Assembly (NCBI GenBank): GCA_009929775.1
Contig: RZZS01000013.1
Span: 1 to 47,059, forward strand
Length of the DNA: 47,059 bases
Source: Alphaproteobacteria bacterium
GTDB lineage: Bacteria; Pseudomonadota; Alphaproteobacteria; Micavibrionales; Micavibrionaceae
Direction of reading: 5' to 3'
Notes under the pieces: model-generated
What the model was told of the DNA's origin: nothing
Database searches by the model: none
The model's input: the letters and a program-made list of their open reading frames with translations, nothing else
In this document: piece after piece, positions 1 through 47,059 of the stretch
How the letters are laid out: every line of letters starts with the position of its first letter
Numbering within the stretch: the stretch's first letter is position 1
Made by a program: the position numbers and the translations under genes

Positions 1-99
1 GCTTTCGCCGGGATGACGCATTTGGGGACGGCAAGAAGATGAAGGAAGCCGGGGGGGCTTTGTGCGGTTTGCTCTTCAAATCCACTTGATATGACGAAG
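1..99 (+). repeat. Left copy of a 99-bp terminal inverted repeat
   Basis: Bases 1-99 are the exact reverse complement of the last 99 bases; base 100 breaks the match. The outer end reads GCTTTCGCCGGGATGACG, a kind of hairpin-type extragenic repeat common in alphaproteobacteria. No transposase or integrase lies beside it. I take it as a dispersed repeat at which assembly stopped. Bases 100-289 hold no gene and only AT-rich sequence leading into the nrdA promoter region. Confidence 0.9.
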
Positions 100-289
100 A
101 GCCAGAAAATTGTGGCCAAATTTCTCGGGTACCGCATGACCGGTTGAACAGGGAACGAAAACGATGGACATTGACAACGACAATTTTGTACAAAAATAGT
201 ACATAAACTTAACAGATTGTTTTCACATGATCATTTTCTTATCCCTTTGCGTTTCCCGCCAAACTCGGAATAAAAACCTATCGACAGGA

Positions 290-337
290 CCACGAGATGT
301 AGTATCCTTTCATGTGTCGGGACGCTATCTGTAGTGT
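290..337 (+). promoter_or_regulatory. Paired NrdR-like boxes upstream of nrdA
   Basis: ACGCTATCTGTAGTGT at 322-337 matches 13 of 16 positions of the NrdR consensus ACACWATATATWGTGT. A weaker copy at 290-305 (CCACGAGATGTAGTAT) matches 11 of 16. The centres are 32 bp apart, three helical turns, the usual NrdR spacing. They lie 67-114 bp before the nrdA start. The same arrangement precedes nrdB at 39194-39240. nrdR itself is not in the window. Confidence 0.65.
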
Positions 338-403
338 CCATCTCTGGAAGAATTCACGTCGAAGCCAGATCTCGAAAAAAGCCTTTCAAGAAGGGAAAAA
401 GGT

Positions 404-2227
404 ATGTTTGATGTCGCCCAGATGGAACGGGGCAATCGCGTCGAAATCGACCGCAGCCGGGACGCCAATCTCACGAAATTCGGTATCGCCACGCTCACCG
501 ACCGCTACCTCCTCCCCGAGGAAGAGCCGCAGGATCTGTTTGCGCGTGTCGCCATGTACTACGGCGACGATTCGGCCCATGCCCAGCGGATTTACGACTA
601 TATATCAAAGCTCTGGTTCATGCCGGCAACCCCGGTGCTTTCGAACGGAGGCACGAATCGCGGTTTGCCGATTTCCTGCTTCCTGAACGAATGCGGCGAC
701 TCGCTCGAAGACATCGTTTCCCTGTGGAATGAAAATGTCTGGCTTGCCTCGCTCGGCGGCGGTATCGGCTCTTACTGGGGCAATGTGCGCTCCATCGGCG
801 AAAAAGTCGGGCGAAACGGCAAGACGTCGGGGATCGTCCCGTTCATTCGGGTCATGGACTCGCTGACCCTTGCTATTTCGCAAGGATCCCTGCGGCGCGG
901 ATCGGCGGCGATCTACCTGCCGGTCTGGCACCCGGAGATCGAGGAATTTATAGAAATCAGGCGCCCGACCGGCGGGGATCCGAACCGCAAGGCGCTCAAT
1001 CTTCACCACGGTGTGCTGGTAACCAACGCCTTCATGCAGGCGGTGGAGCGCGACGAGGACTGGGCGCTCAAAAGCCCGAAAGACCACAGCGTCGTCGCGC
1101 GCGTCAAGGCGCGTGAACTCTGGATTCGCCTTCTCACCGCCCGGATCGAAACGGGCGAGCCGTACATCGTCTATCAGGACCACGTCAACGACCGCATTCC
1201 CGCGCACCACAAGATGGCGGGGCTGAGCGTCAAGATGAGCAATCTGTGCTCCGAGATCACGCTGCCGACCGGCAAGGATCATCTGGGCCAGGACCGCACG
1301 GCCGTATGCTGCCTGTCCTCGCTCAACCTCGAAAAGTTCGAGGAATGGCAGGGTCATCCAACCTTTGTCGAAGACTGCATGCGTTTCCTCGACAATGTGT
1401 TGTCGGATTTCATAAGCAAGGCTCCGGACTCCATGAAACGTGCGAAATACGCCGCGATGCGCGAGCGTTCGGTGGGCCTGGGAGTCATGGGTTTCCATTC
1501 CTTCCTGCAATCGAAAATGATTCCGATGGAAGGCGTGATGGCCAAGGTCTGGAACCGCCGCATGTTCCAGCACATCAAACGCCATGTCGACGATGCGAGC
1601 GTCAAGCTCGCCCATGAACGCGGAGCCTGCCCGGACGCCGCCGATTACGGTATTATGGAGCGTTTCTCGAACAAGATGGCCATTGCCCCGACCGCCTCGA
1701 TCTCGATCATTTGCGGCGGCGCAAGCCCCGGCATCGAACCGAATGCCGCCAACGCCTACACGCACAAGACGCTTTCGGGCTCGTTCGCGGTCAAGAACAA
1801 GCATCTGGAACAATTGCTCGAAGAGAAAGGCCGAAACACCGACGAGGTCTGGAGTTCGATCTTCACCAACGAAGGCTCGGTCCAGCATCTCGATTTCCTC
1901 TCGGACGAGGAAAAGGACGTGTTCAAGACGGCGTTTGAGATCGACCAGCGCTGGCTGATCGAACACGCAGCCGACCGCACGCCCTTCATCTGTCAGGCCC
2001 AGTCGCTCAACATCTTCCTGCCCGCGAGCGTCCACAAGAAGGACCTGCACCGCATCCACTGGGAGGCATGGCAGAAAGGCGTGAAAAGCCTCTACTACTG
2101 TCGTTCCAAGTCCATCCAGCGCGCCGAAAGCCACGCCAGCTGGCAACGCGCCAAAACCCTCGAAGACGCTGAAAAAAAACAGGCGGAGGAAGAGAACAAG
2201 TACGAGGAATGCCTCGCCTGCCAGTAA
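404..2227 (+). CDS. nrdA: Ribonucleoside-diphosphate reductase, class I alpha subunit
   Basis: Catalytic subunit that reduces ribonucleotides to deoxyribonucleotides in the cytoplasm with the NrdB radical subunit. The protein has 607 residues. Active-site residues are visible: Cys92 (PISCFL), Asn280-Leu-Cys282-Ser-Glu284 (thiyl-radical Cys and neighbours), Cys302 (partner of Cys92), the radical-transfer pair Tyr564-Tyr565 (LYY) and a C-terminal CLAC shuttle pair at 603-606. It starts directly in the catalytic region and lacks the N-terminal ATP-cone of about 90-100 residues found in E. coli NrdA, so the usual dATP off-switch seems absent. The start is ATG 404, preceded by GGGAAAAAGG. nrdB is not adjacent but lies at 39351. 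Paired NrdR boxes lie upstream. Confidence 0.97.
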   Translation: MFDVAQMERGNRVEIDRSRDANLTKFGIATLTDRYLLPEEEPQDLFARVAMYYGDDSAHAQRIYDYISKLWFMPATPVLSNGGTNRGLPISCFLNECGDSLEDIVSLWNENVWLASLGGGIGSYWGNVRSIGEKVGRNGKTSGIVPFIRVMDSLTLAISQGSLRRGSAAIYLPVWHPEIEEFIEIRRPTGGDPNRKALNLHHGVLVTNAFMQAVERDEDWALKSPKDHSVVARVKARELWIRLLTARIETGEPYIVYQDHVNDRIPAHHKMAGLSVKMSNLCSEITLPTGKDHLGQDRTAVCCLSSLNLEKFEEWQGHPTFVEDCMRFLDNVLSDFISKAPDSMKRAKYAAMRERSVGLGVMGFHSFLQSKMIPMEGVMAKVWNRRMFQHIKRHVDDASVKLAHERGACPDAADYGIMERFSNKMAIAPTASISIICGGASPGIEPNAANAYTHKTLSGSFAVKNKHLEQLLEEKGRNTDEVWSSIFTNEGSVQHLDFLSDEEKDVFKTAFEIDQRWLIEHAADRTPFICQAQSLNIFLPASVHKKDLHRIHWEAWQKGVKSLYYCRSKSIQRAESHASWQRAKTLEDAEKKQAEEENKYEECLACQ

Positions 2228-2304
2228 AGACCGACCCGTAATGGCGCCCCCCGTCTCCCCCCGATATCGCCTTTGCCGGAACGGAGACGGGCTGTGGCTA
2301 CGTT

Positions 2305-2907
2305 TCAGTCTCTTCTGTAAACAAACACCTGATTCAAACCGAACAGGAACTTGCTGTAGTGATCAAGTCTTGAATTCGTACGGCTCGCGATATCGCTTAG
2401 AGCCTCCCGACCGAGAAACGTTTCATGCTCCTCAGCGCCGTCCTGACTGCAAAGCCCGATTTTTGCGAGCGTATCGTGAACTATCCGGCCCCTTGGGTGC
2501 GGCGTCGTACCGATGAAGGCCGACCTCTCACCGTCGGCAAGAAGGTCCAGACACTGCCCGACGAACGCCTCCGGCGTCGTGATGTGCTCGAGAAACGCGA
2601 CCGACAGAACAAAATCCGGCTTTCCCGGCAACCACTCGCGGATCGTCCGGAACGCGCCAGGATCGCACAGGTCCGCGCAGAGGAAACCGGCTTCGCAATT
2701 TTTCCCGCCCGTCTGCCGCCTGTCCACACCGAGATACCGGCACCCCTTCGGCAGTCGCTGGCGCAAATACCCGTCTCCACAGGCAAGGTCGAGCACCAGC
2801 GAACCGGGATCGATAAACTGCGAAACCCTGTTCAGGCGGATGTCGCGCAGCATCGGCGACAAAAGCCCTTGCGTTTCCTGCGCGTTTGAACCCGGCGAGC
2901 CCTGCAT
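2305..2907 (-). CDS. Class I SAM-dependent methyltransferase
   Basis: A 200-residue protein with the SAM-binding glycine motif LDLACGDGYL near residues 39-48, an acidic end of strand 2 (GVD), and FVLSVAFLEHI as the post-motif strand. This is the Rossmann-fold pattern of small-molecule methyltransferases such as UbiE/COQ5 or Methyltransf_11. The substrate cannot be told. I place the start at ATG 2907 because AAGGAGA sits six bases upstream; an in-frame ATG at 2976 would add 23 unlikely residues. It follows the acyl-CoA ligase gene on the same strand with a 71-bp gap, so co-transcription is possible. Confidence 0.8.
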   Translation of the reverse strand: MQGSPGSNAQETQGLLSPMLRDIRLNRVSQFIDPGSLVLDLACGDGYLRQRLPKGCRYLGVDRRQTGGKNCEAGFLCADLCDPGAFRTIREWLPGKPDFVLSVAFLEHITTPEAFVGQCLDLLADGERSAFIGTTPHPRGRIVHDTLAKIGLCSQDGAEEHETFLGREALSDIASRTNSRLDHYSKFLFGLNQVFVYRRD

Positions 2908-2978
2908 GAATTGTCTCCTTTTTCCAACAAAAGATGAGATGAACCATACGCGTCCTGTGCACGGCGTAATACCCACGC

Positions 2979-4655
2979 CTATCCTTTCTTCCTCATTTCC
3001 TCCTCAATCAAGTCCTTTCGGGATAGTTTCCCGATCATCGTTTTCGGCAGCGGCTCCCTGCGAAACTCGATTTGTTTTGGGATTTCCATCGGAGAAAGCT
3101 TGTCCTTGAGAAATTCGCGCAGGTCCGTTTCGGTCATGCAGCGGTCGTCCTTACACTTGATCCACGCCTTGACAATTTCCCCCCGGCGTTTGTCCGGCAG
3201 ACCGCCGACGACGCATTCCTCGACGCTCGGGTGAAGATAGATGGCTTCCTCGACATTGCGGGGGTATACGTTGTAACCGTTCGTGATGATCATGTCCTTG
3301 ATACGGTCGACGATGAAGAAGTAGCCTTCCTCGTCGAACATGGCTACGTCCCCCGTATGCAGGCAACCTTCCTTCAGAGTCGCCGCCGTTTCCTTTTCGC
3401 GATTCCAGTATCCGGCCATTACCTGCGGTCCGCGCACGCAGAGCTCACCCCGGTGGCCGGGGCCCTGCTTCTCGCCGGTTTTCATGTCGACGATTTCGAC
3501 GATCGTGCCGGGCAGCGGCAAACCAATGGAGCCGGGTTTGTTTTTGCCGTATGCCGGGTTGACGCAAACGACGGGCGATGCCTCGGACAGGCCGTAGCCT
3601 TCCACGACCGAACAGCCCGTGATGTCCTCAAAGCTCTTTTTGACCTCAATCGGAAGCGGCGCGCCGCCCGACACGCAAAAGCGCAGCGAGGACAGATCGT
3701 ACCTGTCCCGGCCCGGGAAATTGACAATGGCGTTAAAAATCGCGGGAACACCAAGAAAGTAATGCGGCTTGTACCGATCTATGAGGGCGAGCGTCGCCTT
3801 CAGGTCGAAGCGCGGCAGGGCAACGATCTCGAGGCCCTTGCGCACGCTCATGTTCATGATCCCCGTCATGGCAAAGACATGGAAGAACGGAAGAACGGCA
3901 ACCATTTTTTCCTCGCCGTCGCGACTGTCCGGGAACCAGAGATGGCATTGCTCGGCATTTGCTGTAACGTTCGCATGAGTCAGCATAGCCCCCTTCGGCA
4001 CACCGGTTGTCCCGCCCGTATATTGCAGCAGGGCGACGTCCTTCAACGGATCAATGGGCACTTCGTATGACTTGCCGTCATTCTTCAGCAGATCGTCGAA
4101 CCAGACAAAACGGTCCTCATGCCGGGGCTTCCCTATTTCCGACGCCTTCACGACCCGGAACAACAGGTTCTTCGGAAAGGGAAGCGCATCGGCAAACCGG
4201 CAGAGCACAAGCTTTTGCAGGGCGCTCGCGTGCAGCATCGCGTGCATCTTGTCCCAGGTCAGCTTGAGATCAACCGTCACGATGATCCGGCATCCCGAAT
4301 CCTCGATCAGGTTGCCAAGCTCGCGCTCCGCATAGAGCGGATTCATGTTGACGGCGATCGCGCCAACCCGGGCGACCGCGAAATAGGCGACGATATAATA
4401 AGGCGTATTCGGCAGGAAGAGCCCGATCCGGTCACCCTTTCTCACACCGAGCTTTTCCTGCAGGCCCTTCGCCATCCGCGCGGAAAGAGACTCAATCTCG
4501 CCCCATGTCCATTTCCGCCCAAGAAAGTCAAGAGCCGGGCGATCACCGAAGCGCCGGGCTGTTTCGGCGAGCATGGCGTAAACAGGTCTTCCGGTCGTAT
4601 CGGCGTACCAGTCGACTTTGTTCGAATAGGACTTCAGCCAGGGATAATCGGGCAT
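2979..4655 (-). CDS. fadD: Long-chain fatty acid--CoA ligase
   Basis: ATP-dependent activation of fatty acids to acyl-CoA, at the inner membrane face, feeding beta-oxidation or lipid synthesis. The 558-residue length is normal for FadD. The adenylate-forming family motifs are all present: P-loop YTGGTTGVPKG at 212-222, GYGLSEASPV, the hinge region FIVDRIKDMI, and the C-terminal NVYPRNVEE with a lysine near the end (PKTMIGKLSRKDL). GGAGG precedes ATG 4655. The gene is divergent from the cold-shock gene across about 220 bp. Chain-length preference cannot be read from sequence. Confidence 0.92.
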   Translation of the reverse strand: MPDYPWLKSYSNKVDWYADTTGRPVYAMLAETARRFGDRPALDFLGRKWTWGEIESLSARMAKGLQEKLGVRKGDRIGLFLPNTPYYIVAYFAVARVGAIAVNMNPLYAERELGNLIEDSGCRIIVTVDLKLTWDKMHAMLHASALQKLVLCRFADALPFPKNLLFRVVKASEIGKPRHEDRFVWFDDLLKNDGKSYEVPIDPLKDVALLQYTGGTTGVPKGAMLTHANVTANAEQCHLWFPDSRDGEEKMVAVLPFFHVFAMTGIMNMSVRKGLEIVALPRFDLKATLALIDRYKPHYFLGVPAIFNAIVNFPGRDRYDLSSLRFCVSGGAPLPIEVKKSFEDITGCSVVEGYGLSEASPVVCVNPAYGKNKPGSIGLPLPGTIVEIVDMKTGEKQGPGHRGELCVRGPQVMAGYWNREKETAATLKEGCLHTGDVAMFDEEGYFFIVDRIKDMIITNGYNVYPRNVEEAIYLHPSVEECVVGGLPDKRRGEIVKAWIKCKDDRCMTETDLREFLKDKLSPMEIPKQIEFRREPLPKTMIGKLSRKDLIEEEMRKKG

Positions 4656-4876
4656 GCCTGCCTCCGGACAGTTTTCTCAGTCTCCAGAAATTTTGACGAT
4701 TTTAGTCCAATGCGACCCCCGGCACAATCGGCCCGCACCCATGCCCCCGGACTGCCCGGTTTCCGCCGATGAGACGTATTCGCAAAAAAAGTCTGGTATC
4801 CTTGATATTTTTTGGGCATATTTTGAACACTATTAGAAGCGGTATATTAGTAATTGATATAGTTCAGGTAATTACG

Positions 4877-5431
4877 TTGCGCGAGACCACTTCAAACTCC
4901 TTCTTTCCAGACGCTGCCGACAATGACGGCCTCGAACCTGTGGTTGCCAGACTGAAATGGTTCAATGCAACCAAGGGGTTTGGGTTTCTTGTTCCGGTCG
5001 ACGACCCTGTAGACGCTTTTGTTCATATCACTGTCCTGCAGTCCGCCGGCCTGACTGCGCTCGGCGAAGGCGCAATCGTCAAATGTGTTCTAAAGGGCAG
5101 CCCCAAAGGTTATCAGGTCACCAAAATCGTCGAGGTGATCGATCCCGGTAACCTCGACCCCCTGACGAACGTGGACAATTCGGTTCAGCTGCAAACCATG
5201 ACCGGGATCGTAAAATGGTACAAGCCGGACAAAGGATTTGGCTTCATCATTCCCGATGACGGCATGAAAGACGTTTTCGTCCACAAGACCTGCCTCGACC
5301 GCAACGGAATTTCAGGACTCGTTCCGGGGCAGAAAGTCGAAATGGTCGTTCAGTCGGTTGAAAAGGGCCGCGAAGCCTTCAAGGTTACCTTGATTGCCTC
5401 TTTCGGAGGATCGCATCCAGCGCCCCGCTGA
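4877..5431 (+). CDS. Double cold-shock-domain protein
   Basis: Two complete cold-shock domains in one chain, as in the double-domain Csp proteins of Caulobacter and relatives. Domain 1 has KWFNATKGFGFL and DAFVH; domain 2 has KWYKPDKGFGFI and DVFVH (RNP1 and RNP2 motifs). They bind single-stranded RNA or DNA. The start is uncertain. An ATG at 4769 gives 220 residues, but the first 36 are hydrophobic and unlike the family, and that ATG has no Shine-Dalgarno sequence. TTG 4877 gives 184 residues and is my choice. The AT-rich 4795-4870 stretch would then be a long 5' leader, usual for cold-shock mRNAs. The 3' end overlaps the opposing RND gene by 47 bp. Confidence 0.85.
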   Translation: MRETTSNSFFPDAADNDGLEPVVARLKWFNATKGFGFLVPVDDPVDAFVHITVLQSAGLTALGEGAIVKCVLKGSPKGYQVTKIVEVIDPGNLDPLTNVDNSVQLQTMTGIVKWYKPDKGFGFIIPDDGMKDVFVHKTCLDRNGISGLVPGQKVEMVVQSVEKGREAFKVTLIASFGGSHPAPR

Positions 5432-8400
5432 TCCAGTCTTTTCCCTTGTCAAAACCACGCGCCGCATTCTCCCGGAACATGAGCGCGGCGGGCGTCACAA
5501 CGAGCGTTAAAACCGTCGAGAATGTCAAACCGAAGACCACGGCCGTTGAAAGCTGGGCCCACCATTGCGTGGACGGCGCACCAACGCTGACGTTACGGAA
5601 GATAAAGTCAATATTGACCTGAAGGACCATCGGCATCAGCCCGACCACCGTCGTCACGGTCGTCAGAAGCACAGGCCGGAGACGCTGCGCTCCCGTGCGC
5701 AAAATGGTTTCCCGTACGCTGAAATCGTAGTTCTTTCGCAGGTAATCGTAAGTATCGATCAGGACGATATTATTGTTGACGATAATCCCGGCGAGCGCGA
5801 TGACGCCAACGCCGCTCATGATGATCCCGAAGGGCTGACCCGTCACAATCAGCCCGATCATAACCCCGATCGTCGACATGATCACCGCCGTCAGAATCAG
5901 GAACGCGCTGTAGAAACTGTTGAACTGCGTAACGAGGATGATCGCCATAATAAAAATCGCAACCGCAAAGGCCTTCGCAAGAAACGCGCCGGCTTCCCGC
6001 TGGTCCTCGTCCTCGCCACGGAACGAAACTTCGACCGAGGGATCAAGAAGGTCCCGGTGGGCGGCAAGCCAGGCCTTTACCTCGTCGACCCGTGCCGTCA
6101 CGTTCGCACCCGGCATCACGCCCGCCAGAACCGTCATGATGCGGCGCTGGTCGGAACGGTTGATGACACCCTGCGCCGGTTCCGGCACGCGCCTGACGAA
6201 GTTGGAGATCGGTACCGATCCCTGCGCCGTTTCAATCCGGACCCGGTCGAGCTGGTCGAGCGTGCGCTGATCGAGGCCGTGACGAATGACGATGTCGATT
6301 TCGTCGTCAGCATTGTCAGGACGGTACTCTGCAACCTGAAGTCCGCGCGTGACCATCTGCACGTAAAAGCCGAGCAACGTCACGTCGATCCCGAACTTCG
6401 CCGCCTGCGCCCGATCGACCTGCAGGGACCAGTCGATGCCGGGAAGCGGGCGGCTGTCCTCGATATCGCGGAAGCCGCCGATCTCCTGAAGAGCCCGACG
6501 AACGACCTCGACACCATCGTCAAGAACGGCAGGATTGCGGGAGGCGAGTTGCACCTGCACGGCCTTCCCGGTCGGCGGCCCTTCTTCCTGCTCGCGCGGT
6601 TCGACCGCAATTCCGGCGATGTCCGCTGTACGGGCGCGAATGTCGGCGAGGATTTCACTGGCCGGACGGCGCCGGTCCCAGTCCTCGAACTGGATTTGGA
6701 CCTGACCGATCACGTCCTCGGCAAGATCGCTGCCGCTCTGGGTCGCCTTGCCGGAGCGTGTGTAAATGGACTCTATTCCATCCATGCCAAGAATACGTTC
6801 CTCGACCTCGCGCACCAGCGCGTCTTCCTCAAAAATCGACAGATTGCCGCGCGCATGCACGAGGATCGAGGCGCGTTCGGGCTCCACATCCGGAAAGAAT
6901 TCAACACCCTTGCCGAAGGTCACATAGGCCAGTTGCGCAGCGACCAGAACGCCAACCGCCGCGAGCAAAATCCGCCCCGGCATCGCCAGCGCGCGGTCGA
7001 GGACGGCGATGTATTTGCCGGTCAGACCGCCAATTTCATGCACGTCGCCCCGCTCGGCGGCCGCCAGCCTGCGCAAGACATCGGGGTTGCTGGCTGCGCC
7101 CGCCTTGCCAATCAGCGAGCCGAGCGTCGGCACGAAGATGAGCGCCATCAGCAGCGATGACGCCAGCACGGCGATAAGGGTCAGAGGCAGGAACTTCATG
7201 AACTCGCCGACAAGGTCCGGCCAGAACAGCAGCGGAGCGAAGGCCGCAAGCGTCGTCGCCGTCGAGGCTGTGATCGGCCAGGCCATTCGCTTGGCGGCCG
7301 CCGCAAAAGCCTCTCGCCGGTGCATGCCTTCCGCCATCTTCCGGTCGGCGTATTCCACGACGACAATCGCGCCATCGACGAGCATACCGACCGAGAGGAT
7401 GAGCGCGAACAGGACCACCATGTTAACGGTCAGTCCCATGATCCAGAGCACGAGAATACCGGTCAGAAATGCGCCCGGAATAGCGATGCCGACAAGCCCC
7501 GCCGCGCGCATGCCGAGCGCGGCGACAATGACGACCATGACAAGCAGGATCGCGCTGATGACGTTGTTCTGCAGGTCGCTGAGCATCGTGCGCATATGCT
7601 CGGATTCGTCCTGCGTGTAAGTCACCTCGACGCCTGCGGGCCAGAAGGAGCGTTCCTGTTCCACGGTTTCGCGAACCGCCGCGATGGTATCGATGATGTT
7701 CTCCCCCGAACGCTTGACGATCTCAAGGGCGATCGCGCGTTCGCCGTTCAGGCGCGCGAAATTTTCGGGATCCTTGAACGTCCGGCGAAGCTCGGCAATG
7801 TCGCGCACAAGAACGGCGGAGTCGCCAGATGCGCGCACCGGCATGTCCAGAACGTCATTCACCGTCTCGAACAGACCCGGTACCTCGATCGCAAAACGAC
7901 CCGCGCCGGTATCGAGATTCCCGGCGGCGACAAGCCGGTTCGAGCGATGGAAGAACGCGAGAATTTCGTCTCCGCGCAGCGCATAGCTTTCCAGGAGTTC
8001 CGGATCGACGACGATCTCGACGAGTTCCTCGCGGTCGCCCGCGATATTGACTTCGAGCACCATCGGAATGGCCTCGATACGATCCTCGAGATTTCGGGCG
8101 AGGCGCAACAGCGTACGTTCGGGAATGTCGCCCGAAAGCGTAACGACCAGCACCGGAAACAGCGAAAAATTCACTTCCGTTACCTTCGGTTCGCTATCCA
8201 GCGTATCGGGCAGTTCGGGGCGAACTTGATCGACCGCTTTCTGCACGTCGTCGATGGCGCGGTCTTTGTCGAACCCTGCCATAAACTCGAGAAGGACGAA
8301 TCCGCCGCCCTGATAGGCCGTCGCCTTCATTTCATTCACGCCCTCGACTGTCGCCAGTTCCTGCTCAAGCGGACGCAGAAGGAGTCGTTCCGCATCGTCC

Positions 8401-8573
8401 GGCGCGATCCCTTCGAGCGAGGTCGACACGTAGATCATTGGCACGTCGATGTCCGGAGCAGATTCTTTCGGAATCGTGATATAGGCATACGTCCCGACAA
8501 TCAGCAGCAGCACCAGGGTCGAAACGACAGTGCGGCTGTGGGAAACAGCGGAGTCGATTATCGGAGCCATCAT
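5385..8573 (-). CDS. RND-family multidrug efflux permease (AcrB/HAE1-like)
   Basis: Proton-driven inner-membrane pump of 1062 residues. The layout is typical: TM1 near the N-terminus, a large periplasmic porter region, TM2-6 at about 335-490, a second porter region, and TM8-12 at the C-terminus. The TM4 motif reads SVGMLVDGAIVVVEYADR: Asp400 is kept, but the second Asp of AcrB (D407-D408) is Gly401. The TM10 motif reads GIIVNNNIVLID, so the AcrB Lys940 position is Asn. This resembles uncharacterised RND groups more than AcrB itself. Its ATG shares ATGA with the stop of the upstream adaptor, so the two are translationally coupled. No TolC-like outer-membrane gene is nearby. Confidence 0.93.
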   Translation of the reverse strand: MMAPIIDSAVSHSRTVVSTLVLLLIVGTYAYITIPKESAPDIDVPMIYVSTSLEGIAPDDAERLLLRPLEQELATVEGVNEMKATAYQGGGFVLLEFMAGFDKDRAIDDVQKAVDQVRPELPDTLDSEPKVTEVNFSLFPVLVVTLSGDIPERTLLRLARNLEDRIEAIPMVLEVNIAGDREELVEIVVDPELLESYALRGDEILAFFHRSNRLVAAGNLDTGAGRFAIEVPGLFETVNDVLDMPVRASGDSAVLVRDIAELRRTFKDPENFARLNGERAIALEIVKRSGENIIDTIAAVRETVEQERSFWPAGVEVTYTQDESEHMRTMLSDLQNNVISAILLVMVVIVAALGMRAAGLVGIAIPGAFLTGILVLWIMGLTVNMVVLFALILSVGMLVDGAIVVVEYADRKMAEGMHRREAFAAAAKRMAWPITASTATTLAAFAPLLFWPDLVGEFMKFLPLTLIAVLASSLLMALIFVPTLGSLIGKAGAASNPDVLRRLAAAERGDVHEIGGLTGKYIAVLDRALAMPGRILLAAVGVLVAAQLAYVTFGKGVEFFPDVEPERASILVHARGNLSIFEEDALVREVEERILGMDGIESIYTRSGKATQSGSDLAEDVIGQVQIQFEDWDRRRPASEILADIRARTADIAGIAVEPREQEEGPPTGKAVQVQLASRNPAVLDDGVEVVRRALQEIGGFRDIEDSRPLPGIDWSLQVDRAQAAKFGIDVTLLGFYVQMVTRGLQVAEYRPDNADDEIDIVIRHGLDQRTLDQLDRVRIETAQGSVPISNFVRRVPEPAQGVINRSDQRRIMTVLAGVMPGANVTARVDEVKAWLAAHRDLLDPSVEVSFRGEDEDQREAGAFLAKAFAVAIFIMAIILVTQFNSFYSAFLILTAVIMSTIGVMIGLIVTGQPFGIIMSGVGVIALAGIIVNNNIVLIDTYDYLRKNYDFSVRETILRTGAQRLRPVLLTTVTTVVGLMPMVLQVNIDFIFRNVSVGAPSTQWWAQLSTAVVFGLTFSTVLTLVVTPAALMFRENAARGFDKGKDWISGALDAILRKRQSR

Positions 8574-9661
8574 AGCGGACCGTCGCCTTCCGCCAGGACC
8601 GGGTTGACCTTTTGTCCATCAATGACGAATTCCTGCCCGACGGTAATCAGCCGCGCCTTTTCAGGAAGCCCTCCGACAAGCATGAAGCCAGGTCGATCCG
8701 CGAGTATCGCGACCGGGACGAACTGCACCTCGTCGCTATCGCCGACGAGCTTGACCCCAACGACCCCCTCGTCGTTCAGGGAGAGCACGGAAGGAGAAAT
8801 CCTGTGCGCCATACGTTCGGCAAGCGGCAGGCGCAACTCGACCGTCAGGCCGCCGCGGATCAGCCCGTCCGGATTGTCCACAGAAACAATCACGCGAAAG
8901 GTCCGGGTGTCGGGATTCGCCTCGGGAGCGACAAAAGTGACAACGCCTTCCGTCTCGTGGCCGTCGAGAAAGACGATTTTGGCCGATTGGCCCACATCGA
9001 TGGAGCCGACATGGCGCTCAGTCACATAGCCGGCGAATTCGACCGGGTTGAGATCGACAACCTTGAAAAGCGGCGTACCCTCTGTGACGTAGTCGCCCGA
9101 CTCGACAAACTGGTCGCCGAGGACACCTTCGAACGGCGCGACGATTTGCGTTTTTTCGAGATCGATTTCCGCCTGACGCAGCCCGGCGCGCGCAGCTTCC
9201 AGAGAAGCCGAAGCCTCGGCAAGCCGAATGCGGGTATTGTATCCTTGCGTTTCGAGCTGTTGGGCGGCGTTGTATTCGACTTCGCGCTGGGCGACAAGTT
9301 CCTTGGCCTCCCGCACCCGGGCGGCGCGGCCTCGCTCCTCGAGCCGGACAAGAACGTCGCCTTGCGCCACATGATCGCCCTCGGCGGCAAGAATTTCCTC
9401 AACCAGACCTGTCGCTTCACCCCGAATTTCCACTGCGCGCGAAGGCTGGCTGCGCCCCGACACAACAACGTCGTTTACGAAGGGAGCCGCAACGACGGTC
9501 CGCACCCGCACGTCCTGCAGGGGTCTTCCAGTTTCGACCTGGCCCGCGGAGTCCTGCAAAGACTTGGCGCTGCGCTCATCGTCCCCGACGAGGAGTCCGG
9601 ACACCATCCAGAGAATTGCGGCCACCGCAATGGCCAGAGCAGGAAAATAGGTAGCGCGCAT
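8570..9661 (-). CDS. RND efflux periplasmic adaptor (membrane fusion protein)
   Basis: A 363-residue HlyD/AcrA-type adaptor that would link the RND permease to an outer-membrane channel. Residues 1-26 form an N-terminal membrane anchor. They are followed by a barrel-sandwich half-motif (GLVEEILAAEGDHVAQGDVL), a coiled-coil hairpin at about 108-170 rich in Ala, Glu and Arg, the second lipoyl half (TQIVAPFEGVLGDQFVESGD), and a beta-barrel domain. It is the first gene of a two-gene operon with the permease (4-bp ATGA overlap). The substrate is unknown. Confidence 0.92.
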   Translation of the reverse strand: MRATYFPALAIAVAAILWMVSGLLVGDDERSAKSLQDSAGQVETGRPLQDVRVRTVVAAPFVNDVVVSGRSQPSRAVEIRGEATGLVEEILAAEGDHVAQGDVLVRLEERGRAARVREAKELVAQREVEYNAAQQLETQGYNTRIRLAEASASLEAARAGLRQAEIDLEKTQIVAPFEGVLGDQFVESGDYVTEGTPLFKVVDLNPVEFAGYVTERHVGSIDVGQSAKIVFLDGHETEGVVTFVAPEANPDTRTFRVIVSVDNPDGLIRGGLTVELRLPLAERMAHRISPSVLSLNDEGVVGVKLVGDSDEVQFVPVAILADRPGFMLVGGLPEKARLITVGQEFVIDGQKVNPVLAEGDGPL

Positions 9662-9772
9662 CGAACAAATCCGTCGTCAGGGCCGTGTTACCACAAGAAT
9701 ATCAGGACAAGCTAATTATCGCATTCATTTAGTTGCGTTCCGCTTGACACGCAACATCCCTGCCAACAAAAA

Positions 9773-9802
9773 AACGCCCCTCCTTGAAACCGGAAGGGCG
9801 TT
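9773..9802 (-). terminator. Rho-independent terminator of gcrA
   Basis: AACGCCCcTCC and GGAaGGGCGTT pair around a TTGAAACC loop. Read on the minus strand, the stem is followed by a run of T. It lies 27 bp past the gcrA stop codon and separates gcrA from the efflux operon. Confidence 0.85.
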
Positions 9803-9828
9803 CGGAAAAAATCACTTTGGATACGCGA

Positions 9829-10296
9829 TTACCCTGCCGCTGCGTGCTTGATTTCCAAATCGAGATCGGCTGCGGTTTCCTTTTCTTCGAAATCCTCAGC
9901 CTGCAACGTCCGACTCCGGCTTGCCGCCTGATAGGCTGCGCGCGCATGCTCCTCGCAATAAGGCATGCCCGGCACCACATGATCGCCGCAAAAATGAAAC
10001 TCGGGATCGCGAGGGTCGCCGACCGGCCAGCGGCACATCCGGTCTTTCAGGTCGGCAAGCTTGACGCCACCTTTCTTTTTGGGCGCCTTGACGACCTTTG
10101 GCTGTTCCGGCTCCGTCGCCTTGACATTGTCGTTCTGCTGGATCGGGGAAACGCGGTTGGAAAGCTTGAGACGATGCGCCTTGCCGATCACTGCGTTCCG
10201 GGTCACGCCGCCAAGCTCCTTGGCGATCTCCGCGGCGGTTTTTCCTTCGCCCCAAAGCTGCTTGAGAAGTTCTACGCGTTCGTCCGTCCAGCTCAT
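9829..10296 (-). CDS. gcrA: GcrA cell-cycle regulator
   Basis: Transcription factor that works with sigma-70 RNA polymerase at promoters carrying methylated GANTC sites and controls S-phase genes in alphaproteobacteria. The protein has 155 residues. The N-terminal helix-turn-helix (1-45: MSWTDERVELLKQLWGEGKT onward, with RNAVIGKAHRL) is unmistakable. A basic Pro/Lys linker leads to the C-terminal polymerase-binding module MCRWPVGDP (87-95), with Cys88, Cys103, Cys114 and His117 arranged like a small metal or Cys cluster. It follows era on the same strand but has a 236-bp upstream region with DnaA boxes and its own terminator, so it is probably transcribed separately. Confidence 0.96.
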   Translation of the reverse strand: MSWTDERVELLKQLWGEGKTAAEIAKELGGVTRNAVIGKAHRLKLSNRVSPIQQNDNVKATEPEQPKVVKAPKKKGGVKLADLKDRMCRWPVGDPRDPEFHFCGDHVVPGMPYCEEHARAAYQAASRSRTLQAEDFEEKETAADLDLEIKHAAAG

Positions 10297-10397
10297 AGTT
10301 TTTCCTTTCCCACCGGTTGACAGGAGGGACGGTCGATCATTGCCGACACCAGACCCTCACCCCACTTGAAACTGATGGGGCCAACCTAGCAGGCAGT

Positions 10398-10494
10398 GAT
10401 TCGGGGGGCCAGAGAACGTGGCCGCAATGTGGCGCTTATCCACATCAATCTCCGACAGATTTTACTTTTGCTATAAAAAAGTGCTTTATCCACA
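10398..10494. promoter_or_regulatory. Two DnaA boxes and one GANTC site upstream of gcrA
   Basis: Two perfect consensus DnaA boxes TTATCCACA lie at 10436-10444 and 10486-10494, 50 bp apart, in the 236-bp gap between era and gcrA. A CcrM-type methylation site GATTC lies at 10398-10402. They are 100-200 bp before the gcrA start. In Caulobacter DnaA promotes gcrA transcription and GcrA action depends on GANTC methylation; the same wiring here is inferred. Confidence 0.7.
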
Positions 10495-10532
10495 AGTTCT
10501 TATAAAAAGATCGCGGAAAAGTTCGGAAAAAC

Positions 10533-11429
10533 TCAAACATTGAAATCAAGGCCGAGGGCGGCATACTGCTCCGGATCCTCTGACCAGTTTTCGCGGACCT
10601 TAACGAACAATTTCAGGTGGACATCCGTTTCCATGATGTCCGCGAGTTCACGCCGGGACGCTTCGCCGATCGCTTTGATCCGGCTCCCCCCCTTGCCAAG
10701 GACAATTCCCTTGTGGGCCTCCCGCGACACGAAAATCACCTGGTCGATTTTCACCGCGCCGTTTTCGAATTCCTCCCAATGTTCTGTATGCACAGCCATT
10801 CCGTAGGGCAGTTCCTCATGCAACTGGCGGAAAATATGTTCGCGCGTAATTTCGGCGGCCATCAGGCGCATCGGCATATCGCTAACCGCGTCCTCGTCAA
10901 ACAGCCACGGTCCCTCAGGCATCTCGCGCGCGACAAAGGCCATCAAGGGACCAAGCCCCTGCTCTTTAAGAGCCGAAATCATGAAGGTTGCAGCGAAATC
11001 GAGCCGATCGTTGAAGTCTTTCGACAGCGCCAGAAGCTTTGGCTTCTCGACCAGGTCGACTTTGTTGAACACGAGGATGCAACGACGCCCGCTCTCCTTC
11101 AGACCGTCCAGCAGCGCCCCAAGCCCGGCGTCCCGTCCGGCTCGCTGCGCATCGACGACGAGAGCCACGACATCGGCGTCTTTGGTTCCTTCCCAAGCTG
11201 CGGAAACCATAGCCCGCTCAAGGCGTTTTTTGGGTGCAAAAATACCGGGCGTGTCAACGAAGACAATCTGGGATTCGCCCTGAATGGCGATTCCGATCAC
11301 TCGACTGCGCGTCGTCTGGACCTTCGGAGAGACGATGCTGACCTTCGTGCCGACGAGCGCATTGACGAGGGTCGACTTGCCCGCGTTTGGAGTTCCGACA
11401 ACAGCCACGAAACCGCAACGCTGTTTCAT
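10533..11429 (-). CDS. era: GTPase Era
   Basis: Essential GTPase that binds 16S rRNA during small-subunit assembly. The protein has 298 residues. G1 is GTPNAGKST (12-20), G3 is DTPG, G4 is NKVD, and the C-terminal KH domain carries the GKGG loop followed by RIKAIGEASRREL. The start is ATG 11429, which shares ATGA with the rnc stop; the frame remains open further upstream, but only as an overlap with rnc. It is the last gene of the rsh-to-era cluster. recO, often next in alphaproteobacteria, is absent here. Confidence 0.96.
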   Translation of the reverse strand: MKQRCGFVAVVGTPNAGKSTLVNALVGTKVSIVSPKVQTTRSRVIGIAIQGESQIVFVDTPGIFAPKKRLERAMVSAAWEGTKDADVVALVVDAQRAGRDAGLGALLDGLKESGRRCILVFNKVDLVEKPKLLALSKDFNDRLDFAATFMISALKEQGLGPLMAFVAREMPEGPWLFDEDAVSDMPMRLMAAEITREHIFRQLHEELPYGMAVHTEHWEEFENGAVKIDQVIFVSREAHKGIVLGKGGSRIKAIGEASRRELADIMETDVHLKLFVKVRENWSEDPEQYAALGLDFNV

Positions 11430-12109
11430 CTCATTTCTACTTTTTTCAACTGTCTGAGCAGGAGCGCCGCCGCGTTCTTTTCGGCTGCACGGCGCGAGGT
11501 CCCCTGAGCAAGGACGGGAGCATGGTCTTCGACATGGACGCAGACGTCGAAAACCGGCGCATGGTCCGGCCCGGTGCGACCTACAAGCTCGTAAGAGGGA
11601 AGACCGAGACCGCGCGCCTGGGTCCATTCCTGCAGTTCCGTCTTCGGGTCGACGGGCGGACGGACCATCTCATACAGATTGTCGCCCCAGAGCCTTAGCA
11701 CGATCTTTTCGGCTGCCGGAAGACCTGAATCGAGATAGGCAGCCGCGATGAGGGCTTCGACCACATCAGCCATTATGTTTTCGTTCTGCGCTCCCCCGGC
11801 CGCTTTCTCGCCGTCCGAAAGAAATACGTACCCACCAAGCTCGATCGCGGAAGCGACCCTGGCGCACATCGAGCGATCGACGAGCGCCGAGAAGCGCCGC
11901 GCCATGTCGCCCTCGTTCTCCCTCGGGAAATTACGGAACAGAAACTCGGCGACGATGATCCCGAGAACGCGGTCACCGAGGAACTCAAGACGCTGGTAAT
12001 TGACTGGACGACCCGCACTGGAATGAGTCAGCGCCTTCTCTAGAAGCGCCTGATTTTCGAAGCGATGACCGATCACTTCCTCAAGGCGCGCGAGCGGCTC
12101 GGGACTCAT
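11426..12109 (-). CDS. rnc: Ribonuclease III
   Basis: Double-strand-specific endoribonuclease for rRNA and mRNA processing. The protein has 227 residues. The catalytic signature RLEFLGDRVLG is followed by the second metal site region (DVVEALIAAAYLD). The C-terminal double-stranded RNA-binding domain starts at DPKTELQEWTQARG and ends with TSRRAAEKNAAALLL. The start ATG 12109 overlaps the lepB stop as ATGA, and the rnc stop overlaps the era start the same way. Confidence 0.96.
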   Translation of the reverse strand: MSPEPLARLEEVIGHRFENQALLEKALTHSSAGRPVNYQRLEFLGDRVLGIIVAEFLFRNFPRENEGDMARRFSALVDRSMCARVASAIELGGYVFLSDGEKAAGGAQNENIMADVVEALIAAAYLDSGLPAAEKIVLRLWGDNLYEMVRPPVDPKTELQEWTQARGLGLPSYELVGRTGPDHAPVFDVCVHVEDHAPVLAQGTSRRAAEKNAAALLLRQLKKVEMR

Positions 12110-12957
12110 TCGGCGTCCTCCTCCGCTGGTGCTGGCGGCACGACGACCGGCTCGATCTTTTCCAGTATCCGACCGTAACGAATGGCCCATGGCCACTTCC
12201 AGAACTCCAGCAACTCCGCCGAACCGTTGGTCGAGAAGAAAATCACATCAGCCCGACCGACGATATTCTCAAACGGCACAAACCCGACGGCCTCGGGTAC
12301 ACGGCTGTCCTGGGAATTGTCGCGGTTGTCGCCCATGACGAAATAGTGACCCTCCGGCACGACATAGCGGGGCGTGTCGTCAAGAGGCATGTCGTCCCCT
12401 TCCTCGTAGATCTGATGAATAATGCCGCCCGGCAGTTCCTCCAGATATTCCACCATGTTGGTGAAAAACGGCCCGTCATCGACGCGCTTGATTCCCACGG
12501 CGTCGCGCGGAACCAGCTCGTCGTTAATGTAAAGGCGTCCGTCGACAACCTGAACGGATTCGCCCGGCAAACCGATCACGCGCTTGATGTAATCTACCCG
12601 CGTATTGGTGGGGAGCTTGAAGACAATGACGTCGCCGCGCTGCGGCTCTTCCGACATGACGCGCCCTTCGATCGGCGCAAGACCGAACGGAAAGGAATAG
12701 CGGCTGTAACCATAGGCAGGCTTGTAGACAAACAGGTAGTCCCCGATCTCGAGCGTCGGCTTCATCGATCCCGAAGGGATGTTAAACGGCTCGAACAGGA
12801 ACGTGCGGATCAGCAATGCGAGGAACACAGCGATCGCTGCCGTCCTGAGGAATTCCATCCATTCCTCGCGCGCAGTCATGGGTGGCTCGTGCGCCTTCCC
12901 CTGCTCCTCGCCAGGAACTGGAATCTTGTCCGTTTCGGGGTTCTGATCGTTCGACAT
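12106..12957 (-). CDS. lepB: Signal peptidase I
   Basis: Inner-membrane protease that removes signal peptides from exported proteins. The protein has 283 residues. One transmembrane segment spans about 38-54. The catalytic Ser64 lies in SGSMKPTL and the general-base Lys125 in DYIKRVIGLPGE. The conserved boxes RGDVIVFK and GDNRDNSQDSR are present. The acidic, Pro-rich N- and C-termini are not conserved. It is coupled to rnc by an ATGA overlap. Confidence 0.96.
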   Translation of the reverse strand: MSNDQNPETDKIPVPGEEQGKAHEPPMTAREEWMEFLRTAAIAVFLALLIRTFLFEPFNIPSGSMKPTLEIGDYLFVYKPAYGYSRYSFPFGLAPIEGRVMSEEPQRGDVIVFKLPTNTRVDYIKRVIGLPGESVQVVDGRLYINDELVPRDAVGIKRVDDGPFFTNMVEYLEELPGGIIHQIYEEGDDMPLDDTPRYVVPEGHYFVMGDNRDNSQDSRVPEAVGFVPFENIVGRADVIFFSTNGSAELLEFWKWPWAIRYGRILEKIEPVVVPPAPAEEDAE

Positions 12958-13035
12958 GGGCAGGTTCTACACAAGAATTTAAAAGAAGAAAAGGATAGTC
13001 TTCTTCCCCGGTCGAGGCAACGTCCCATCTGCCCG

Positions 13036-13437
13036 TCAGATGGCTTCGATAATCACAATCGCCTCGGCCAGCGGCGGCTCGTCGGTCATGGTGAGGTGAA
13101 TGGCCGCCTGCCGCCCGGTCGGGGTTATCTGTTTAAGACGGCGCAAAGCCCCGCCGGTCAGACGCAAGATCGGCTTGCCGTTTGCGTCGTTTACGACGCC
13201 GATATCCCTCATGAAAACGCCGTGGCTGAAGCCCGATCCAAGCGCCTTGGAACATGCTTCCTTGGCCGCGAACCTTTTGGCATAGGTGGCAATGTGCAGC
13301 CCCGCGCCCCGACGGCGTTCCGCCGTGGCGATTTCAATGTCGGTGAAGCAGCGCCGTATGAACCGTTCGCCAAAACGCCCGAGGGTTTTTTCGACGCGGC
13401 GGATATCGATAAGATCGTTTCCCGTGCCGATGATCAT
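13036..13437 (-). CDS. acpS: Holo-[acyl-carrier-protein] synthase
   Basis: Transfers 4'-phosphopantetheine from CoA to acyl carrier protein. At 133 residues it has the normal AcpS size. The metal-binding Asp8 lies in GTGNDLIDI and the conserved helix is [13 protein letters not shown]. The start ATG 13437 shares ATGA with the stop of the upstream DUF2062 gene. A 78-bp gap separates it from lepB downstream. The common alphaproteobacterial neighbour pdxJ is missing. Confidence 0.95.
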
Positions 13438-14033
13438 CCCTGTTCATCCTCTCGCCTGCGGCGCAAAAGTATCCGCTGGCGGGCATAGGCCGCCTGCGCG
13501 AAACGCACAGGGTAGTAGAGGATCCCGTAAGCGGCGAACCAAAAGAGCGGCCCGGCGATCAGACCGCTGCCAAGCGTCATCGGCAACAGCAATTCCAGCG
13601 GATGGCCGACAAGATACGCGAGAAAATCCCATGGACGATCGATAAAAAACTCAAGATCGACATGAGTCGGCAGCATCATCTCACCGTCTTCAAACCCGCC
13701 GAGGTGCATGAGCCACGCGCCGCTTGCGTACGACGCAGCGAACAGAAACGGAAACGTCCAGGGATTACCCCATAGCGTCCCCGCAAGCGCAGCGACCCAG
13801 TTGGCGCGCAGAATCTTCGCAAGAAAGAATGACTGGATCAGATGCGTACCGAGAAACGGCGTACACGAAACCGCAATGCCGCTGGCCAGTCCCGCCGTCA
13901 CACGATAGGTGGAGTCGCCCCCGCGAAAAATCCGGTGCCGGTAATAGTGAAACACGCGCGCCCAGCCCATGGCGGGCCAGAGAGCCTCGCGCATGTTTTC
14001 GAATGTGCCCCGTGGTTTGCGTCGTTTGAACAT
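13434..14033 (-). CDS. DUF2062 family membrane protein
   Basis: A 199-residue integral membrane protein of the DUF2062 family, whose function is not established. Family hallmarks include the small-residue stretch [19 protein letters not shown] and [14 protein letters not shown]. Three or four hydrophobic segments lie between about residues 45 and 175, and both termini are basic. It is coupled to acpS by a 4-bp overlap and follows rsh after an 87-bp gap that holds a long hairpin, so it is probably part of the rsh-era operon. Confidence 0.85.
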
Positions 14034-14047
14034 TGATTTCAGACACC

Positions 14048-14118
14048 GGATATCGGAAGCCAGATATCAGATAGCAGATTTCGAAAGCAGGACAAACGAT
14101 ATCTGGATACCGATATCC
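14048..14118. repeat. Imperfect 21-bp inverted repeat between rsh and DUF2062 gene
   Basis: Arm 14048-14068 (GGATATCGG..CCAGATATC) pairs with 14098-14118 with two mismatches around a 29-base loop that itself holds a further degenerate GATAGC/GATTTC copy. No T-run follows on either strand. It could be an intergenic RNA hairpin processed within the operon or a member of a dispersed GATATC-type repeat. Confidence 0.75.
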
Positions 14119-14120
14119 CA

Positions 14121-16289
14121 CTACCGGCCCCTCGCCCGCTCCACGCTCGCGATTTGCGGTGTCGCGCGGAGAGCCGCGATAATGTTGTTCAGATGCTTTG
14201 TGTCGTTTACGTAAATATCGAGCAGCATATCCCAGAAATCGAGGGAACGGCTTGTGATTTTAAGATTCGTGATATTGCCACCGTTCTTGCCGATAACGGT
14301 CGAGATCGTGCCAAGCGCCCCCGGCTGGTTCGAGATCGTCACATTGATCCGGCCTACATGAGCCTCGGGCGCGTCCGGACCCTCGCCCCATGAAACGTCT
14401 AGCCAGCGCTCGGGCGTATCCGCGAACGTCTCAAGCGTTTCGCAATCGATCGTGTGAATGGTCACGCCTTTGCCAGTTGTCACGATCCCGACGATCCGGT
14501 CGCCCGGAAGCGGGTGGCAGCAGCGCGCGAAATGAACTGCCATGCCGGGGATGAGACCACGGATCGGCATCGGCGCGTCTTTGCCCATCACCTGTTTCTT
14601 GTTGACCTGAATTTCGCCCGGTACGATGTCCTTTTTCTGAGCCTGCGCCTGATGGCCGGGGAAGATTGCCTTGAACACATCCCGCGCCACGAGGTGCCCG
14701 GAGCCGATATTGGCAAAGATATCATCGACTTCTGATGCCTTGTAGTGGCTCAAAACTCCTGCGACGGCCTTGTCGGTGAAGTCGTACCCCTCATGACGAA
14801 AGACCTTCTGGAGCATCGCGCGACCGAGCGAAACATATTCGCCGCGCTGTTGCGTACGGATGAAGCGGCGGATGTGCGAGCGCGCCTTGCCTGTGACGAC
14901 AAAACGCTCCCATGTCGGCGACGGATTCTGCGTCTTGGCCGTGATGATTTCGACCTGGTCGCCGTTGTTGAGCCGCGTGTTGAGAGGCGCAATGCGACCG
15001 TTGATCTTGGCCCCGACGCACTTGTCGCCGATGTCCGAGTGGATGCCGTAGGCGAAGTCGATGGGCGTCGCGCCATTAGGCAACTCGATCAGGTCACCGC
15101 GCGGCGTGAAGACGAAAACCTGGTCCTGAAACAGCTCGAGCTTTGTGTTCTCGAGAAAGTCCTCGGCCTTCTGCTCGTGTTCGAGAATATCCAGAAGCTC
15201 GCGCATCCATCGATACTCGCGAATGTTCTTGAGAACGGTCTGCTCCTCGCCCTGCTTGTACGCCCAGTGGGCGGCAACCCCGAGGTCAGCTTCCTCATGC
15301 ATCTGACGAGTGCGGATCTGTACCTCGATGCGCTGGCTTTCCGGACCGATCACCGAGGTGTGGATCGAACGGTACCCGTTCGGTTTGGGTGTCGAAATGA
15401 AATCCTTGAATCGACCGGGCACTGTCGGATAGTGACTGTGGATCAGACCGAGCACGTGATAACACTCGGCGATGTCCGCGACAACGATCCGGAAGGCCAT
15501 GATGTCGGAGAGCTGTTCGAAGGCGACGTTCTTGCGTTGCATCTTCTTCCAGATCGAGTAGCGGGTTTTCTCGCGGCCCGTCACCTGCGCCCTGATGCCC
15601 GCCGTATCGAGGTGCTTTTCAAGCTCGCGGATGATCTTGTTGACCATGTCCGTGCCTTCCTTGCGCAGGAAAGACAGACGGTTGGTTATGCTCTCTCGCG
15701 CCTCGGGATTCATGAAGGCGAAGGCAAGGTCTTCGAGTTCCTCCTTGATCTTGTGGATGCCGATACGCTCGGCGAGCGGCGCGTAAATTTCGATCGTTTC
15801 TCGCGCGATGCGATGGCGCTTTTCAGGCTTGGCAATGTGGTGAAGGGTCCGCATGTTATGCAGCCTGTCCGCAAGCTTGATAAGCAGAACCCGAATGTCG
15901 CGCGACATTGCAAGGACAAGCTTGCGGAAATTCTCGGCCTGTTTGCCCTCGACAGTCTGGACCTGGATTTTGGCGAGCTTGCTCAGACCGTCGACGAGAT
16001 CGGCCACCTCGGACCCGAACTCCCGTTTAAGATCCTCGAGCGTGGCCGCGGTGTCCTCAACCGTATCATGCAGAATGGCTGTGACGATCGTAGCTGTGTC
16101 GAGGTGCATTTCAGCGAGAATGTCCGCAACTTCAAGCGGATGAAGATAATACGGGTCGCCAGAAGCACGCGTCTGCCCCTCGTGCATTTTCTTTGCGAAT
16201 TCGTAGGCCTTGAGCACAACGTCCCGGTCGAGATCGGGGTTGTGCGCAAACAGATTCTCAAAGACCTGTTCCTGGCCCGTGCCGTGCAA
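14121..16289 (-). CDS. rsh: Bifunctional (p)ppGpp synthetase/hydrolase
   Basis: Long RelA/SpoT homologue of 722 residues that makes and degrades the stringent-response alarmone. HD hydrolase domain: His50, LHDTVEDT (73-80) and ADRLHNMRTL (140-149). Synthetase domain: GREKTRYSIWKKM (238-250), DIMAFRIVV, the G-loop KPNGYRSIH (302-310) and IEVQIRT (321-327). A TGS domain (about 387-450) and a C-terminal ACT domain follow. Both catalytic halves look intact. The start is TTG 16289 with AGAAAGG upstream; I see no in-frame ATG before it. It lies downstream of rpoZ, as in many alphaproteobacteria, but an intrinsic terminator separates the two. Confidence 0.95.
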   Translation of the reverse strand: MHGTGQEQVFENLFAHNPDLDRDVVLKAYEFAKKMHEGQTRASGDPYYLHPLEVADILAEMHLDTATIVTAILHDTVEDTAATLEDLKREFGSEVADLVDGLSKLAKIQVQTVEGKQAENFRKLVLAMSRDIRVLLIKLADRLHNMRTLHHIAKPEKRHRIARETIEIYAPLAERIGIHKIKEELEDLAFAFMNPEARESITNRLSFLRKEGTDMVNKIIRELEKHLDTAGIRAQVTGREKTRYSIWKKMQRKNVAFEQLSDIMAFRIVVADIAECYHVLGLIHSHYPTVPGRFKDFISTPKPNGYRSIHTSVIGPESQRIEVQIRTRQMHEEADLGVAAHWAYKQGEEQTVLKNIREYRWMRELLDILEHEQKAEDFLENTKLELFQDQVFVFTPRGDLIELPNGATPIDFAYGIHSDIGDKCVGAKINGRIAPLNTRLNNGDQVEIITAKTQNPSPTWERFVVTGKARSHIRRFIRTQQRGEYVSLGRAMLQKVFRHEGYDFTDKAVAGVLSHYKASEVDDIFANIGSGHLVARDVFKAIFPGHQAQAQKKDIVPGEIQVNKKQVMGKDAPMPIRGLIPGMAVHFARCCHPLPGDRIVGIVTTGKGVTIHTIDCETLETFADTPERWLDVSWGEGPDAPEAHVGRINVTISNQPGALGTISTVIGKNGGNITNLKITSRSLDFWDMLLDIYVNDTKHLNNIIAALRATPQIASVERARGR

Positions 16290-16380
16290 AGTGGAAAACC
16301 TTTCTGCAAGAGGACTTGCGTGATGGAAAGAGAACTTTATCCTTCCATAAGTTAATATATCTTTTCAGACGCATATAAAA

Positions 16381-16401
16381 AAGGCCGGAAAATCCGGCCT
16401 T
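16381..16401 (-). terminator. Rho-independent terminator of rpoZ
   Basis: AAGGCCGGA and TCCGGCCTT form a 9-bp stem with an AAA loop. Read on the minus strand, T-rich sequence follows. It lies 27 bp past the rpoZ stop and about 90 bp before the rsh start, so rsh probably depends on its own promoter or on readthrough. Confidence 0.85.
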
Positions 16402-16427
16402 CGTGATTCCCCGAACTTCGTTCGCGG

Positions 16428-16844
16428 CTAAATCTCGTCGTCTTCCGAATAACCGCCAGCGATGTCTTCGAGGGAAGGTTCTCCGTCTTCGCTTTCACCC
16501 TCGCCAAACGATTCCTCATCCGCGGACAGCTCGCTTTCGGCATTCCGGGAAGCGAGCGTGCTCCACTCTTCCTCACCCTCCATAAGATCGATGACCTGCT
16601 CTTCCTCGTCATCACTGACGATAATCCTCTGGTGGCTGCGAACCAGTTCTTCGCGAATGTCGTCGACCGGAATCGTCTCTCCGGCGATTTCGCGAAGCGC
16701 AACAACCGGATTCTTGTCGTTGTCCCGGTCCACGGTCAGACCGGCGCCGGAACCGATCCGGCGAGCCCGTTGCGAGGCGATCATCACCAGTTCGAAACGG
16801 TTCTGAATCTTTTCTACGCAATCCTCAACGGTAACGCGCGCCAT
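16428..16844 (-). CDS. rpoZ: RNA polymerase omega subunit
   Basis: Small subunit that helps assemble and stabilise RNA polymerase and contributes to a ppGpp site in proteobacteria. The protein has 138 residues. The N-terminal omega fold [20 protein letters not shown], with ASQRARRI and [10 protein letters not shown], is typical. The last 60 residues are a long Glu/Asp/Ser-rich tail, longer than in the 91-residue E. coli protein and common in alphaproteobacteria. Confidence 0.95.
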
Positions 16845-16862
16845 GGGGCATCCTCTCTTCAG

Positions 16863-16890
16863 TTGGCGGAAATTCAGTCCGGGTTATAAT
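16863..16890 (+). promoter_or_regulatory. Sigma-70-like promoter facing the NYN gene
   Basis: TTGGCG (16863-16868), a 16-bp spacer and TATAAT (16885-16890) point rightward in the 271-bp gap between divergent rpoZ and the NYN gene. It would give a 5' leader of about 220 bases. A second candidate, TTGAAA 16990-16995 with TATACT 17011-17016, has a short 15-bp spacer but lies closer to the gene. Confidence 0.4.
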
Positions 16891-17115
16891 GCCTTTCCCG
16901 GAAACGCGCAAGCCAAAATCCCCTAAAACATTGATTTCCGGCAATCGAATACTTACCGGCGCGAAGCTGTGAGGAACGTTTAAAAAGACTTGAAAACGAT
17001 TATATGAATATATACTAATGTGTCGGCCAATGATTTTATGGCCTGTGTCGATTGTCCCGGATCCTTTCCGGTTAAGAAAACCCCAAGAGTCACTATACAA
17101 GACAAGGAATTTGAC

Positions 17116-17745
17116 ATGAAGAAGACCACCAAGACCACCGTTCCGTTTTATGCGGAGGAGAAGCTCGCCCTTTTCATCGATGGCTCGAATCTGTACGCCG
17201 CTGCGCGTTCTCTCGAATTCGACATCGACTACAAGCTTCTTCTCGAATGGGCCGCCGCCCAGGGTCGTCTCGTCCGCGCCTTCTACTACACAGCACTGAT
17301 CGAGGATCAGGAATACTCGCCGATCCGCCCGCTTGTCGACTGGCTCGACTATAACGGCTACACGATGGTCACAAAGCCAACCAAGGAATTCATCGACCCG
17401 CAGGGCCGCCGCAAGGTCAAAGGCAACATGGATATCGAGCTTGCCATCGATGTCATGGAAATGGCCGATAATGTCGATCATATCATGCTCTTTTCGGGCG
17501 ACGGCGATTTCCGCCGCCTTATCGAAGCCGTTCAGCGCAAAGGTGTCCGCGTGACCGTCGTCAGCACGATCAAGTCGCAGCCGCCGATGGTCGCTGATGA
17601 GCTTCGCCGTCAGGCCGATCACTTCCTCGATCTGACGAATCTCGCTCCGGAGATTGCCCGGACATCAAACAACCGCTATCAGGAACCCGTTCCGGAGATA
17701 GCAGAAGACGACCATTCCCAGCCGGATTTCATGCAATCGCGCTAA
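17116..17745 (+). CDS. NYN domain protein (LabA/DUF88-like)
   Basis: A 209-residue protein with a PIN-like NYN fold, predicted to be a metal-dependent ribonuclease. Acidic residues sit at the expected places: Asp22 in LFIDGSNLY, Asp112 in ELAIDVMEMA, and Asp129 and Asp131 in FSGDGDFRRLI. The start is ATG 17116, with CAAGGAA before it; an in-frame ATG at 17020 would add 32 unrelated residues. The RNA target is unknown. The uracil-DNA glycosylase gene follows after 42 bp and is probably co-transcribed. Confidence 0.9.
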   Translation: MKKTTKTTVPFYAEEKLALFIDGSNLYAAARSLEFDIDYKLLLEWAAAQGRLVRAFYYTALIEDQEYSPIRPLVDWLDYNGYTMVTKPTKEFIDPQGRRKVKGNMDIELAIDVMEMADNVDHIMLFSGDGDFRRLIEAVQRKGVRVTVVSTIKSQPPMVADELRRQADHFLDLTNLAPEIARTSNNRYQEPVPEIAEDDHSQPDFMQSR

Positions 17746-17787
17746 CATGCCTTGATCGCGGGGCGCATACCGGCCATAACTTCCACC

Positions 17788-18429
17788 ATGACCAACTGCG
17801 CCCTGCCAGAAAAGGACTGTAACCTGTGCCCCCGTCTCGCCCGGTTCCGCGAAGAGAACCGGGTGACGTTCCCGGGCAAATACAACGCTCCGGTTCCCCC
17901 ATTCGGACATAGCGATGCAAGGCTTTACATCGTCGGTCTTGCGCCCGGCCTGCGCGGGGCGAACTTCACCGGACGGCCTTTCACCGGGGACTATGCCGGA
18001 GACCTCCTCTATTCGACGTTGATCGCGTTCGGATTCGCTCAAGGCACATACCGGGCCGATCCACAGGATGGCCTCACGCTTGTCGACTGCCGTATTACGA
18101 ACGCCGTCAAGTGCGTACCACCTGAGAACAAGCCGGTGAGCTCCGAGATCAGGGCCTGCAACAGCTTTCTTGCGGGCGAACTCGCGGCGGCGGAAAATCT
18201 TTCCGTAATTGTTGCTCTCGGGAGAATCGCCCATGAAGCGACTCTCAAGGCAACAGGAGTCAAGGCGCGCTATTACCCGTTCGCCCATGGCGCAGAACAC
18301 CCGCTTCCCGGCGGACGTCTACTGATCGACAGTTTCCACTGTTCGCGTTACAACACGCAAACCCGGCGGCTGACCGAAGAAATGTTCCATGACATCTTTC
18401 GTCAGGCCCGCCGGATTCTCCCTGCGTGA
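17788..18429 (+). CDS. Uracil-DNA glycosylase, family 5 (UDGb type)
   Basis: Base-excision repair enzyme that removes deaminated bases from DNA. The protein has 213 residues. The family motif is GLAPGLRGANFTGRPFTGD (50-68), followed by the second motif HCSRYNTQTRRLT (184-196), which fits family 5 rather than family 4. Cys11, Cys14, Cys109 and Cys124 are placed to bind a [4Fe-4S] cluster. The start is ATG 17788 or TTG 17752; neither has a strong Shine-Dalgarno sequence and I prefer the ATG. Its stop directly abuts the end of the opposing porin gene. Confidence 0.92.
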   Translation: MTNCALPEKDCNLCPRLARFREENRVTFPGKYNAPVPPFGHSDARLYIVGLAPGLRGANFTGRPFTGDYAGDLLYSTLIAFGFAQGTYRADPQDGLTLVDCRITNAVKCVPPENKPVSSEIRACNSFLAGELAAAENLSVIVALGRIAHEATLKATGVKARYYPFAHGAEHPLPGGRLLIDSFHCSRYNTQTRRLTEEMFHDIFRQARRILPA

Positions 18430-19146
18430 CTAGAAGCTTCTCGATACCGTGAGGACGAGGCTCTGGTCGCATCCATCGGCGCATTCGTTCCGGTCGAGAT
18501 CCGTGTCGACCCACTGAAGGGCCAGATCGAAACCGTAGAAATTATAGCCTACACCGACATTATAATCCCAGTAATCCGGAACCCCGAATGCGACTTCGTC
18601 TTCGATGTCGTTGTAACCGGCATGAGCGGTCAGTTCAAACTCATAGGGAAGAGGAACGGAGATATCGGCATGCGGATACCAGAAATCTTCCGAGCTTGCG
18701 AAATAGTCTGGAGAGTAGTTAACCCCGGCGGCCACTTCCACGATTTCGAAATCATAGCTCAGGCTGCCAGCAACTTCGAAATAGTCGTAGTTGCGGTTAC
18801 CGTCCGCGCCCGGGTACCAGTAATAAATCGCGCCAAGATCGACGCCGATGCCGTTGAATTCCCCGGCCCAGCCGCCGTAACCGTCAATCTCGACCTGCGC
18901 GTCGGTAAAGTCGACCGTGGAACCCCATGTTCCGAGATAAATCCCGCTTTCGTGCTCCCAGTCAAACCCGCCCTGCAGGGCCCAGTGTTCGTCGGACTGG
19001 CTGATGCCGCGGAAGATATAGTTGTTCGTCAAAGCCACATTGGCTGACAGCTCGCCCGGCATTTCGCCGAATGGCTCCGCCGCGATTGCCGGCACGGATC
19101 CGCTCATCGCCACGAACATCGTGGCGGCTAAAAGTTTTCTGCTCAC
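18430..19146 (-). CDS. TorF-like putative outer-membrane porin
   Basis: A beta-barrel protein of about 238 residues with a signal peptide (SRKLLAATMFVAMSGSVPAIAA, cleavage near AIA-AEP). The mature start GELSANVALTNNYIFRGISQ is the hallmark of the TIGR02001/TorF family. Aromatic-rich alternating strands follow, ending in a C-terminal Phe (VLTVSRSF) as outer-membrane barrels do. A short Cys pair (NECADGCDQ) lies near the end. I prefer GTG 19146 because AGGAG is 8 bases upstream; ATG 19152 sits too close to it. The transport substrate is unknown. Confidence 0.82.
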   Translation of the reverse strand: MSRKLLAATMFVAMSGSVPAIAAEPFGEMPGELSANVALTNNYIFRGISQSDEHWALQGGFDWEHESGIYLGTWGSTVDFTDAQVEIDGYGGWAGEFNGIGVDLGAIYYWYPGADGNRNYDYFEVAGSLSYDFEIVEVAAGVNYSPDYFASSEDFWYPHADISVPLPYEFELTAHAGYNDIEDEVAFGVPDYWDYNVGVGYNFYGFDLALQWVDTDLDRNECADGCDQSLVLTVSRSF

Positions 19147-19251
19147 GCACATTTCTCCTGTCATTTGAAAGAGTCGATATGCGGAAAGGCTAGCCGCTTC
19201 TGATGCGATATGCAATGGAAGAAATGTAGACATGCGTGATTTGCATGCCAA

Positions 19252-19584
19252 CTACGAATGGCGATAAGGATCCATCGCTTTCGGAATGAGGGGCGGCCTG
19301 ACGCGACTTACGCGTCCGAAATCGAAATCGTAGGTTCCGTCCTTCCATATCCTGATAGTGACCGGCACAACCGAACCCGCGATCGACCGGGAGCGGAAAT
19401 CGAACGCTTCGACAAACTCCGCGGCATCGATTCCGTATGGATCGAGCCTTTCACGAATTACAAAAATAGAGGACCGACCATAACCGGCGCGCAGCCACAG
19501 CCTGACGATTCCGGCCAACTCGGAATCGTCGCGCAGGGGTCGCGCACTCTCGCGGTAAATTTGCTTTACCAGTCCTTTGATCAT
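19252..19584 (-). CDS. Small protein of unknown function
   Basis: About 110 residues from ATG 19584 (MIKGLVKQIYRESARPL). I do not recognise a family. It appears soluble and basic, mixed alpha/beta, with GRSSIFVIRERLDPYG in the middle and a Pro/Arg-rich C-terminus. The frame is open further upstream to 19701, but that part reads like non-coding sequence. The ribosome-binding site is weak. It precedes the porin gene on the same strand with a 105-bp gap. Confidence 0.5.
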   Translation of the reverse strand: MIKGLVKQIYRESARPLRDDSELAGIVRLWLRAGYGRSSIFVIRERLDPYGIDAAEFVEAFDFRSRSIAGSVVPVTIRIWKDGTYDFDFGRVSRVRPPLIPKAMDPYRHS

Positions 19585-19688
19585 AGCGGTTTCTGAAAAT
19601 GAACGATTACGCACACGCAGCCGGGGAGGGTACCTCCCTGCGGATATAAATAAGGGATTCCGGGTGGAGAAGTCAACGAGGAGGAGCC

Positions 19689-19723
19689 CTTTGGCAGGCA
19701 AGATTTTAGCCAGCCTGCCAAAG
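19689..19723 (-). terminator. Perfect 11-bp hairpin past leuA
   Basis: CTTTGGCAGGC (19689-19699) pairs exactly with GCCTGCCAAAG (19713-19723). It lies 49 bp beyond the leuA stop. No U-tract follows, so it may be a weak terminator or a 3'-end stabilising hairpin. Confidence 0.5.
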
Positions 19724-19771
19724 AGATAACAAAAGTTTCATATTTTTTGGACGTTTGGCGCTGCGGCCCCC

Positions 19772-21334
19772 TTACAAACTTTCATCCGGGGCACGCCGCT
19801 CCCGCTTGACCATCAGCTTGTTAAGAGCATGGAGATACGCGCGGCATGAAGCCACGAGCGTATCCGGATCGGCCCCCTGCCCGTTCACGGTCTTGCCATT
19901 TTCCTCAAGACGCACAGTCACTTCCGCCTGCGCGTCCGTGCCGCCGGTAATCGCGTGTACCTGGTAAAGAAGAAGCCGTGCTTCTTCGTGCGGACAAATC
20001 GCGCGTATCGCCTTGAAGATGGCGTCGACCGGGCCGTTGCCTTCGGCGCGTGCGCTCTTCGTCCCCCCCTCGACCTCTAGCGTCAGCTCGGCGCTTTGCG
20101 GTCCGGTCGAGCCAGCCACAACCTGCAGGCTGACAAACTTGATCTTGTCGCCGATACGCAAAATCTCGTCGTCGACGAGCGCCATGATGTCGTCGTCGAA
20201 CACCTGCTTCTTCTTGTCAGCGAGTCGCTTGAAGCGCGCGAATGCATCCTCGATGGCGTTGTCGCCGAGTTCGTAGCCGAGTTGCTTGAGCTTGTCCCTG
20301 AAGGCATGGCGACCCGAATGCTTGCCCATGACGAGTTCCGATTTCTTCAGACCGACGCTCTCGGGAGTCATGATTTCGTAGGTCTGCGCGTTCTTGAGCA
20401 TGCCGTCCTGATGGATGCCGCTCTCGTGCGCGAAAGCGTTCGCACCGACAATGGCCTTGTTCGGCTGGACGCTGAAACCGGTGATCGCAGAGAGCGCCCT
20501 CGATACCCTCGTAATCATCGTCGTCTCGATGCCGGTCTCGAACGGATAGACATCGGGCCGCGTGCGCATGGCCATAACGACTTCTTCCATCGCCGCGTTT
20601 CCAGCCCGCTCGCCGATACCGTTGACCGTGCATTCGATCTGCCGGGCGCCTGCCCGCACGCCTGCGAGCGAGTTCGCAACGCCAAGCCCCAGGTCATTGT
20701 GACAGTGAACCGACAAAATCGCCTTGTCGATATTCGGCACACGATTGCGCAGCATTTCAAACTGCGCCGCGTATTCAGCGGGCGTCGTATAGCCAACAGT
20801 GTCCGGAATGTTGATGGTCGTTGCGCCCGCCCTGATCGCGGCCTCGACGCACTGACACAGAAAGTCATCTTCGGTGCGGGACCCGTCCTCCGCCGACCAT
20901 TCGACATCGTCTGTGAGCGAACGCGCAAATGTGACACTCTCGACAATCGCGTCCAGCACCGCCTCGGGCGGCATCTGGAGTTTGTATTTCATGTGCAGCG
21001 GGCTTGTGGAGATGAAGGTGTGAATGCGGCGCTTCGGCGCGTCCTTGATCGCCTCGAAACTCGCCTCTATATCGCCCTTCTTCGCGCGGGCGAGACCGGC
21101 GATGGTTGCGTTCTTCACGGCGCGGGAAATTTCCTGCACGGCCTCGAAGTCGCCGGGCGAAGCGATTGGAAAACCCGCCTCGATGACATCGACGCCCATT
21201 TCATCGAGCAGGTGCGCCATGCGGACCTTTTCCTCGATATTCATCGAGCAGCCTGGAGACTGCTCGCCGTCGCGCAGGGTGGTATCGAAAATGATGATGC
21301 GGTCTTTGCCGCCGGATACGTGTTCAGTGGACAT
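19772..21334 (-). CDS. leuA: 2-isopropylmalate synthase
   Basis: First committed enzyme of leucine synthesis, condensing 2-oxoisovalerate with acetyl-CoA. The protein has 520 residues. The TIM-barrel signature is FDTTLRDGEQSPG (16-28), with metal ligands in SVHCHNDLGLGVANSLAG. The C-terminal regulatory (LeuA dimer) domain spans about 390-510 and carries GNGPVDAIFKAI. GAGGAAG lies about 10 bases before ATG 21334. A Leu-rich leader peptide and a long hairpin precede it, so leucine-dependent attenuation is likely. Confidence 0.97.
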   Translation of the reverse strand: MSTEHVSGGKDRIIIFDTTLRDGEQSPGCSMNIEEKVRMAHLLDEMGVDVIEAGFPIASPGDFEAVQEISRAVKNATIAGLARAKKGDIEASFEAIKDAPKRRIHTFISTSPLHMKYKLQMPPEAVLDAIVESVTFARSLTDDVEWSAEDGSRTEDDFLCQCVEAAIRAGATTINIPDTVGYTTPAEYAAQFEMLRNRVPNIDKAILSVHCHNDLGLGVANSLAGVRAGARQIECTVNGIGERAGNAAMEEVVMAMRTRPDVYPFETGIETTMITRVSRALSAITGFSVQPNKAIVGANAFAHESGIHQDGMLKNAQTYEIMTPESVGLKKSELVMGKHSGRHAFRDKLKQLGYELGDNAIEDAFARFKRLADKKKQVFDDDIMALVDDEILRIGDKIKFVSLQVVAGSTGPQSAELTLEVEGGTKSARAEGNGPVDAIFKAIRAICPHEEARLLLYQVHAITGGTDAQAEVTVRLEENGKTVNGQGADPDTLVASCRAYLHALNKLMVKRERRAPDESL

Positions 21335-21390
21335 AGCTCTGGTGCTTCCTCTTGCCGAAAGATTGATAATCGAATTTTTCCGTTAGGAGA

Positions 21391-21442
21391 AGCCCCTGAA
21401 TGCCGGGCGAGCGTGAATGGTCAGCCCTCACATCCAGGGGCT
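21391..21442 (-). promoter_or_regulatory. Attenuator hairpin of leuA
   Basis: In the mRNA sense, AGCCCCTG (21442-21435) pairs perfectly with CAGGGGCT (21398-21391). The first arm overlaps the last sense codons of the leader peptide, so ribosome position on the Leu codons could decide whether the stem forms. The stem lacks an immediate U-run, so the exact terminator/antiterminator partners need RNA folding. Confidence 0.6.
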
Positions 21443-21487
21443 GATAAGTCGCAGAAGAAGCAGGTTCTGACGGTCGCTCGTGTCCAT
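21428..21487 (-). CDS. leuA leader peptide (leucine attenuator)
   Basis: A 19-residue reading frame, MDTSDRQNLLLLRLISPWM, from ATG 21487 to TGA 21428. It has five Leu codons, four in a row, and ends 93 bp before leuA. This is the classic form of an amino-acid attenuator peptide: ribosome stalling at Leu codons when charged tRNA-Leu is scarce would favour leuA expression. I see no Shine-Dalgarno sequence. A promoter-like -10 ends only 9 bases before the ATG, so the mRNA may be almost leaderless. Confidence 0.75.
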   Translation of the reverse strand: MDTSDRQNLLLLRLISPWM

Positions 21488-21496
21488 AGAAATTTT

Positions 21497-21524
21497 TATA
21501 TACAAAACAGCGCCGCAAAAACAA
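21497..21524 (-). promoter_or_regulatory. Promoter of the leuA leader
   Basis: In minus-strand sense, TTGTTT (21524-21519), a 16-bp spacer and TATATA (21502-21497) lie just before the leader-peptide ATG at 21487. Confidence 0.5.
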
Positions 21525-21629
21525 TCACTAAATTCGAAACGCACCCCTTTCCCCGTGCGCTGGCTGCGAACGTTTTAACCTTTGGGCCGTTAGACCGGGA
21601 AAGCGAAACCAGTTCGAGGACAGACGGCG

Positions 21630-21887
21630 ATGGACAGCCGCATCCCAGCCTACGGCGTGTGGCACGCGCGCGTGCCGCTACGGCACCACGGCATCGACCT
21701 CGTCCCGCGCGGCGAGAAAAACCCGCGTACGCTCGCCTCATGGCGCAGCGCACCCGAAGCGGGGCGCGAAACGATCATCGTCGACGAGAAGGGCCTCAAA
21801 ACCCGCATCACCCGCACCGTGCCACGCCCAGGCGAAGACTACGCCGCCGCCGAGATGCGCGGCCACCTCGTGGATATGGAGGTCTAG
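21630..21887 (+). CDS. Small protein of unknown function (first of a pair)
   Basis: An 85-residue basic protein beginning MDSRIPAYGVWHARVPLRHH. I do not recognise a family and see no signal peptide or membrane segment. A GAGG sequence lies about 10 bases upstream. Its C-terminus RGHLVDMEV resembles that of the next gene, REHFVDIEA, suggesting that the two tails share a role. The strong ribosome-binding site of the second gene (GGAGGT) is inside the last codons of this one, so they form a two-gene operon. Confidence 0.6.
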   Translation: MDSRIPAYGVWHARVPLRHHGIDLVPRGEKNPRTLASWRSAPEAGRETIIVDEKGLKTRITRTVPRPGEDYAAAEMRGHLVDMEV

Positions 21888-21890
21888 AAC

Positions 21891-22040
21891 ATGCCGATCC
21901 CGATCCGCCCCATTGACACGCCCTTCTTCCAGAACAAGCGTCTGCGCAATCCGCACTCGACCATCCGCACGCCGAAAAAAGGCCGCGAACTCGCAAGCGA
22001 AGACCCGAAACGCGAGCATTTCGTGGATATTGAAGCTTAA
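21891..22040 (+). CDS. 49-residue protein of unknown function (second of a pair)
   Basis: Starts at ATG 21891, 3 bp after the previous stop, with GGAGGT at a spacing of 8 bases. It encodes MPIPIRPIDTPFFQNKRLRN and onward, and ends REHFVDIEA. It is basic, Pro-rich and probably lacks a large folded domain. Its last nine residues match the tail of the upstream protein at five positions with conservative changes elsewhere. The good ribosome-binding site and tight spacing support translation. Confidence 0.55.
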   Translation: MPIPIRPIDTPFFQNKRLRNPHSTIRTPKKGRELASEDPKREHFVDIEA

Positions 22041-22060
22041 GACCGACGCCAGCCTTTTCC

Positions 22061-22169
22061 GTCATCCCGAGCGAGGCGGCAAAGCCGCCGACGAGGGATA
22101 TTTATCCGCATTCTCCCCGTTGCACGAGATCCCTCGTCGCCCGGCGAAGCCGGGCTCTGTCCGGATGAC
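22061..22169. repeat. Dispersed stem-loop repeat (GTCATCC...GGATGAC)
   Basis: Outer arms GTCATCC (22061-) and GGATGAC (-22169) enclose CGACGAGGGAT and ATCCCTCGTCG, which pair in the middle, and each side has its own small hairpin (GGCGGCAAAGCCGCC; CCCGGCGAAGCCGGG). This is a typical alphaproteobacterial extragenic palindromic element. It is related in sequence type to the window ends and to 26067-26098. Confidence 0.8.
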
Positions 22170-22185
22170 AAAGGGAGGCGGCGCG

Positions 22186-22917
22186 GTGGATATCCCTTGC
22201 CCCTGCCCTACCCTATTTCAGATGAAAAATAAAACGCGCCGGATTTTGATTCTTGCGCCTGGGGCGGCGGTGCTGGTCGGCATCGCGCTGGCCGTCGGTT
22301 TTGCGCTAGACTGGGAAAGCCCGGTGAGCCGGGACGAACTGCGGGCGTTTCTCGAACGGGCGCACGGCACGCCGTGGGCGTTTCCGCTGGTGCTCGCCGT
22401 GTTCGTCGTTGGAGGTTTCGTCATGTTCCCGGTTACGGTCATGAACCTCGTCTCGGCGATGGTGTTCGGGCCGCTCTGGGGCGTACTCTATGCGCTGGCC
22501 GGAGCGATGCTCTCGGCAGCGATCATGTTCCGGGTCGGCGAACTTCTGGGCAGGAGGCATTTGCGGAAACTCATGGGTCGGCGGCTCCGGAAGATTGACG
22601 AAGCGCTCAGGAATTCCGGCATCGCAGGGATGACGGCGATCCGTTTCGTGCCGATCGCGCCCTACGGGGCGATGAACCTCGCGGCGGGCGTATCGTCGAT
22701 TACGTTTACGGTTTTCATCTTCGGAACGCTGTTCTCGCTGATCCCCGGCGCGGTCGCGCGCGGGTTCGTTGGCGACTCGCTGACGCAGATCGTTCTCGAA
22801 CCGACGCCGGAATCGGCCGCCTATCTCGCGGCCGGTCTGGCCGGGTGGGGCTTCGTGATTGTCGCCACGCACCACCTGGCCCGAAAGCTCGGGAAGCGGG
22901 AAGAAGCGCGAACGTAA
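22186..22917 (+). CDS. VTT/TVP38-TMEM64 family membrane protein
   Basis: Integral membrane protein of about 243 residues of the DedA/VTT superfamily, members of which act in lipid scrambling or undecaprenyl-phosphate recycling. The core VTT region is visible: FVMFPVTVMNLVSAMVFGPL, then AMLSAAIMFRVGELLGRR, and the second re-entrant motif RFVPIAPYGAMNLAAGVSSI. Five or six hydrophobic segments span it. I take GTG 22186 because AAGGGAGG lies 7 bases upstream; ATG 22222 is the alternative. Its 3' end meets the opposing Cys/His-rich gene after 11 bp. Confidence 0.85.
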   Translation: MDIPCPCPTLFQMKNKTRRILILAPGAAVLVGIALAVGFALDWESPVSRDELRAFLERAHGTPWAFPLVLAVFVVGGFVMFPVTVMNLVSAMVFGPLWGVLYALAGAMLSAAIMFRVGELLGRRHLRKLMGRRLRKIDEALRNSGIAGMTAIRFVPIAPYGAMNLAAGVSSITFTVFIFGTLFSLIPGAVARGFVGDSLTQIVLEPTPESAAYLAAGLAGWGFVIVATHHLARKLGKREEART

Positions 22918-22928
22918 GGCTTCGCTTA

Positions 22929-23174
22929 TTAATGCTTCCCGCCGCAGCAACCGCCGCCGCCGGGAGTCGTTACGTCGTCGTCCTCGTCGGCGTGGGAATG
23001 CTGGTGTCCATGACCGCCGCAGCAGCCACCATGGGAAACTCCCGGCCCCGCACCGTGCTTGTCTTCGTGCGCGCGCCCTTCGCCGCCGCAGCACCCTTCT
23101 TTCTTCTCTTCCTTCTTCTGACCGCCGCAGCAGCCGGTGTCTTCCGTCTTTGAACGCTTGAAAAGGCCGAACAT
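22929..23174 (-). CDS. Cys/His-rich small protein with four CCGG motifs
   Basis: An 81-residue protein with the tetrapeptide CCGG four times (15-18, 28-31, 51-54, 76-79) and eight His, four of them in HGHQHSH right after the third motif. The linkers are Lys/Glu or Asp/Gly rich and probably flexible. It has no signal peptide, so it is cytoplasmic. Such density of vicinal Cys and His suggests metal binding, storage or delivery (Cu, Zn or Ni), but I cannot name a family. A strong AAGGAGA site precedes ATG 23174, and the gene is divergent from guaA. Confidence 0.75.
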
Positions 23175-23333
23175 CTGGTTGTCTCCTTCCTGATAAACCG
23201 TACCGATTGTACCCGTTTTTCAAGCCGCTTGCACTTCTATTTGCTGTCCCTCCCGCCGCGTTTGCCTTTGCGCGCAAAAACTTGTATGAGAAAAATCACT
23301 CCCGGTAACCCCTTTTGCGCGAACAGGAAGCCC

Positions 23334-24923
23334 ATGACCGCCGACAGCCAGACCTCCCCCGAAATCACGCAGCATCACGACCGCATTCTCATTCTCGATT
23401 TCGGCTCGCAGGTCACGCAGCTGATCGCTCGCCGGGTCCGCGAAAGCGGCGTGTATTGCGAGATCTGGCCGTTCAATCACGCGGACGAGGCTCGCATCCG
23501 GTCCTTCGCGCCCAAGGGCGTCATTCTTTCGGGCGGGCCGTGCAGCGTCACCGAAGACGGGTCTCCCCGCGCGCCGGAGGGGCTGTTCGAGATGAACCTG
23601 CCGCTGCTCGGCATCTGTTACGGCCAGCAGACGATGGTCGAACAACTCGGCGGCAGGGTCGCAGGCAGCGACCACCGCGAGTTCGGGCGGGCTTACGTGG
23701 ACGTGCTCGACGAAACGCCGATCACCAAAGGGCTTTGGGAGAAAGGCGCGCACGAACAGGTCTGGATGAGCCACGGCGACCGCGTCGAGCACCTCCCCGA
23801 AGGTTTCCGCATCATCGGCAGGAGCGAGGGCGCGCCCTTCGCATTCGTCGCCGACGAGGCGCGCGGGTTTTACGGTGTGCAGTTCCACCCGGAAGTCGTT
23901 CACACGCCCCACGGCGCGCAGCTTCTCAGGAACTTCACGCACGGGGTCTGCGGCTGTGCGGGCGACTGGACCATGGCCGCCTTCAAGGCCGAAGCGATTG
24001 AGAAAATCCGCGCGCAGGTCGGCGGCGCAAAGGTTATTTGCGGCCTTTCGGGCGGCGTGGATTCGAGCGTCACGGCCGTGCTCCTGCACGAGGCGATCGG
24101 CGATCAACTGACCTGTATCTATGTCGATACCGGCATGATGCGCGCGGGCGAGTCGGAACAGGTCGTCGCGCTCTTCAAAAACCATTACAACATCCCGCTC
24201 ATTCACGAGGATGCGAGCGCGCTGTTCCTCGGCAAGCTCGAGGGCGTGAGCGACCCTGAAAAGAAGCGCAAAATCATCGGCGGCACGTTCATCGACGTGT
24301 TCGATGACTGCGCGAAGCGGATCGGCGGCGCGGATTTCCTCGCGCAAGGCACGCTCTATCCGGACGTGATCGAGAGCGTCAGCTTTACCGGCGGCCCCTC
24401 TGTCACAATCAAAAGCCACCACAATGTCGGCGGCCTGCCAGAGCGCATGAACATGAAGCTCGTGGAACCCTTGCGCGAGCTGTTCAAGGACGAGGTGCGC
24501 GCCCTTGGCATCGAGCTCGGCATGCACGAGGATTTCGTCAAGCGCCACCCCTTCCCGGGCCCGGGCCTCGCCATCCGCATCCCCGGCGATATCACCGGCG
24601 AAAAGCTCGACATCCTGCGCAAGGCCGACAAAATCTTTATCGAGGAAATCCGCAGCGCGGGGCTGTACGACGCGATCTGGCAGGCCTTTGCCGTTTTATT
24701 GCCGGTGAAGACCGTAGGCGTGATGGGCGACTCGCGTTCCTATGATTACGTCTGCGCCCTGCGGGCGGTCACAAGCACCGACGGCATGACCGCCGACTAC
24801 TACCATTTCGACCACGAGTTTTTAGGCCGCGTCGCGAATAGAATCGTGAATGAAGTGCGGGGGATAAACCGCGTGGTTTACGACATCACGAGTAAACCGC
24901 CGGGGACGATTGAGTGGGAGTGA
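23334..24923 (+). CDS. guaA: GMP synthase (glutamine-hydrolysing)
   Basis: Converts XMP to GMP using ATP and glutamine, the last step of guanine nucleotide synthesis. The protein has 529 residues. The glutamine amidotransferase domain has Cys95 in LLGICYGQQ and the His-Glu pair in VQFHPEV. The ATP-pyrophosphatase domain has [10 protein letters not shown]. The C-terminal dimerisation region includes [12 protein letters not shown] and ends TIEWE. The start is ATG 23334, with AGGAAG before it. An accessory alarmone synthetase gene begins 5 bp after its stop. Confidence 0.97.
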
Positions 24924-24928
24924 GGGGG

Positions 24929-25957
24929 ATGTCACGCGACATTTATCCGCAGTATTCCAATACACGGATTAACAATGCGGGAAAAAAGGTTCGAGACGGC
25001 GTGGAATGTCTGGACGACCTTGTCATTATCGAAAATTGGAGAGCTTCGCATAATCACGTTTTGAACACATGGCAGGCTAGCTTAAGGAATCGCATCAGAA
25101 GCAAAGACGTCGTCTTCGCTCAGCGTCTTAAACGACGAATAACTATTTTCGATAAATTGCGAAGAGAGCCCACGATGGCCCTTTCGAACATGCATGATGT
25201 TGCGGGTTGTCGTTTAATATTTCCTAACATTCAGAAGCTAGAGGATTTTCGTAGGAATATACACGAGAAAAATCGATTTAAGCATAAGCTCTATAGAGAC
25301 GGTGACGACCCCTACAACTATATCCTGAACCCTAGAGCAAGCGGATATCGAAGCATTCACGATGTCTATATCTACAAATCTCAGCATAAAGGGGGGAAAC
25401 CATGGGACGGCTTGAAAGTTGAGATTCAGTACCGGACGAGCAAGCAACACTCTTGGGCAACCGCGGTCGAAATAGCCGGGGCGCTAACAGGAAATCATTC
25501 TAAATTTGGACAAGGGAGCGAGGAGCAAAAAGAATTTTTTCGCTTGTCGAGCGAACTCATCGCAAGGGCACATGAAGGACTACACTCATGCTACCCTGAT
25601 TTGTCAAACGCGAATTTGATTAGCGACCTAAAAGAACTGGATGGGCAGTTACGCTTACTTAGGTACCTTGAAACATTGCAAATTATTTCAGTAAAGGTAC
25701 CGAAGAAGCGGAAGGCGCTTATACTGATGTCTCGCCAGCAGGAAGGGAAGTTCAAAATCACAATTCGAAGCTTTGACTCCATGCCGCAAGCTACAAGGGT
25801 CTACTTCGAACTCGAGAAGACTATCTTAGAATCCGATGATCTTGTTCTTGTCCGATCAGATACGAACGAGGGCATCAAAAATGCTTTTAAGAATTATTTT
25901 TCCGATGCGGGTGATTTTGTAAGATTGGTCCGAAGCGGAGTTGAAATTCTTAGTTAG
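24929..25957 (+). CDS. Synthetase-only RelA/SpoT domain protein
   Basis: A 342-residue protein with a lone (p)ppGpp-synthetase-type nucleotidyltransferase domain (about 35-185) and no HD hydrolase, TGS or ACT domain. Conserved positions are present: a basic helix KRRITIFDKLRRE, Asp90 (MHDVAGCRL), the G-loop GYRSIH with Tyr140 and His144, and Glu165 in VEIQYRT, so it looks active. The C-terminal half (190-342) is helical at first, then an unrecognised domain. The gene is clearly richer in A/T than guaA and mscS around it, a sign of transfer. It could be a small alarmone synthetase or a toxic SAS of a defence system; no separate antitoxin gene is seen. GAGGGGG precedes ATG 24929. Confidence 0.85.
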   Translation: MSRDIYPQYSNTRINNAGKKVRDGVECLDDLVIIENWRASHNHVLNTWQASLRNRIRSKDVVFAQRLKRRITIFDKLRREPTMALSNMHDVAGCRLIFPNIQKLEDFRRNIHEKNRFKHKLYRDGDDPYNYILNPRASGYRSIHDVYIYKSQHKGGKPWDGLKVEIQYRTSKQHSWATAVEIAGALTGNHSKFGQGSEEQKEFFRLSSELIARAHEGLHSCYPDLSNANLISDLKELDGQLRLLRYLETLQIISVKVPKKRKALILMSRQQEGKFKITIRSFDSMPQATRVYFELEKTILESDDLVLVRSDTNEGIKNAFKNYFSDAGDFVRLVRSGVEILS

Positions 25958-26340
25958 GCCTCGCGGCCCTCCTCGCAATGACGGATGTAAGGACAGCGTG
26001 TATTTTCTTTTAACCACGAAGCCGCTTCGCTCCACGACGAACACGAAGAACACAAAGTTCCCCTCCAGTCATCCCGAACGCTTTAGCGGAGGGATCATTA
26101 TAGCAAGCCAGGGGCAAAGATTCCTCGTCGCTCCGTTCCATCGGAAGGACAGGGCGCTGCCCTCTTCGCGCCTTCGCGTCTTTGCGATTCATATTTCTTC
26201 CACACAGAGACCACGGAAGGCACAGAGCGGGCCGGGTTCTCCCGTCCGGGTTCTCTGTGCAGCGAAGGGAAAAACTTCAGGACATCCCTCCGGAACCGAG
26301 CGGCGCGCCGACCGGTTACCCTTGTTTCCGCGTATGTCCC
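25958..26340. repeat. Patchwork of dispersed intergenic repeats
   Basis: No gene. Several repeat types lie end to end: the CCTCGCAATGACG type at 25960-25985, a CCACGAAG/CACGAAGAACACAAAG stretch at 26011-26060, the GTCATCCCGAACG type at 26067-26098, CTTCGCGTCTTTGCG near 26171-26186, and CACAGAGACCACGG...CACAGAG paired with CTCTGTG at about 26200-26256. All are types of extragenic repeats found in many bacterial genomes. Confidence 0.6.
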
Positions 26341-26350
26341 GGAGGAAGTT

Positions 26351-27325
26351 TTGGCCAACAATCAGCCGGCAGGACTGGACGAACTTGGCGACGGCTTCGT
26401 TCTTGCCGTGGGCAAGGTGGAGGCCATCGCCAATGGCTTTTTCCGCCTGTTGCCCAACCTCGTCATTGGCTTGCTGTTTTTCCTGTTCATCCTGGTCGCG
26501 GCGAGGGTGATCAAATACGCGATCCGGCACGGCGCGGCCCGGCGCGGCCGCGAGGATCTTGGCAATGTGCTCGGCACGCTGGTCCAGTGGATCGTCGGCA
26601 TCTTCGGATTCCTGATCGCGGTCACAATCATCGTTCCGGGCGTTGGCGTCTCTGACCTTCTGACGACGCTCGGCATCAGTTCGGTCGCCATCGGCTTTGC
26701 CTTCAAGGACATTCTCCAGAATTTGCTCGCGGGCGTGCTGATCCTTCTGCGGCGTCCGTTCCGGCGGGGCGACCAGATCGTTGCGGGCAATTTTGAAGGC
26801 ACGGTCGAGCGCATCCAGACTCGCGCGACGGTGATCCGCACCTATGACGGTCGCCAGGTTCTCATTCCAAACAGCGTCATTTATACCTCCAGCGTCACGA
26901 TCAATACGGCGTTCGACGTGCGGCGGAGCGAATACGATGTCGGCATCGGTTACGGGGATGAAATTCCCGCGGCGGTCCGAACGATCCGGGAAGCCCTGCG
27001 CGAGGTTGAGGGCGTTTTGCCGGACCCGCCGCCGGAAGCGTTTGTCTCCGACCTCGCGCCGGCGCAAGTCATGATCCGCGTCTGGTGGTGGACGGGCCCC
27101 AAGCAAATGGACGTCCTGCGGACGCGGGGCCGGGTTCTGGCGACCATCAGGGAGGCGCTCGCCCGCGAAGCCATCGATATCCCCTTCCCGACAACGACGA
27201 TCCTTTTCCACGACCAGACGGAAGAAACCGACGGTCGCCGGGACCGCCAGCGCGAGGGCTGGCCCGCCGGAAGCAGCATTCCCGAACCCTCCAGGATCGC
27301 GCGAGCCCGTAAGCCGCCCCGCTAG
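26351..27325 (+). CDS. MscS family mechanosensitive ion channel
   Basis: A 324-residue inner-membrane protein that opens under membrane tension and releases solutes on osmotic downshock. Two or three membrane helices lie in residues 30-115. The pore helix reads LLTTLGISSVAIGFAFKDIL, rich in Gly and Ala. The beta domain follows with RRPFRRGDQI and VERIQTRATVIRTYDGR, then the C-terminal alpha/beta domain. The disordered tail is Arg/Pro rich. The start is TTG 26351, supported by GGAGGA just upstream and no better in-frame ATG. Confidence 0.92.
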   Translation: MANNQPAGLDELGDGFVLAVGKVEAIANGFFRLLPNLVIGLLFFLFILVAARVIKYAIRHGAARRGREDLGNVLGTLVQWIVGIFGFLIAVTIIVPGVGVSDLLTTLGISSVAIGFAFKDILQNLLAGVLILLRRPFRRGDQIVAGNFEGTVERIQTRATVIRTYDGRQVLIPNSVIYTSSVTINTAFDVRRSEYDVGIGYGDEIPAAVRTIREALREVEGVLPDPPPEAFVSDLAPAQVMIRVWWWTGPKQMDVLRTRGRVLATIREALAREAIDIPFPTTTILFHDQTEETDGRRDRQREGWPAGSSIPEPSRIARARKPPR

Positions 27326-27482
27326 CGGATACTCGTCGTTTCCCGGCTCCCGGTTTCGGTTGAACTATAAAACGGATTTTTCGATGCGCGTTCCTGCCTC
27401 GAACCCGCCTCGTTCGCTTCGCAGGGGTCCGGATCTGGGCTGGCGTTCCCGCAACAAGAAACTGCGCGCGAATAACGGCAGC

Positions 27483-27779
27483 TCACTCCCGAAATCCAAG
27501 ACTGCTTTCAACCTGCAGCACATCCTTGCGACCTTCAATGATCATCTCGCGACCGCGGCGCACCTTCTGCTCGCCGCCTGCGATCTCCTTTTCACCCTGT
27601 TCGACAAGCTCGCGGCCCTTTTCGATCGTGTCGCTGCCCGCCTCCCACTTTTCGCCAAGAGCAGTGTAGGCGTCGCCCCGATCCTGGAGGCGAGAACCCA
27701 GCGTCGGTTCGCTGGTCCCGCAAGCCGAAAGACCAAGCGCCGCGACCGCCGCCAAAATGATAGTGTTGGTTACCCGCAT
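27483..27779 (-). CDS. Small lipoprotein with coiled coil
   Basis: A 98-residue protein. The signal peptide ends in the lipobox LSAC (Cys20). The mature part is one long charged helix with heptad-like repeats (EKGRELVEQGEKEIAGGEQKV and onward). It is probably an outer-membrane-anchored periplasmic protein. AAGGAG precedes ATG 27779. Function unknown. Confidence 0.75.
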   Translation of the reverse strand: MRVTNTIILAAVAALGLSACGTSEPTLGSRLQDRGDAYTALGEKWEAGSDTIEKGRELVEQGEKEIAGGEQKVRRGREMIIEGRKDVLQVESSLGFRE

Positions 27780-28018
27780 GTCCGGCTCCTTTTCTTTCTC
27801 AGAACTGCCAACGCATACCCGCGGAAACAGTTCACAAGCCCTGCAGAACGAGCTGGCGGGGCCGCAGGGACAAGGAGCCGGACGCTACACGGGAGCGAAC
27901 GAGATAAACATTTTCAAGATATTGCTCTTCCAGAACTTTTCCGACTACCAGTGCGGGGCCATCGCACGCAACAATGCTGTTTCCGCTTCGTACTTGCTCG
28001 CTTCGCCGATACGCCTGC

Positions 28019-28240
28019 CTACTCTTCCGTCTTCCACTTGATCTGGAATTCGACCTCCTCTTCGCCGTCGCCGCGTTCGTGCTCGATGTTGAATTGCGCG
28101 CGAACCGGGACATAAATACGCTCCCCGGCGATCCGTATCTCAAACTTTTCACCCTTCTCCAGCGCATCGGCAAGACGGCGGATTTTGGCGACGAACTCGT
28201 CGATCGGATAGTCTTTTTCGATGTCACGGCTTTCTTTCAT
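28019..28240 (-). CDS. Amphi-Trp domain protein
   Basis: A 73-residue protein matching the small amphi-Trp family: an N-terminal MKESRDIEKDYPIDEF, a helix RRLADALEKGE, an IRIAGERIYVPV strand, an acidic stretch, and the terminal EVEFQIKWK with its conserved Trp. The family's function is unknown. I place the start at ATG 28240 because GGAGGA lies just upstream; the frame runs open to 28366. Confidence 0.75.
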   Translation of the reverse strand: MKESRDIEKDYPIDEFVAKIRRLADALEKGEKFEIRIAGERIYVPVRAQFNIEHERGDGEEEVEFQIKWKTEE

Positions 28241-28458
28241 GCTGTCCTCCTGGTGACGTAGCAATGTCTGTCTCGCGGCCCGAAAATCAAGGGGTCGAGG
28301 TACCGAGAAGACAGCACCCGCCCACCGAATGCGGCGGAGACAGAATCGCCAGAAGGCAACAGACAATCCTGATGCTTACAATAGTCAAACATGGTACCTA
28401 ACCCTTTATAGTTTTGACAAAAGGTACGGAGACCCTGGAGAATTTTCCAGATAGCTTG

Positions 28459-28498
28459 ACTCACCCCCACCCAACCCTCCCCCGCTTGCGGGGGAGGG
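28459..28498. repeat. Extragenic palindrome CCCTCCCCCGC/GCGGGGGAGGG
   Basis: An 11-bp perfect stem with a TT loop (28475-28498) is flanked by CTCACCCCCACCC. A degenerate relative in the other orientation lies at about 37003-37036. No T-run follows, so it is a dispersed repeat rather than a clear terminator. Confidence 0.65.
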
Positions 28499-28531
28499 CA
28501 ATGAGGCTTTGGTTTGGCGAAGCCAAAGCAA

Positions 28532-29398
28532 TTAGTCGAGCGTCCACGGGTCGCTGGAAGGGCCGGTTGGCGCCGGCCTGGCGGCTTCTGGCCGATGGCT
28601 TGACGTCGTACCGACATCATCACCCACTTCTTCATCCTTGTTCTTGCGCCTGCGGTTCGCCTTTATGGCCGCGCGAAGCTCCCTGCGTCTGAGTTCGCGC
28701 AATTCGTACCAGCCGTGATTGACATGGAGAAGTTTCGCGGCGGCCAGCCCGAAAAACAGACCGCCGATATGAGCCATATACGCAATACCCACATCCTCTG
28801 CACGACTGGCCCAGAAATAAAAATCCTGCACGAACCAGAGGGGAATGATCCACCGCGCCGTAACGCTGAAGGTCAGAGGCATGCGCAAATACGCCCAGAA
28901 GAAAGTGGGGGAGAGCAACTCCACTTTCGCCTTCGGATACAGGACGAGATAGGCCCCGAGCACAGCCGAAACAACGCCGCTGAAACCCAGAACCGGGACG
29001 TCCGTCGAATAGAAAAGCGCCTGCGCCCCCATCGACGCCACACCCGCAAGCAGGCAAAAGAGCAGGAACCGCACATGGCCGAATGCAGCCTCGATGTTGT
29101 CCGCAAAAATCCAGAAGAACACCATGTTGCCAACGAGATGCTCCAACCCGCCGTGCAGAAAATTCGCGGTGACAAGAGTTGTCCATTCCGGAAGGACGCC
29201 GGATGCCGGGTCCCGGCCCAGAAGCTGGCTCGGGATAACGGCGAAGTCGTTCAGGAAGGCGAACGCCATCTCCCGGTTATCCGACGTCACGACCATCGCG
29301 CTGAGTCCATAGGCAAGGACGTTGAACGCGACGAACACAAATGTCAGGACCGGGGTCGCATCATAGGTTCGCTCGTCCTTAAGCGGAAAAAACGGCAC
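28532..29398 (-). CDS. Rhomboid family intramembrane serine protease
   Basis: A 288-residue membrane protein with about six helices. The catalytic Ser140 is in GFSG (138-141) and the catalytic His210 in MAHIGGLFFG. The conserved FLHGGLEHLVGNM (80-92) is the oxyanion and loop-1 region. The C-terminal 60 residues are a basic stretch (RELRRRELRAAIKANRRRK) and a disordered tail. The start is GTG 29398 with GAGGTG upstream. Substrates are unknown. Confidence 0.93.
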   Translation of the reverse strand: MPFFPLKDERTYDATPVLTFVFVAFNVLAYGLSAMVVTSDNREMAFAFLNDFAVIPSQLLGRDPASGVLPEWTTLVTANFLHGGLEHLVGNMVFFWIFADNIEAAFGHVRFLLFCLLAGVASMGAQALFYSTDVPVLGFSGVVSAVLGAYLVLYPKAKVELLSPTFFWAYLRMPLTFSVTARWIIPLWFVQDFYFWASRAEDVGIAYMAHIGGLFFGLAAAKLLHVNHGWYELRELRRRELRAAIKANRRRKNKDEEVGDDVGTTSSHRPEAARPAPTGPSSDPWTLD

Positions 29399-29545
29399 GA
29401 AACACCTCTACCATCCAGCACCAATATCATACCCTGTTGAAAGAAAACGATGAAGAACATTTATCCTTTCCCCGTCCGTCAGCACGACACGAGGCGCGGA
29501 AACCATCTTGTGCCTTTGCCTCACAAACGGTTCCCGCGCCTTCAA

Positions 29546-30046
29546 TCAGACGAATTTGCCGTACAAGCTGACGCGCAGTTCTTCCTCGTCGCCTGCCGGG
29601 AGCAGTACCGCGCCCTGTGAGGCGAGGCGCTCCCGGTCGCTGGCTGCGAGGCCAAGCGAGCGAGTGAATACCGCCATGATCGCCTCCGGGCAATCGTCCC
29701 CGGCGATGCGATTAAGGTTCACGGCCCGGCAGCTCTGGCAGACATGTACAAGCATGACGTCGCCGGTCCGCGGTCGTCCGAATTTGTCTGCCCCTTTCCG
29801 GGCAAAGGCGAGACCGACCGGCGCCATCCCGCCATGGCAGTTCGAAGCCCGGTTCCCCGGCTTCGTGTCGACATGGCGCGACCACAGGCACAAAGGGCAG
29901 TGGTTGCGGTGGGCGGTGCCCATTTCAATGTTAACGCCCACGATAGACTTGCAGCGACAACACCGGAATTCCGCCTTTTCGACGTGAAACGCGCGGGTCC
30001 GGCTTCGGCGGAGCTTGCCTCCGCCGCCGTAATAATGAGAACGCAC
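29546..30046 (-). CDS. RNHCP domain protein
   Basis: A 166-residue protein of the RNHCP family, named for its core motif (HRNHCPLCLWSRHVD here). Zinc-ribbon-like Cys pairs flank it: FRCCRCK near residue 29, and HVCQSCRAVNLNRIAGDDC after the motif. It is probably a metal-binding cytoplasmic protein, with an additional C-terminal part after residue 125. The function is unknown. The start appears to be GTG 30046 with AGAAGGA upstream. Confidence 0.82.
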   Translation of the reverse strand: MRSHYYGGGGKLRRSRTRAFHVEKAEFRCCRCKSIVGVNIEMGTAHRNHCPLCLWSRHVDTKPGNRASNCHGGMAPVGLAFARKGADKFGRPRTGDVMLVHVCQSCRAVNLNRIAGDDCPEAIMAVFTRSLGLAASDRERLASQGAVLLPAGDEEELRVSLYGKFV

Positions 30047-30117
30047 AGGTTCTGATCCTTCTCAATTCGAGTTCGGGAAGGCAGAACAAAATCTTCAAAC
30101 TGTCAAAGGGAGATTTT

Positions 30118-30152
30118 GCCGCCAGCTGTACCGCGTTTCGCGAGCTGGCGGC
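30118..30152. repeat. Perfect 10-bp hairpin in the 30047-30364 gap
   Basis: GCCGCCAGCT (30118-30127) pairs with AGCTGGCGGC (30143-30152). It lies 5' of the RNHCP gene and 3' of the 448-residue gene (both leftward). No T-run follows on either strand. I see nothing else in this 318-bp gap. Confidence 0.6.
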
Positions 30153-30364
30153 GGGATATTACCGGATGGCCAGCATGGAATGCGGCAACGACGCCTCGGC
30201 CTTTCGGGCCGACGCGCAGTGCGGGGCAAGCTGTGTGGTTCGATAACTAAACATCAAAACTCCGGGTTGGTCTGGCAGGGTTATACAGAAACTTCCGTCC
30301 GCATGCAAGTGTCGCTCTTCATTTCAACAGCCTTTCCGCGGCAATACCGCAGACGCCGGGCTCC

Positions 30365-31711
30365 TTATGAAGGACCGCCCGCCCGCTCGTACCTGGCCGA
30401 GATTCCCCGCGATGGGTCTCCCGCCGGGTACGGTCCGACCCATCTTATCTCCGGGCCATTGCTCGTATGGAAGGTCCGCAAATGCCCTTTTCTGATGTGC
30501 CATGGTTGCCGGAAGCCCGAGGCGTCCTCCCCGCTGGTTTCCCGGGACCGTCCTCCTTGCGAACGACTGGCGAGTCCCGGGACAAGAGGCTCAGGCAAAT
30601 CGACAAGATGGTAACGGAAATAAGACGCATCGTCGCCCTGGCGTCTTCTGGCAGCGCCAATCCCCATATCGTCCACAGGTGTGATCCGCCCCCGGGGGGC
30701 GTTGATGATTTCAAGCGCGCGAAGAACTTCGCGGGCCGCGCGCGATACGAATTCCGGCATTATTGTCGGCATCCGGACGAGATGGATAGCTGCGCTGTTA
30801 TCAACCATATCCATGTCAACCAAAGGTTCATCCTGCATGACTCCACCGCGGATATGGGCCAGAAGCGCCCCCTGCAAATATTGTTCTCCGACCTTTCTGG
30901 TTACGGACAACGTGAAATTCTCCGGGTCTTGACCCTCATCCGACAGCGTGGCCAAACAAAGCAACTTCGTCTCGGGACGCCCTCCGAAAATCGAGGGCGG
31001 AACCACGCATTCGAAAAAACAGCGCTCAAAGGGCAAATAATACCGGCTGTGGTGCCTTTCCGTCCCTGAACGGCCCTCGAGCGACTGAAACTGGTATTTC
31101 ATGGCCGAAGACAGATTTCTTGCTGTCTGTCTGGCCCACTCTCGATTAGCCGAATACATGACCCCGGGCTGCCCGGGAATATCCAGTGTAATCGGAACCT
31201 GCGAGGCGAGCAATTTGCGCGAAAGGTTATAGGCTTCACTTGAAATCACGCGTTTTTCCGGATTTCTCGAAGCCGTTTTTTGCTCAAGCAGGCGCCCCAT
31301 TCCAGCAACCATGCGCAAATCGCGCAGACTGACTCCGAGCTTTGTACAAAGCTCTAGGAAGATGTCCCGGTCTCGGCAAAAGATAACATTCTTCGGATTT
31401 TCAGCATCCATCATAATTTCCAGCATCCGGTCAACCGGATATCCGCTGGCGAGGTCCATCCCGAAATACTTTCCGCGGGCGGCCTCGCTGAACACAGAAG
31501 AGAGAGCCGCTTCAGGCACGTGGCCAAGCGGGATGAAGCTGTTTTGGGCAATGTCGACATGTTTCTGTTTGAATCGTTTTTCTTCAGGTTTGGAAAGGCC
31601 CGGGGGGACCATCGTCACCATCAGGAGGCGTGCGCCATCGCCAAGAACTCCGAAGATCGAGTCCTCGAAATCCAGCCGCCCCTGCAAGTGAAATTCCGCG
31701 CGTTTTCCCAC
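30365..31711 (-). CDS. Unrecognised 448-residue protein
   Basis: I do not recognise a family for the main part. It appears soluble, with a mixed charged sequence (GKRAEFHLQGRLDFEDSIFG at the start) and no signal peptide. The C-terminal region PWHIRKGHLRTFHTSNGPEI and IRWVGPYPAGDPSRG resembles the short RGHWR...VWV.P...GDP tail seen on some phage- or plasmid-associated hypothetical proteins; that link is from memory. The start is probably GTG 31711. It is divergent from the metzincin gene across about 90 bp, so they may share regulation. Neither mobile genes nor a phage module are visible. Confidence 0.6.
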   Translation of the reverse strand: MGKRAEFHLQGRLDFEDSIFGVLGDGARLLMVTMVPPGLSKPEEKRFKQKHVDIAQNSFIPLGHVPEAALSSVFSEAARGKYFGMDLASGYPVDRMLEIMMDAENPKNVIFCRDRDIFLELCTKLGVSLRDLRMVAGMGRLLEQKTASRNPEKRVISSEAYNLSRKLLASQVPITLDIPGQPGVMYSANREWARQTARNLSSAMKYQFQSLEGRSGTERHHSRYYLPFERCFFECVVPPSIFGGRPETKLLCLATLSDEGQDPENFTLSVTRKVGEQYLQGALLAHIRGGVMQDEPLVDMDMVDNSAAIHLVRMPTIMPEFVSRAAREVLRALEIINAPRGRITPVDDMGIGAARRRQGDDASYFRYHLVDLPEPLVPGLASRSQGGRSRETSGEDASGFRQPWHIRKGHLRTFHTSNGPEIRWVGPYPAGDPSRGISARYERAGGPS

Positions 31712-31799
31712 GACTTCTGAAGCCTCGTTGCATTGCCGATGAAGCTTGTTTCATATTTTCCCTAACATCGACACGATTATATGTCAAATCTTTTCTGAT

Positions 31800-32582
31800 A
31801 TGTTTCAGGAACGTGAACGCAATGAGCACGATCGCGCCCCGATTAGCGAAACATTAACCGGCATGCCTCATCCTTGGATTATGCTGAGCCCGTCCTGTAA
31901 AAATGCCTTGCTCGAACACACCGTACTGATGAATGACGGTCGACCGGCCGGAATTGAGATGATGCGGTCGCCAACGCTGCGAGTTGCGCTGATTGAAAAC
32001 GAATTCCCTCCCGATATCATGACCCCGGAAATGAAGACCTGGCTTGACGCAAATTTCACGGTGGGAGCACCAGACCGTTTTCCGGATGGCGCGAGGAAAG
32101 CCATCGAAAAAGGAATTGGCTTTTGGTACGAGGGCAACATTGAGTTCGTAAACCATGACGAAAAGCCCGATCTTGCGATTATCGCTCACAATGACGAATA
32201 CGGTGGGGGCTTTGCATCATTCCCCGCCCACGACCACACCGACCCGGAATACGATTATGTTTCACCCGGCGTCCAGGTCATCGGCGTCGCCGTTCCCGGT
32301 CTGAAGAATTTCGATGGATCGGGAACCCGCGATCCTGTCGATAGCCTCGAAAGGCTGGTCAGGCATGAATTCGGACACTCTCTCGGCATAATCCATCCGC
32401 AGGAGGCCGTGGAAATGTTGGTGAACCAAAACATGGGATGCACTGCCAGCGACCTTGGCGCACAACAAAACTCGGACTGGGAGCGCGGCGTCATGTCTCC
32501 CTACGCAAATGGCGATCCGACCCAGCAGGATTTCGATATAAAAATCAGACTTCAATCTCTCATCAAGGGACCCGGACAATAA
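31800..32582 (+). CDS. Metzincin-type zinc metalloprotease
   Basis: A 260-residue protein with the zinc-binding motif HEFGHSLGIIH (HExxHxxGxxH, residues 189-199) and a downstream Met-turn candidate GVMSPYA (Met232). Both define the metzincin clan, closest in look to matrixin-like M10 or archaemetzincin-like enzymes. There is no signal peptide, pro-domain Cys switch or transmembrane segment, so a cytoplasmic or unconventional location is implied. Start choice is open: ATG 31800, ATG 31863, or TTG 31746; none has a good Shine-Dalgarno sequence. The substrate is unknown. A hairpin lies 4 bp past the stop. Confidence 0.8.
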   Translation: MFQERERNEHDRAPISETLTGMPHPWIMLSPSCKNALLEHTVLMNDGRPAGIEMMRSPTLRVALIENEFPPDIMTPEMKTWLDANFTVGAPDRFPDGARKAIEKGIGFWYEGNIEFVNHDEKPDLAIIAHNDEYGGGFASFPAHDHTDPEYDYVSPGVQVIGVAVPGLKNFDGSGTRDPVDSLERLVRHEFGHSLGIIHPQEAVEMLVNQNMGCTASDLGAQQNSDWERGVMSPYANGDPTQQDFDIKIRLQSLIKGPGQ

Positions 32583-32585
32583 AAA

Positions 32586-32609
32586 ACGGTAGCGCCGAAC
32601 GGCGCTACC
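32586..32609 (+). terminator. 11-bp hairpin after the metzincin gene
   Basis: CGGTAGCGCCG and CGGCGCTACCG pair around AA, 4 bp after the stop. An A-run precedes it and no T-run follows, so on the + strand it is an imperfect terminator. The rest of the 32610-32825 gap shows no gene. Confidence 0.55.
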
Positions 32610-32825
32610 GCAAGTCTTGGGCGTTCCCCGTGGGAAACCAGGGACCGTCGGCCTCCGAAAAGGCGCGACATGGGGATATGATGACAGACGGAGAATAAAC
32701 AGAACTTTTCGGTATCATTACAAATTCTTAATGCGCATCGGGGGGTGCTGTCAGGCCATTGCATCCTCGCAAAAATTGTAGTATACGATGTGCATTAAAT
32801 ATACCGACAAACAGTTTCACGAGGG

Positions 32826-32851
32826 TGTGCACTCTTCGGAGGTGCACAATG
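32826..32851 (+). promoter_or_regulatory. Hairpin presenting the ribosome-binding site
   Basis: TGTGCAC (32826-32832) pairs perfectly with GTGCACA (32842-32848), which abuts the ATG at 32849. The 9-base loop TCTTCGGAG plus the next base contains the Shine-Dalgarno GGAGG. The fold would expose or hide the translation start of the small gene. Confidence 0.5.
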
Positions 32852-33049
32852 ACACGATATTTCCATACTGAAACGGTTCTCATTTTCAACAGCAAAGGCG
32901 AACCCATAGCGTTTGTTCCCCGCGACTTCGCGGAAAAGCATCACTTCGTTCCCCGATCCAGTGAAGTGCCCGCGAAATTCGGGGCCATCGAAGGCGATGA
33001 AGAAGAAACGCTCAGCCTTTTCGCGTCGGCCTCGCAGCGACAGTTCTGA
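32849..33049 (+). CDS. Small protein of unknown function
   Basis: A 66-residue protein beginning MTRYFHTETVLIFNSKGEPI. It contains FVPRDFAEKHHFVPR and ends in an acidic stretch followed by SASQRQF. It is soluble with no recognised family. I chose ATG 32849 because GGAGG lies 7 bases upstream, inside the loop of a perfect 7-bp hairpin; the frame is open upstream to 32759 without support. Confidence 0.6.
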   Translation: MTRYFHTETVLIFNSKGEPIAFVPRDFAEKHHFVPRSSEVPAKFGAIEGDEEETLSLFASASQRQF

Positions 33050-33117
33050 CCAGCCGGCCCCGGACGACACGGTGATGACGCTTTCCGATTCCGCTATTTC
33101 TGGTAAAATAACCGGGA

Positions 33118-33783
33118 ATGGAAACTCGGACGGACACAATCGGGGCCATACTTCGCGAGAACCGCGCCGACCCCTCGCTTTGGGGACTCGTGGCCGGGAA
33201 CTTTTTTTCGATTGTCATGGCGCTGCTGCAAGGCTGGGAACTCTCCGAGATCATGTGGATCTACTGGGTGCAGAGCGTCGTCATCGGTATGACGAACTTC
33301 GCACGCATCCTCTCCCTGAGAGAATTCTCGACAGACAACTTCACGATCAACGACCGTGCCGTCGAGCCAACCCAGGCAACCAAGATCCAGACGGCGTTCT
33401 TCTTTCTCATCCATTACGGCATTTTTCATGCCGTTTATGCAGGCTTTCTGTGGGACGGCGTGCCGCTTCCCGGAATCGATGGCGCTGAAGCGTTCGTTTT
33501 CGCCCTGTGCGCGGCAGCCTTTGCGGGGGCGCACGGATTTTCGTTCGTCGCCAACTTCCGCGCGGATTTCCGGGACCGGAAGCCGAATATCGGGTCCCTG
33601 ATGTTCTACCCGTACTTCCGGATCGTTCCCATGCATCTGACGATCATTCTCGGCGGCTTTTTCGCGACGATGGATGGAGCCGACGGCCTGGTCCTTATCT
33701 CTTTCATGGTTCTCAAAACCATCGCCGATGGCGGCATGCACATCGCCGAGCATCGTCTCTTCCGGAAAGAGAAAAGAAGGTAA
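33118..33783 (+). CDS. DUF6498-type membrane protein
   Basis: A 221-residue integral membrane protein with about six hydrophobic segments. The pattern W.LSEIMWIYWVQSVVIGMTNFARI near residues 40-62, then IHYGIFHAVY and GFSFVANF, fits the DUF6498 family. Its role is unknown. It runs toward msrB with 6 bp between stop codons. Confidence 0.7.
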   Translation: METRTDTIGAILRENRADPSLWGLVAGNFFSIVMALLQGWELSEIMWIYWVQSVVIGMTNFARILSLREFSTDNFTINDRAVEPTQATKIQTAFFFLIHYGIFHAVYAGFLWDGVPLPGIDGAEAFVFALCAAAFAGAHGFSFVANFRADFRDRKPNIGSLMFYPYFRIVPMHLTIILGGFFATMDGADGLVLISFMVLKTIADGGMHIAEHRLFRKEKRR

Positions 33784-33789
33784 CCCGCT

Positions 33790-34278
33790 TCAGTCGAACA
33801 GGGCGAGGTACTCACCGTATCCTTCCTTCTCCAGATCGCCCTTCGGAATAAAGCGCAGAGAAGCCGAATTGATACAATAGCGCGTGCCGCCTGCTTCCGG
33901 CGGACCGTCGGCAAAAACGTGGCCGAGGTGAGAGCCTGCCTTGCTGGACTTCACTTCCACGCGGCTCATGCCGAGACTGTGATCAGGAGCCTCGGTGATC
34001 GCACCATCACTGAGCGGCTTGCTGAAACTCGGCCAGCCAGTGCCTGAATCGAATTTGTCCGTCGACGAAAACAGGGGTTCGCCGGAGACAACATCGACAT
34101 AAATCCCTTCCGCCTTGTTGTCCCAGTACTCGTTCTGAAACGGTTTTTCCGTTCCGCCGTGCCTGACTACATATTCCTGAATGGGGGTGAGCGTTTTCAC
34201 TGGACCGGCCTCCTCGCTGCAAGCGGCTGTACTCCAGAGACCGGCAAGACCGGCCACAACGGTGACGGCAAGGCGCAT
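33790..34278 (-). CDS. msrB: Peptide-methionine (R)-S-oxide reductase
   Basis: Repairs oxidised methionine. The protein has 162 residues. The catalytic Cys135 is in [12 protein letters not shown] and the substrate-binding GTGWPSF lies at 79-85. The two CxxC pairs that bind zinc in many MsrB are missing ([11 protein letters not shown] replaces the YxCxxCG form), so this is a zinc-free type. An N-terminal signal peptide ends at STAAC (Cys20), suggesting a lipoprotein acting in the periplasm. I see no second redox Cys apart from the lipidated one. Confidence 0.92.
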
Positions 34279-34424
34279 CGCCCGTCTCCTTTCCTAAACT
34301 GTTCAAACCTACCGAATTATTGATATAGACCTCAAGGCCCGGTCCGACCACCTGCACCCGGGAGGAACAAATCCGGCCCCCTGTTGTTGGGGACCCGGGG
34401 AAAAAAGGGAGAGAGGAGTAACCA

Positions 34425-34724
34425 ATGGGTCGCACTATACTTGTTATCATCGTGATCGTTCTCATCGCCTGGGCGGCGATGTGGGCGCTTGATATAGACG
34501 TCTCCGGCGATGCGGAAATGCCGCGAGTCGACGTCGAAGGCGGCGAGCTTCCGGAAACCGAAGTGGACGCTGCCGACATCGACATTGAGGAGGAGCGCGG
34601 GACCATGACTGTCCCGGATGTGGATGTCGAGCTTCAAGAAGAGGAATTTACCTATCCAGAAGTCGACATCGAGCCCCCTGCCGACGACACGGCCACCGAA
34701 GACGCGCCGCCACGCGCCCCCTGA
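34425..34724 (+). CDS. Small acidic membrane-anchored protein
   Basis: A 99-residue protein. Residues 4-22 form one transmembrane helix (TILVIIVIVLIAWAAMWAL). The rest is strongly acidic with repeated P-x-VDVE units (PRVDVEGGELPE, PDVDVELQEE, PEVDIEPP), probably extended on the periplasmic side and able to bind cations. A strong GAGAGGAG precedes ATG 34425, and an intrinsic terminator follows. Function unknown. Confidence 0.7.
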   Translation: MGRTILVIIVIVLIAWAAMWALDIDVSGDAEMPRVDVEGGELPETEVDAADIDIEEERGTMTVPDVDVELQEEEFTYPEVDIEPPADDTATEDAPPRAP

Positions 34725-34740
34725 CATACCCGATTTCAAC

Positions 34741-34776
34741 AAATCGCCGACCGCCGGATCTGGCGGTCGGCGGTTT
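34741..34776 (+). terminator. Rho-independent terminator
   Basis: A stem of about 15 bp (AAATCGCCGACCGCC with GGCGGTCGGCGGTTT, one G-U pair) and a GGATCT loop, followed by TTTAATTT. It ends the transcript of the acidic membrane protein. Confidence 0.85.
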
Positions 34777-34860
34777 AATTTGTCGCATGGTCTCCGGGAA
34801 CCGGCTACTCTATTTTTCTGAGCGGACCATTCACCTGCAAACCAGAGGGAGCCCATACAG

Positions 34861-35202
34861 ATGAGCGGCAAGGACTTCAAGGAAATCACGAAAGACATTA
34901 CCGAACAACTCGGCAGCCTGCGGGCGGTCGCCCCGATGAAGGGATTCAGCGACCTCGCGGCGGAGGCCACAAAGGCCGGAGCGCTCGACGAGAAGACCAA
35001 GGAATTCATCGCGCTCGCCATAGGCATTACCCAGCATTGCGACGGCTGCATCGGCTTCCACGCCAAGAAGCTGGCGAAACTGGGGGCGACGAAGGAAGAG
35101 ATCGCCGAAACGCTCTCGATGTGCGTGTACATGGGCGGTGGCCCCGCACTGATGTATGCGGCGGACGCCTGGAAGGCCTTCGAGCAGTTCAGCGAGTCGT
35201 AA
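34861..35202 (+). CDS. Carboxymuconolactone decarboxylase/AhpD-like protein
   Basis: A 113-residue all-helical protein of the CMD/AhpD family. The redox motif CDGC (60-63) with His67 (CDGCIGFHAKK) marks the alkylhydroperoxidase-like branch, which reduces peroxides through the Cys pair. The start ATG 34861 has GAGGGAG upstream. It is a single gene between two terminators. Confidence 0.88.
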   Translation: MSGKDFKEITKDITEQLGSLRAVAPMKGFSDLAAEATKAGALDEKTKEFIALAIGITQHCDGCIGFHAKKLAKLGATKEEIAETLSMCVYMGGGPALMYAADAWKAFEQFSES

Positions 35203-35218
35203 CCTTGCCGGTTTCTCT

Positions 35219-35247
35219 AAAAAAAGCGGGCACCAGCCCGCTTTTTT
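35219..35247. terminator. Bidirectional rho-independent terminator
   Basis: GCGGGC-ACCA-GCCCGC is flanked by a run of A on the left and T on the right. It serves the AhpD-like gene (+) and the opposing lipoprotein gene (-). Confidence 0.92.
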
Positions 35248-35248
35248 C

Positions 35249-35509
35249 TTACTTGCGAACCCGCTCGCGGAAGATCGGCTCGGCTTCCTGAACCGGCTGG
35301 CGGCGTTCACGAACGAGCGGCTTCTCATCAAGCATGGGCTCAGCCGTCTCACAACGGCCTTCGTAAATCGCTACGCCGGATCCGGCCGTGCTGGCGTCGA
35401 TCCGGTCTCCGTAAGGGGTCTGGTTATACTCCCCCGTGACAGGGCAGGCACAGGCCGCGAGAGTGGCCGTTGCGCCGGTGAGCATCAAAATCCTAAATGC
35501 GCCTTTCAT
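35249..35509 (-). CDS. Small lipoprotein
   Basis: An 86-residue protein from ATG 35509 (GAGGA upstream). The signal peptide MKGAFRILMLTGATATLAAC ends with the lipobox LAAC at Cys20. The mature part is short and polar, with a Cys pair (CAC) at the lipid site, YNQTPYGDRID, one further Cys (GRCETAE) and an Arg-rich tail. No family recognised. Confidence 0.7.
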   Translation of the reverse strand: MKGAFRILMLTGATATLAACACPVTGEYNQTPYGDRIDASTAGSGVAIYEGRCETAEPMLDEKPLVRERRQPVQEAEPIFRERVRK

Positions 35510-35759
35510 TGTTTTTTCCTCTGTTCTGCTTAAGTCACTATTGGTCAATAATTTTTTGCGCCGAGTGCGCCTGACGGTTCCAACCTAATATGAAAGGCTT
35601 TGTTCCATTTTCAACCCGCTACCCGCAAAAGCGGCAAACGTTCCCGAATGTCCAGCAAGGACCTTCTCGCGAAATTTTTAAAAAATCCTGCGTTCGCTCT
35701 GGGAAAAAGACTCTTTATGGGTATAATACCCCGCAGTCACGTGATTCGAGGGAGAAAGC

Positions 35760-36443
35760 ATGCTCACAGCACAGCAGGTCCGGGCGGCGCGCGCCCTTAT
35801 CAACTGGAGCCAAAAGGAACTGGCTCAAAAATCCGGCATTTCGCTCAACGCCATCAACAATTTCGAGCGCGAGATCGTCGCGCCCCGGCAGGACACGCTC
35901 CTCGCCCTGCGCCGCACGCTCGAGGAAGCCGGTCTTGAATTCATCGGCGACAGCGGCGTTAACAAGGCCCGCGATCAACTCCGCATGGAACAGCATGACG
36001 GTAATTTCATGAAGGTTCTGATCGACGACATGATCCTCGTCGCCCGTAGCGGGATCAAGACCTTCTGGCTCCACGGGATCGACCCGACCGAATTCGCGCC
36101 CGAGTCGCTCGAGAAATGGTGGCAGGCCAAACAGGGAACGGATATTGACGAGCGGGTCCTCCTTTCGTACGGCAATTTCAATTTCGCCTCGCGCGACCCG
36201 ATCTACCGGTGGGTCAGCCGTGAAATGCTTGGCGAAGTGCCGTTCGTGGCCTATGGCGGCAACCTCGCCATCCTTCTCGGTAACCCGGCCACGCGCCTTG
36301 TCATCATGCGCTCACGCCCGATCGCCAAGACTTTCGAGGACCAGTTCATCATCCACTGGTCCGGCGCCAAGGAACCGAGCCCGGAACAACACATGCGCGG
36401 CTGGGAGGAATTCCATAACCGCGACTGGTCGGAGGCGGCCTAG
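35760..36443 (+). CDS. XRE-family helix-turn-helix regulator
   Basis: A 227-residue transcription factor. The N-terminal HTH (residues 3-60: LTAQQVRAARALINWSQKEL, SGISLNAINNFER) is of the Cro/CI type. A long C-terminal domain of about 150 residues (KTFWLHGIDPTEFAPESLEK onward) is not one I recognise and probably senses a ligand or forms dimers. GAGGGAG precedes ATG 35760. A perfect -10 TATAAT at 35722-35727 lies in the near-palindrome GGGTATAATACCC, a possible autoregulatory operator, and a GANTC site lies between it and the gene. Confidence 0.85.
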   Translation: MLTAQQVRAARALINWSQKELAQKSGISLNAINNFEREIVAPRQDTLLALRRTLEEAGLEFIGDSGVNKARDQLRMEQHDGNFMKVLIDDMILVARSGIKTFWLHGIDPTEFAPESLEKWWQAKQGTDIDERVLLSYGNFNFASRDPIYRWVSREMLGEVPFVAYGGNLAILLGNPATRLVIMRSRPIAKTFEDQFIIHWSGAKEPSPEQHMRGWEEFHNRDWSEAA

Positions 36444-36446
36444 AGC

Positions 36447-36491
36447 GTTACGAGGTGCGAGTTACGAGTCAGGCGAATTTCTCGTAACTCG
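36447..36491. repeat. GTTACGAG-type intergenic hairpin
   Basis: GTTACGAG occurs at 36447-36454 and again at 36461-36468. CGAGTTACGAG (36458-36468) then pairs perfectly with CTCGTAACTCG (36481-36491), and further ACTCGCAACTC copies follow. It fills most of the 75-bp gap before greB and resembles degenerate short-unit repeats. Confidence 0.7.
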
Positions 36492-36518
36492 AACTCGCAA
36501 CTCAAAACTTATGATTTC

Positions 36519-36992
36519 ATGACCGACAAATTCTACATGACCCCGGAAGGCCATGCTGCCCTTGTGAAGGAACTCGACTTCCTGCTGCGCGACGAACGAC
36601 CGCGAATTGTGGATATCGTTTCATGGGCGGCCGGGAATGGAGACCGCTCCGAAAATGGGGATTATATCTACAATAAGAAGCGCCTGCGGGAAATCGACCG
36701 CCGCGTCCGTTATCTGACCAAACGCCTCGATAACGCGGAAATCGTCGATCCGGCGCGGCAGAAGAATCTGGACCGGGTATATTTCGGCGCGACCGTCACC
36801 TACGCGAAAGAGGACGATACGGAAATAACCGTTAAGCTCGTCGGCGAGGACGAGGCCGACTTTAAGCGAGGAAAAATCAACTGGCTTTCTCCCGTCGGAC
36901 GCGCGCTGCAGAAAAAGAGCGTCGGCGACCTATCGCTGGTACGCGCCGCAGGAGGAGAAGAGCAGATCGAGATCGTCGCAATTTCATATTAA
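36519..36992 (+). CDS. greB: Transcription elongation factor GreB
   Basis: Rescues backtracked RNA polymerase by stimulating transcript cleavage. The protein has 157 residues. The N-terminal coiled coil carries the acidic tip around GNGDRSENGDYIYNKKRLRE, followed by DRRVRYLTKRL. The C-terminal FKBP-like domain includes VGEDEAD, INWLSPVGRAL and the terminal VAISY. GreB rather than GreA is favoured by YIYNKKRLREIDRRVRYL. Confidence 0.94.
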   Translation: MTDKFYMTPEGHAALVKELDFLLRDERPRIVDIVSWAAGNGDRSENGDYIYNKKRLREIDRRVRYLTKRLDNAEIVDPARQKNLDRVYFGATVTYAKEDDTEITVKLVGEDEADFKRGKINWLSPVGRALQKKSVGDLSLVRAAGGEEQIEIVAISY

Positions 36993-37099
36993 TGGGCTGA
37001 CCTCTTCCCACGCAGGGGAGGGTAGGTGGAGTGAGCGAGGATTTGGTCACCAAGCCGTATCCATGTACAATAGGCGGACGACCACAACGGAGATTCGCC

Positions 37100-37381
37100 A
37101 TGCCCGGTTTGTTCGGCAGAAAGAAGAAAGCCGCCTCCAAGACCGCAGAAAAAAGCGCCGGCAGAAGGCCCTCGCGCGAGGACATAATGAAAGAGGCGAT
37201 GAGCAACGTCCGGCAGGCTCGGGCTGAAATCGGCGAAGAAGCGCTCGACAAAATTGCCGACGCCATCCGCCGCAAGGAACAGGAGAGCACCGTCATGAAA
37301 CGCGCCCGCGCGCAGATTGAAGCACTTGACCGGGAGCGTGTGGCCGACAACGTCAGAGCAATGTTACGGGAAGAAGATTAG
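37100..37381 (+). CDS. Small conserved-looking protein of unknown function
   Basis: A 93-residue, highly charged, probably helical protein beginning MPGLFGRKKKAASKTAEKSA. It contains SREDIMKEAMSNVRQARAEI and the charged helix IRRKEQESTVMKRARAQIEA. There is no signal or membrane segment. CGGAGA lies before ATG 37100. I recognise no family. The 36993-37099 gap holds a degenerate GGGGAGGGTAGGTGG repeat related to 28459-28498. Confidence 0.6.
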   Translation: MPGLFGRKKKAASKTAEKSAGRRPSREDIMKEAMSNVRQARAEIGEEALDKIADAIRRKEQESTVMKRARAQIEALDRERVADNVRAMLREED

Positions 37382-37510
37382 GCGACATGCCTCCGTGCGC
37401 TTTTTCTGTCCCCGAATTATGTCCCGACTGGCGGAACGAAAAGCCATTTCCGGCATTGGATATCGCGACAGCAGCGATACAGCGAAAACTGGATTGACGC
37501 TGTTCAGGGG

Positions 37511-37539
37511 CCCCGCATTTCACTCCGGTGAATGCGGGG
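37511..37539. repeat. Extragenic hairpin CCCCGCATT...AATGCGGGG
   Basis: A 9-bp perfect outer stem plus an inner CAC/GTG with a bulged T. It lies in the 215-bp gap before the ceramidase gene. No T-run follows, so it is probably a dispersed palindrome. Confidence 0.6.
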
Positions 37540-37596
37540 TCGCCTCGTTTCAGGGGAGATATTGCCGTTCCCTCGCACGGTGCTATCCTCTTTTCC

Positions 37597-38247
37597 ATGA
37601 ACGAGATCATCGATATATACTGCGAACGCACCGGGCCGGGCCTTCTGGCCGAGCCGCTTAATTTCCTCACAAATGCCGCCTTCCTGCTGGCCGCTTTCCT
37701 GGCATGGCGTCTTGCGCGACGGGAGCAGGTGGTCGGATGGGAAAGCTTGCTGCTCATCGGTCTCATGGCATCTATCGGCATCGGTTCGGCGCTGTTTCAT
37801 TCTTTCGCAACTCTGTGGGCGATGCTCGCCGACACCCTGCCGATCCTGTTCTTCCAGATCGTTTTTGTGAATGTCTACGGACGGCGGGTAATGGGCCTTT
37901 GCTGCTGGAGGAACTCGGCCCTGCTCGCCCTGTTCCTGGTGATGGTCGCGGGAGTCGGGATGTTGCCCCAGGAATGGCTGAACGGTTCGATCTCCTATGC
38001 ACCAGCGCTGCTCTTCATAGCCGGGCTCAGCCTCTACCACCTCGCTAGCGGAAAGCGCAAGCCTTACGCGTTGTTGGCAGCAACGGGGCTGTTTTCTGTA
38101 TCGTTGACCTTCCGGTCGGTCGACATGGCGGTATGTTCGATGCTGCCGGTCGGCGTGCACTTTTTCTGGCATCTTTTAAATGCGGGCGTACTTTACCTGG
38201 CCCTGCACGGATTGTTCGCCAACATGCAGAAACGCGAGCAGATTTAA
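37597..38247 (+). CDS. Alkaline ceramidase family membrane protein
   Basis: A 216-residue protein with about seven transmembrane segments of the ceramidase/CREST group, which hydrolyses ceramide amide bonds in eukaryotes. The entry motif EPLNFLTNAAF (19-29) is present. The putative catalytic and zinc set is complete with ACER3-like spacing: Ser64 and His68 (GIGSALFHSF), Asp79 (LADTLP), His188 and His192 (GVHFFWHLLN). The real substrate in this bacterium is unknown. I place the start at ATG 37597, though the upstream ribosome-binding site is poor. The end overlaps the opposing gene by 4 bp. Confidence 0.83.
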   Translation: MNEIIDIYCERTGPGLLAEPLNFLTNAAFLLAAFLAWRLARREQVVGWESLLLIGLMASIGIGSALFHSFATLWAMLADTLPILFFQIVFVNVYGRRVMGLCCWRNSALLALFLVMVAGVGMLPQEWLNGSISYAPALLFIAGLSLYHLASGKRKPYALLAATGLFSVSLTFRSVDMAVCSMLPVGVHFFWHLLNAGVLYLALHGLFANMQKREQI

Positions 38248-39107
38248 GCTGCCTCGTCCAGGGTTTCTCCGGGAGCGGTCTGTCGCTGCGGAAACCCGGC
38301 GACAAGCTTTTGCGAAAGAGCGTCGAGTTGTCTGACGAGAGCGCCACCGGCACGGGGCGTATCATCGGCAAGCGAGAGATAATCGTCAACCAGCGAGGCC
38401 CACGCAGCAACCAGATCGTCAAGCGGACTGGATTTTGGAGCAGCCAGCGTCTGACTCTCCTCGTAGGCGATGTTGACGGACTGAAAGGTAAAGCTCGTTT
38501 CCTCCAATGTCATTTCGGCGGTCAGCGAACCATCTTTGCCTTCCGAGATCGACAGGCTCGCGGTTTTCTGCGTGATCCGGATCGAGGTCATTTCGACGGT
38601 AAGGGATTGCCTGTAGGACGACTGCAAAGCATCGTCCGGTTGATAGCCCGCCGCCGAATTAAAGAATTCGCCGACCGTTCCTGCAATCGAACCGAGAAGC
38701 TCCGCCTGCTCCGCCCCGCGAACCATCATGCGCAGCGTATGACCGACCTGCTTGAGCGCCTTGCCGATCTCCCGAATGTGGCCCCGCACCGACTTGTCGT
38801 CCGGATCGGCACCGCCAGCCAGAAGAGCGCCGACAAAGTCCATCTGTTCCCGTATCTGCGCGAGGCGCTTCGACGCGAATTCGATGTCCTTTCGCAACAG
38901 ATCTTCCTGCCCCTCGCGAATCGTCCGGAGCGTTTCCATTCCTTCCGCGACAACGGCAAGCGCGTCGGGCGAAAGATCGAGTGCATCGGGTCCCGGCATC
39001 TGCGGCCCGGCGGACAACCCTCTCGCGCCAGACACCGGCTTGTCGAGGAGTTTGTTGGAAACAGCCTGCAACAGCCCGGCTGCGGAGCCTTGCGTTCCTG
39101 CAATCAT
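38244..39107 (-). CDS. Unrecognised 287-residue protein
   Basis: I do not recognise a family. It has no signal peptide or membrane segment. Residues 50-130 look like a helical bundle (VVAEGMETLRTIREGQEDLL, KRLAQIREQMDFVGALL). The middle is beta-rich with amphipathic TEMTSIRITQ-type strands (LTVEMTSIRITQKTASLSIS, LTAEMTLEETSFTFQSVNIA), and the end is helical and acidic. A flagellar or surface-structure accessory role is conceivable but unsupported. It starts at ATG 39107, divergent from nrdB. Confidence 0.65.
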   Translation of the reverse strand: MIAGTQGSAAGLLQAVSNKLLDKPVSGARGLSAGPQMPGPDALDLSPDALAVVAEGMETLRTIREGQEDLLRKDIEFASKRLAQIREQMDFVGALLAGGADPDDKSVRGHIREIGKALKQVGHTLRMMVRGAEQAELLGSIAGTVGEFFNSAAGYQPDDALQSSYRQSLTVEMTSIRITQKTASLSISEGKDGSLTAEMTLEETSFTFQSVNIAYEESQTLAAPKSSPLDDLVAAWASLVDDYLSLADDTPRAGGALVRQLDALSQKLVAGFPQRQTAPGETLDEAA

Positions 39108-39193
39108 CGGCGTTTCATCCTGAAACTGGTGGCAGGTTTCATTTTACCCCTAAACTGCGGAGGCGACAAAACCCAAAACATAAAATTGTCCAC

Positions 39194-39240
39194 ACACAAT
39201 ATATTGTAGCACCGCCTTCAACAAACCGTATATTTTGTGA
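39194..39240 (+). promoter_or_regulatory. Paired NrdR boxes upstream of nrdB
   Basis: ACACAATATATTGTAG (39194-39209) matches the NrdR consensus ACACWATATATWGTGT at nearly every position. A second box, ACCGTATATTTTGTGA (39225-39240), has about 12 of 16 matches. The centres are 31 bp apart. They lie 111-157 bp before the nrdB start. Confidence 0.8.
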
Positions 39241-39350
39241 TTTTGATACTGGACATTTTCATTCCCTTTTGCGAAAGTCTGACTCGTAGAATCATTTTCC
39301 GCCACCGGAATTCATCGCCCCATTCCAGAACCCAGAAGAAGGAGCAACCC

Positions 39351-40436
39351 ATGTCCGAACCCGTCCGCACGCCCGTTAACGACCTCGACCGGACCGACTC
39401 GAAGCTGCTGGAAGAGCGCCACGTCTACAAACCGTTCCTATATCCGTGGTGTTACGACGCGTGGCTGACGCAGCAGCGTATTCACTGGCTGCCCGAAGAG
39501 GTTCCGCTCGCCGAGGATGTTCGAGACTGGAAACACAAGCTCACGCCTGCCGAAAAGAACCTGATGACCCAGATTTTCCGGTTCTTCACCCAGGCCGACG
39601 TGGAAGTGAACAACTGCTACATGAAGCATTACAGCCAGGTCTTCGGCCCGGTCGAAGTACAGATGATGCTCTCGGCGTTTTCGAACATCGAAACAATTCA
39701 CATCGCCGCCTACTCGCACCTGCTCGACACGATCGGCATGCCGGAAGTCGAGTATCAGGCCTTCATGAAGTACAAGGAAATGAAGGACAAGTACGACTAC
39801 ATGCAGAACGCCTCAATGAGCTCGCGCCGCGATATCGCCAAGACCATGGCCATGTTCGGGGCCTTCACCGAGGGGCTGCAACTGTTTGCGTCGTTTGCGA
39901 TCCTGATGAACTTTCCGCGCTTCAACAAGATGAAGGGCATGGGCCAGATCGTGACGTGGTCGGTGCGCGACGAGACGCTCCATTGCCTGTCGATGATCCG
40001 CCTGTTCAACACGTTCATCCGTGAAAACCCGGACATCTGGGACGACTCGCTCAAAGCCGAAATTACCGAGAGCTGCCGGAAAATCGTCGGTTTCGAGGAC
40101 AATTTCATCGATCTTGCCTTCGAGATGGGCGGCGTCGAGGGGCTCGGGGCGCAGGAGGTCAAGAACTACATCCGCTATATCGGCGACCGACGCCTGCAAC
40201 AGCTCGAACTCGAGCCGATCTTTGGCATGGACAAGAACCCGTTGCCGTGGATGGACGAAATGCTCAACGGCGCCGAGCACGTCAATTTCTTCGAAAACCG
40301 AGCCACCGAATATTCCAAGGCCTCGACGACGGGCAACTGGGAAGACGTCTTTGAGACCGACGTTTTCGCCGGTGAGTACGGCCGGAAGATCGGCGCGATG
40401 GATATTACAAACGGCGATGCGGAAGCTGCTGAATAA
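39351..40436 (+). CDS. nrdB: Ribonucleoside-diphosphate reductase, class I beta subunit
   Basis: Holds the di-metal centre and radical used by NrdA. The protein has 361 residues. Ligands are Asp83, Glu114 and His117 (NIETIH), Glu174 (FTEGLQ), and Glu208 and His211 (RDETLH). The radical Tyr121 sits seven residues after Glu114 (ETIHIAAY), as in E. coli R2, so a tyrosyl-radical class Ia-like enzyme is expected. No ATP-cone is fused here either. The start is ATG 39351 with GAAGGAG before it; the frame is open to 39237 but that part overlaps the NrdR boxes. Unusually, it is 37 kb from nrdA. Confidence 0.97.
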   Translation: MSEPVRTPVNDLDRTDSKLLEERHVYKPFLYPWCYDAWLTQQRIHWLPEEVPLAEDVRDWKHKLTPAEKNLMTQIFRFFTQADVEVNNCYMKHYSQVFGPVEVQMMLSAFSNIETIHIAAYSHLLDTIGMPEVEYQAFMKYKEMKDKYDYMQNASMSSRRDIAKTMAMFGAFTEGLQLFASFAILMNFPRFNKMKGMGQIVTWSVRDETLHCLSMIRLFNTFIRENPDIWDDSLKAEITESCRKIVGFEDNFIDLAFEMGGVEGLGAQEVKNYIRYIGDRRLQQLELEPIFGMDKNPLPWMDEMLNGAEHVNFFENRATEYSKASTTGNWEDVFETDVFAGEYGRKIGAMDITNGDAEAAE

Positions 40437-40510
40437 AAAGTTCTCTCCTGAACACAAAAAGGAACGAACGGCCGCCGTGTTTCGGAAGGAGAACGGCAGC
40501 CTTTCGTAGT

Positions 40511-40978
40511 TCAGGCGCCAGGCTCTGGGTGAGCAGGAGCGATGGATTCCACCAGTTGAGACTGGTCCAATTCAACGGTTTCCGGAACGTCGCCGCGGAA
40601 GAAATGACCGATTTCCCCCGCGTTGGCACCGAGATCGAGACCCGGGGCATTGCTTGCTATGACATAAAGCAGGGCAGCAGAAGCCGCGATTGAGAAAAAC
40701 GGCGTGCATTTCCGCGGCCCGTCCTTTTGTACGCCGTCCCTTGCATATCTTGTTTGCGTCCTCCCCCCGGCCGCAGCAAATTGTTCACGTCTGTAACAAC
40801 CTCTGAGTCCGTCGGCCGAAATAGCCGGGACAATCGCCAGCGCACTGGCCAGAACGGCCACAGGAACGGTTTCGCCGCTGTTAAATGAATAAGCCAGTAC
40901 GTTGAGAGCCAGCGATGAAAATGCTGCAGTGCCGATAAGAATCGGGGTCGTATTGGACGTTCCGCTAGAGGATACCAT
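40511..40978 (-). CDS. Membrane protein of unknown function
   Basis: A 155-residue protein. Two hydrophobic segments at about 10-56 (PILIGTAAFSSLALNVLAYS, VPVAVLASALAIVPAIS) and one at about 93-110 (FFSIAASAALLYVIASNAPG) flank a basic loop with YRREQFAAAGGRTQTRYAR. The tail is acidic and Pro-rich. No family recognised. An AGGGA lies before ATG 40978. Confidence 0.55.
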   Translation of the reverse strand: MVSSSGTSNTTPILIGTAAFSSLALNVLAYSFNSGETVPVAVLASALAIVPAISADGLRGCYRREQFAAAGGRTQTRYARDGVQKDGPRKCTPFFSIAASAALLYVIASNAPGLDLGANAGEIGHFFRGDVPETVELDQSQLVESIAPAHPEPGA

Positions 40979-41114
40979 GTCGCATATTCCCTGTTACTTT
41001 CATTTTCCTATGTCCGCATATGGCATAAACTAGTTTTTCGCCGCAACGAAAACCGGCGACCTGTGACAAAAATTTCGCCGATACGTACGGGCAAGGTTTG
41101 GTTTGTAAACCACC

Positions 41115-41173
41115 CCGTAAAATCGAAACGCCGTAAAATGGAAACGCCCCGCGAAAATATCGGCGGGGCGTTT
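41115..41173 (+). repeat. Tandem 16-mer and 11-bp hairpin in the 40979-41425 gap
   Basis: CCGTAAAATCGAAACG (41115-41130) is directly repeated with one change at 41131-41146. The second copy runs into AAACGCCCCGC (41142-41152), which pairs perfectly with GCGGGGCGTTT (41163-41173). The hairpin with its short T-run could terminate transcription. The rest of this 447-bp gap shows no gene. Confidence 0.65.
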
Positions 41174-41425
41174 GCAGCAGGAGACAGAAAGGGTGAAAAC
41201 TATAGTCTCTGCGTTGCTTCTGTTTTATTACCGTCGTTTGTCCGTGTCGTTGATTTCATTTTGGACTCTGCAAGTTTTTTAGGCAAATCATAACAAGCAA
41301 ACAACTGGTTTAGCGACACAAAAAGTCGAAATGTCTCTGGTACGCAAACGGGCTGTTTCCATCCGCGTCGCAAGCCTGTAGATTGAAGTGAGGCACTGGC
41401 GGTATCGGTTCGGAGTAGCTTTTTC

Positions 41426-42781
41426 ATGAAACTGTCTTTCCTCGGGGCGACCGGCACGGTCACGGGTTCCAGATATTTACTTGAAGACGGACACACAAGA
41501 GTTCTTGTCGATTGCGGATTATTCCAGGGACAGAAGGAACTTCGCCTGAGAAACCGTGCAAAGCTTCCTTTCGATCCCGCCACCATCGACGCCGTGCTCC
41601 TCACGCACGCCCATGTCGACCATAGCGGCTACCTGCCTCTGCTGGTGAAGAGCGGTTTTCGGGGACCGATTTTCTGTTCGGAAGCAACATTCGATTTTTG
41701 TACCATCCTTCTACCCGATTGCGGCCACATCCAGGAGGAAGACGCCGAGAGAGCAAACCGTTATGGCTATAGCCGCCACAAGCCCGCTTTGCCGCTTTAC
41801 ACGGAGCAGGATGCGCGCGAAGCGCTCCAATCCTTTAAAGTCGTCGAGATGAACAGAGATTACGCGCTCAGTGATATTCTCGCTTTCACACTTATTCGTG
41901 CCGGCCACATTCTCGGAGCGGCAAGCGTGCGGATCGACGACGGTTTGACGTCCGTGCTGTTCTCGGGCGATATCGGGCGCTATCGCGATGCGATCATGCC
42001 CCCGCCGGCGCCCGCGCCCGCGAGCGACTATGTCGTGATGGAAACCACGTACGGAAATCGCAGCCACATCGATACCGACCCCGCCGACAAACTCGCCGAA
42101 ATCATCAACCGGACGGCGGAGCGGGGCGGCACGACCGTTATTCCCTCCTTTGCCGTCGGCCGGGCGCAGAGCATTCTCTATTACATTCACGAGCTCAAGC
42201 GCGAACGCCGCATTCACGACATTCCGGTTTTCCTCGACAGCCCAATGGCGATCGACGCGACCGACCTGTTTCGCAAGCACCACGGCGAACATCGCCTGTC
42301 CGTCAAAAAATGCGCCGAGGTCTGCCGCACGGCGACCTGTGTTCATGCCGCCGCCCAGTCGAAAGCACTGAATGAGGACGTCATGCCGAAGATCATTATT
42401 TCAGCGAGCGGCATGGCCGAGGGCGGACGGGTTCTGCACCACATGAAGCATTACATTGGAAACCACCGGAACACGATTCTGTTCGCTGGATACCAGGCGG
42501 CGGGAACGCGCGGCGCGCATCTGGTTTCCGGAGCGAAAACTGTCCGGATTCACGGCGAAGTCCTTGACGTCCGCGCCGAAATCGACCGGCTGGACAATTT
42601 GTCCGCGCACGCCGATTCGGACGGTTTGATTCGCTGGCTGCGGAGCCTGTCCGCCGAGCCCCGCCGGATCTTTCTCACGCATGGCGAACCCGATTCCGCC
42701 GGGGCGTTCCAGGATAAAATCGAACGCGAACTTGGCTGGCAGGCAGAGATCCCGGATTACGGACAGTCCGTGGAACTGTAG
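41426..42781 (+). CDS. MBL-fold beta-CASP hydrolase (CPSF73/YSH1-like)
   Basis: A 451-residue metallo-beta-lactamase-fold protein with an inserted beta-CASP domain and a C-terminal RNA-specificity motif, predicted to be a ribonuclease or RNA-processing hydrolase. Zinc motif HAHVDH is at 61-66. Further family motifs are GHILGAASV, LFSGDIGR, ETTYGNR, PSFAVGRAQ, IISASGMAEGGRVLHH and the final LSAHAD and THGEPD. The protein is cytoplasmic. It is distinct from RNase J, which is longer. Confidence 0.9.
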   Translation: MKLSFLGATGTVTGSRYLLEDGHTRVLVDCGLFQGQKELRLRNRAKLPFDPATIDAVLLTHAHVDHSGYLPLLVKSGFRGPIFCSEATFDFCTILLPDCGHIQEEDAERANRYGYSRHKPALPLYTEQDAREALQSFKVVEMNRDYALSDILAFTLIRAGHILGAASVRIDDGLTSVLFSGDIGRYRDAIMPPPAPAPASDYVVMETTYGNRSHIDTDPADKLAEIINRTAERGGTTVIPSFAVGRAQSILYYIHELKRERRIHDIPVFLDSPMAIDATDLFRKHHGEHRLSVKKCAEVCRTATCVHAAAQSKALNEDVMPKIIISASGMAEGGRVLHHMKHYIGNHRNTILFAGYQAAGTRGAHLVSGAKTVRIHGEVLDVRAEIDRLDNLSAHADSDGLIRWLRSLSAEPRRIFLTHGEPDSAGAFQDKIERELGWQAEIPDYGQSVEL

Positions 42782-42835
42782 ACATACTGTCCACAGGCCT
42801 TTCCCAAAAAGATTCCTTTCCGAATCCGCCTCTGG

Positions 42836-43006
42836 TAGAATGGCTGCGTAACGTGTCTTATCCAAGGATTCTCCTTGATTTCTTATCGAAACGCAGACAC
42901 ATATGAATTTCCAGGGCGGCTTCCCGACGCTCGCCTGCGTAATGTTCCGCACATCGCCGTTCGTTCCCGCCAGCCGCATCCCCGCATGCGGCTTTATTAT
43001 TTTTTC
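42836..43006 (+). ncRNA. Possible short transcript or leader ending in a terminator before phoH
   Basis: AGCCGCAT (42973-42980) and ATGCGGCT (42987-42994) form a stem around CCCCGC, followed by TTTATTATTTTTT, a good intrinsic terminator. It lies only 30 bp before the phoH ATG, in the same direction. A TAGAAT -10-like site at 42836-42841 has no clear -35. The 130 bases between hold an AAGG...CCTT hairpin and a GTGTCT...AGACAC pair, but no convincing gene. It is either a small RNA or an attenuated phoH leader. Confidence 0.4.
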
Positions 43007-43035
43007 TCCCCCACTCCCAACAAAAGGAGTCTGCC

Positions 43036-43776
43036 ATGTCCCGCAAAGCCCGCAAGAACCGCAAGAGCGACCCGAGCAACGTCATTCATCCGGCTTTCGA
43101 GGACCGGAGCTGGCATCCGCTGGATGAGGAAATCGACGGTCGCCGCGATCAGCGTTACATGCGCAACGTCAAGCCGCGCTCGGAAGGCCAGCAGCGCCTC
43201 ATGGAGGCCATTGACGAATACAGCCTGACGCTTGCCATCGGCCCCGCCGGAACCGGCAAGACCTATCTCGCAATCACCAGCGCGGTCGAAGCGCTCGAGA
43301 AAGGCGAGATCGAGCGGATCATTCTTTCCCGTCCCGCGATGGAAGCGGGCGAGTCGCTCGGTTACCTGCCCGGCGACATGCACGAGAAAATGGCGCCGTA
43401 CCTGCGCCCCCTGTACGACGCGCTCGGCGACCGCATGGGCGGCAAGCGCGTCCGCCAGTTGATCGAGGACGGCACGATCGAAATCGCCCCGGTCGGTTTC
43501 ATGCGCGGGCGAACCCTGAACAACGCCTTCGTCGTTATCGACGAGGCCCAGAACTGCACCTACGGACAGCTCAAGATGCTGATGTCCCGTCTCGGCTGGC
43601 ATTCGACGATGGTGGTGACCGGCGATCCGGACCAGAGCGATTTGCTGGAGGGTATTTCCGGTTTGTCCACGATCGCCGACCGGCTGGAGGCTCTTGAAAA
43701 CATCGCCGTCATCCGTCTCGGCCAGGGCGACATCGTCCGTCACCCGCTTGTCGCCGAGATGCTCGAAGTTCTTTGA
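43036..43776 (+). CDS. PhoH family ATPase
   Basis: A 246-residue P-loop ATPase with Walker A GPAGTGKT (69-76), Walker B FVVIDEAQN (165-173) and the sensor VVTGDPDQSDL. This is the PhoH core; the basic N-terminus (MSRKARKNRKSDPSN) may bind RNA. Family members are linked to RNA metabolism and ribosome maturation (YbeZ) or phosphate starvation. The usual partner gene ybeY is absent. AAAGGAG precedes ATG 43036, and a terminator lies on each side. Confidence 0.93.
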   Translation: MSRKARKNRKSDPSNVIHPAFEDRSWHPLDEEIDGRRDQRYMRNVKPRSEGQQRLMEAIDEYSLTLAIGPAGTGKTYLAITSAVEALEKGEIERIILSRPAMEAGESLGYLPGDMHEKMAPYLRPLYDALGDRMGGKRVRQLIEDGTIEIAPVGFMRGRTLNNAFVVIDEAQNCTYGQLKMLMSRLGWHSTMVVTGDPDQSDLLEGISGLSTIADRLEALENIAVIRLGQGDIVRHPLVAEMLEVL

Positions 43777-43806
43777 ATGATTCATCCGTCTGAGTTGGAA
43801 CCCCTT

Positions 43807-43831
43807 GCCCGGCAGAAGCCGGGCTTTTTTT
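43807..43831 (+). terminator. Rho-independent terminator of phoH
   Basis: GCCCGGC-AGAA-GCCGGGC followed by seven T, 30 bp after the phoH stop. Confidence 0.93.
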
Positions 43832-43882
43832 CCAGGATCAATCCTGATTGCCATTTGCCCCAGAGACCGTAGATTTGCTTTC

Positions 43883-45535
43883 ATGGATGTCCTTACCACG
43901 CTCACAGCCCTGACTCCGGTTCTCGCCGTTTTTGTGCTTCTCGTCCTGCTGCGCTGGCCTGCGGTGAAGGCGATGCCGGTGGGGCTTGCGCTCACGGCAC
44001 TGTCGACGTGGCTGGTATGGGAAGTGCCCGCGCGGCAAATCGCGGCAGCTTCAATCGAGGGGCTTTTCGCCGCGGTGTCCATTCTCTGGATTGTTTTCGG
44101 GGCGATTTTGCTTCTTAAGACGCTCGCGATTTCGGGCGCGCTGGAGACGATCCGGGCGGGCTTTACGTCCATATCGGCGGACCGGCGCGTGCAGGTGATA
44201 ATTATCGCATGGCTGTTCGGCGCATTTATTGAAGGCGCGGCCGGGTTTGGGACTCCGGCGGCTCTCTGCGCGCCGCTTCTCGTGGCGCTCGGTTTTCCCG
44301 CGCTTCCGGCGGTGGTGCTTGCCCTTGTGGCCGACAGTTCGCCGGTCTCGTTCGGGGCGGTCGGAACGCCCGTTATCATCGGTCTCGACCAGGGCCTTCG
44401 CGTCGGCGGCGAGGTCGCCCCGCACCTGGAGAGTGCGCTCGGGGAACAGGGATTTGAGGCGTTCCTGCGATCCGTTTCCGTGCAGGCGGTCTCCATCGAC
44501 CTGCTGATCGGCACCTTCATACCCCTGATTCTTGTGGTTATGATGACCCGCTTTTTTGGAAAAAACCGGAGCTGGCGCGAGGGGCTTGCCGTCTGGAAGT
44601 TCGCCCTGTTCGCGGGCCTCGCCTACCAGATTCCGGCCTTCGCCGTGGCAACGCTTCTCGGGCCGGAGTTTCCGGCGATCTTTGGCGGTCTTGCAGGACT
44701 GGTTCTGGTCGTCCCTGTCGCGCGCAAAAGCTGGTTGACGCCGGAAACAGTCTGGGACGATTTTCGCTCCGACCTGAAGACCGACATTCTGGAGGGTCCG
44801 GCGAATCTCCCGGCTGCGCGCCTGTCTCTCCTCCGCGCCTGGCTGCCCTACCTTCTTGTGGCGGCAGCGCTCGTGGCCACGCGGATCGATCTCCTGCCGC
44901 TCAAGAGCTGGCTGTCCGCGCAAACGCTGACCTGGAGCGGCATTCTTGAAACCGGCGTATCGGCAAGCGTCGCGCCGCTATACCTGCCGGGAACTGTCTT
45001 TGTGCTCGTCGTGGCTGCCTTGCCCCTTATCCATCGCGTGCCGGCGCGATCGCTGGGCAAATCGCTAGCGCAAACCGGAAAGACGCTCGGACCATCCGTT
45101 ATCGCGCTGGGTGCAGCGGTTCCGATGGTGAGAATTTTTGTTAATTCGGACGTGAATGAGGCAGGTCTCGCCAGCATGCCGATTGAGCTTGCCACACTCG
45201 CCGCTGCCGGAACGGGCGGCTTCTGGCCGCTCGCCGCGCCCTTCATCGGTGCGCTCGGATCCTTCATTTCCGGTTCGGCGACATTTTCCAACATGATGTT
45301 CGCGCTGCTGCAATTCTCCGCGGCGCTGCAGGCGGAGGTCAATCCGCGTGTCGTTCTCGCGGCCCAGATGCTCGGCGCGAACGCCGGGAACATGATCTGC
45401 GTGCTCAATGTCGTCGCCGCGGCAAGCGTCGTGGGCCTCGCAGGGAAGGAAGGCACGATCATTCGCCATACGCTTTGGCCGATGATTTATTTCGCGGGGC
45501 TGACGGGGATTCTGGCGCTGGTCCTGGCGGGTTAA
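43883..45535 (+). CDS. lldP: L-lactate permease
   Basis: A 550-residue inner-membrane symporter for lactate (and possibly glycolate) of the LctP family, with 12 or more hydrophobic segments. Family motifs are [51 protein letters not shown] and [20 protein letters not shown] take ATG 43883; the frame is open to 43805 but that stretch includes the phoH terminator. It overlaps the opposing lactate dehydrogenase gene by 4 bp at the 3' ends. Confidence 0.92.
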
Positions 45536-46476
45536 AACCCGATTTCGGCAATCGCGCTTTTAAGGATTTCCGCGCTGCGCGTCAGGGCTTTCTCCTCCGC
45601 CTCGTCAAGCGGCGGGGTTGCGACGTTCTCGATCCCGTGGGCGGAAATGATGCGCGGCAGCGACAGGCTAACGTCCCGGACGCCCATGACTTCCTCCGTT
45701 GGACTCGAACACGAAATCACCGCATGCTCGTCGTCGTTTACGGCTTGCGCAATGCGGGCGATTCCACTGCCGATGCCGTACCATGTTGCACCTTTTCCCC
45801 TGATGATCCGGGCGGCGGCGTTGCGTACGCCGTCGTCGATGCGAGCACGAACATCGCTCGTGATCGGCGCCCCGACCTGCGCCGCAAATTCGAAGAGCGG
45901 CGTGTTACCGACTGTGGTGCCCGACCATTGCAGCACTTCCGAGTCGCCGTGTTCGCCCAGCACATAGCCGTGCACCGAGTGACTGGAGACGGTAAGATGC
46001 GCGCCGACCAGCGCGCGAAAACGCGCCGTGTCCAAAATCGTGCCCGAACCGATGATTCGATGCGCGGGGATGCCGTGCGAGTCCTGCGCGATACGGGCGA
46101 CCATATGGGTCATCACGTCGACCGGATTAGACGCGACGATGAGGATGGAGTGCGGCGCCGCGTCGAGCAGGGCCGGGATCAACTCGTTGAACAAATCCGC
46201 ATTGCGCCTGAGCAAGTCAAGCCTGGTTTCGCCAGGCTTCTGACCGACTCCGGCGGAAATGACGATAATCCCGCAATTGTTGAGGTCTTCCAGGCCCCCC
46301 GCGCGGACCGGCACCGGAGAGGCAAACGGCGTCGCGTGCAAAATGTCCTCGGCCTGAGCCTGCGCGAATTCCGGGAATTTGTCATGAAGAACGATTTCCG
46401 TTCCCACGCCGCGCATCACACAGGCATACGCGCTGGCCGAACCGACATTTCCGCATCCGACGATACCGATTTTCAT
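45532..46476 (-). CDS. ldh: L-lactate dehydrogenase (NAD-dependent)
   Basis: Interconverts pyruvate and L-lactate. The protein has 314 residues. The NAD-binding GCGNVGSA is at 7-14. The specificity loop reads [10 protein letters not shown] with Gln79, which marks lactate rather than malate dehydrogenase (Arg there in MDH). Further active-site pieces are [10 protein letters not shown] and the catalytic His176 in GEHGDSE. GGGAG precedes ATG 46476. It is convergent with the lactate permease, an arrangement that suggests a lactate-use locus. Confidence 0.93.
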
Positions 46477-46546
46477 GAAAAACTCCCGTATGTTCAGGCT
46501 CTTTTTACCACAAAAGAGCTAGAGCGGGGAGAGGCCGGGTCGAGAG

Positions 46547-46849
46547 CTATACCTCGAGAATGGCGTTGAGTTTCATTGCGAGCTTCATATTTCCCTGAAT
46601 TTTCAGTTTGCCGAACATGAAGGCGATATTGGGGTCTTGCGCGCCGCTCAGGATGTTCTCGAACGTTTCGAGAGAGCAGGACAGCACGACGTCGGCCTCG
46701 GCGTCCTCATGAGTGAGAACGGGCGGATTTTGCCTTGCATCGACATGGATGACGCCCTCGTCGCCGAAATCGAACTTGACGCTCGCGTCCAGCCCGGCGG
46801 CATAACCGAGTTTTTCCCGTATCGTCCCGGACGCCGTTTCCAGACTCAT
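46547..46849 (-). CDS. SCP2 sterol-binding domain protein
   Basis: A 100-residue single-domain protein of the SCP2 family, which binds lipids in a hydrophobic tunnel. The C-terminal half is typical: ADVVLSCSLETFENILSGAQ, then AFMFGKLKIQGNMKLAMKL. AGGGAA lies before ATG 46849. The ligand is unknown. The downstream lactate dehydrogenase start is 70 bp away on the same strand. Confidence 0.88.
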   Translation of the reverse strand: MSLETASGTIREKLGYAAGLDASVKFDFGDEGVIHVDARQNPPVLTHEDAEADVVLSCSLETFENILSGAQDPNIAFMFGKLKIQGNMKLAMKLNAILEV

Positions 46850-46960
46850 GCGTTTCCCTGCAAGTGGTTACGTCTCCTTATAGTATAACCCGGAGCAAGG
46901 TCGGTTGCCAGACTCGCCTTTCGCCCCGCATTCGTGATCATGGGTGGTTTGATTTGAAGG

Positions 46961-47059
46961 CTTCGTCATATCAAGTGGATTTGAAGAGCAAACCGCACAA
47001 AGCCCCCCCGGCTTCCTTCATCTTCTTGCCGTCCCCAAATGCGTCATCCCGGCGAAAGC
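46961..47059 (-). repeat. Right copy of the 99-bp terminal inverted repeat
   Basis: Exact reverse complement of 1-99. It ends flush with the window, as the left copy does. The 46850-46960 stretch before it holds no gene beyond a TATACT-like promoter element for the SCP2 gene. Confidence 0.9.

Follow-up and report, generated by a model that had tools for sequence, protein, structure and literature searches.

The window, the whole stretch of 47,059 nucleotides that we analyzed, contains on its minus strand an open reading frame (ORF) at positions 22929–23174, stop codon included, that encodes an 81-residue protein, P0001. The assignment of this coding sequence draws on the ORF reading of the window, on relatives in other genomes, and on the codon differences between two of those relatives (G024 and G083). 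Translation bore out what an earlier note on this DNA had reported, four CCGG units and eight histidines within 81 residues. The units lie at residues 15–18 (23121–23132), 28–31 (23082–23093), 51–54 (23013–23024), and 76–79 (22938–22949), all on the minus strand, and together hold all eight cysteines of the protein. The third unit is followed by HGHQHSH and the fourth by a C-terminal KH. At its other end, P0001 begins with a hydrophobic-basic segment, MFGLFKRSK (23148–23174, minus strand), which alignment A1 shows to be of one type with MLEMIKSLIGKG and MFAKIKELLGGG from the relatives that, with P0001, make up group I. A Shine-Dalgarno-like sequence, AGGAAGGAG, is read on the same strand at 23183–23191, 8 nt 5' of the ATG, in agreement with the strong ribosome-binding site claimed previously.

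The gene arrangement described in the earlier note was also confirmed by ORF positions and domain matches: guaA runs divergently from the P0001 gene, on the plus strand from 23334, and an ORF for a VTT-domain membrane protein, also on the plus strand, converges on it and ends at 22917. The neighbors are guaA, a leuA-like gene, and the VTT gene, with no metal genes beside the P0001 gene, and an RND pump encoded 14 kb away matches multidrug models better than CusA/CzcA models. Separately, positions 24914–25957, just downstream of guaA, encode a 347-residue stand-alone RelA_SpoT-domain protein, whose ORF starts (24914) 10 bases before the guaA ORF ends, and a second, full-length Rel/SpoT protein is encoded at 14121–16289 on the minus strand.

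We compared P0001 with shuffled versions of itself. Among 200,000 shuffles, 190,011 contained no CCGG, 9,869 contained one, 120 contained two, and none contained three or four; of the window's 513 stop-to-stop frames with 50 or more codons, only that of P0001 carries any CCGG. P0001 scored 28.8 bits against a profile built from the other four group I proteins, a score reached by none of 1000 shuffles that kept the CC units as units (best 25.6) and by none of 1000 that fixed the CC units in place and shuffled only the linkers (best 24.4). The relatives in G024 and G083 differ by 22 synonymous and 6 non-synonymous codon differences, with 24 of the 29 base changes falling in third positions, and those in G022 and G077 differ at 4 codons synonymously and at 1 non-synonymously. 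The idea that 22929–23174 holds no protein gene and is a repeat of GC-rich DNA read in a single frame could draw on the alanine runs seen when the opposite strand is translated, and on the many DNA-pattern matches in the order that are other frames or low-complexity sequence, but it is contradicted by the synonymous excess and third-position bias in the relatives, and the Shine-Dalgarno site, the shuffling results, and the shared layout of the relatives in five genomes leave it with almost no probability. We conclude that the P0001 gene is a real protein gene, conserved within the order and under purifying selection.

P0001 has no fitting family in Pfam (best match Galaxin_repeat, E 0.16) or in NCBIfam (best match E 5.6, to the SlyD tail region), matches no solved structure, and belongs to no CCGG mini-protein family that we found described in open-licence PMC papers. 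A search of 58 genomes, its own and relatives, gave one clear relative, in G024 (E 4.9e-8); those in G083, G022, and then G077 were recognized by reading DNA-pattern matches and weak matches. The group I profile matched in 21 genomes, and matches that on reading were not CCGG mini-proteins (for example L044, L047, L050, L053, and L055) were dropped; L040, from G078, has a permuted layout and was for that reason placed in neither group. With the joint profile A3, members were detected in 15 of 142 Micavibrionales genomes, five with group I and ten with the shorter group II proteins described below; for ten of the 15, the protein or a close copy of it was already in the alignment, and the copies of nine of ten genomes score well by construction. 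New to the A3 search and absent from the alignment were those of G060, G084, G111, G116, and G051.

When run against 398 genomes of the phylum, A3 matched only the window's own (E up to 0.001). Three of 385 genomes of the class were listed with the group I profile: the window's own, G366 (E 0.002), and G376 (E 0.007), the latter two lying outside the order and dropped as chance matches, with internal stop codons and no CCGG frame. A DNA pattern of two CCGG units matched 18 of the 142 genomes of the order, many of these matches being the other frames or low-complexity sequence already mentioned. A three-unit pattern gave no group I or group II match in the 385 class genomes, a result that counts for little because its spacing was ill suited and it missed the window's own copy; the one genome positive for it, G247, was set aside, since the match is a permease. 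Named genomes gave 387 pattern matches to the P0001 query, none of them confirmed, and eight loci in a scan with the group II alignment, these from Micavibrio, which are predatory bacteria, or from Alphaproteobacteria MAGs. Plasmids gave no match to P0001 or to a group II protein, and none of 137 pattern matches in viral contigs was confirmed.

Group I comprises the proteins of five genomes: the window's own, G024, G083, G022, and G077. They share a short hydrophobic-basic start, three core CC blocks, and a GGCCGG near the C-terminus that is followed by histidines, and P0001 shows each of the N-terminus, the three core blocks, and the GGCCGG in alignment A1. Its units 2, 3, and 4 are core CC blocks 1, 2, and 3, at which CC is invariant in all ten aligned proteins, and its unit 1 is extra, missing from the four group I relatives. 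That absence leaves the previous suggestion of one metal ion per CCGG-His cluster unsupported, as does the placement of the histidines in P0001, none of which is near the first two CCGG units and most of which follow the third. Group I is the branch richer in histidine, with runs such as HHHHH and HGHHHGHHHQH.

We found no metal genes near the group I loci and no common metalloregulator-like site in the regions upstream of the five genes. In G022 and G077, guaA lies about 3 kb away, at the far end of a 10-kb stretch; it adjoins the window gene, and its presence near the group I gene in these three genomes is a weak sign of vertical descent. The window gene, between the VTT gene and guaA, has no adjacent CopA of the kind that defines group II. 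The only E1-E2 ATPase in the window's genome is of the Ca/P2 type (PEGMPA signature, without CPC), and because neither a P1B ATPase nor an HMA domain was found there, we rejected a CopA/CopZ partnership for P0001. G022, a single-contig genome, has no E1-E2 ATPase and no HMA domain, and G077, from the same genus, has CPC ATPases. Group I thus occurs both with and without a copper pump, so delivery to CopA cannot be its whole role. We also noted in G024 a P-type ATPase (L131) with CPH replacing CPC and a His-rich N-terminus.

Group II proteins, picked up by the group I profile, are shorter, follow the pattern MTHHDHKQGGCCGGDKHHEH...DGCC...GGCCGGGHK, and lack the hydrophobic-basic N-terminus. They were found in 10 genomes at 11 loci, a count that includes G042 twice (the same locus on two contigs). 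A P-type ATPase gene lies downstream at all 11 loci. At five of them (L085–L089) it follows the group II gene directly, at 14–15 bases, and at the other six (L081–L084, L090, and L091) one amino-acid-permease-like gene lies between the two. Every one of the 11 ATPases has a CPC motif, and all seven that were scanned passed the cut-off of TIGR01511, the copper-translocating ATPase model. The search for homologues and neighboring metal genes proposed in the earlier note gave a copper ATPase at each group II locus and no metal gene beside the window gene itself.

The remaining neighbors of group II include a MerR-family regulator near the gene in 9 of 11 loci, DUF2231 (8 loci), RND genes, DUF2933, and ICMT-like genes (6 loci each), and CusF (PF11604) in one locus scanned with Pfam. 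The MerR protein of L089 fell below the cut-offs of the CueR, ZntR, and MerR models, so the regulator alone does not name the metal. In copper-resistant marine Alteromonas, copA clusters are described as containing merR, copA, DUF2933, and isoprenylcysteine methyltransferase genes (available portion of PMC8478169).

To relate the two groups, we scored the proteins of each against the profile of the other. Five group II proteins of A2 scored 18–29 bits against the group I profile, and the numbers of linker shuffles with fixed CC that matched the real scores were 0, 0, 0, 0, and 3 of 300. In the reverse direction, P0001 scored 5.4 bits against the group II profile, a value equaled or exceeded by 0 of 300 linker shuffles and by 6 of 300 shuffles that kept CC, and the G022 protein scored 6.9 bits, equaled or exceeded by 11 and 12 of 300. 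Given this weaker reverse result, groups I and II probably share an origin, although the sequence comparison falls short of proof.

AlphaFold2, run on a ten-row alignment that included P0001, returned a mean pLDDT of 46, a pTM of 0.12, and no secondary structure. P0001 is thus predicted to be disordered, as would be expected for a metal-binding protein without its metal, although a shallow alignment also lowers the confidence of such a model.

CCGG units occur in other settings as well. In G078, two adjoining small minus-strand genes (L096:4706–5193) encode proteins that both begin with MGCC, neither of them with a Pfam match; the first combines two CCGG units with His clusters and carries FFKKLFGKKECCN at the C-terminus, and the second has three further CC pairs. 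The two-CCGG protein carries a P0001-like segment, FFKKLFGK, but at its C-terminus, which suggests that the segment matters as a module at either end. A 577-residue ArsP_1 permease (L109:279–2009) of G247, a genome from a different family within the class, has eight CCGG units in its N-terminal part, most of them in a near-perfect 12-residue repeat, CCGGDEQETQSS. A membrane-anchored protein in G106 (L026), PrsA/SurA-like by eye, has CCGGDKSNSEKSSGCCGGDKKKSCC on its N-terminal cytosolic side, and a protein of about 230 residues in G022 (L018) and G077 (L019), with no assigned role, ends in GGCCGGGAKAASDDESSQGGCCGGGCGCG. The addition of CCGG units onto larger proteins supports the view that CCGG is a repeatedly gained module for binding metals or metalloids.

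Because group II proteins adjoin copper pumps, P0001 is probably a small metal buffer, likely for copper, and Cu(I) is the best candidate metal on the same grounds. The reading that we favor, by a modest degree of belief, is that P0001 is a disordered cytosolic buffer or shuttle for soft metals, with Cu(I) the likeliest and Zn(II) or Ni(II) possible, and that it represents a free-standing branch whose group II counterparts sit at CopA. Reduced CC pairs would bind soft transition-metal ions, with histidines helping, and so prevent harm; the His clusters may add sites or stabilize metal binding, and the charged linkers would hold the chain open. The hydrophobic-basic N-terminus of group I could be a tether to the inner membrane or to a partner. 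Group II probably catches Cu(I) at CopA or passes it on there, in the place usually taken by CopZ, and we infer that the two groups share a function. The small metal-binding protein proposed in the earlier note is in keeping with a conserved, predicted disordered protein that falls in no Pfam or NCBIfam family and has CCGG relatives in copper-efflux clusters at 11 of 11 loci, metal binding itself being the inferred part. A wider scheme, which we put forward tentatively as one possibility, is an order-specific family of disordered CCGG proteins that handles Cu(I) without the HMA fold, serving as a CopZ substitute in CopA operons and as a free-standing buffer where both the P1B exporter and CopZ have been lost, as in the window's genome and G022.

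The rival that survives best is that P0001 is a zinc or nickel store of the kind represented by Hpn or the SlyD tail, group I having taken up the His-rich C-terminal part to buffer Zn(II) or Ni(II). The greater His content and long His runs of group I fit such a store, as do its lack of linkage to CopA and the persistence of a group I gene in G022 with no E1-E2 ATPase or HMA domain at all, and both models have precedents for metal in the available portions of their sources: up to 7 Ni(II) on the SlyD tail (PMC7055735), and nickel sequestration by Hpn, which has -CC- motifs (PMC4671568). The invariant feature of the family, however, is the Cys pairs and not His, and no nickel or zinc gene adjoins any group I locus, so we consider this store unlikely, though it deserves to be kept in view.

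Vicinal Cys pairs can be redox active, and P0001 might instead be a thiol redox protein or general thiol reservoir, in which CC pairs form disulfides to sense or buffer oxidants and any metal is incidental. The lack of metal neighbors at group I loci would suit this idea, which accounts for neither the His clusters nor the linkage of the related group II to CopA. P0001 also has no CXXC motif, and we judge the idea improbable. The P0001 family is a real, unannotated, and lineage-restricted one, most likely of the Cys/His metal-buffer kind, with copper its likeliest metal.

Cytosolic Cu(I) in bacteria is handled mostly by HMA-fold chaperones or folded stores. If the copper reading is right, a disordered and easily evolved CC-pair protein would offer a second, simple means of handling it, with such proteins recurring beside CopA in one order and surviving alone where no P1B pump is found. 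Small ORFs missed by current family models would then have a name, and there would be a small metal-binding scaffold for study. If the metal were zinc or nickel, the family would be a new Hpn-like store.

Compared with known systems, P0001 is closest in make-up to the tail of E. coli SlyD, whose last 50 residues hold two CCGG, 6 Cys, and 15 His and carry CCGGHGHDHGHEHGGEGCCGG, so the earlier claim that no characterized family has this layout is right only in part, since it passes over this tail. The SlyD tail is described as unstructured and metal-binding, binding up to 7 Ni(II), in the available portion of PMC7055735. The likeness is one of make-up only, disorder together with CCGG units and His: P0001 lacks the FKBP_C domain (no PF00254 match at E up to 10) of SlyD, which is a prolyl isomerase of the FKBP type, and the group I profile gave the SlyD tail –15.1 bits, which did not exceed the scores of its shuffles, with no homology detected by this test, so we rejected the idea that P0001 is a detached SlyD tail. 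FKBP_C matches in six genomes searched looked trigger factor-like by length and sequence (by eye, in 4 of 6 frames); for G022 and G077, the plus-strand frames that were read did not correspond to the match. Hpn and Hpn-2, of which Hpn is a Helicobacter nickel-sequestration protein with -CC- motifs (PMC4671568, available portion), resemble P0001 in being small and lineage-restricted; compared by description, Hpn is a His-rich metal store dominated by His runs, whereas the 81 residues of P0001 include eight His and four CCGG units. Bacterial metallothioneins (PF02069) are likewise small and Cys-rich, but P0001 matches no Pfam metallothionein model at E up to 10 and has its Cys in CC pairs only. 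CopZ resembles the family in setting, group II lying beside CopA where a Cu(I) chaperone would be; it has the HMA fold with MXCXXC, whereas P0001 has no PF00403 match, no CXXC, and no confident fold.

Follow-up and report, generated by a model that had tools for sequence, protein, structure and literature searches.

The 47,059-nucleotide stretch of alphaproteobacterial DNA analysed here (the window) carries, directly behind guaA, a gene that very probably encodes a horizontally acquired CapRel, that is, a toxin and its antitoxin in a single polypeptide, working as an autoinhibited, phage-triggered tRNA pyrophosphokinase. Within CapRel it joins an FXXY clade with an altered closed-state interface. 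The more surprising part of the result is the lineage-specific slot for foreign genes that the order to which the genome belongs has behind guaA.

An AT-rich gene directly downstream of guaA

The gene and its upstream neighbour are:

23334..24923, forward strand: guaA (GMP synthase), directly upstream of the CapRel gene; from the ORF list, start codon picked by eye
24929..25957, forward strand: CapRel-family fused toxin-antitoxin gene, 342 amino acids (PDC-S33 7.8e-100; phmmer to 7ztb 5.4e-34; fold Z 24.5)

A previous sequence-only reading of this DNA had described the gene as starting 5 bp past guaA and as richer in A/T than its neighbours, and both descriptions hold. The guaA stop codon occupies 24921-24923 and the CapRel ORF opens with the ATG at 24929, leaving a gap of 5 bp; an alternative in-frame GTG (24914) falls within guaA, and a good Shine-Dalgarno sequence, GGGAG, is found at 24916-24920 in the guaA tail. 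The G+C content of the gene is 0.45 (45% versus 60% for guaA, 0.60-0.61 at the guaA end), the lowest among the 23 genes called (22 kb downstream). The last 207 residues of the guaA product are 84-90% identical to those of family relatives. No known defence gene was recognised among the neighbours of the CapRel gene in the window. Positions 25958-26340, between the CapRel gene and a gene for an MscS-type channel, are intergenic and repeat-like, with sequences of the kind CCTCGCAATGACGG and CATCCCGAACGCTTTAGCGGAGGG.

Family assignment and predicted fold

On the evidence of sequence comparison and structure prediction, the protein is a member of CapRel, within the FXXY clade. The PADLOC profile PDC-S33 matches residues 6-338 (7.8e-100, 332.7 bits), phrog_4773 spans residues 5-336, and a phmmer search of the PDB returned CapRel SJ46 (7ztb/9erv) at 5.4e-34 over residues 8-335. 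PDC-S33 is the name of a candidate family; since the proven CapRel SJ46 of Salmonella phage SJ46 falls in it too (290 bits), PDC-S33 is in effect CapRel. Pfam detects RelA_SpoT only (residues 65-178, 1.7e-14), and the claim that the C-terminal 150 or so residues are unrecognised is thus true for Pfam only: they are covered by PDC-S33, phrog_4773 and the CapRel structures in the PDB. By analogy with the characterised member, the full-length PDC-S33 and 7ztb matches support the guess, made at the same time, that the C-terminal part may serve as antitoxin and sensor as in CapRel. The parts of the protein, all on the forward strand, are:

24929..25582: toxSYNTH (pyrophosphokinase) region, residues 1-218 (RelA_SpoT Pfam match; residue map to SJ46)
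25124-25126, 25211-25213 and 25346-25348: toxSYNTH residues R66, R95 and G-loop Y140, corresponding to SJ46 R79, R116 and Y155
25607..25675: anchor-1-like helices, residues 227-249 (AlphaFold secondary structure; CapRel topology in PMC9712102)
25712..25855: pseudo-zinc-finger domain, residues 262-309 (AlphaFold; topology as in PMC9712102)
25865..25951: anchor-2 (C-terminal), residues 313-341 (alignment to Y352/Y355 of SJ46)
25886-25897: FXXY switch motif, F320-K-N-Y323, in anchor-2 (short helix 321-324 in the model)

The synthetase had been described as intact and free of a hydrolase domain. D90, R66, R95, Y140 and E165 are indeed all present and invariant across the family (R66, R95 and Y140 are unchanged in 72 of 72 homologues), and the Pfam scan of the protein found no HD hydrolase domain. 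The only other synthetase of the genome is one long enzyme, the full Rsh that the sequence-only reading had also reported:

14121..16289, reverse strand: full-length Rsh with HD hydrolase, RelA_SpoT synthetase, TGS, RIS and ACT domains (ORF listed from TTG)

Structure prediction, proposed earlier as a check on the C-terminal half, shows that this half folds as in CapRel. The AlphaFold model, built with 58 aligned sequences (pLDDT 90.6, pTM 0.88), aligns with 7ztb at Z 24.5 and 3.3 A over 281 residues (6-340). Its C-terminal elements run helix, helix, strand, strand, helix, strand, helix, helix, as do the anchors and the pseudo-zinc finger in CapRel; the finger consists of three strands (262-269, 275-282 and 304-309) with a helix (285-298) between the second and third. 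The global TM-score against 7ztb is low (0.67) although the partial alignment is good, which only hints at a domain shift in the model. The next-best fold matches come from housekeeping SAS enzymes, which reach a Z of about 15 and cover residues 31-218 only; RelQ (YjbM) and RelP (YwaC) share the catalytic fold over this range but are devoid of the C-terminal unit. FaRel2 and other two-gene toxSAS would be expected to have tRNA pyrophosphorylation in common with the window protein (PMC11559606), but their antitoxin is a separate gene and the fold match to FaRel2 reaches Z 6.3 only.

Distribution and acquisition

None of 57 relatives of the genome possesses a full-length PDC-S33 match, the search returning nothing beyond the long Rsh and a handful of further partial hits, and relatives of the protein (E 1e-20) occur in 3 of 384 other genomes of the class and 11 of 397 of the phylum. 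The family is mobile: its members were found in 98 plasmid records and, with an alignment as query, in 139 viral contigs, where the window protein as a single query gave no match. Judged from these sequence data, the gene is foreign and horizontally acquired, as had been supposed. The nearest relatives come from a small-genome alphaproteobacterium and from a member of another class (both 50% identical), and a further one from a rumen alphaproteobacterium (42%). Most relatives are likewise AT-rich single genes amid G+C-richer DNA. The window gene is chromosomal, whereas that of CapRel SJ46 resides in a prophage.

The neighbours of CapRel relatives vary between loci, so that a separate antitoxin gene is not evident. 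In a rumen alphaproteobacterium the CapRel relative begins within the end of a HipA_C gene, at an ATGA junction (L001:136-2087), and the two possibly form a joint system. Close to another relative (L090), a gene whose beginning resembles a SIR2-type protein and a transposase-like gene were noted by eye. Two relatives are interrupted: one on a viral contig has a broken frame, with the match split across frames (L231:3001-3983), and one genome copy (L057) contains an in-frame TAG.

The slot behind guaA across the order

The survey comprised 103 guaA loci from the order of the window genome, and a slot was scored when the next gene (i) lay on the same strand, (ii) began within 60 nt and (iii) had a G+C content at least 10 points lower. 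Such a gene follows guaA in 58 of the 103 loci, which supports reading this end of guaA as a hot spot for insertions, and these 58 genes represent 45 unrelated groups. The first gene behind guaA is that of lowest G+C in 15 of 20 long loci, where 1.8 would be expected. The same arrangement was found in only 1 of 23 loci for the control gene leuA (Fisher p 3e-6) and behind 1 of 39 guaA genes of other Alphaproteobacteria (p 4e-10). As the CapRel gene sits in a slot filled by unrelated AT-rich genes, its expression through read-through from guaA is likely.

Besides CapRel, the cargo includes PD-T7-4, PDC-S15, PDC-S31, PDC-S11 with a GIY-YIG domain, an AbiZ match and a PIN domain; most cargo genes have no Pfam match. 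Outside the 58, opposite-strand genes behind guaA include a GmrSD_N plus HEPN pair and Fic. In two congeneric genomes (L170 and L081) the proteins encoded behind guaA differ, being of 278 and of about 245-263 amino acids, and neither has a Pfam match. The position is a slot for foreign genes with known defence candidates among its cargo. Enrichment of PADLOC matches in the cargo was tested and rejected, because a similar handful of matches is present among the next downstream genes, and we do not claim a defence island.

Possible site-specific recombination at the guaA tail

The guaA tail of the window contains the following site:

24912..24919, forward strand: core GAGTGGGA in the guaA tail (from sequence), equal to the GIsul2 integration core (PMC9376610)

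GIsul2 integrates at this core in the 3' end of guaA, and CR2-sul2 provides a precedent for an att-bounded unit moved by the integrase of another element (PMC9376610). The window locus shares target and core with GIsul2 and other guaA-specific islands (PMC9376610), but those carry their own integrase, whereas here there is a single gene. The sequence-only reading, which had pointed to guaA as a known insertion site, stands as regards the location, but site-specific insertion of this gene finds no support: the genome holds a single guaA tail, with no second copy at up to 3 mismatches, and none of the 18 Phage_integrase matches of the genome lies on the contig.

Copies of the guaA tail were then sought in all 103 loci, with the last 24 nt of guaA as query and a match of 15 of 18 or better within 3 kb. 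They were present in 8 loci, and in all 8 the copy lies where the first gene ends. Reversed and reverse-complemented tails gave 0, and ten other guaA 24-mers gave 0-2. Weaker matches (14 of 18) were set aside, since other guaA 24-mers yield nearly as many. In four loci (L069, L071, L201 and L212) an AT-rich gene comes after guaA, then a repeat of the guaA tail, and the next gene starts within about 80 nt; this tandem arrangement resembles an array of single-gene units.

In three loci of the order (L162:761-2263, forward; L183:3964-5289, reverse; L209:861-2153, forward) a tyrosine integrase gene comes first after guaA, and these enzymes are candidate recombinases for the slot. The same position is taken by a tyrosine integrase in three of the other Alphaproteobacteria compared. 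A second partial copy of the guaA 3' end is the usual footprint of guaA islands. Copies of this kind, of up to about 60 codons, were observed 1-3.5 kb behind guaA in other Alphaproteobacteria (L313, L326 and L340).

We tentatively propose, at somewhat short of even confidence, that the guaA 3' end of the order is a one-gene landing slot, in which AT-rich, integrase-free units bounded by copies of about 20 nt of the guaA end are exchanged, sometimes in tandem, with tyrosine recombinases specific for guaA perhaps mobilising them in trans, and are expressed from the transcript of guaA, the cargo including CapRel and several other defence candidates. It is also possible, though less likely than not, that the slot was filled by illegitimate insertion and selection for read-through from guaA, site-specific recombination not being involved. 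That account fits the window gene itself, behind which the best match to the tail is 11 of 18 (shuffled sequences, 11.1), and the finding of tail copies in only 8 of 103 loci, but it is at odds with the results of the control queries, with the placement of every copy where the first gene ends, with the integrases that come first in three loci and with the identity of the core to that of GIsul2.

Switch residues and proposed function

The ATP site of CapRel SJ46 is obstructed by the C-terminal domain via a YXXY motif; when a phage protein, either that of the capsid or another one, attaches to this domain, the enzyme is released and pyrophosphorylates tRNA (PMC9712102, PMC11578894). A relative, CapRel Ebc, detects a phage protein in complex with host FtsZ (PMC13423816). 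The window protein is only about 30% identical to SJ46 and its pseudo-zinc-finger region is shorter, but it resembles SJ46 (7ztb, 9erv) in length class, two-part fold, the residues of the ATP site and G-loop, Y355 and the majority of the interface positions. SJ46 residues R79, R116, Y155, A77, V338, L339, A351 and Y355 all have equivalents, so four of the five closed-state interface positions (A77, V338, L339, A341 and A351) are kept; at the fifth, A341 is replaced by R309. The second tyrosine of the motif is retained and the first, Y352, is replaced by F320. The trigger-binding residues of SJ46 are not conserved, and L280 has no counterpart in the alignment.

Of 71 homologues, 24 have F at position 352 and 47 have Y. 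Those with F belong mostly to a clade of 27 rows, apart from SJ46, which contains the window protein together with viral contigs; phylogeny, the other check suggested earlier, thus places the protein in a well-supported CapRel clade (SH-aLRT 100). K or R at position 341 tends to accompany F352; covariation of the two, tested on the tree, was rejected for want of independent changes, the co-occurrence being due to shared ancestry. A341K alone rendered CapRel SJ46 constitutively toxic (PMC9712102). Given that the window protein has R at this position and F for Y352, its switch must differ in detail.

The two substitutions, together with the missing att copy, could also be taken as marks of a degenerate or stably silent CapRel, retained only through landing under guaA. 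We regard this as unlikely: the reading frame is uninterrupted, no active-site residue is lost, and the F, being common to most of a clade that includes viral contigs, argues for a working variant rather than decay.

With the residues of the family kept, but F320, R309 and the trigger-binding residues changed, we infer a phage-triggered enzyme with a somewhat different switch from that of SJ46. Residues 1 to about 218 would form the pyrophosphokinase, onto which residues about 227-341 (anchor, pseudo-zinc-finger, anchor) would fold back, F320-x-x-Y323 plugging the ATP site between R66 and R95. By analogy with SJ46, from which substrate, autoinhibition and trigger are all extrapolated, binding of a phage protein to the C-terminal domain would free the enzyme for ATP-dependent pyrophosphorylation of tRNA at its 3'-CCA end.

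A small alarmone synthetase making (p)ppGpp or (p)ppApp and tuning GTP pools beside guaA, the regulator that the sequence-only reading had also entertained, is very improbable: the synthetase fold with every catalytic residue, the resemblance of the catalytic domain to RelQ/RelP (Z about 15) and the location behind a GMP synthase would suit it, but the C-terminal half matches CapRel alone, whose characterised member acts on tRNA, the NCBIfam equivalog for GTP diphosphokinase YjbM scores 34.5 bits, far under its cut-off of 320, and the genes behind guaA in relatives are unrelated to GTP metabolism, so that the hot spot explains the position.

As far as the literature consulted shows, members of the FXXY clade are uncharacterised, and a CapRel of this clade bears on how much variation the family tolerates in its built-in switch and sensor. 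The guaA slot raises the question of the route by which single, integrase-free genes arrive at one site, and it offers a lineage-specific, testable place to find new single-gene defence or toxin systems.
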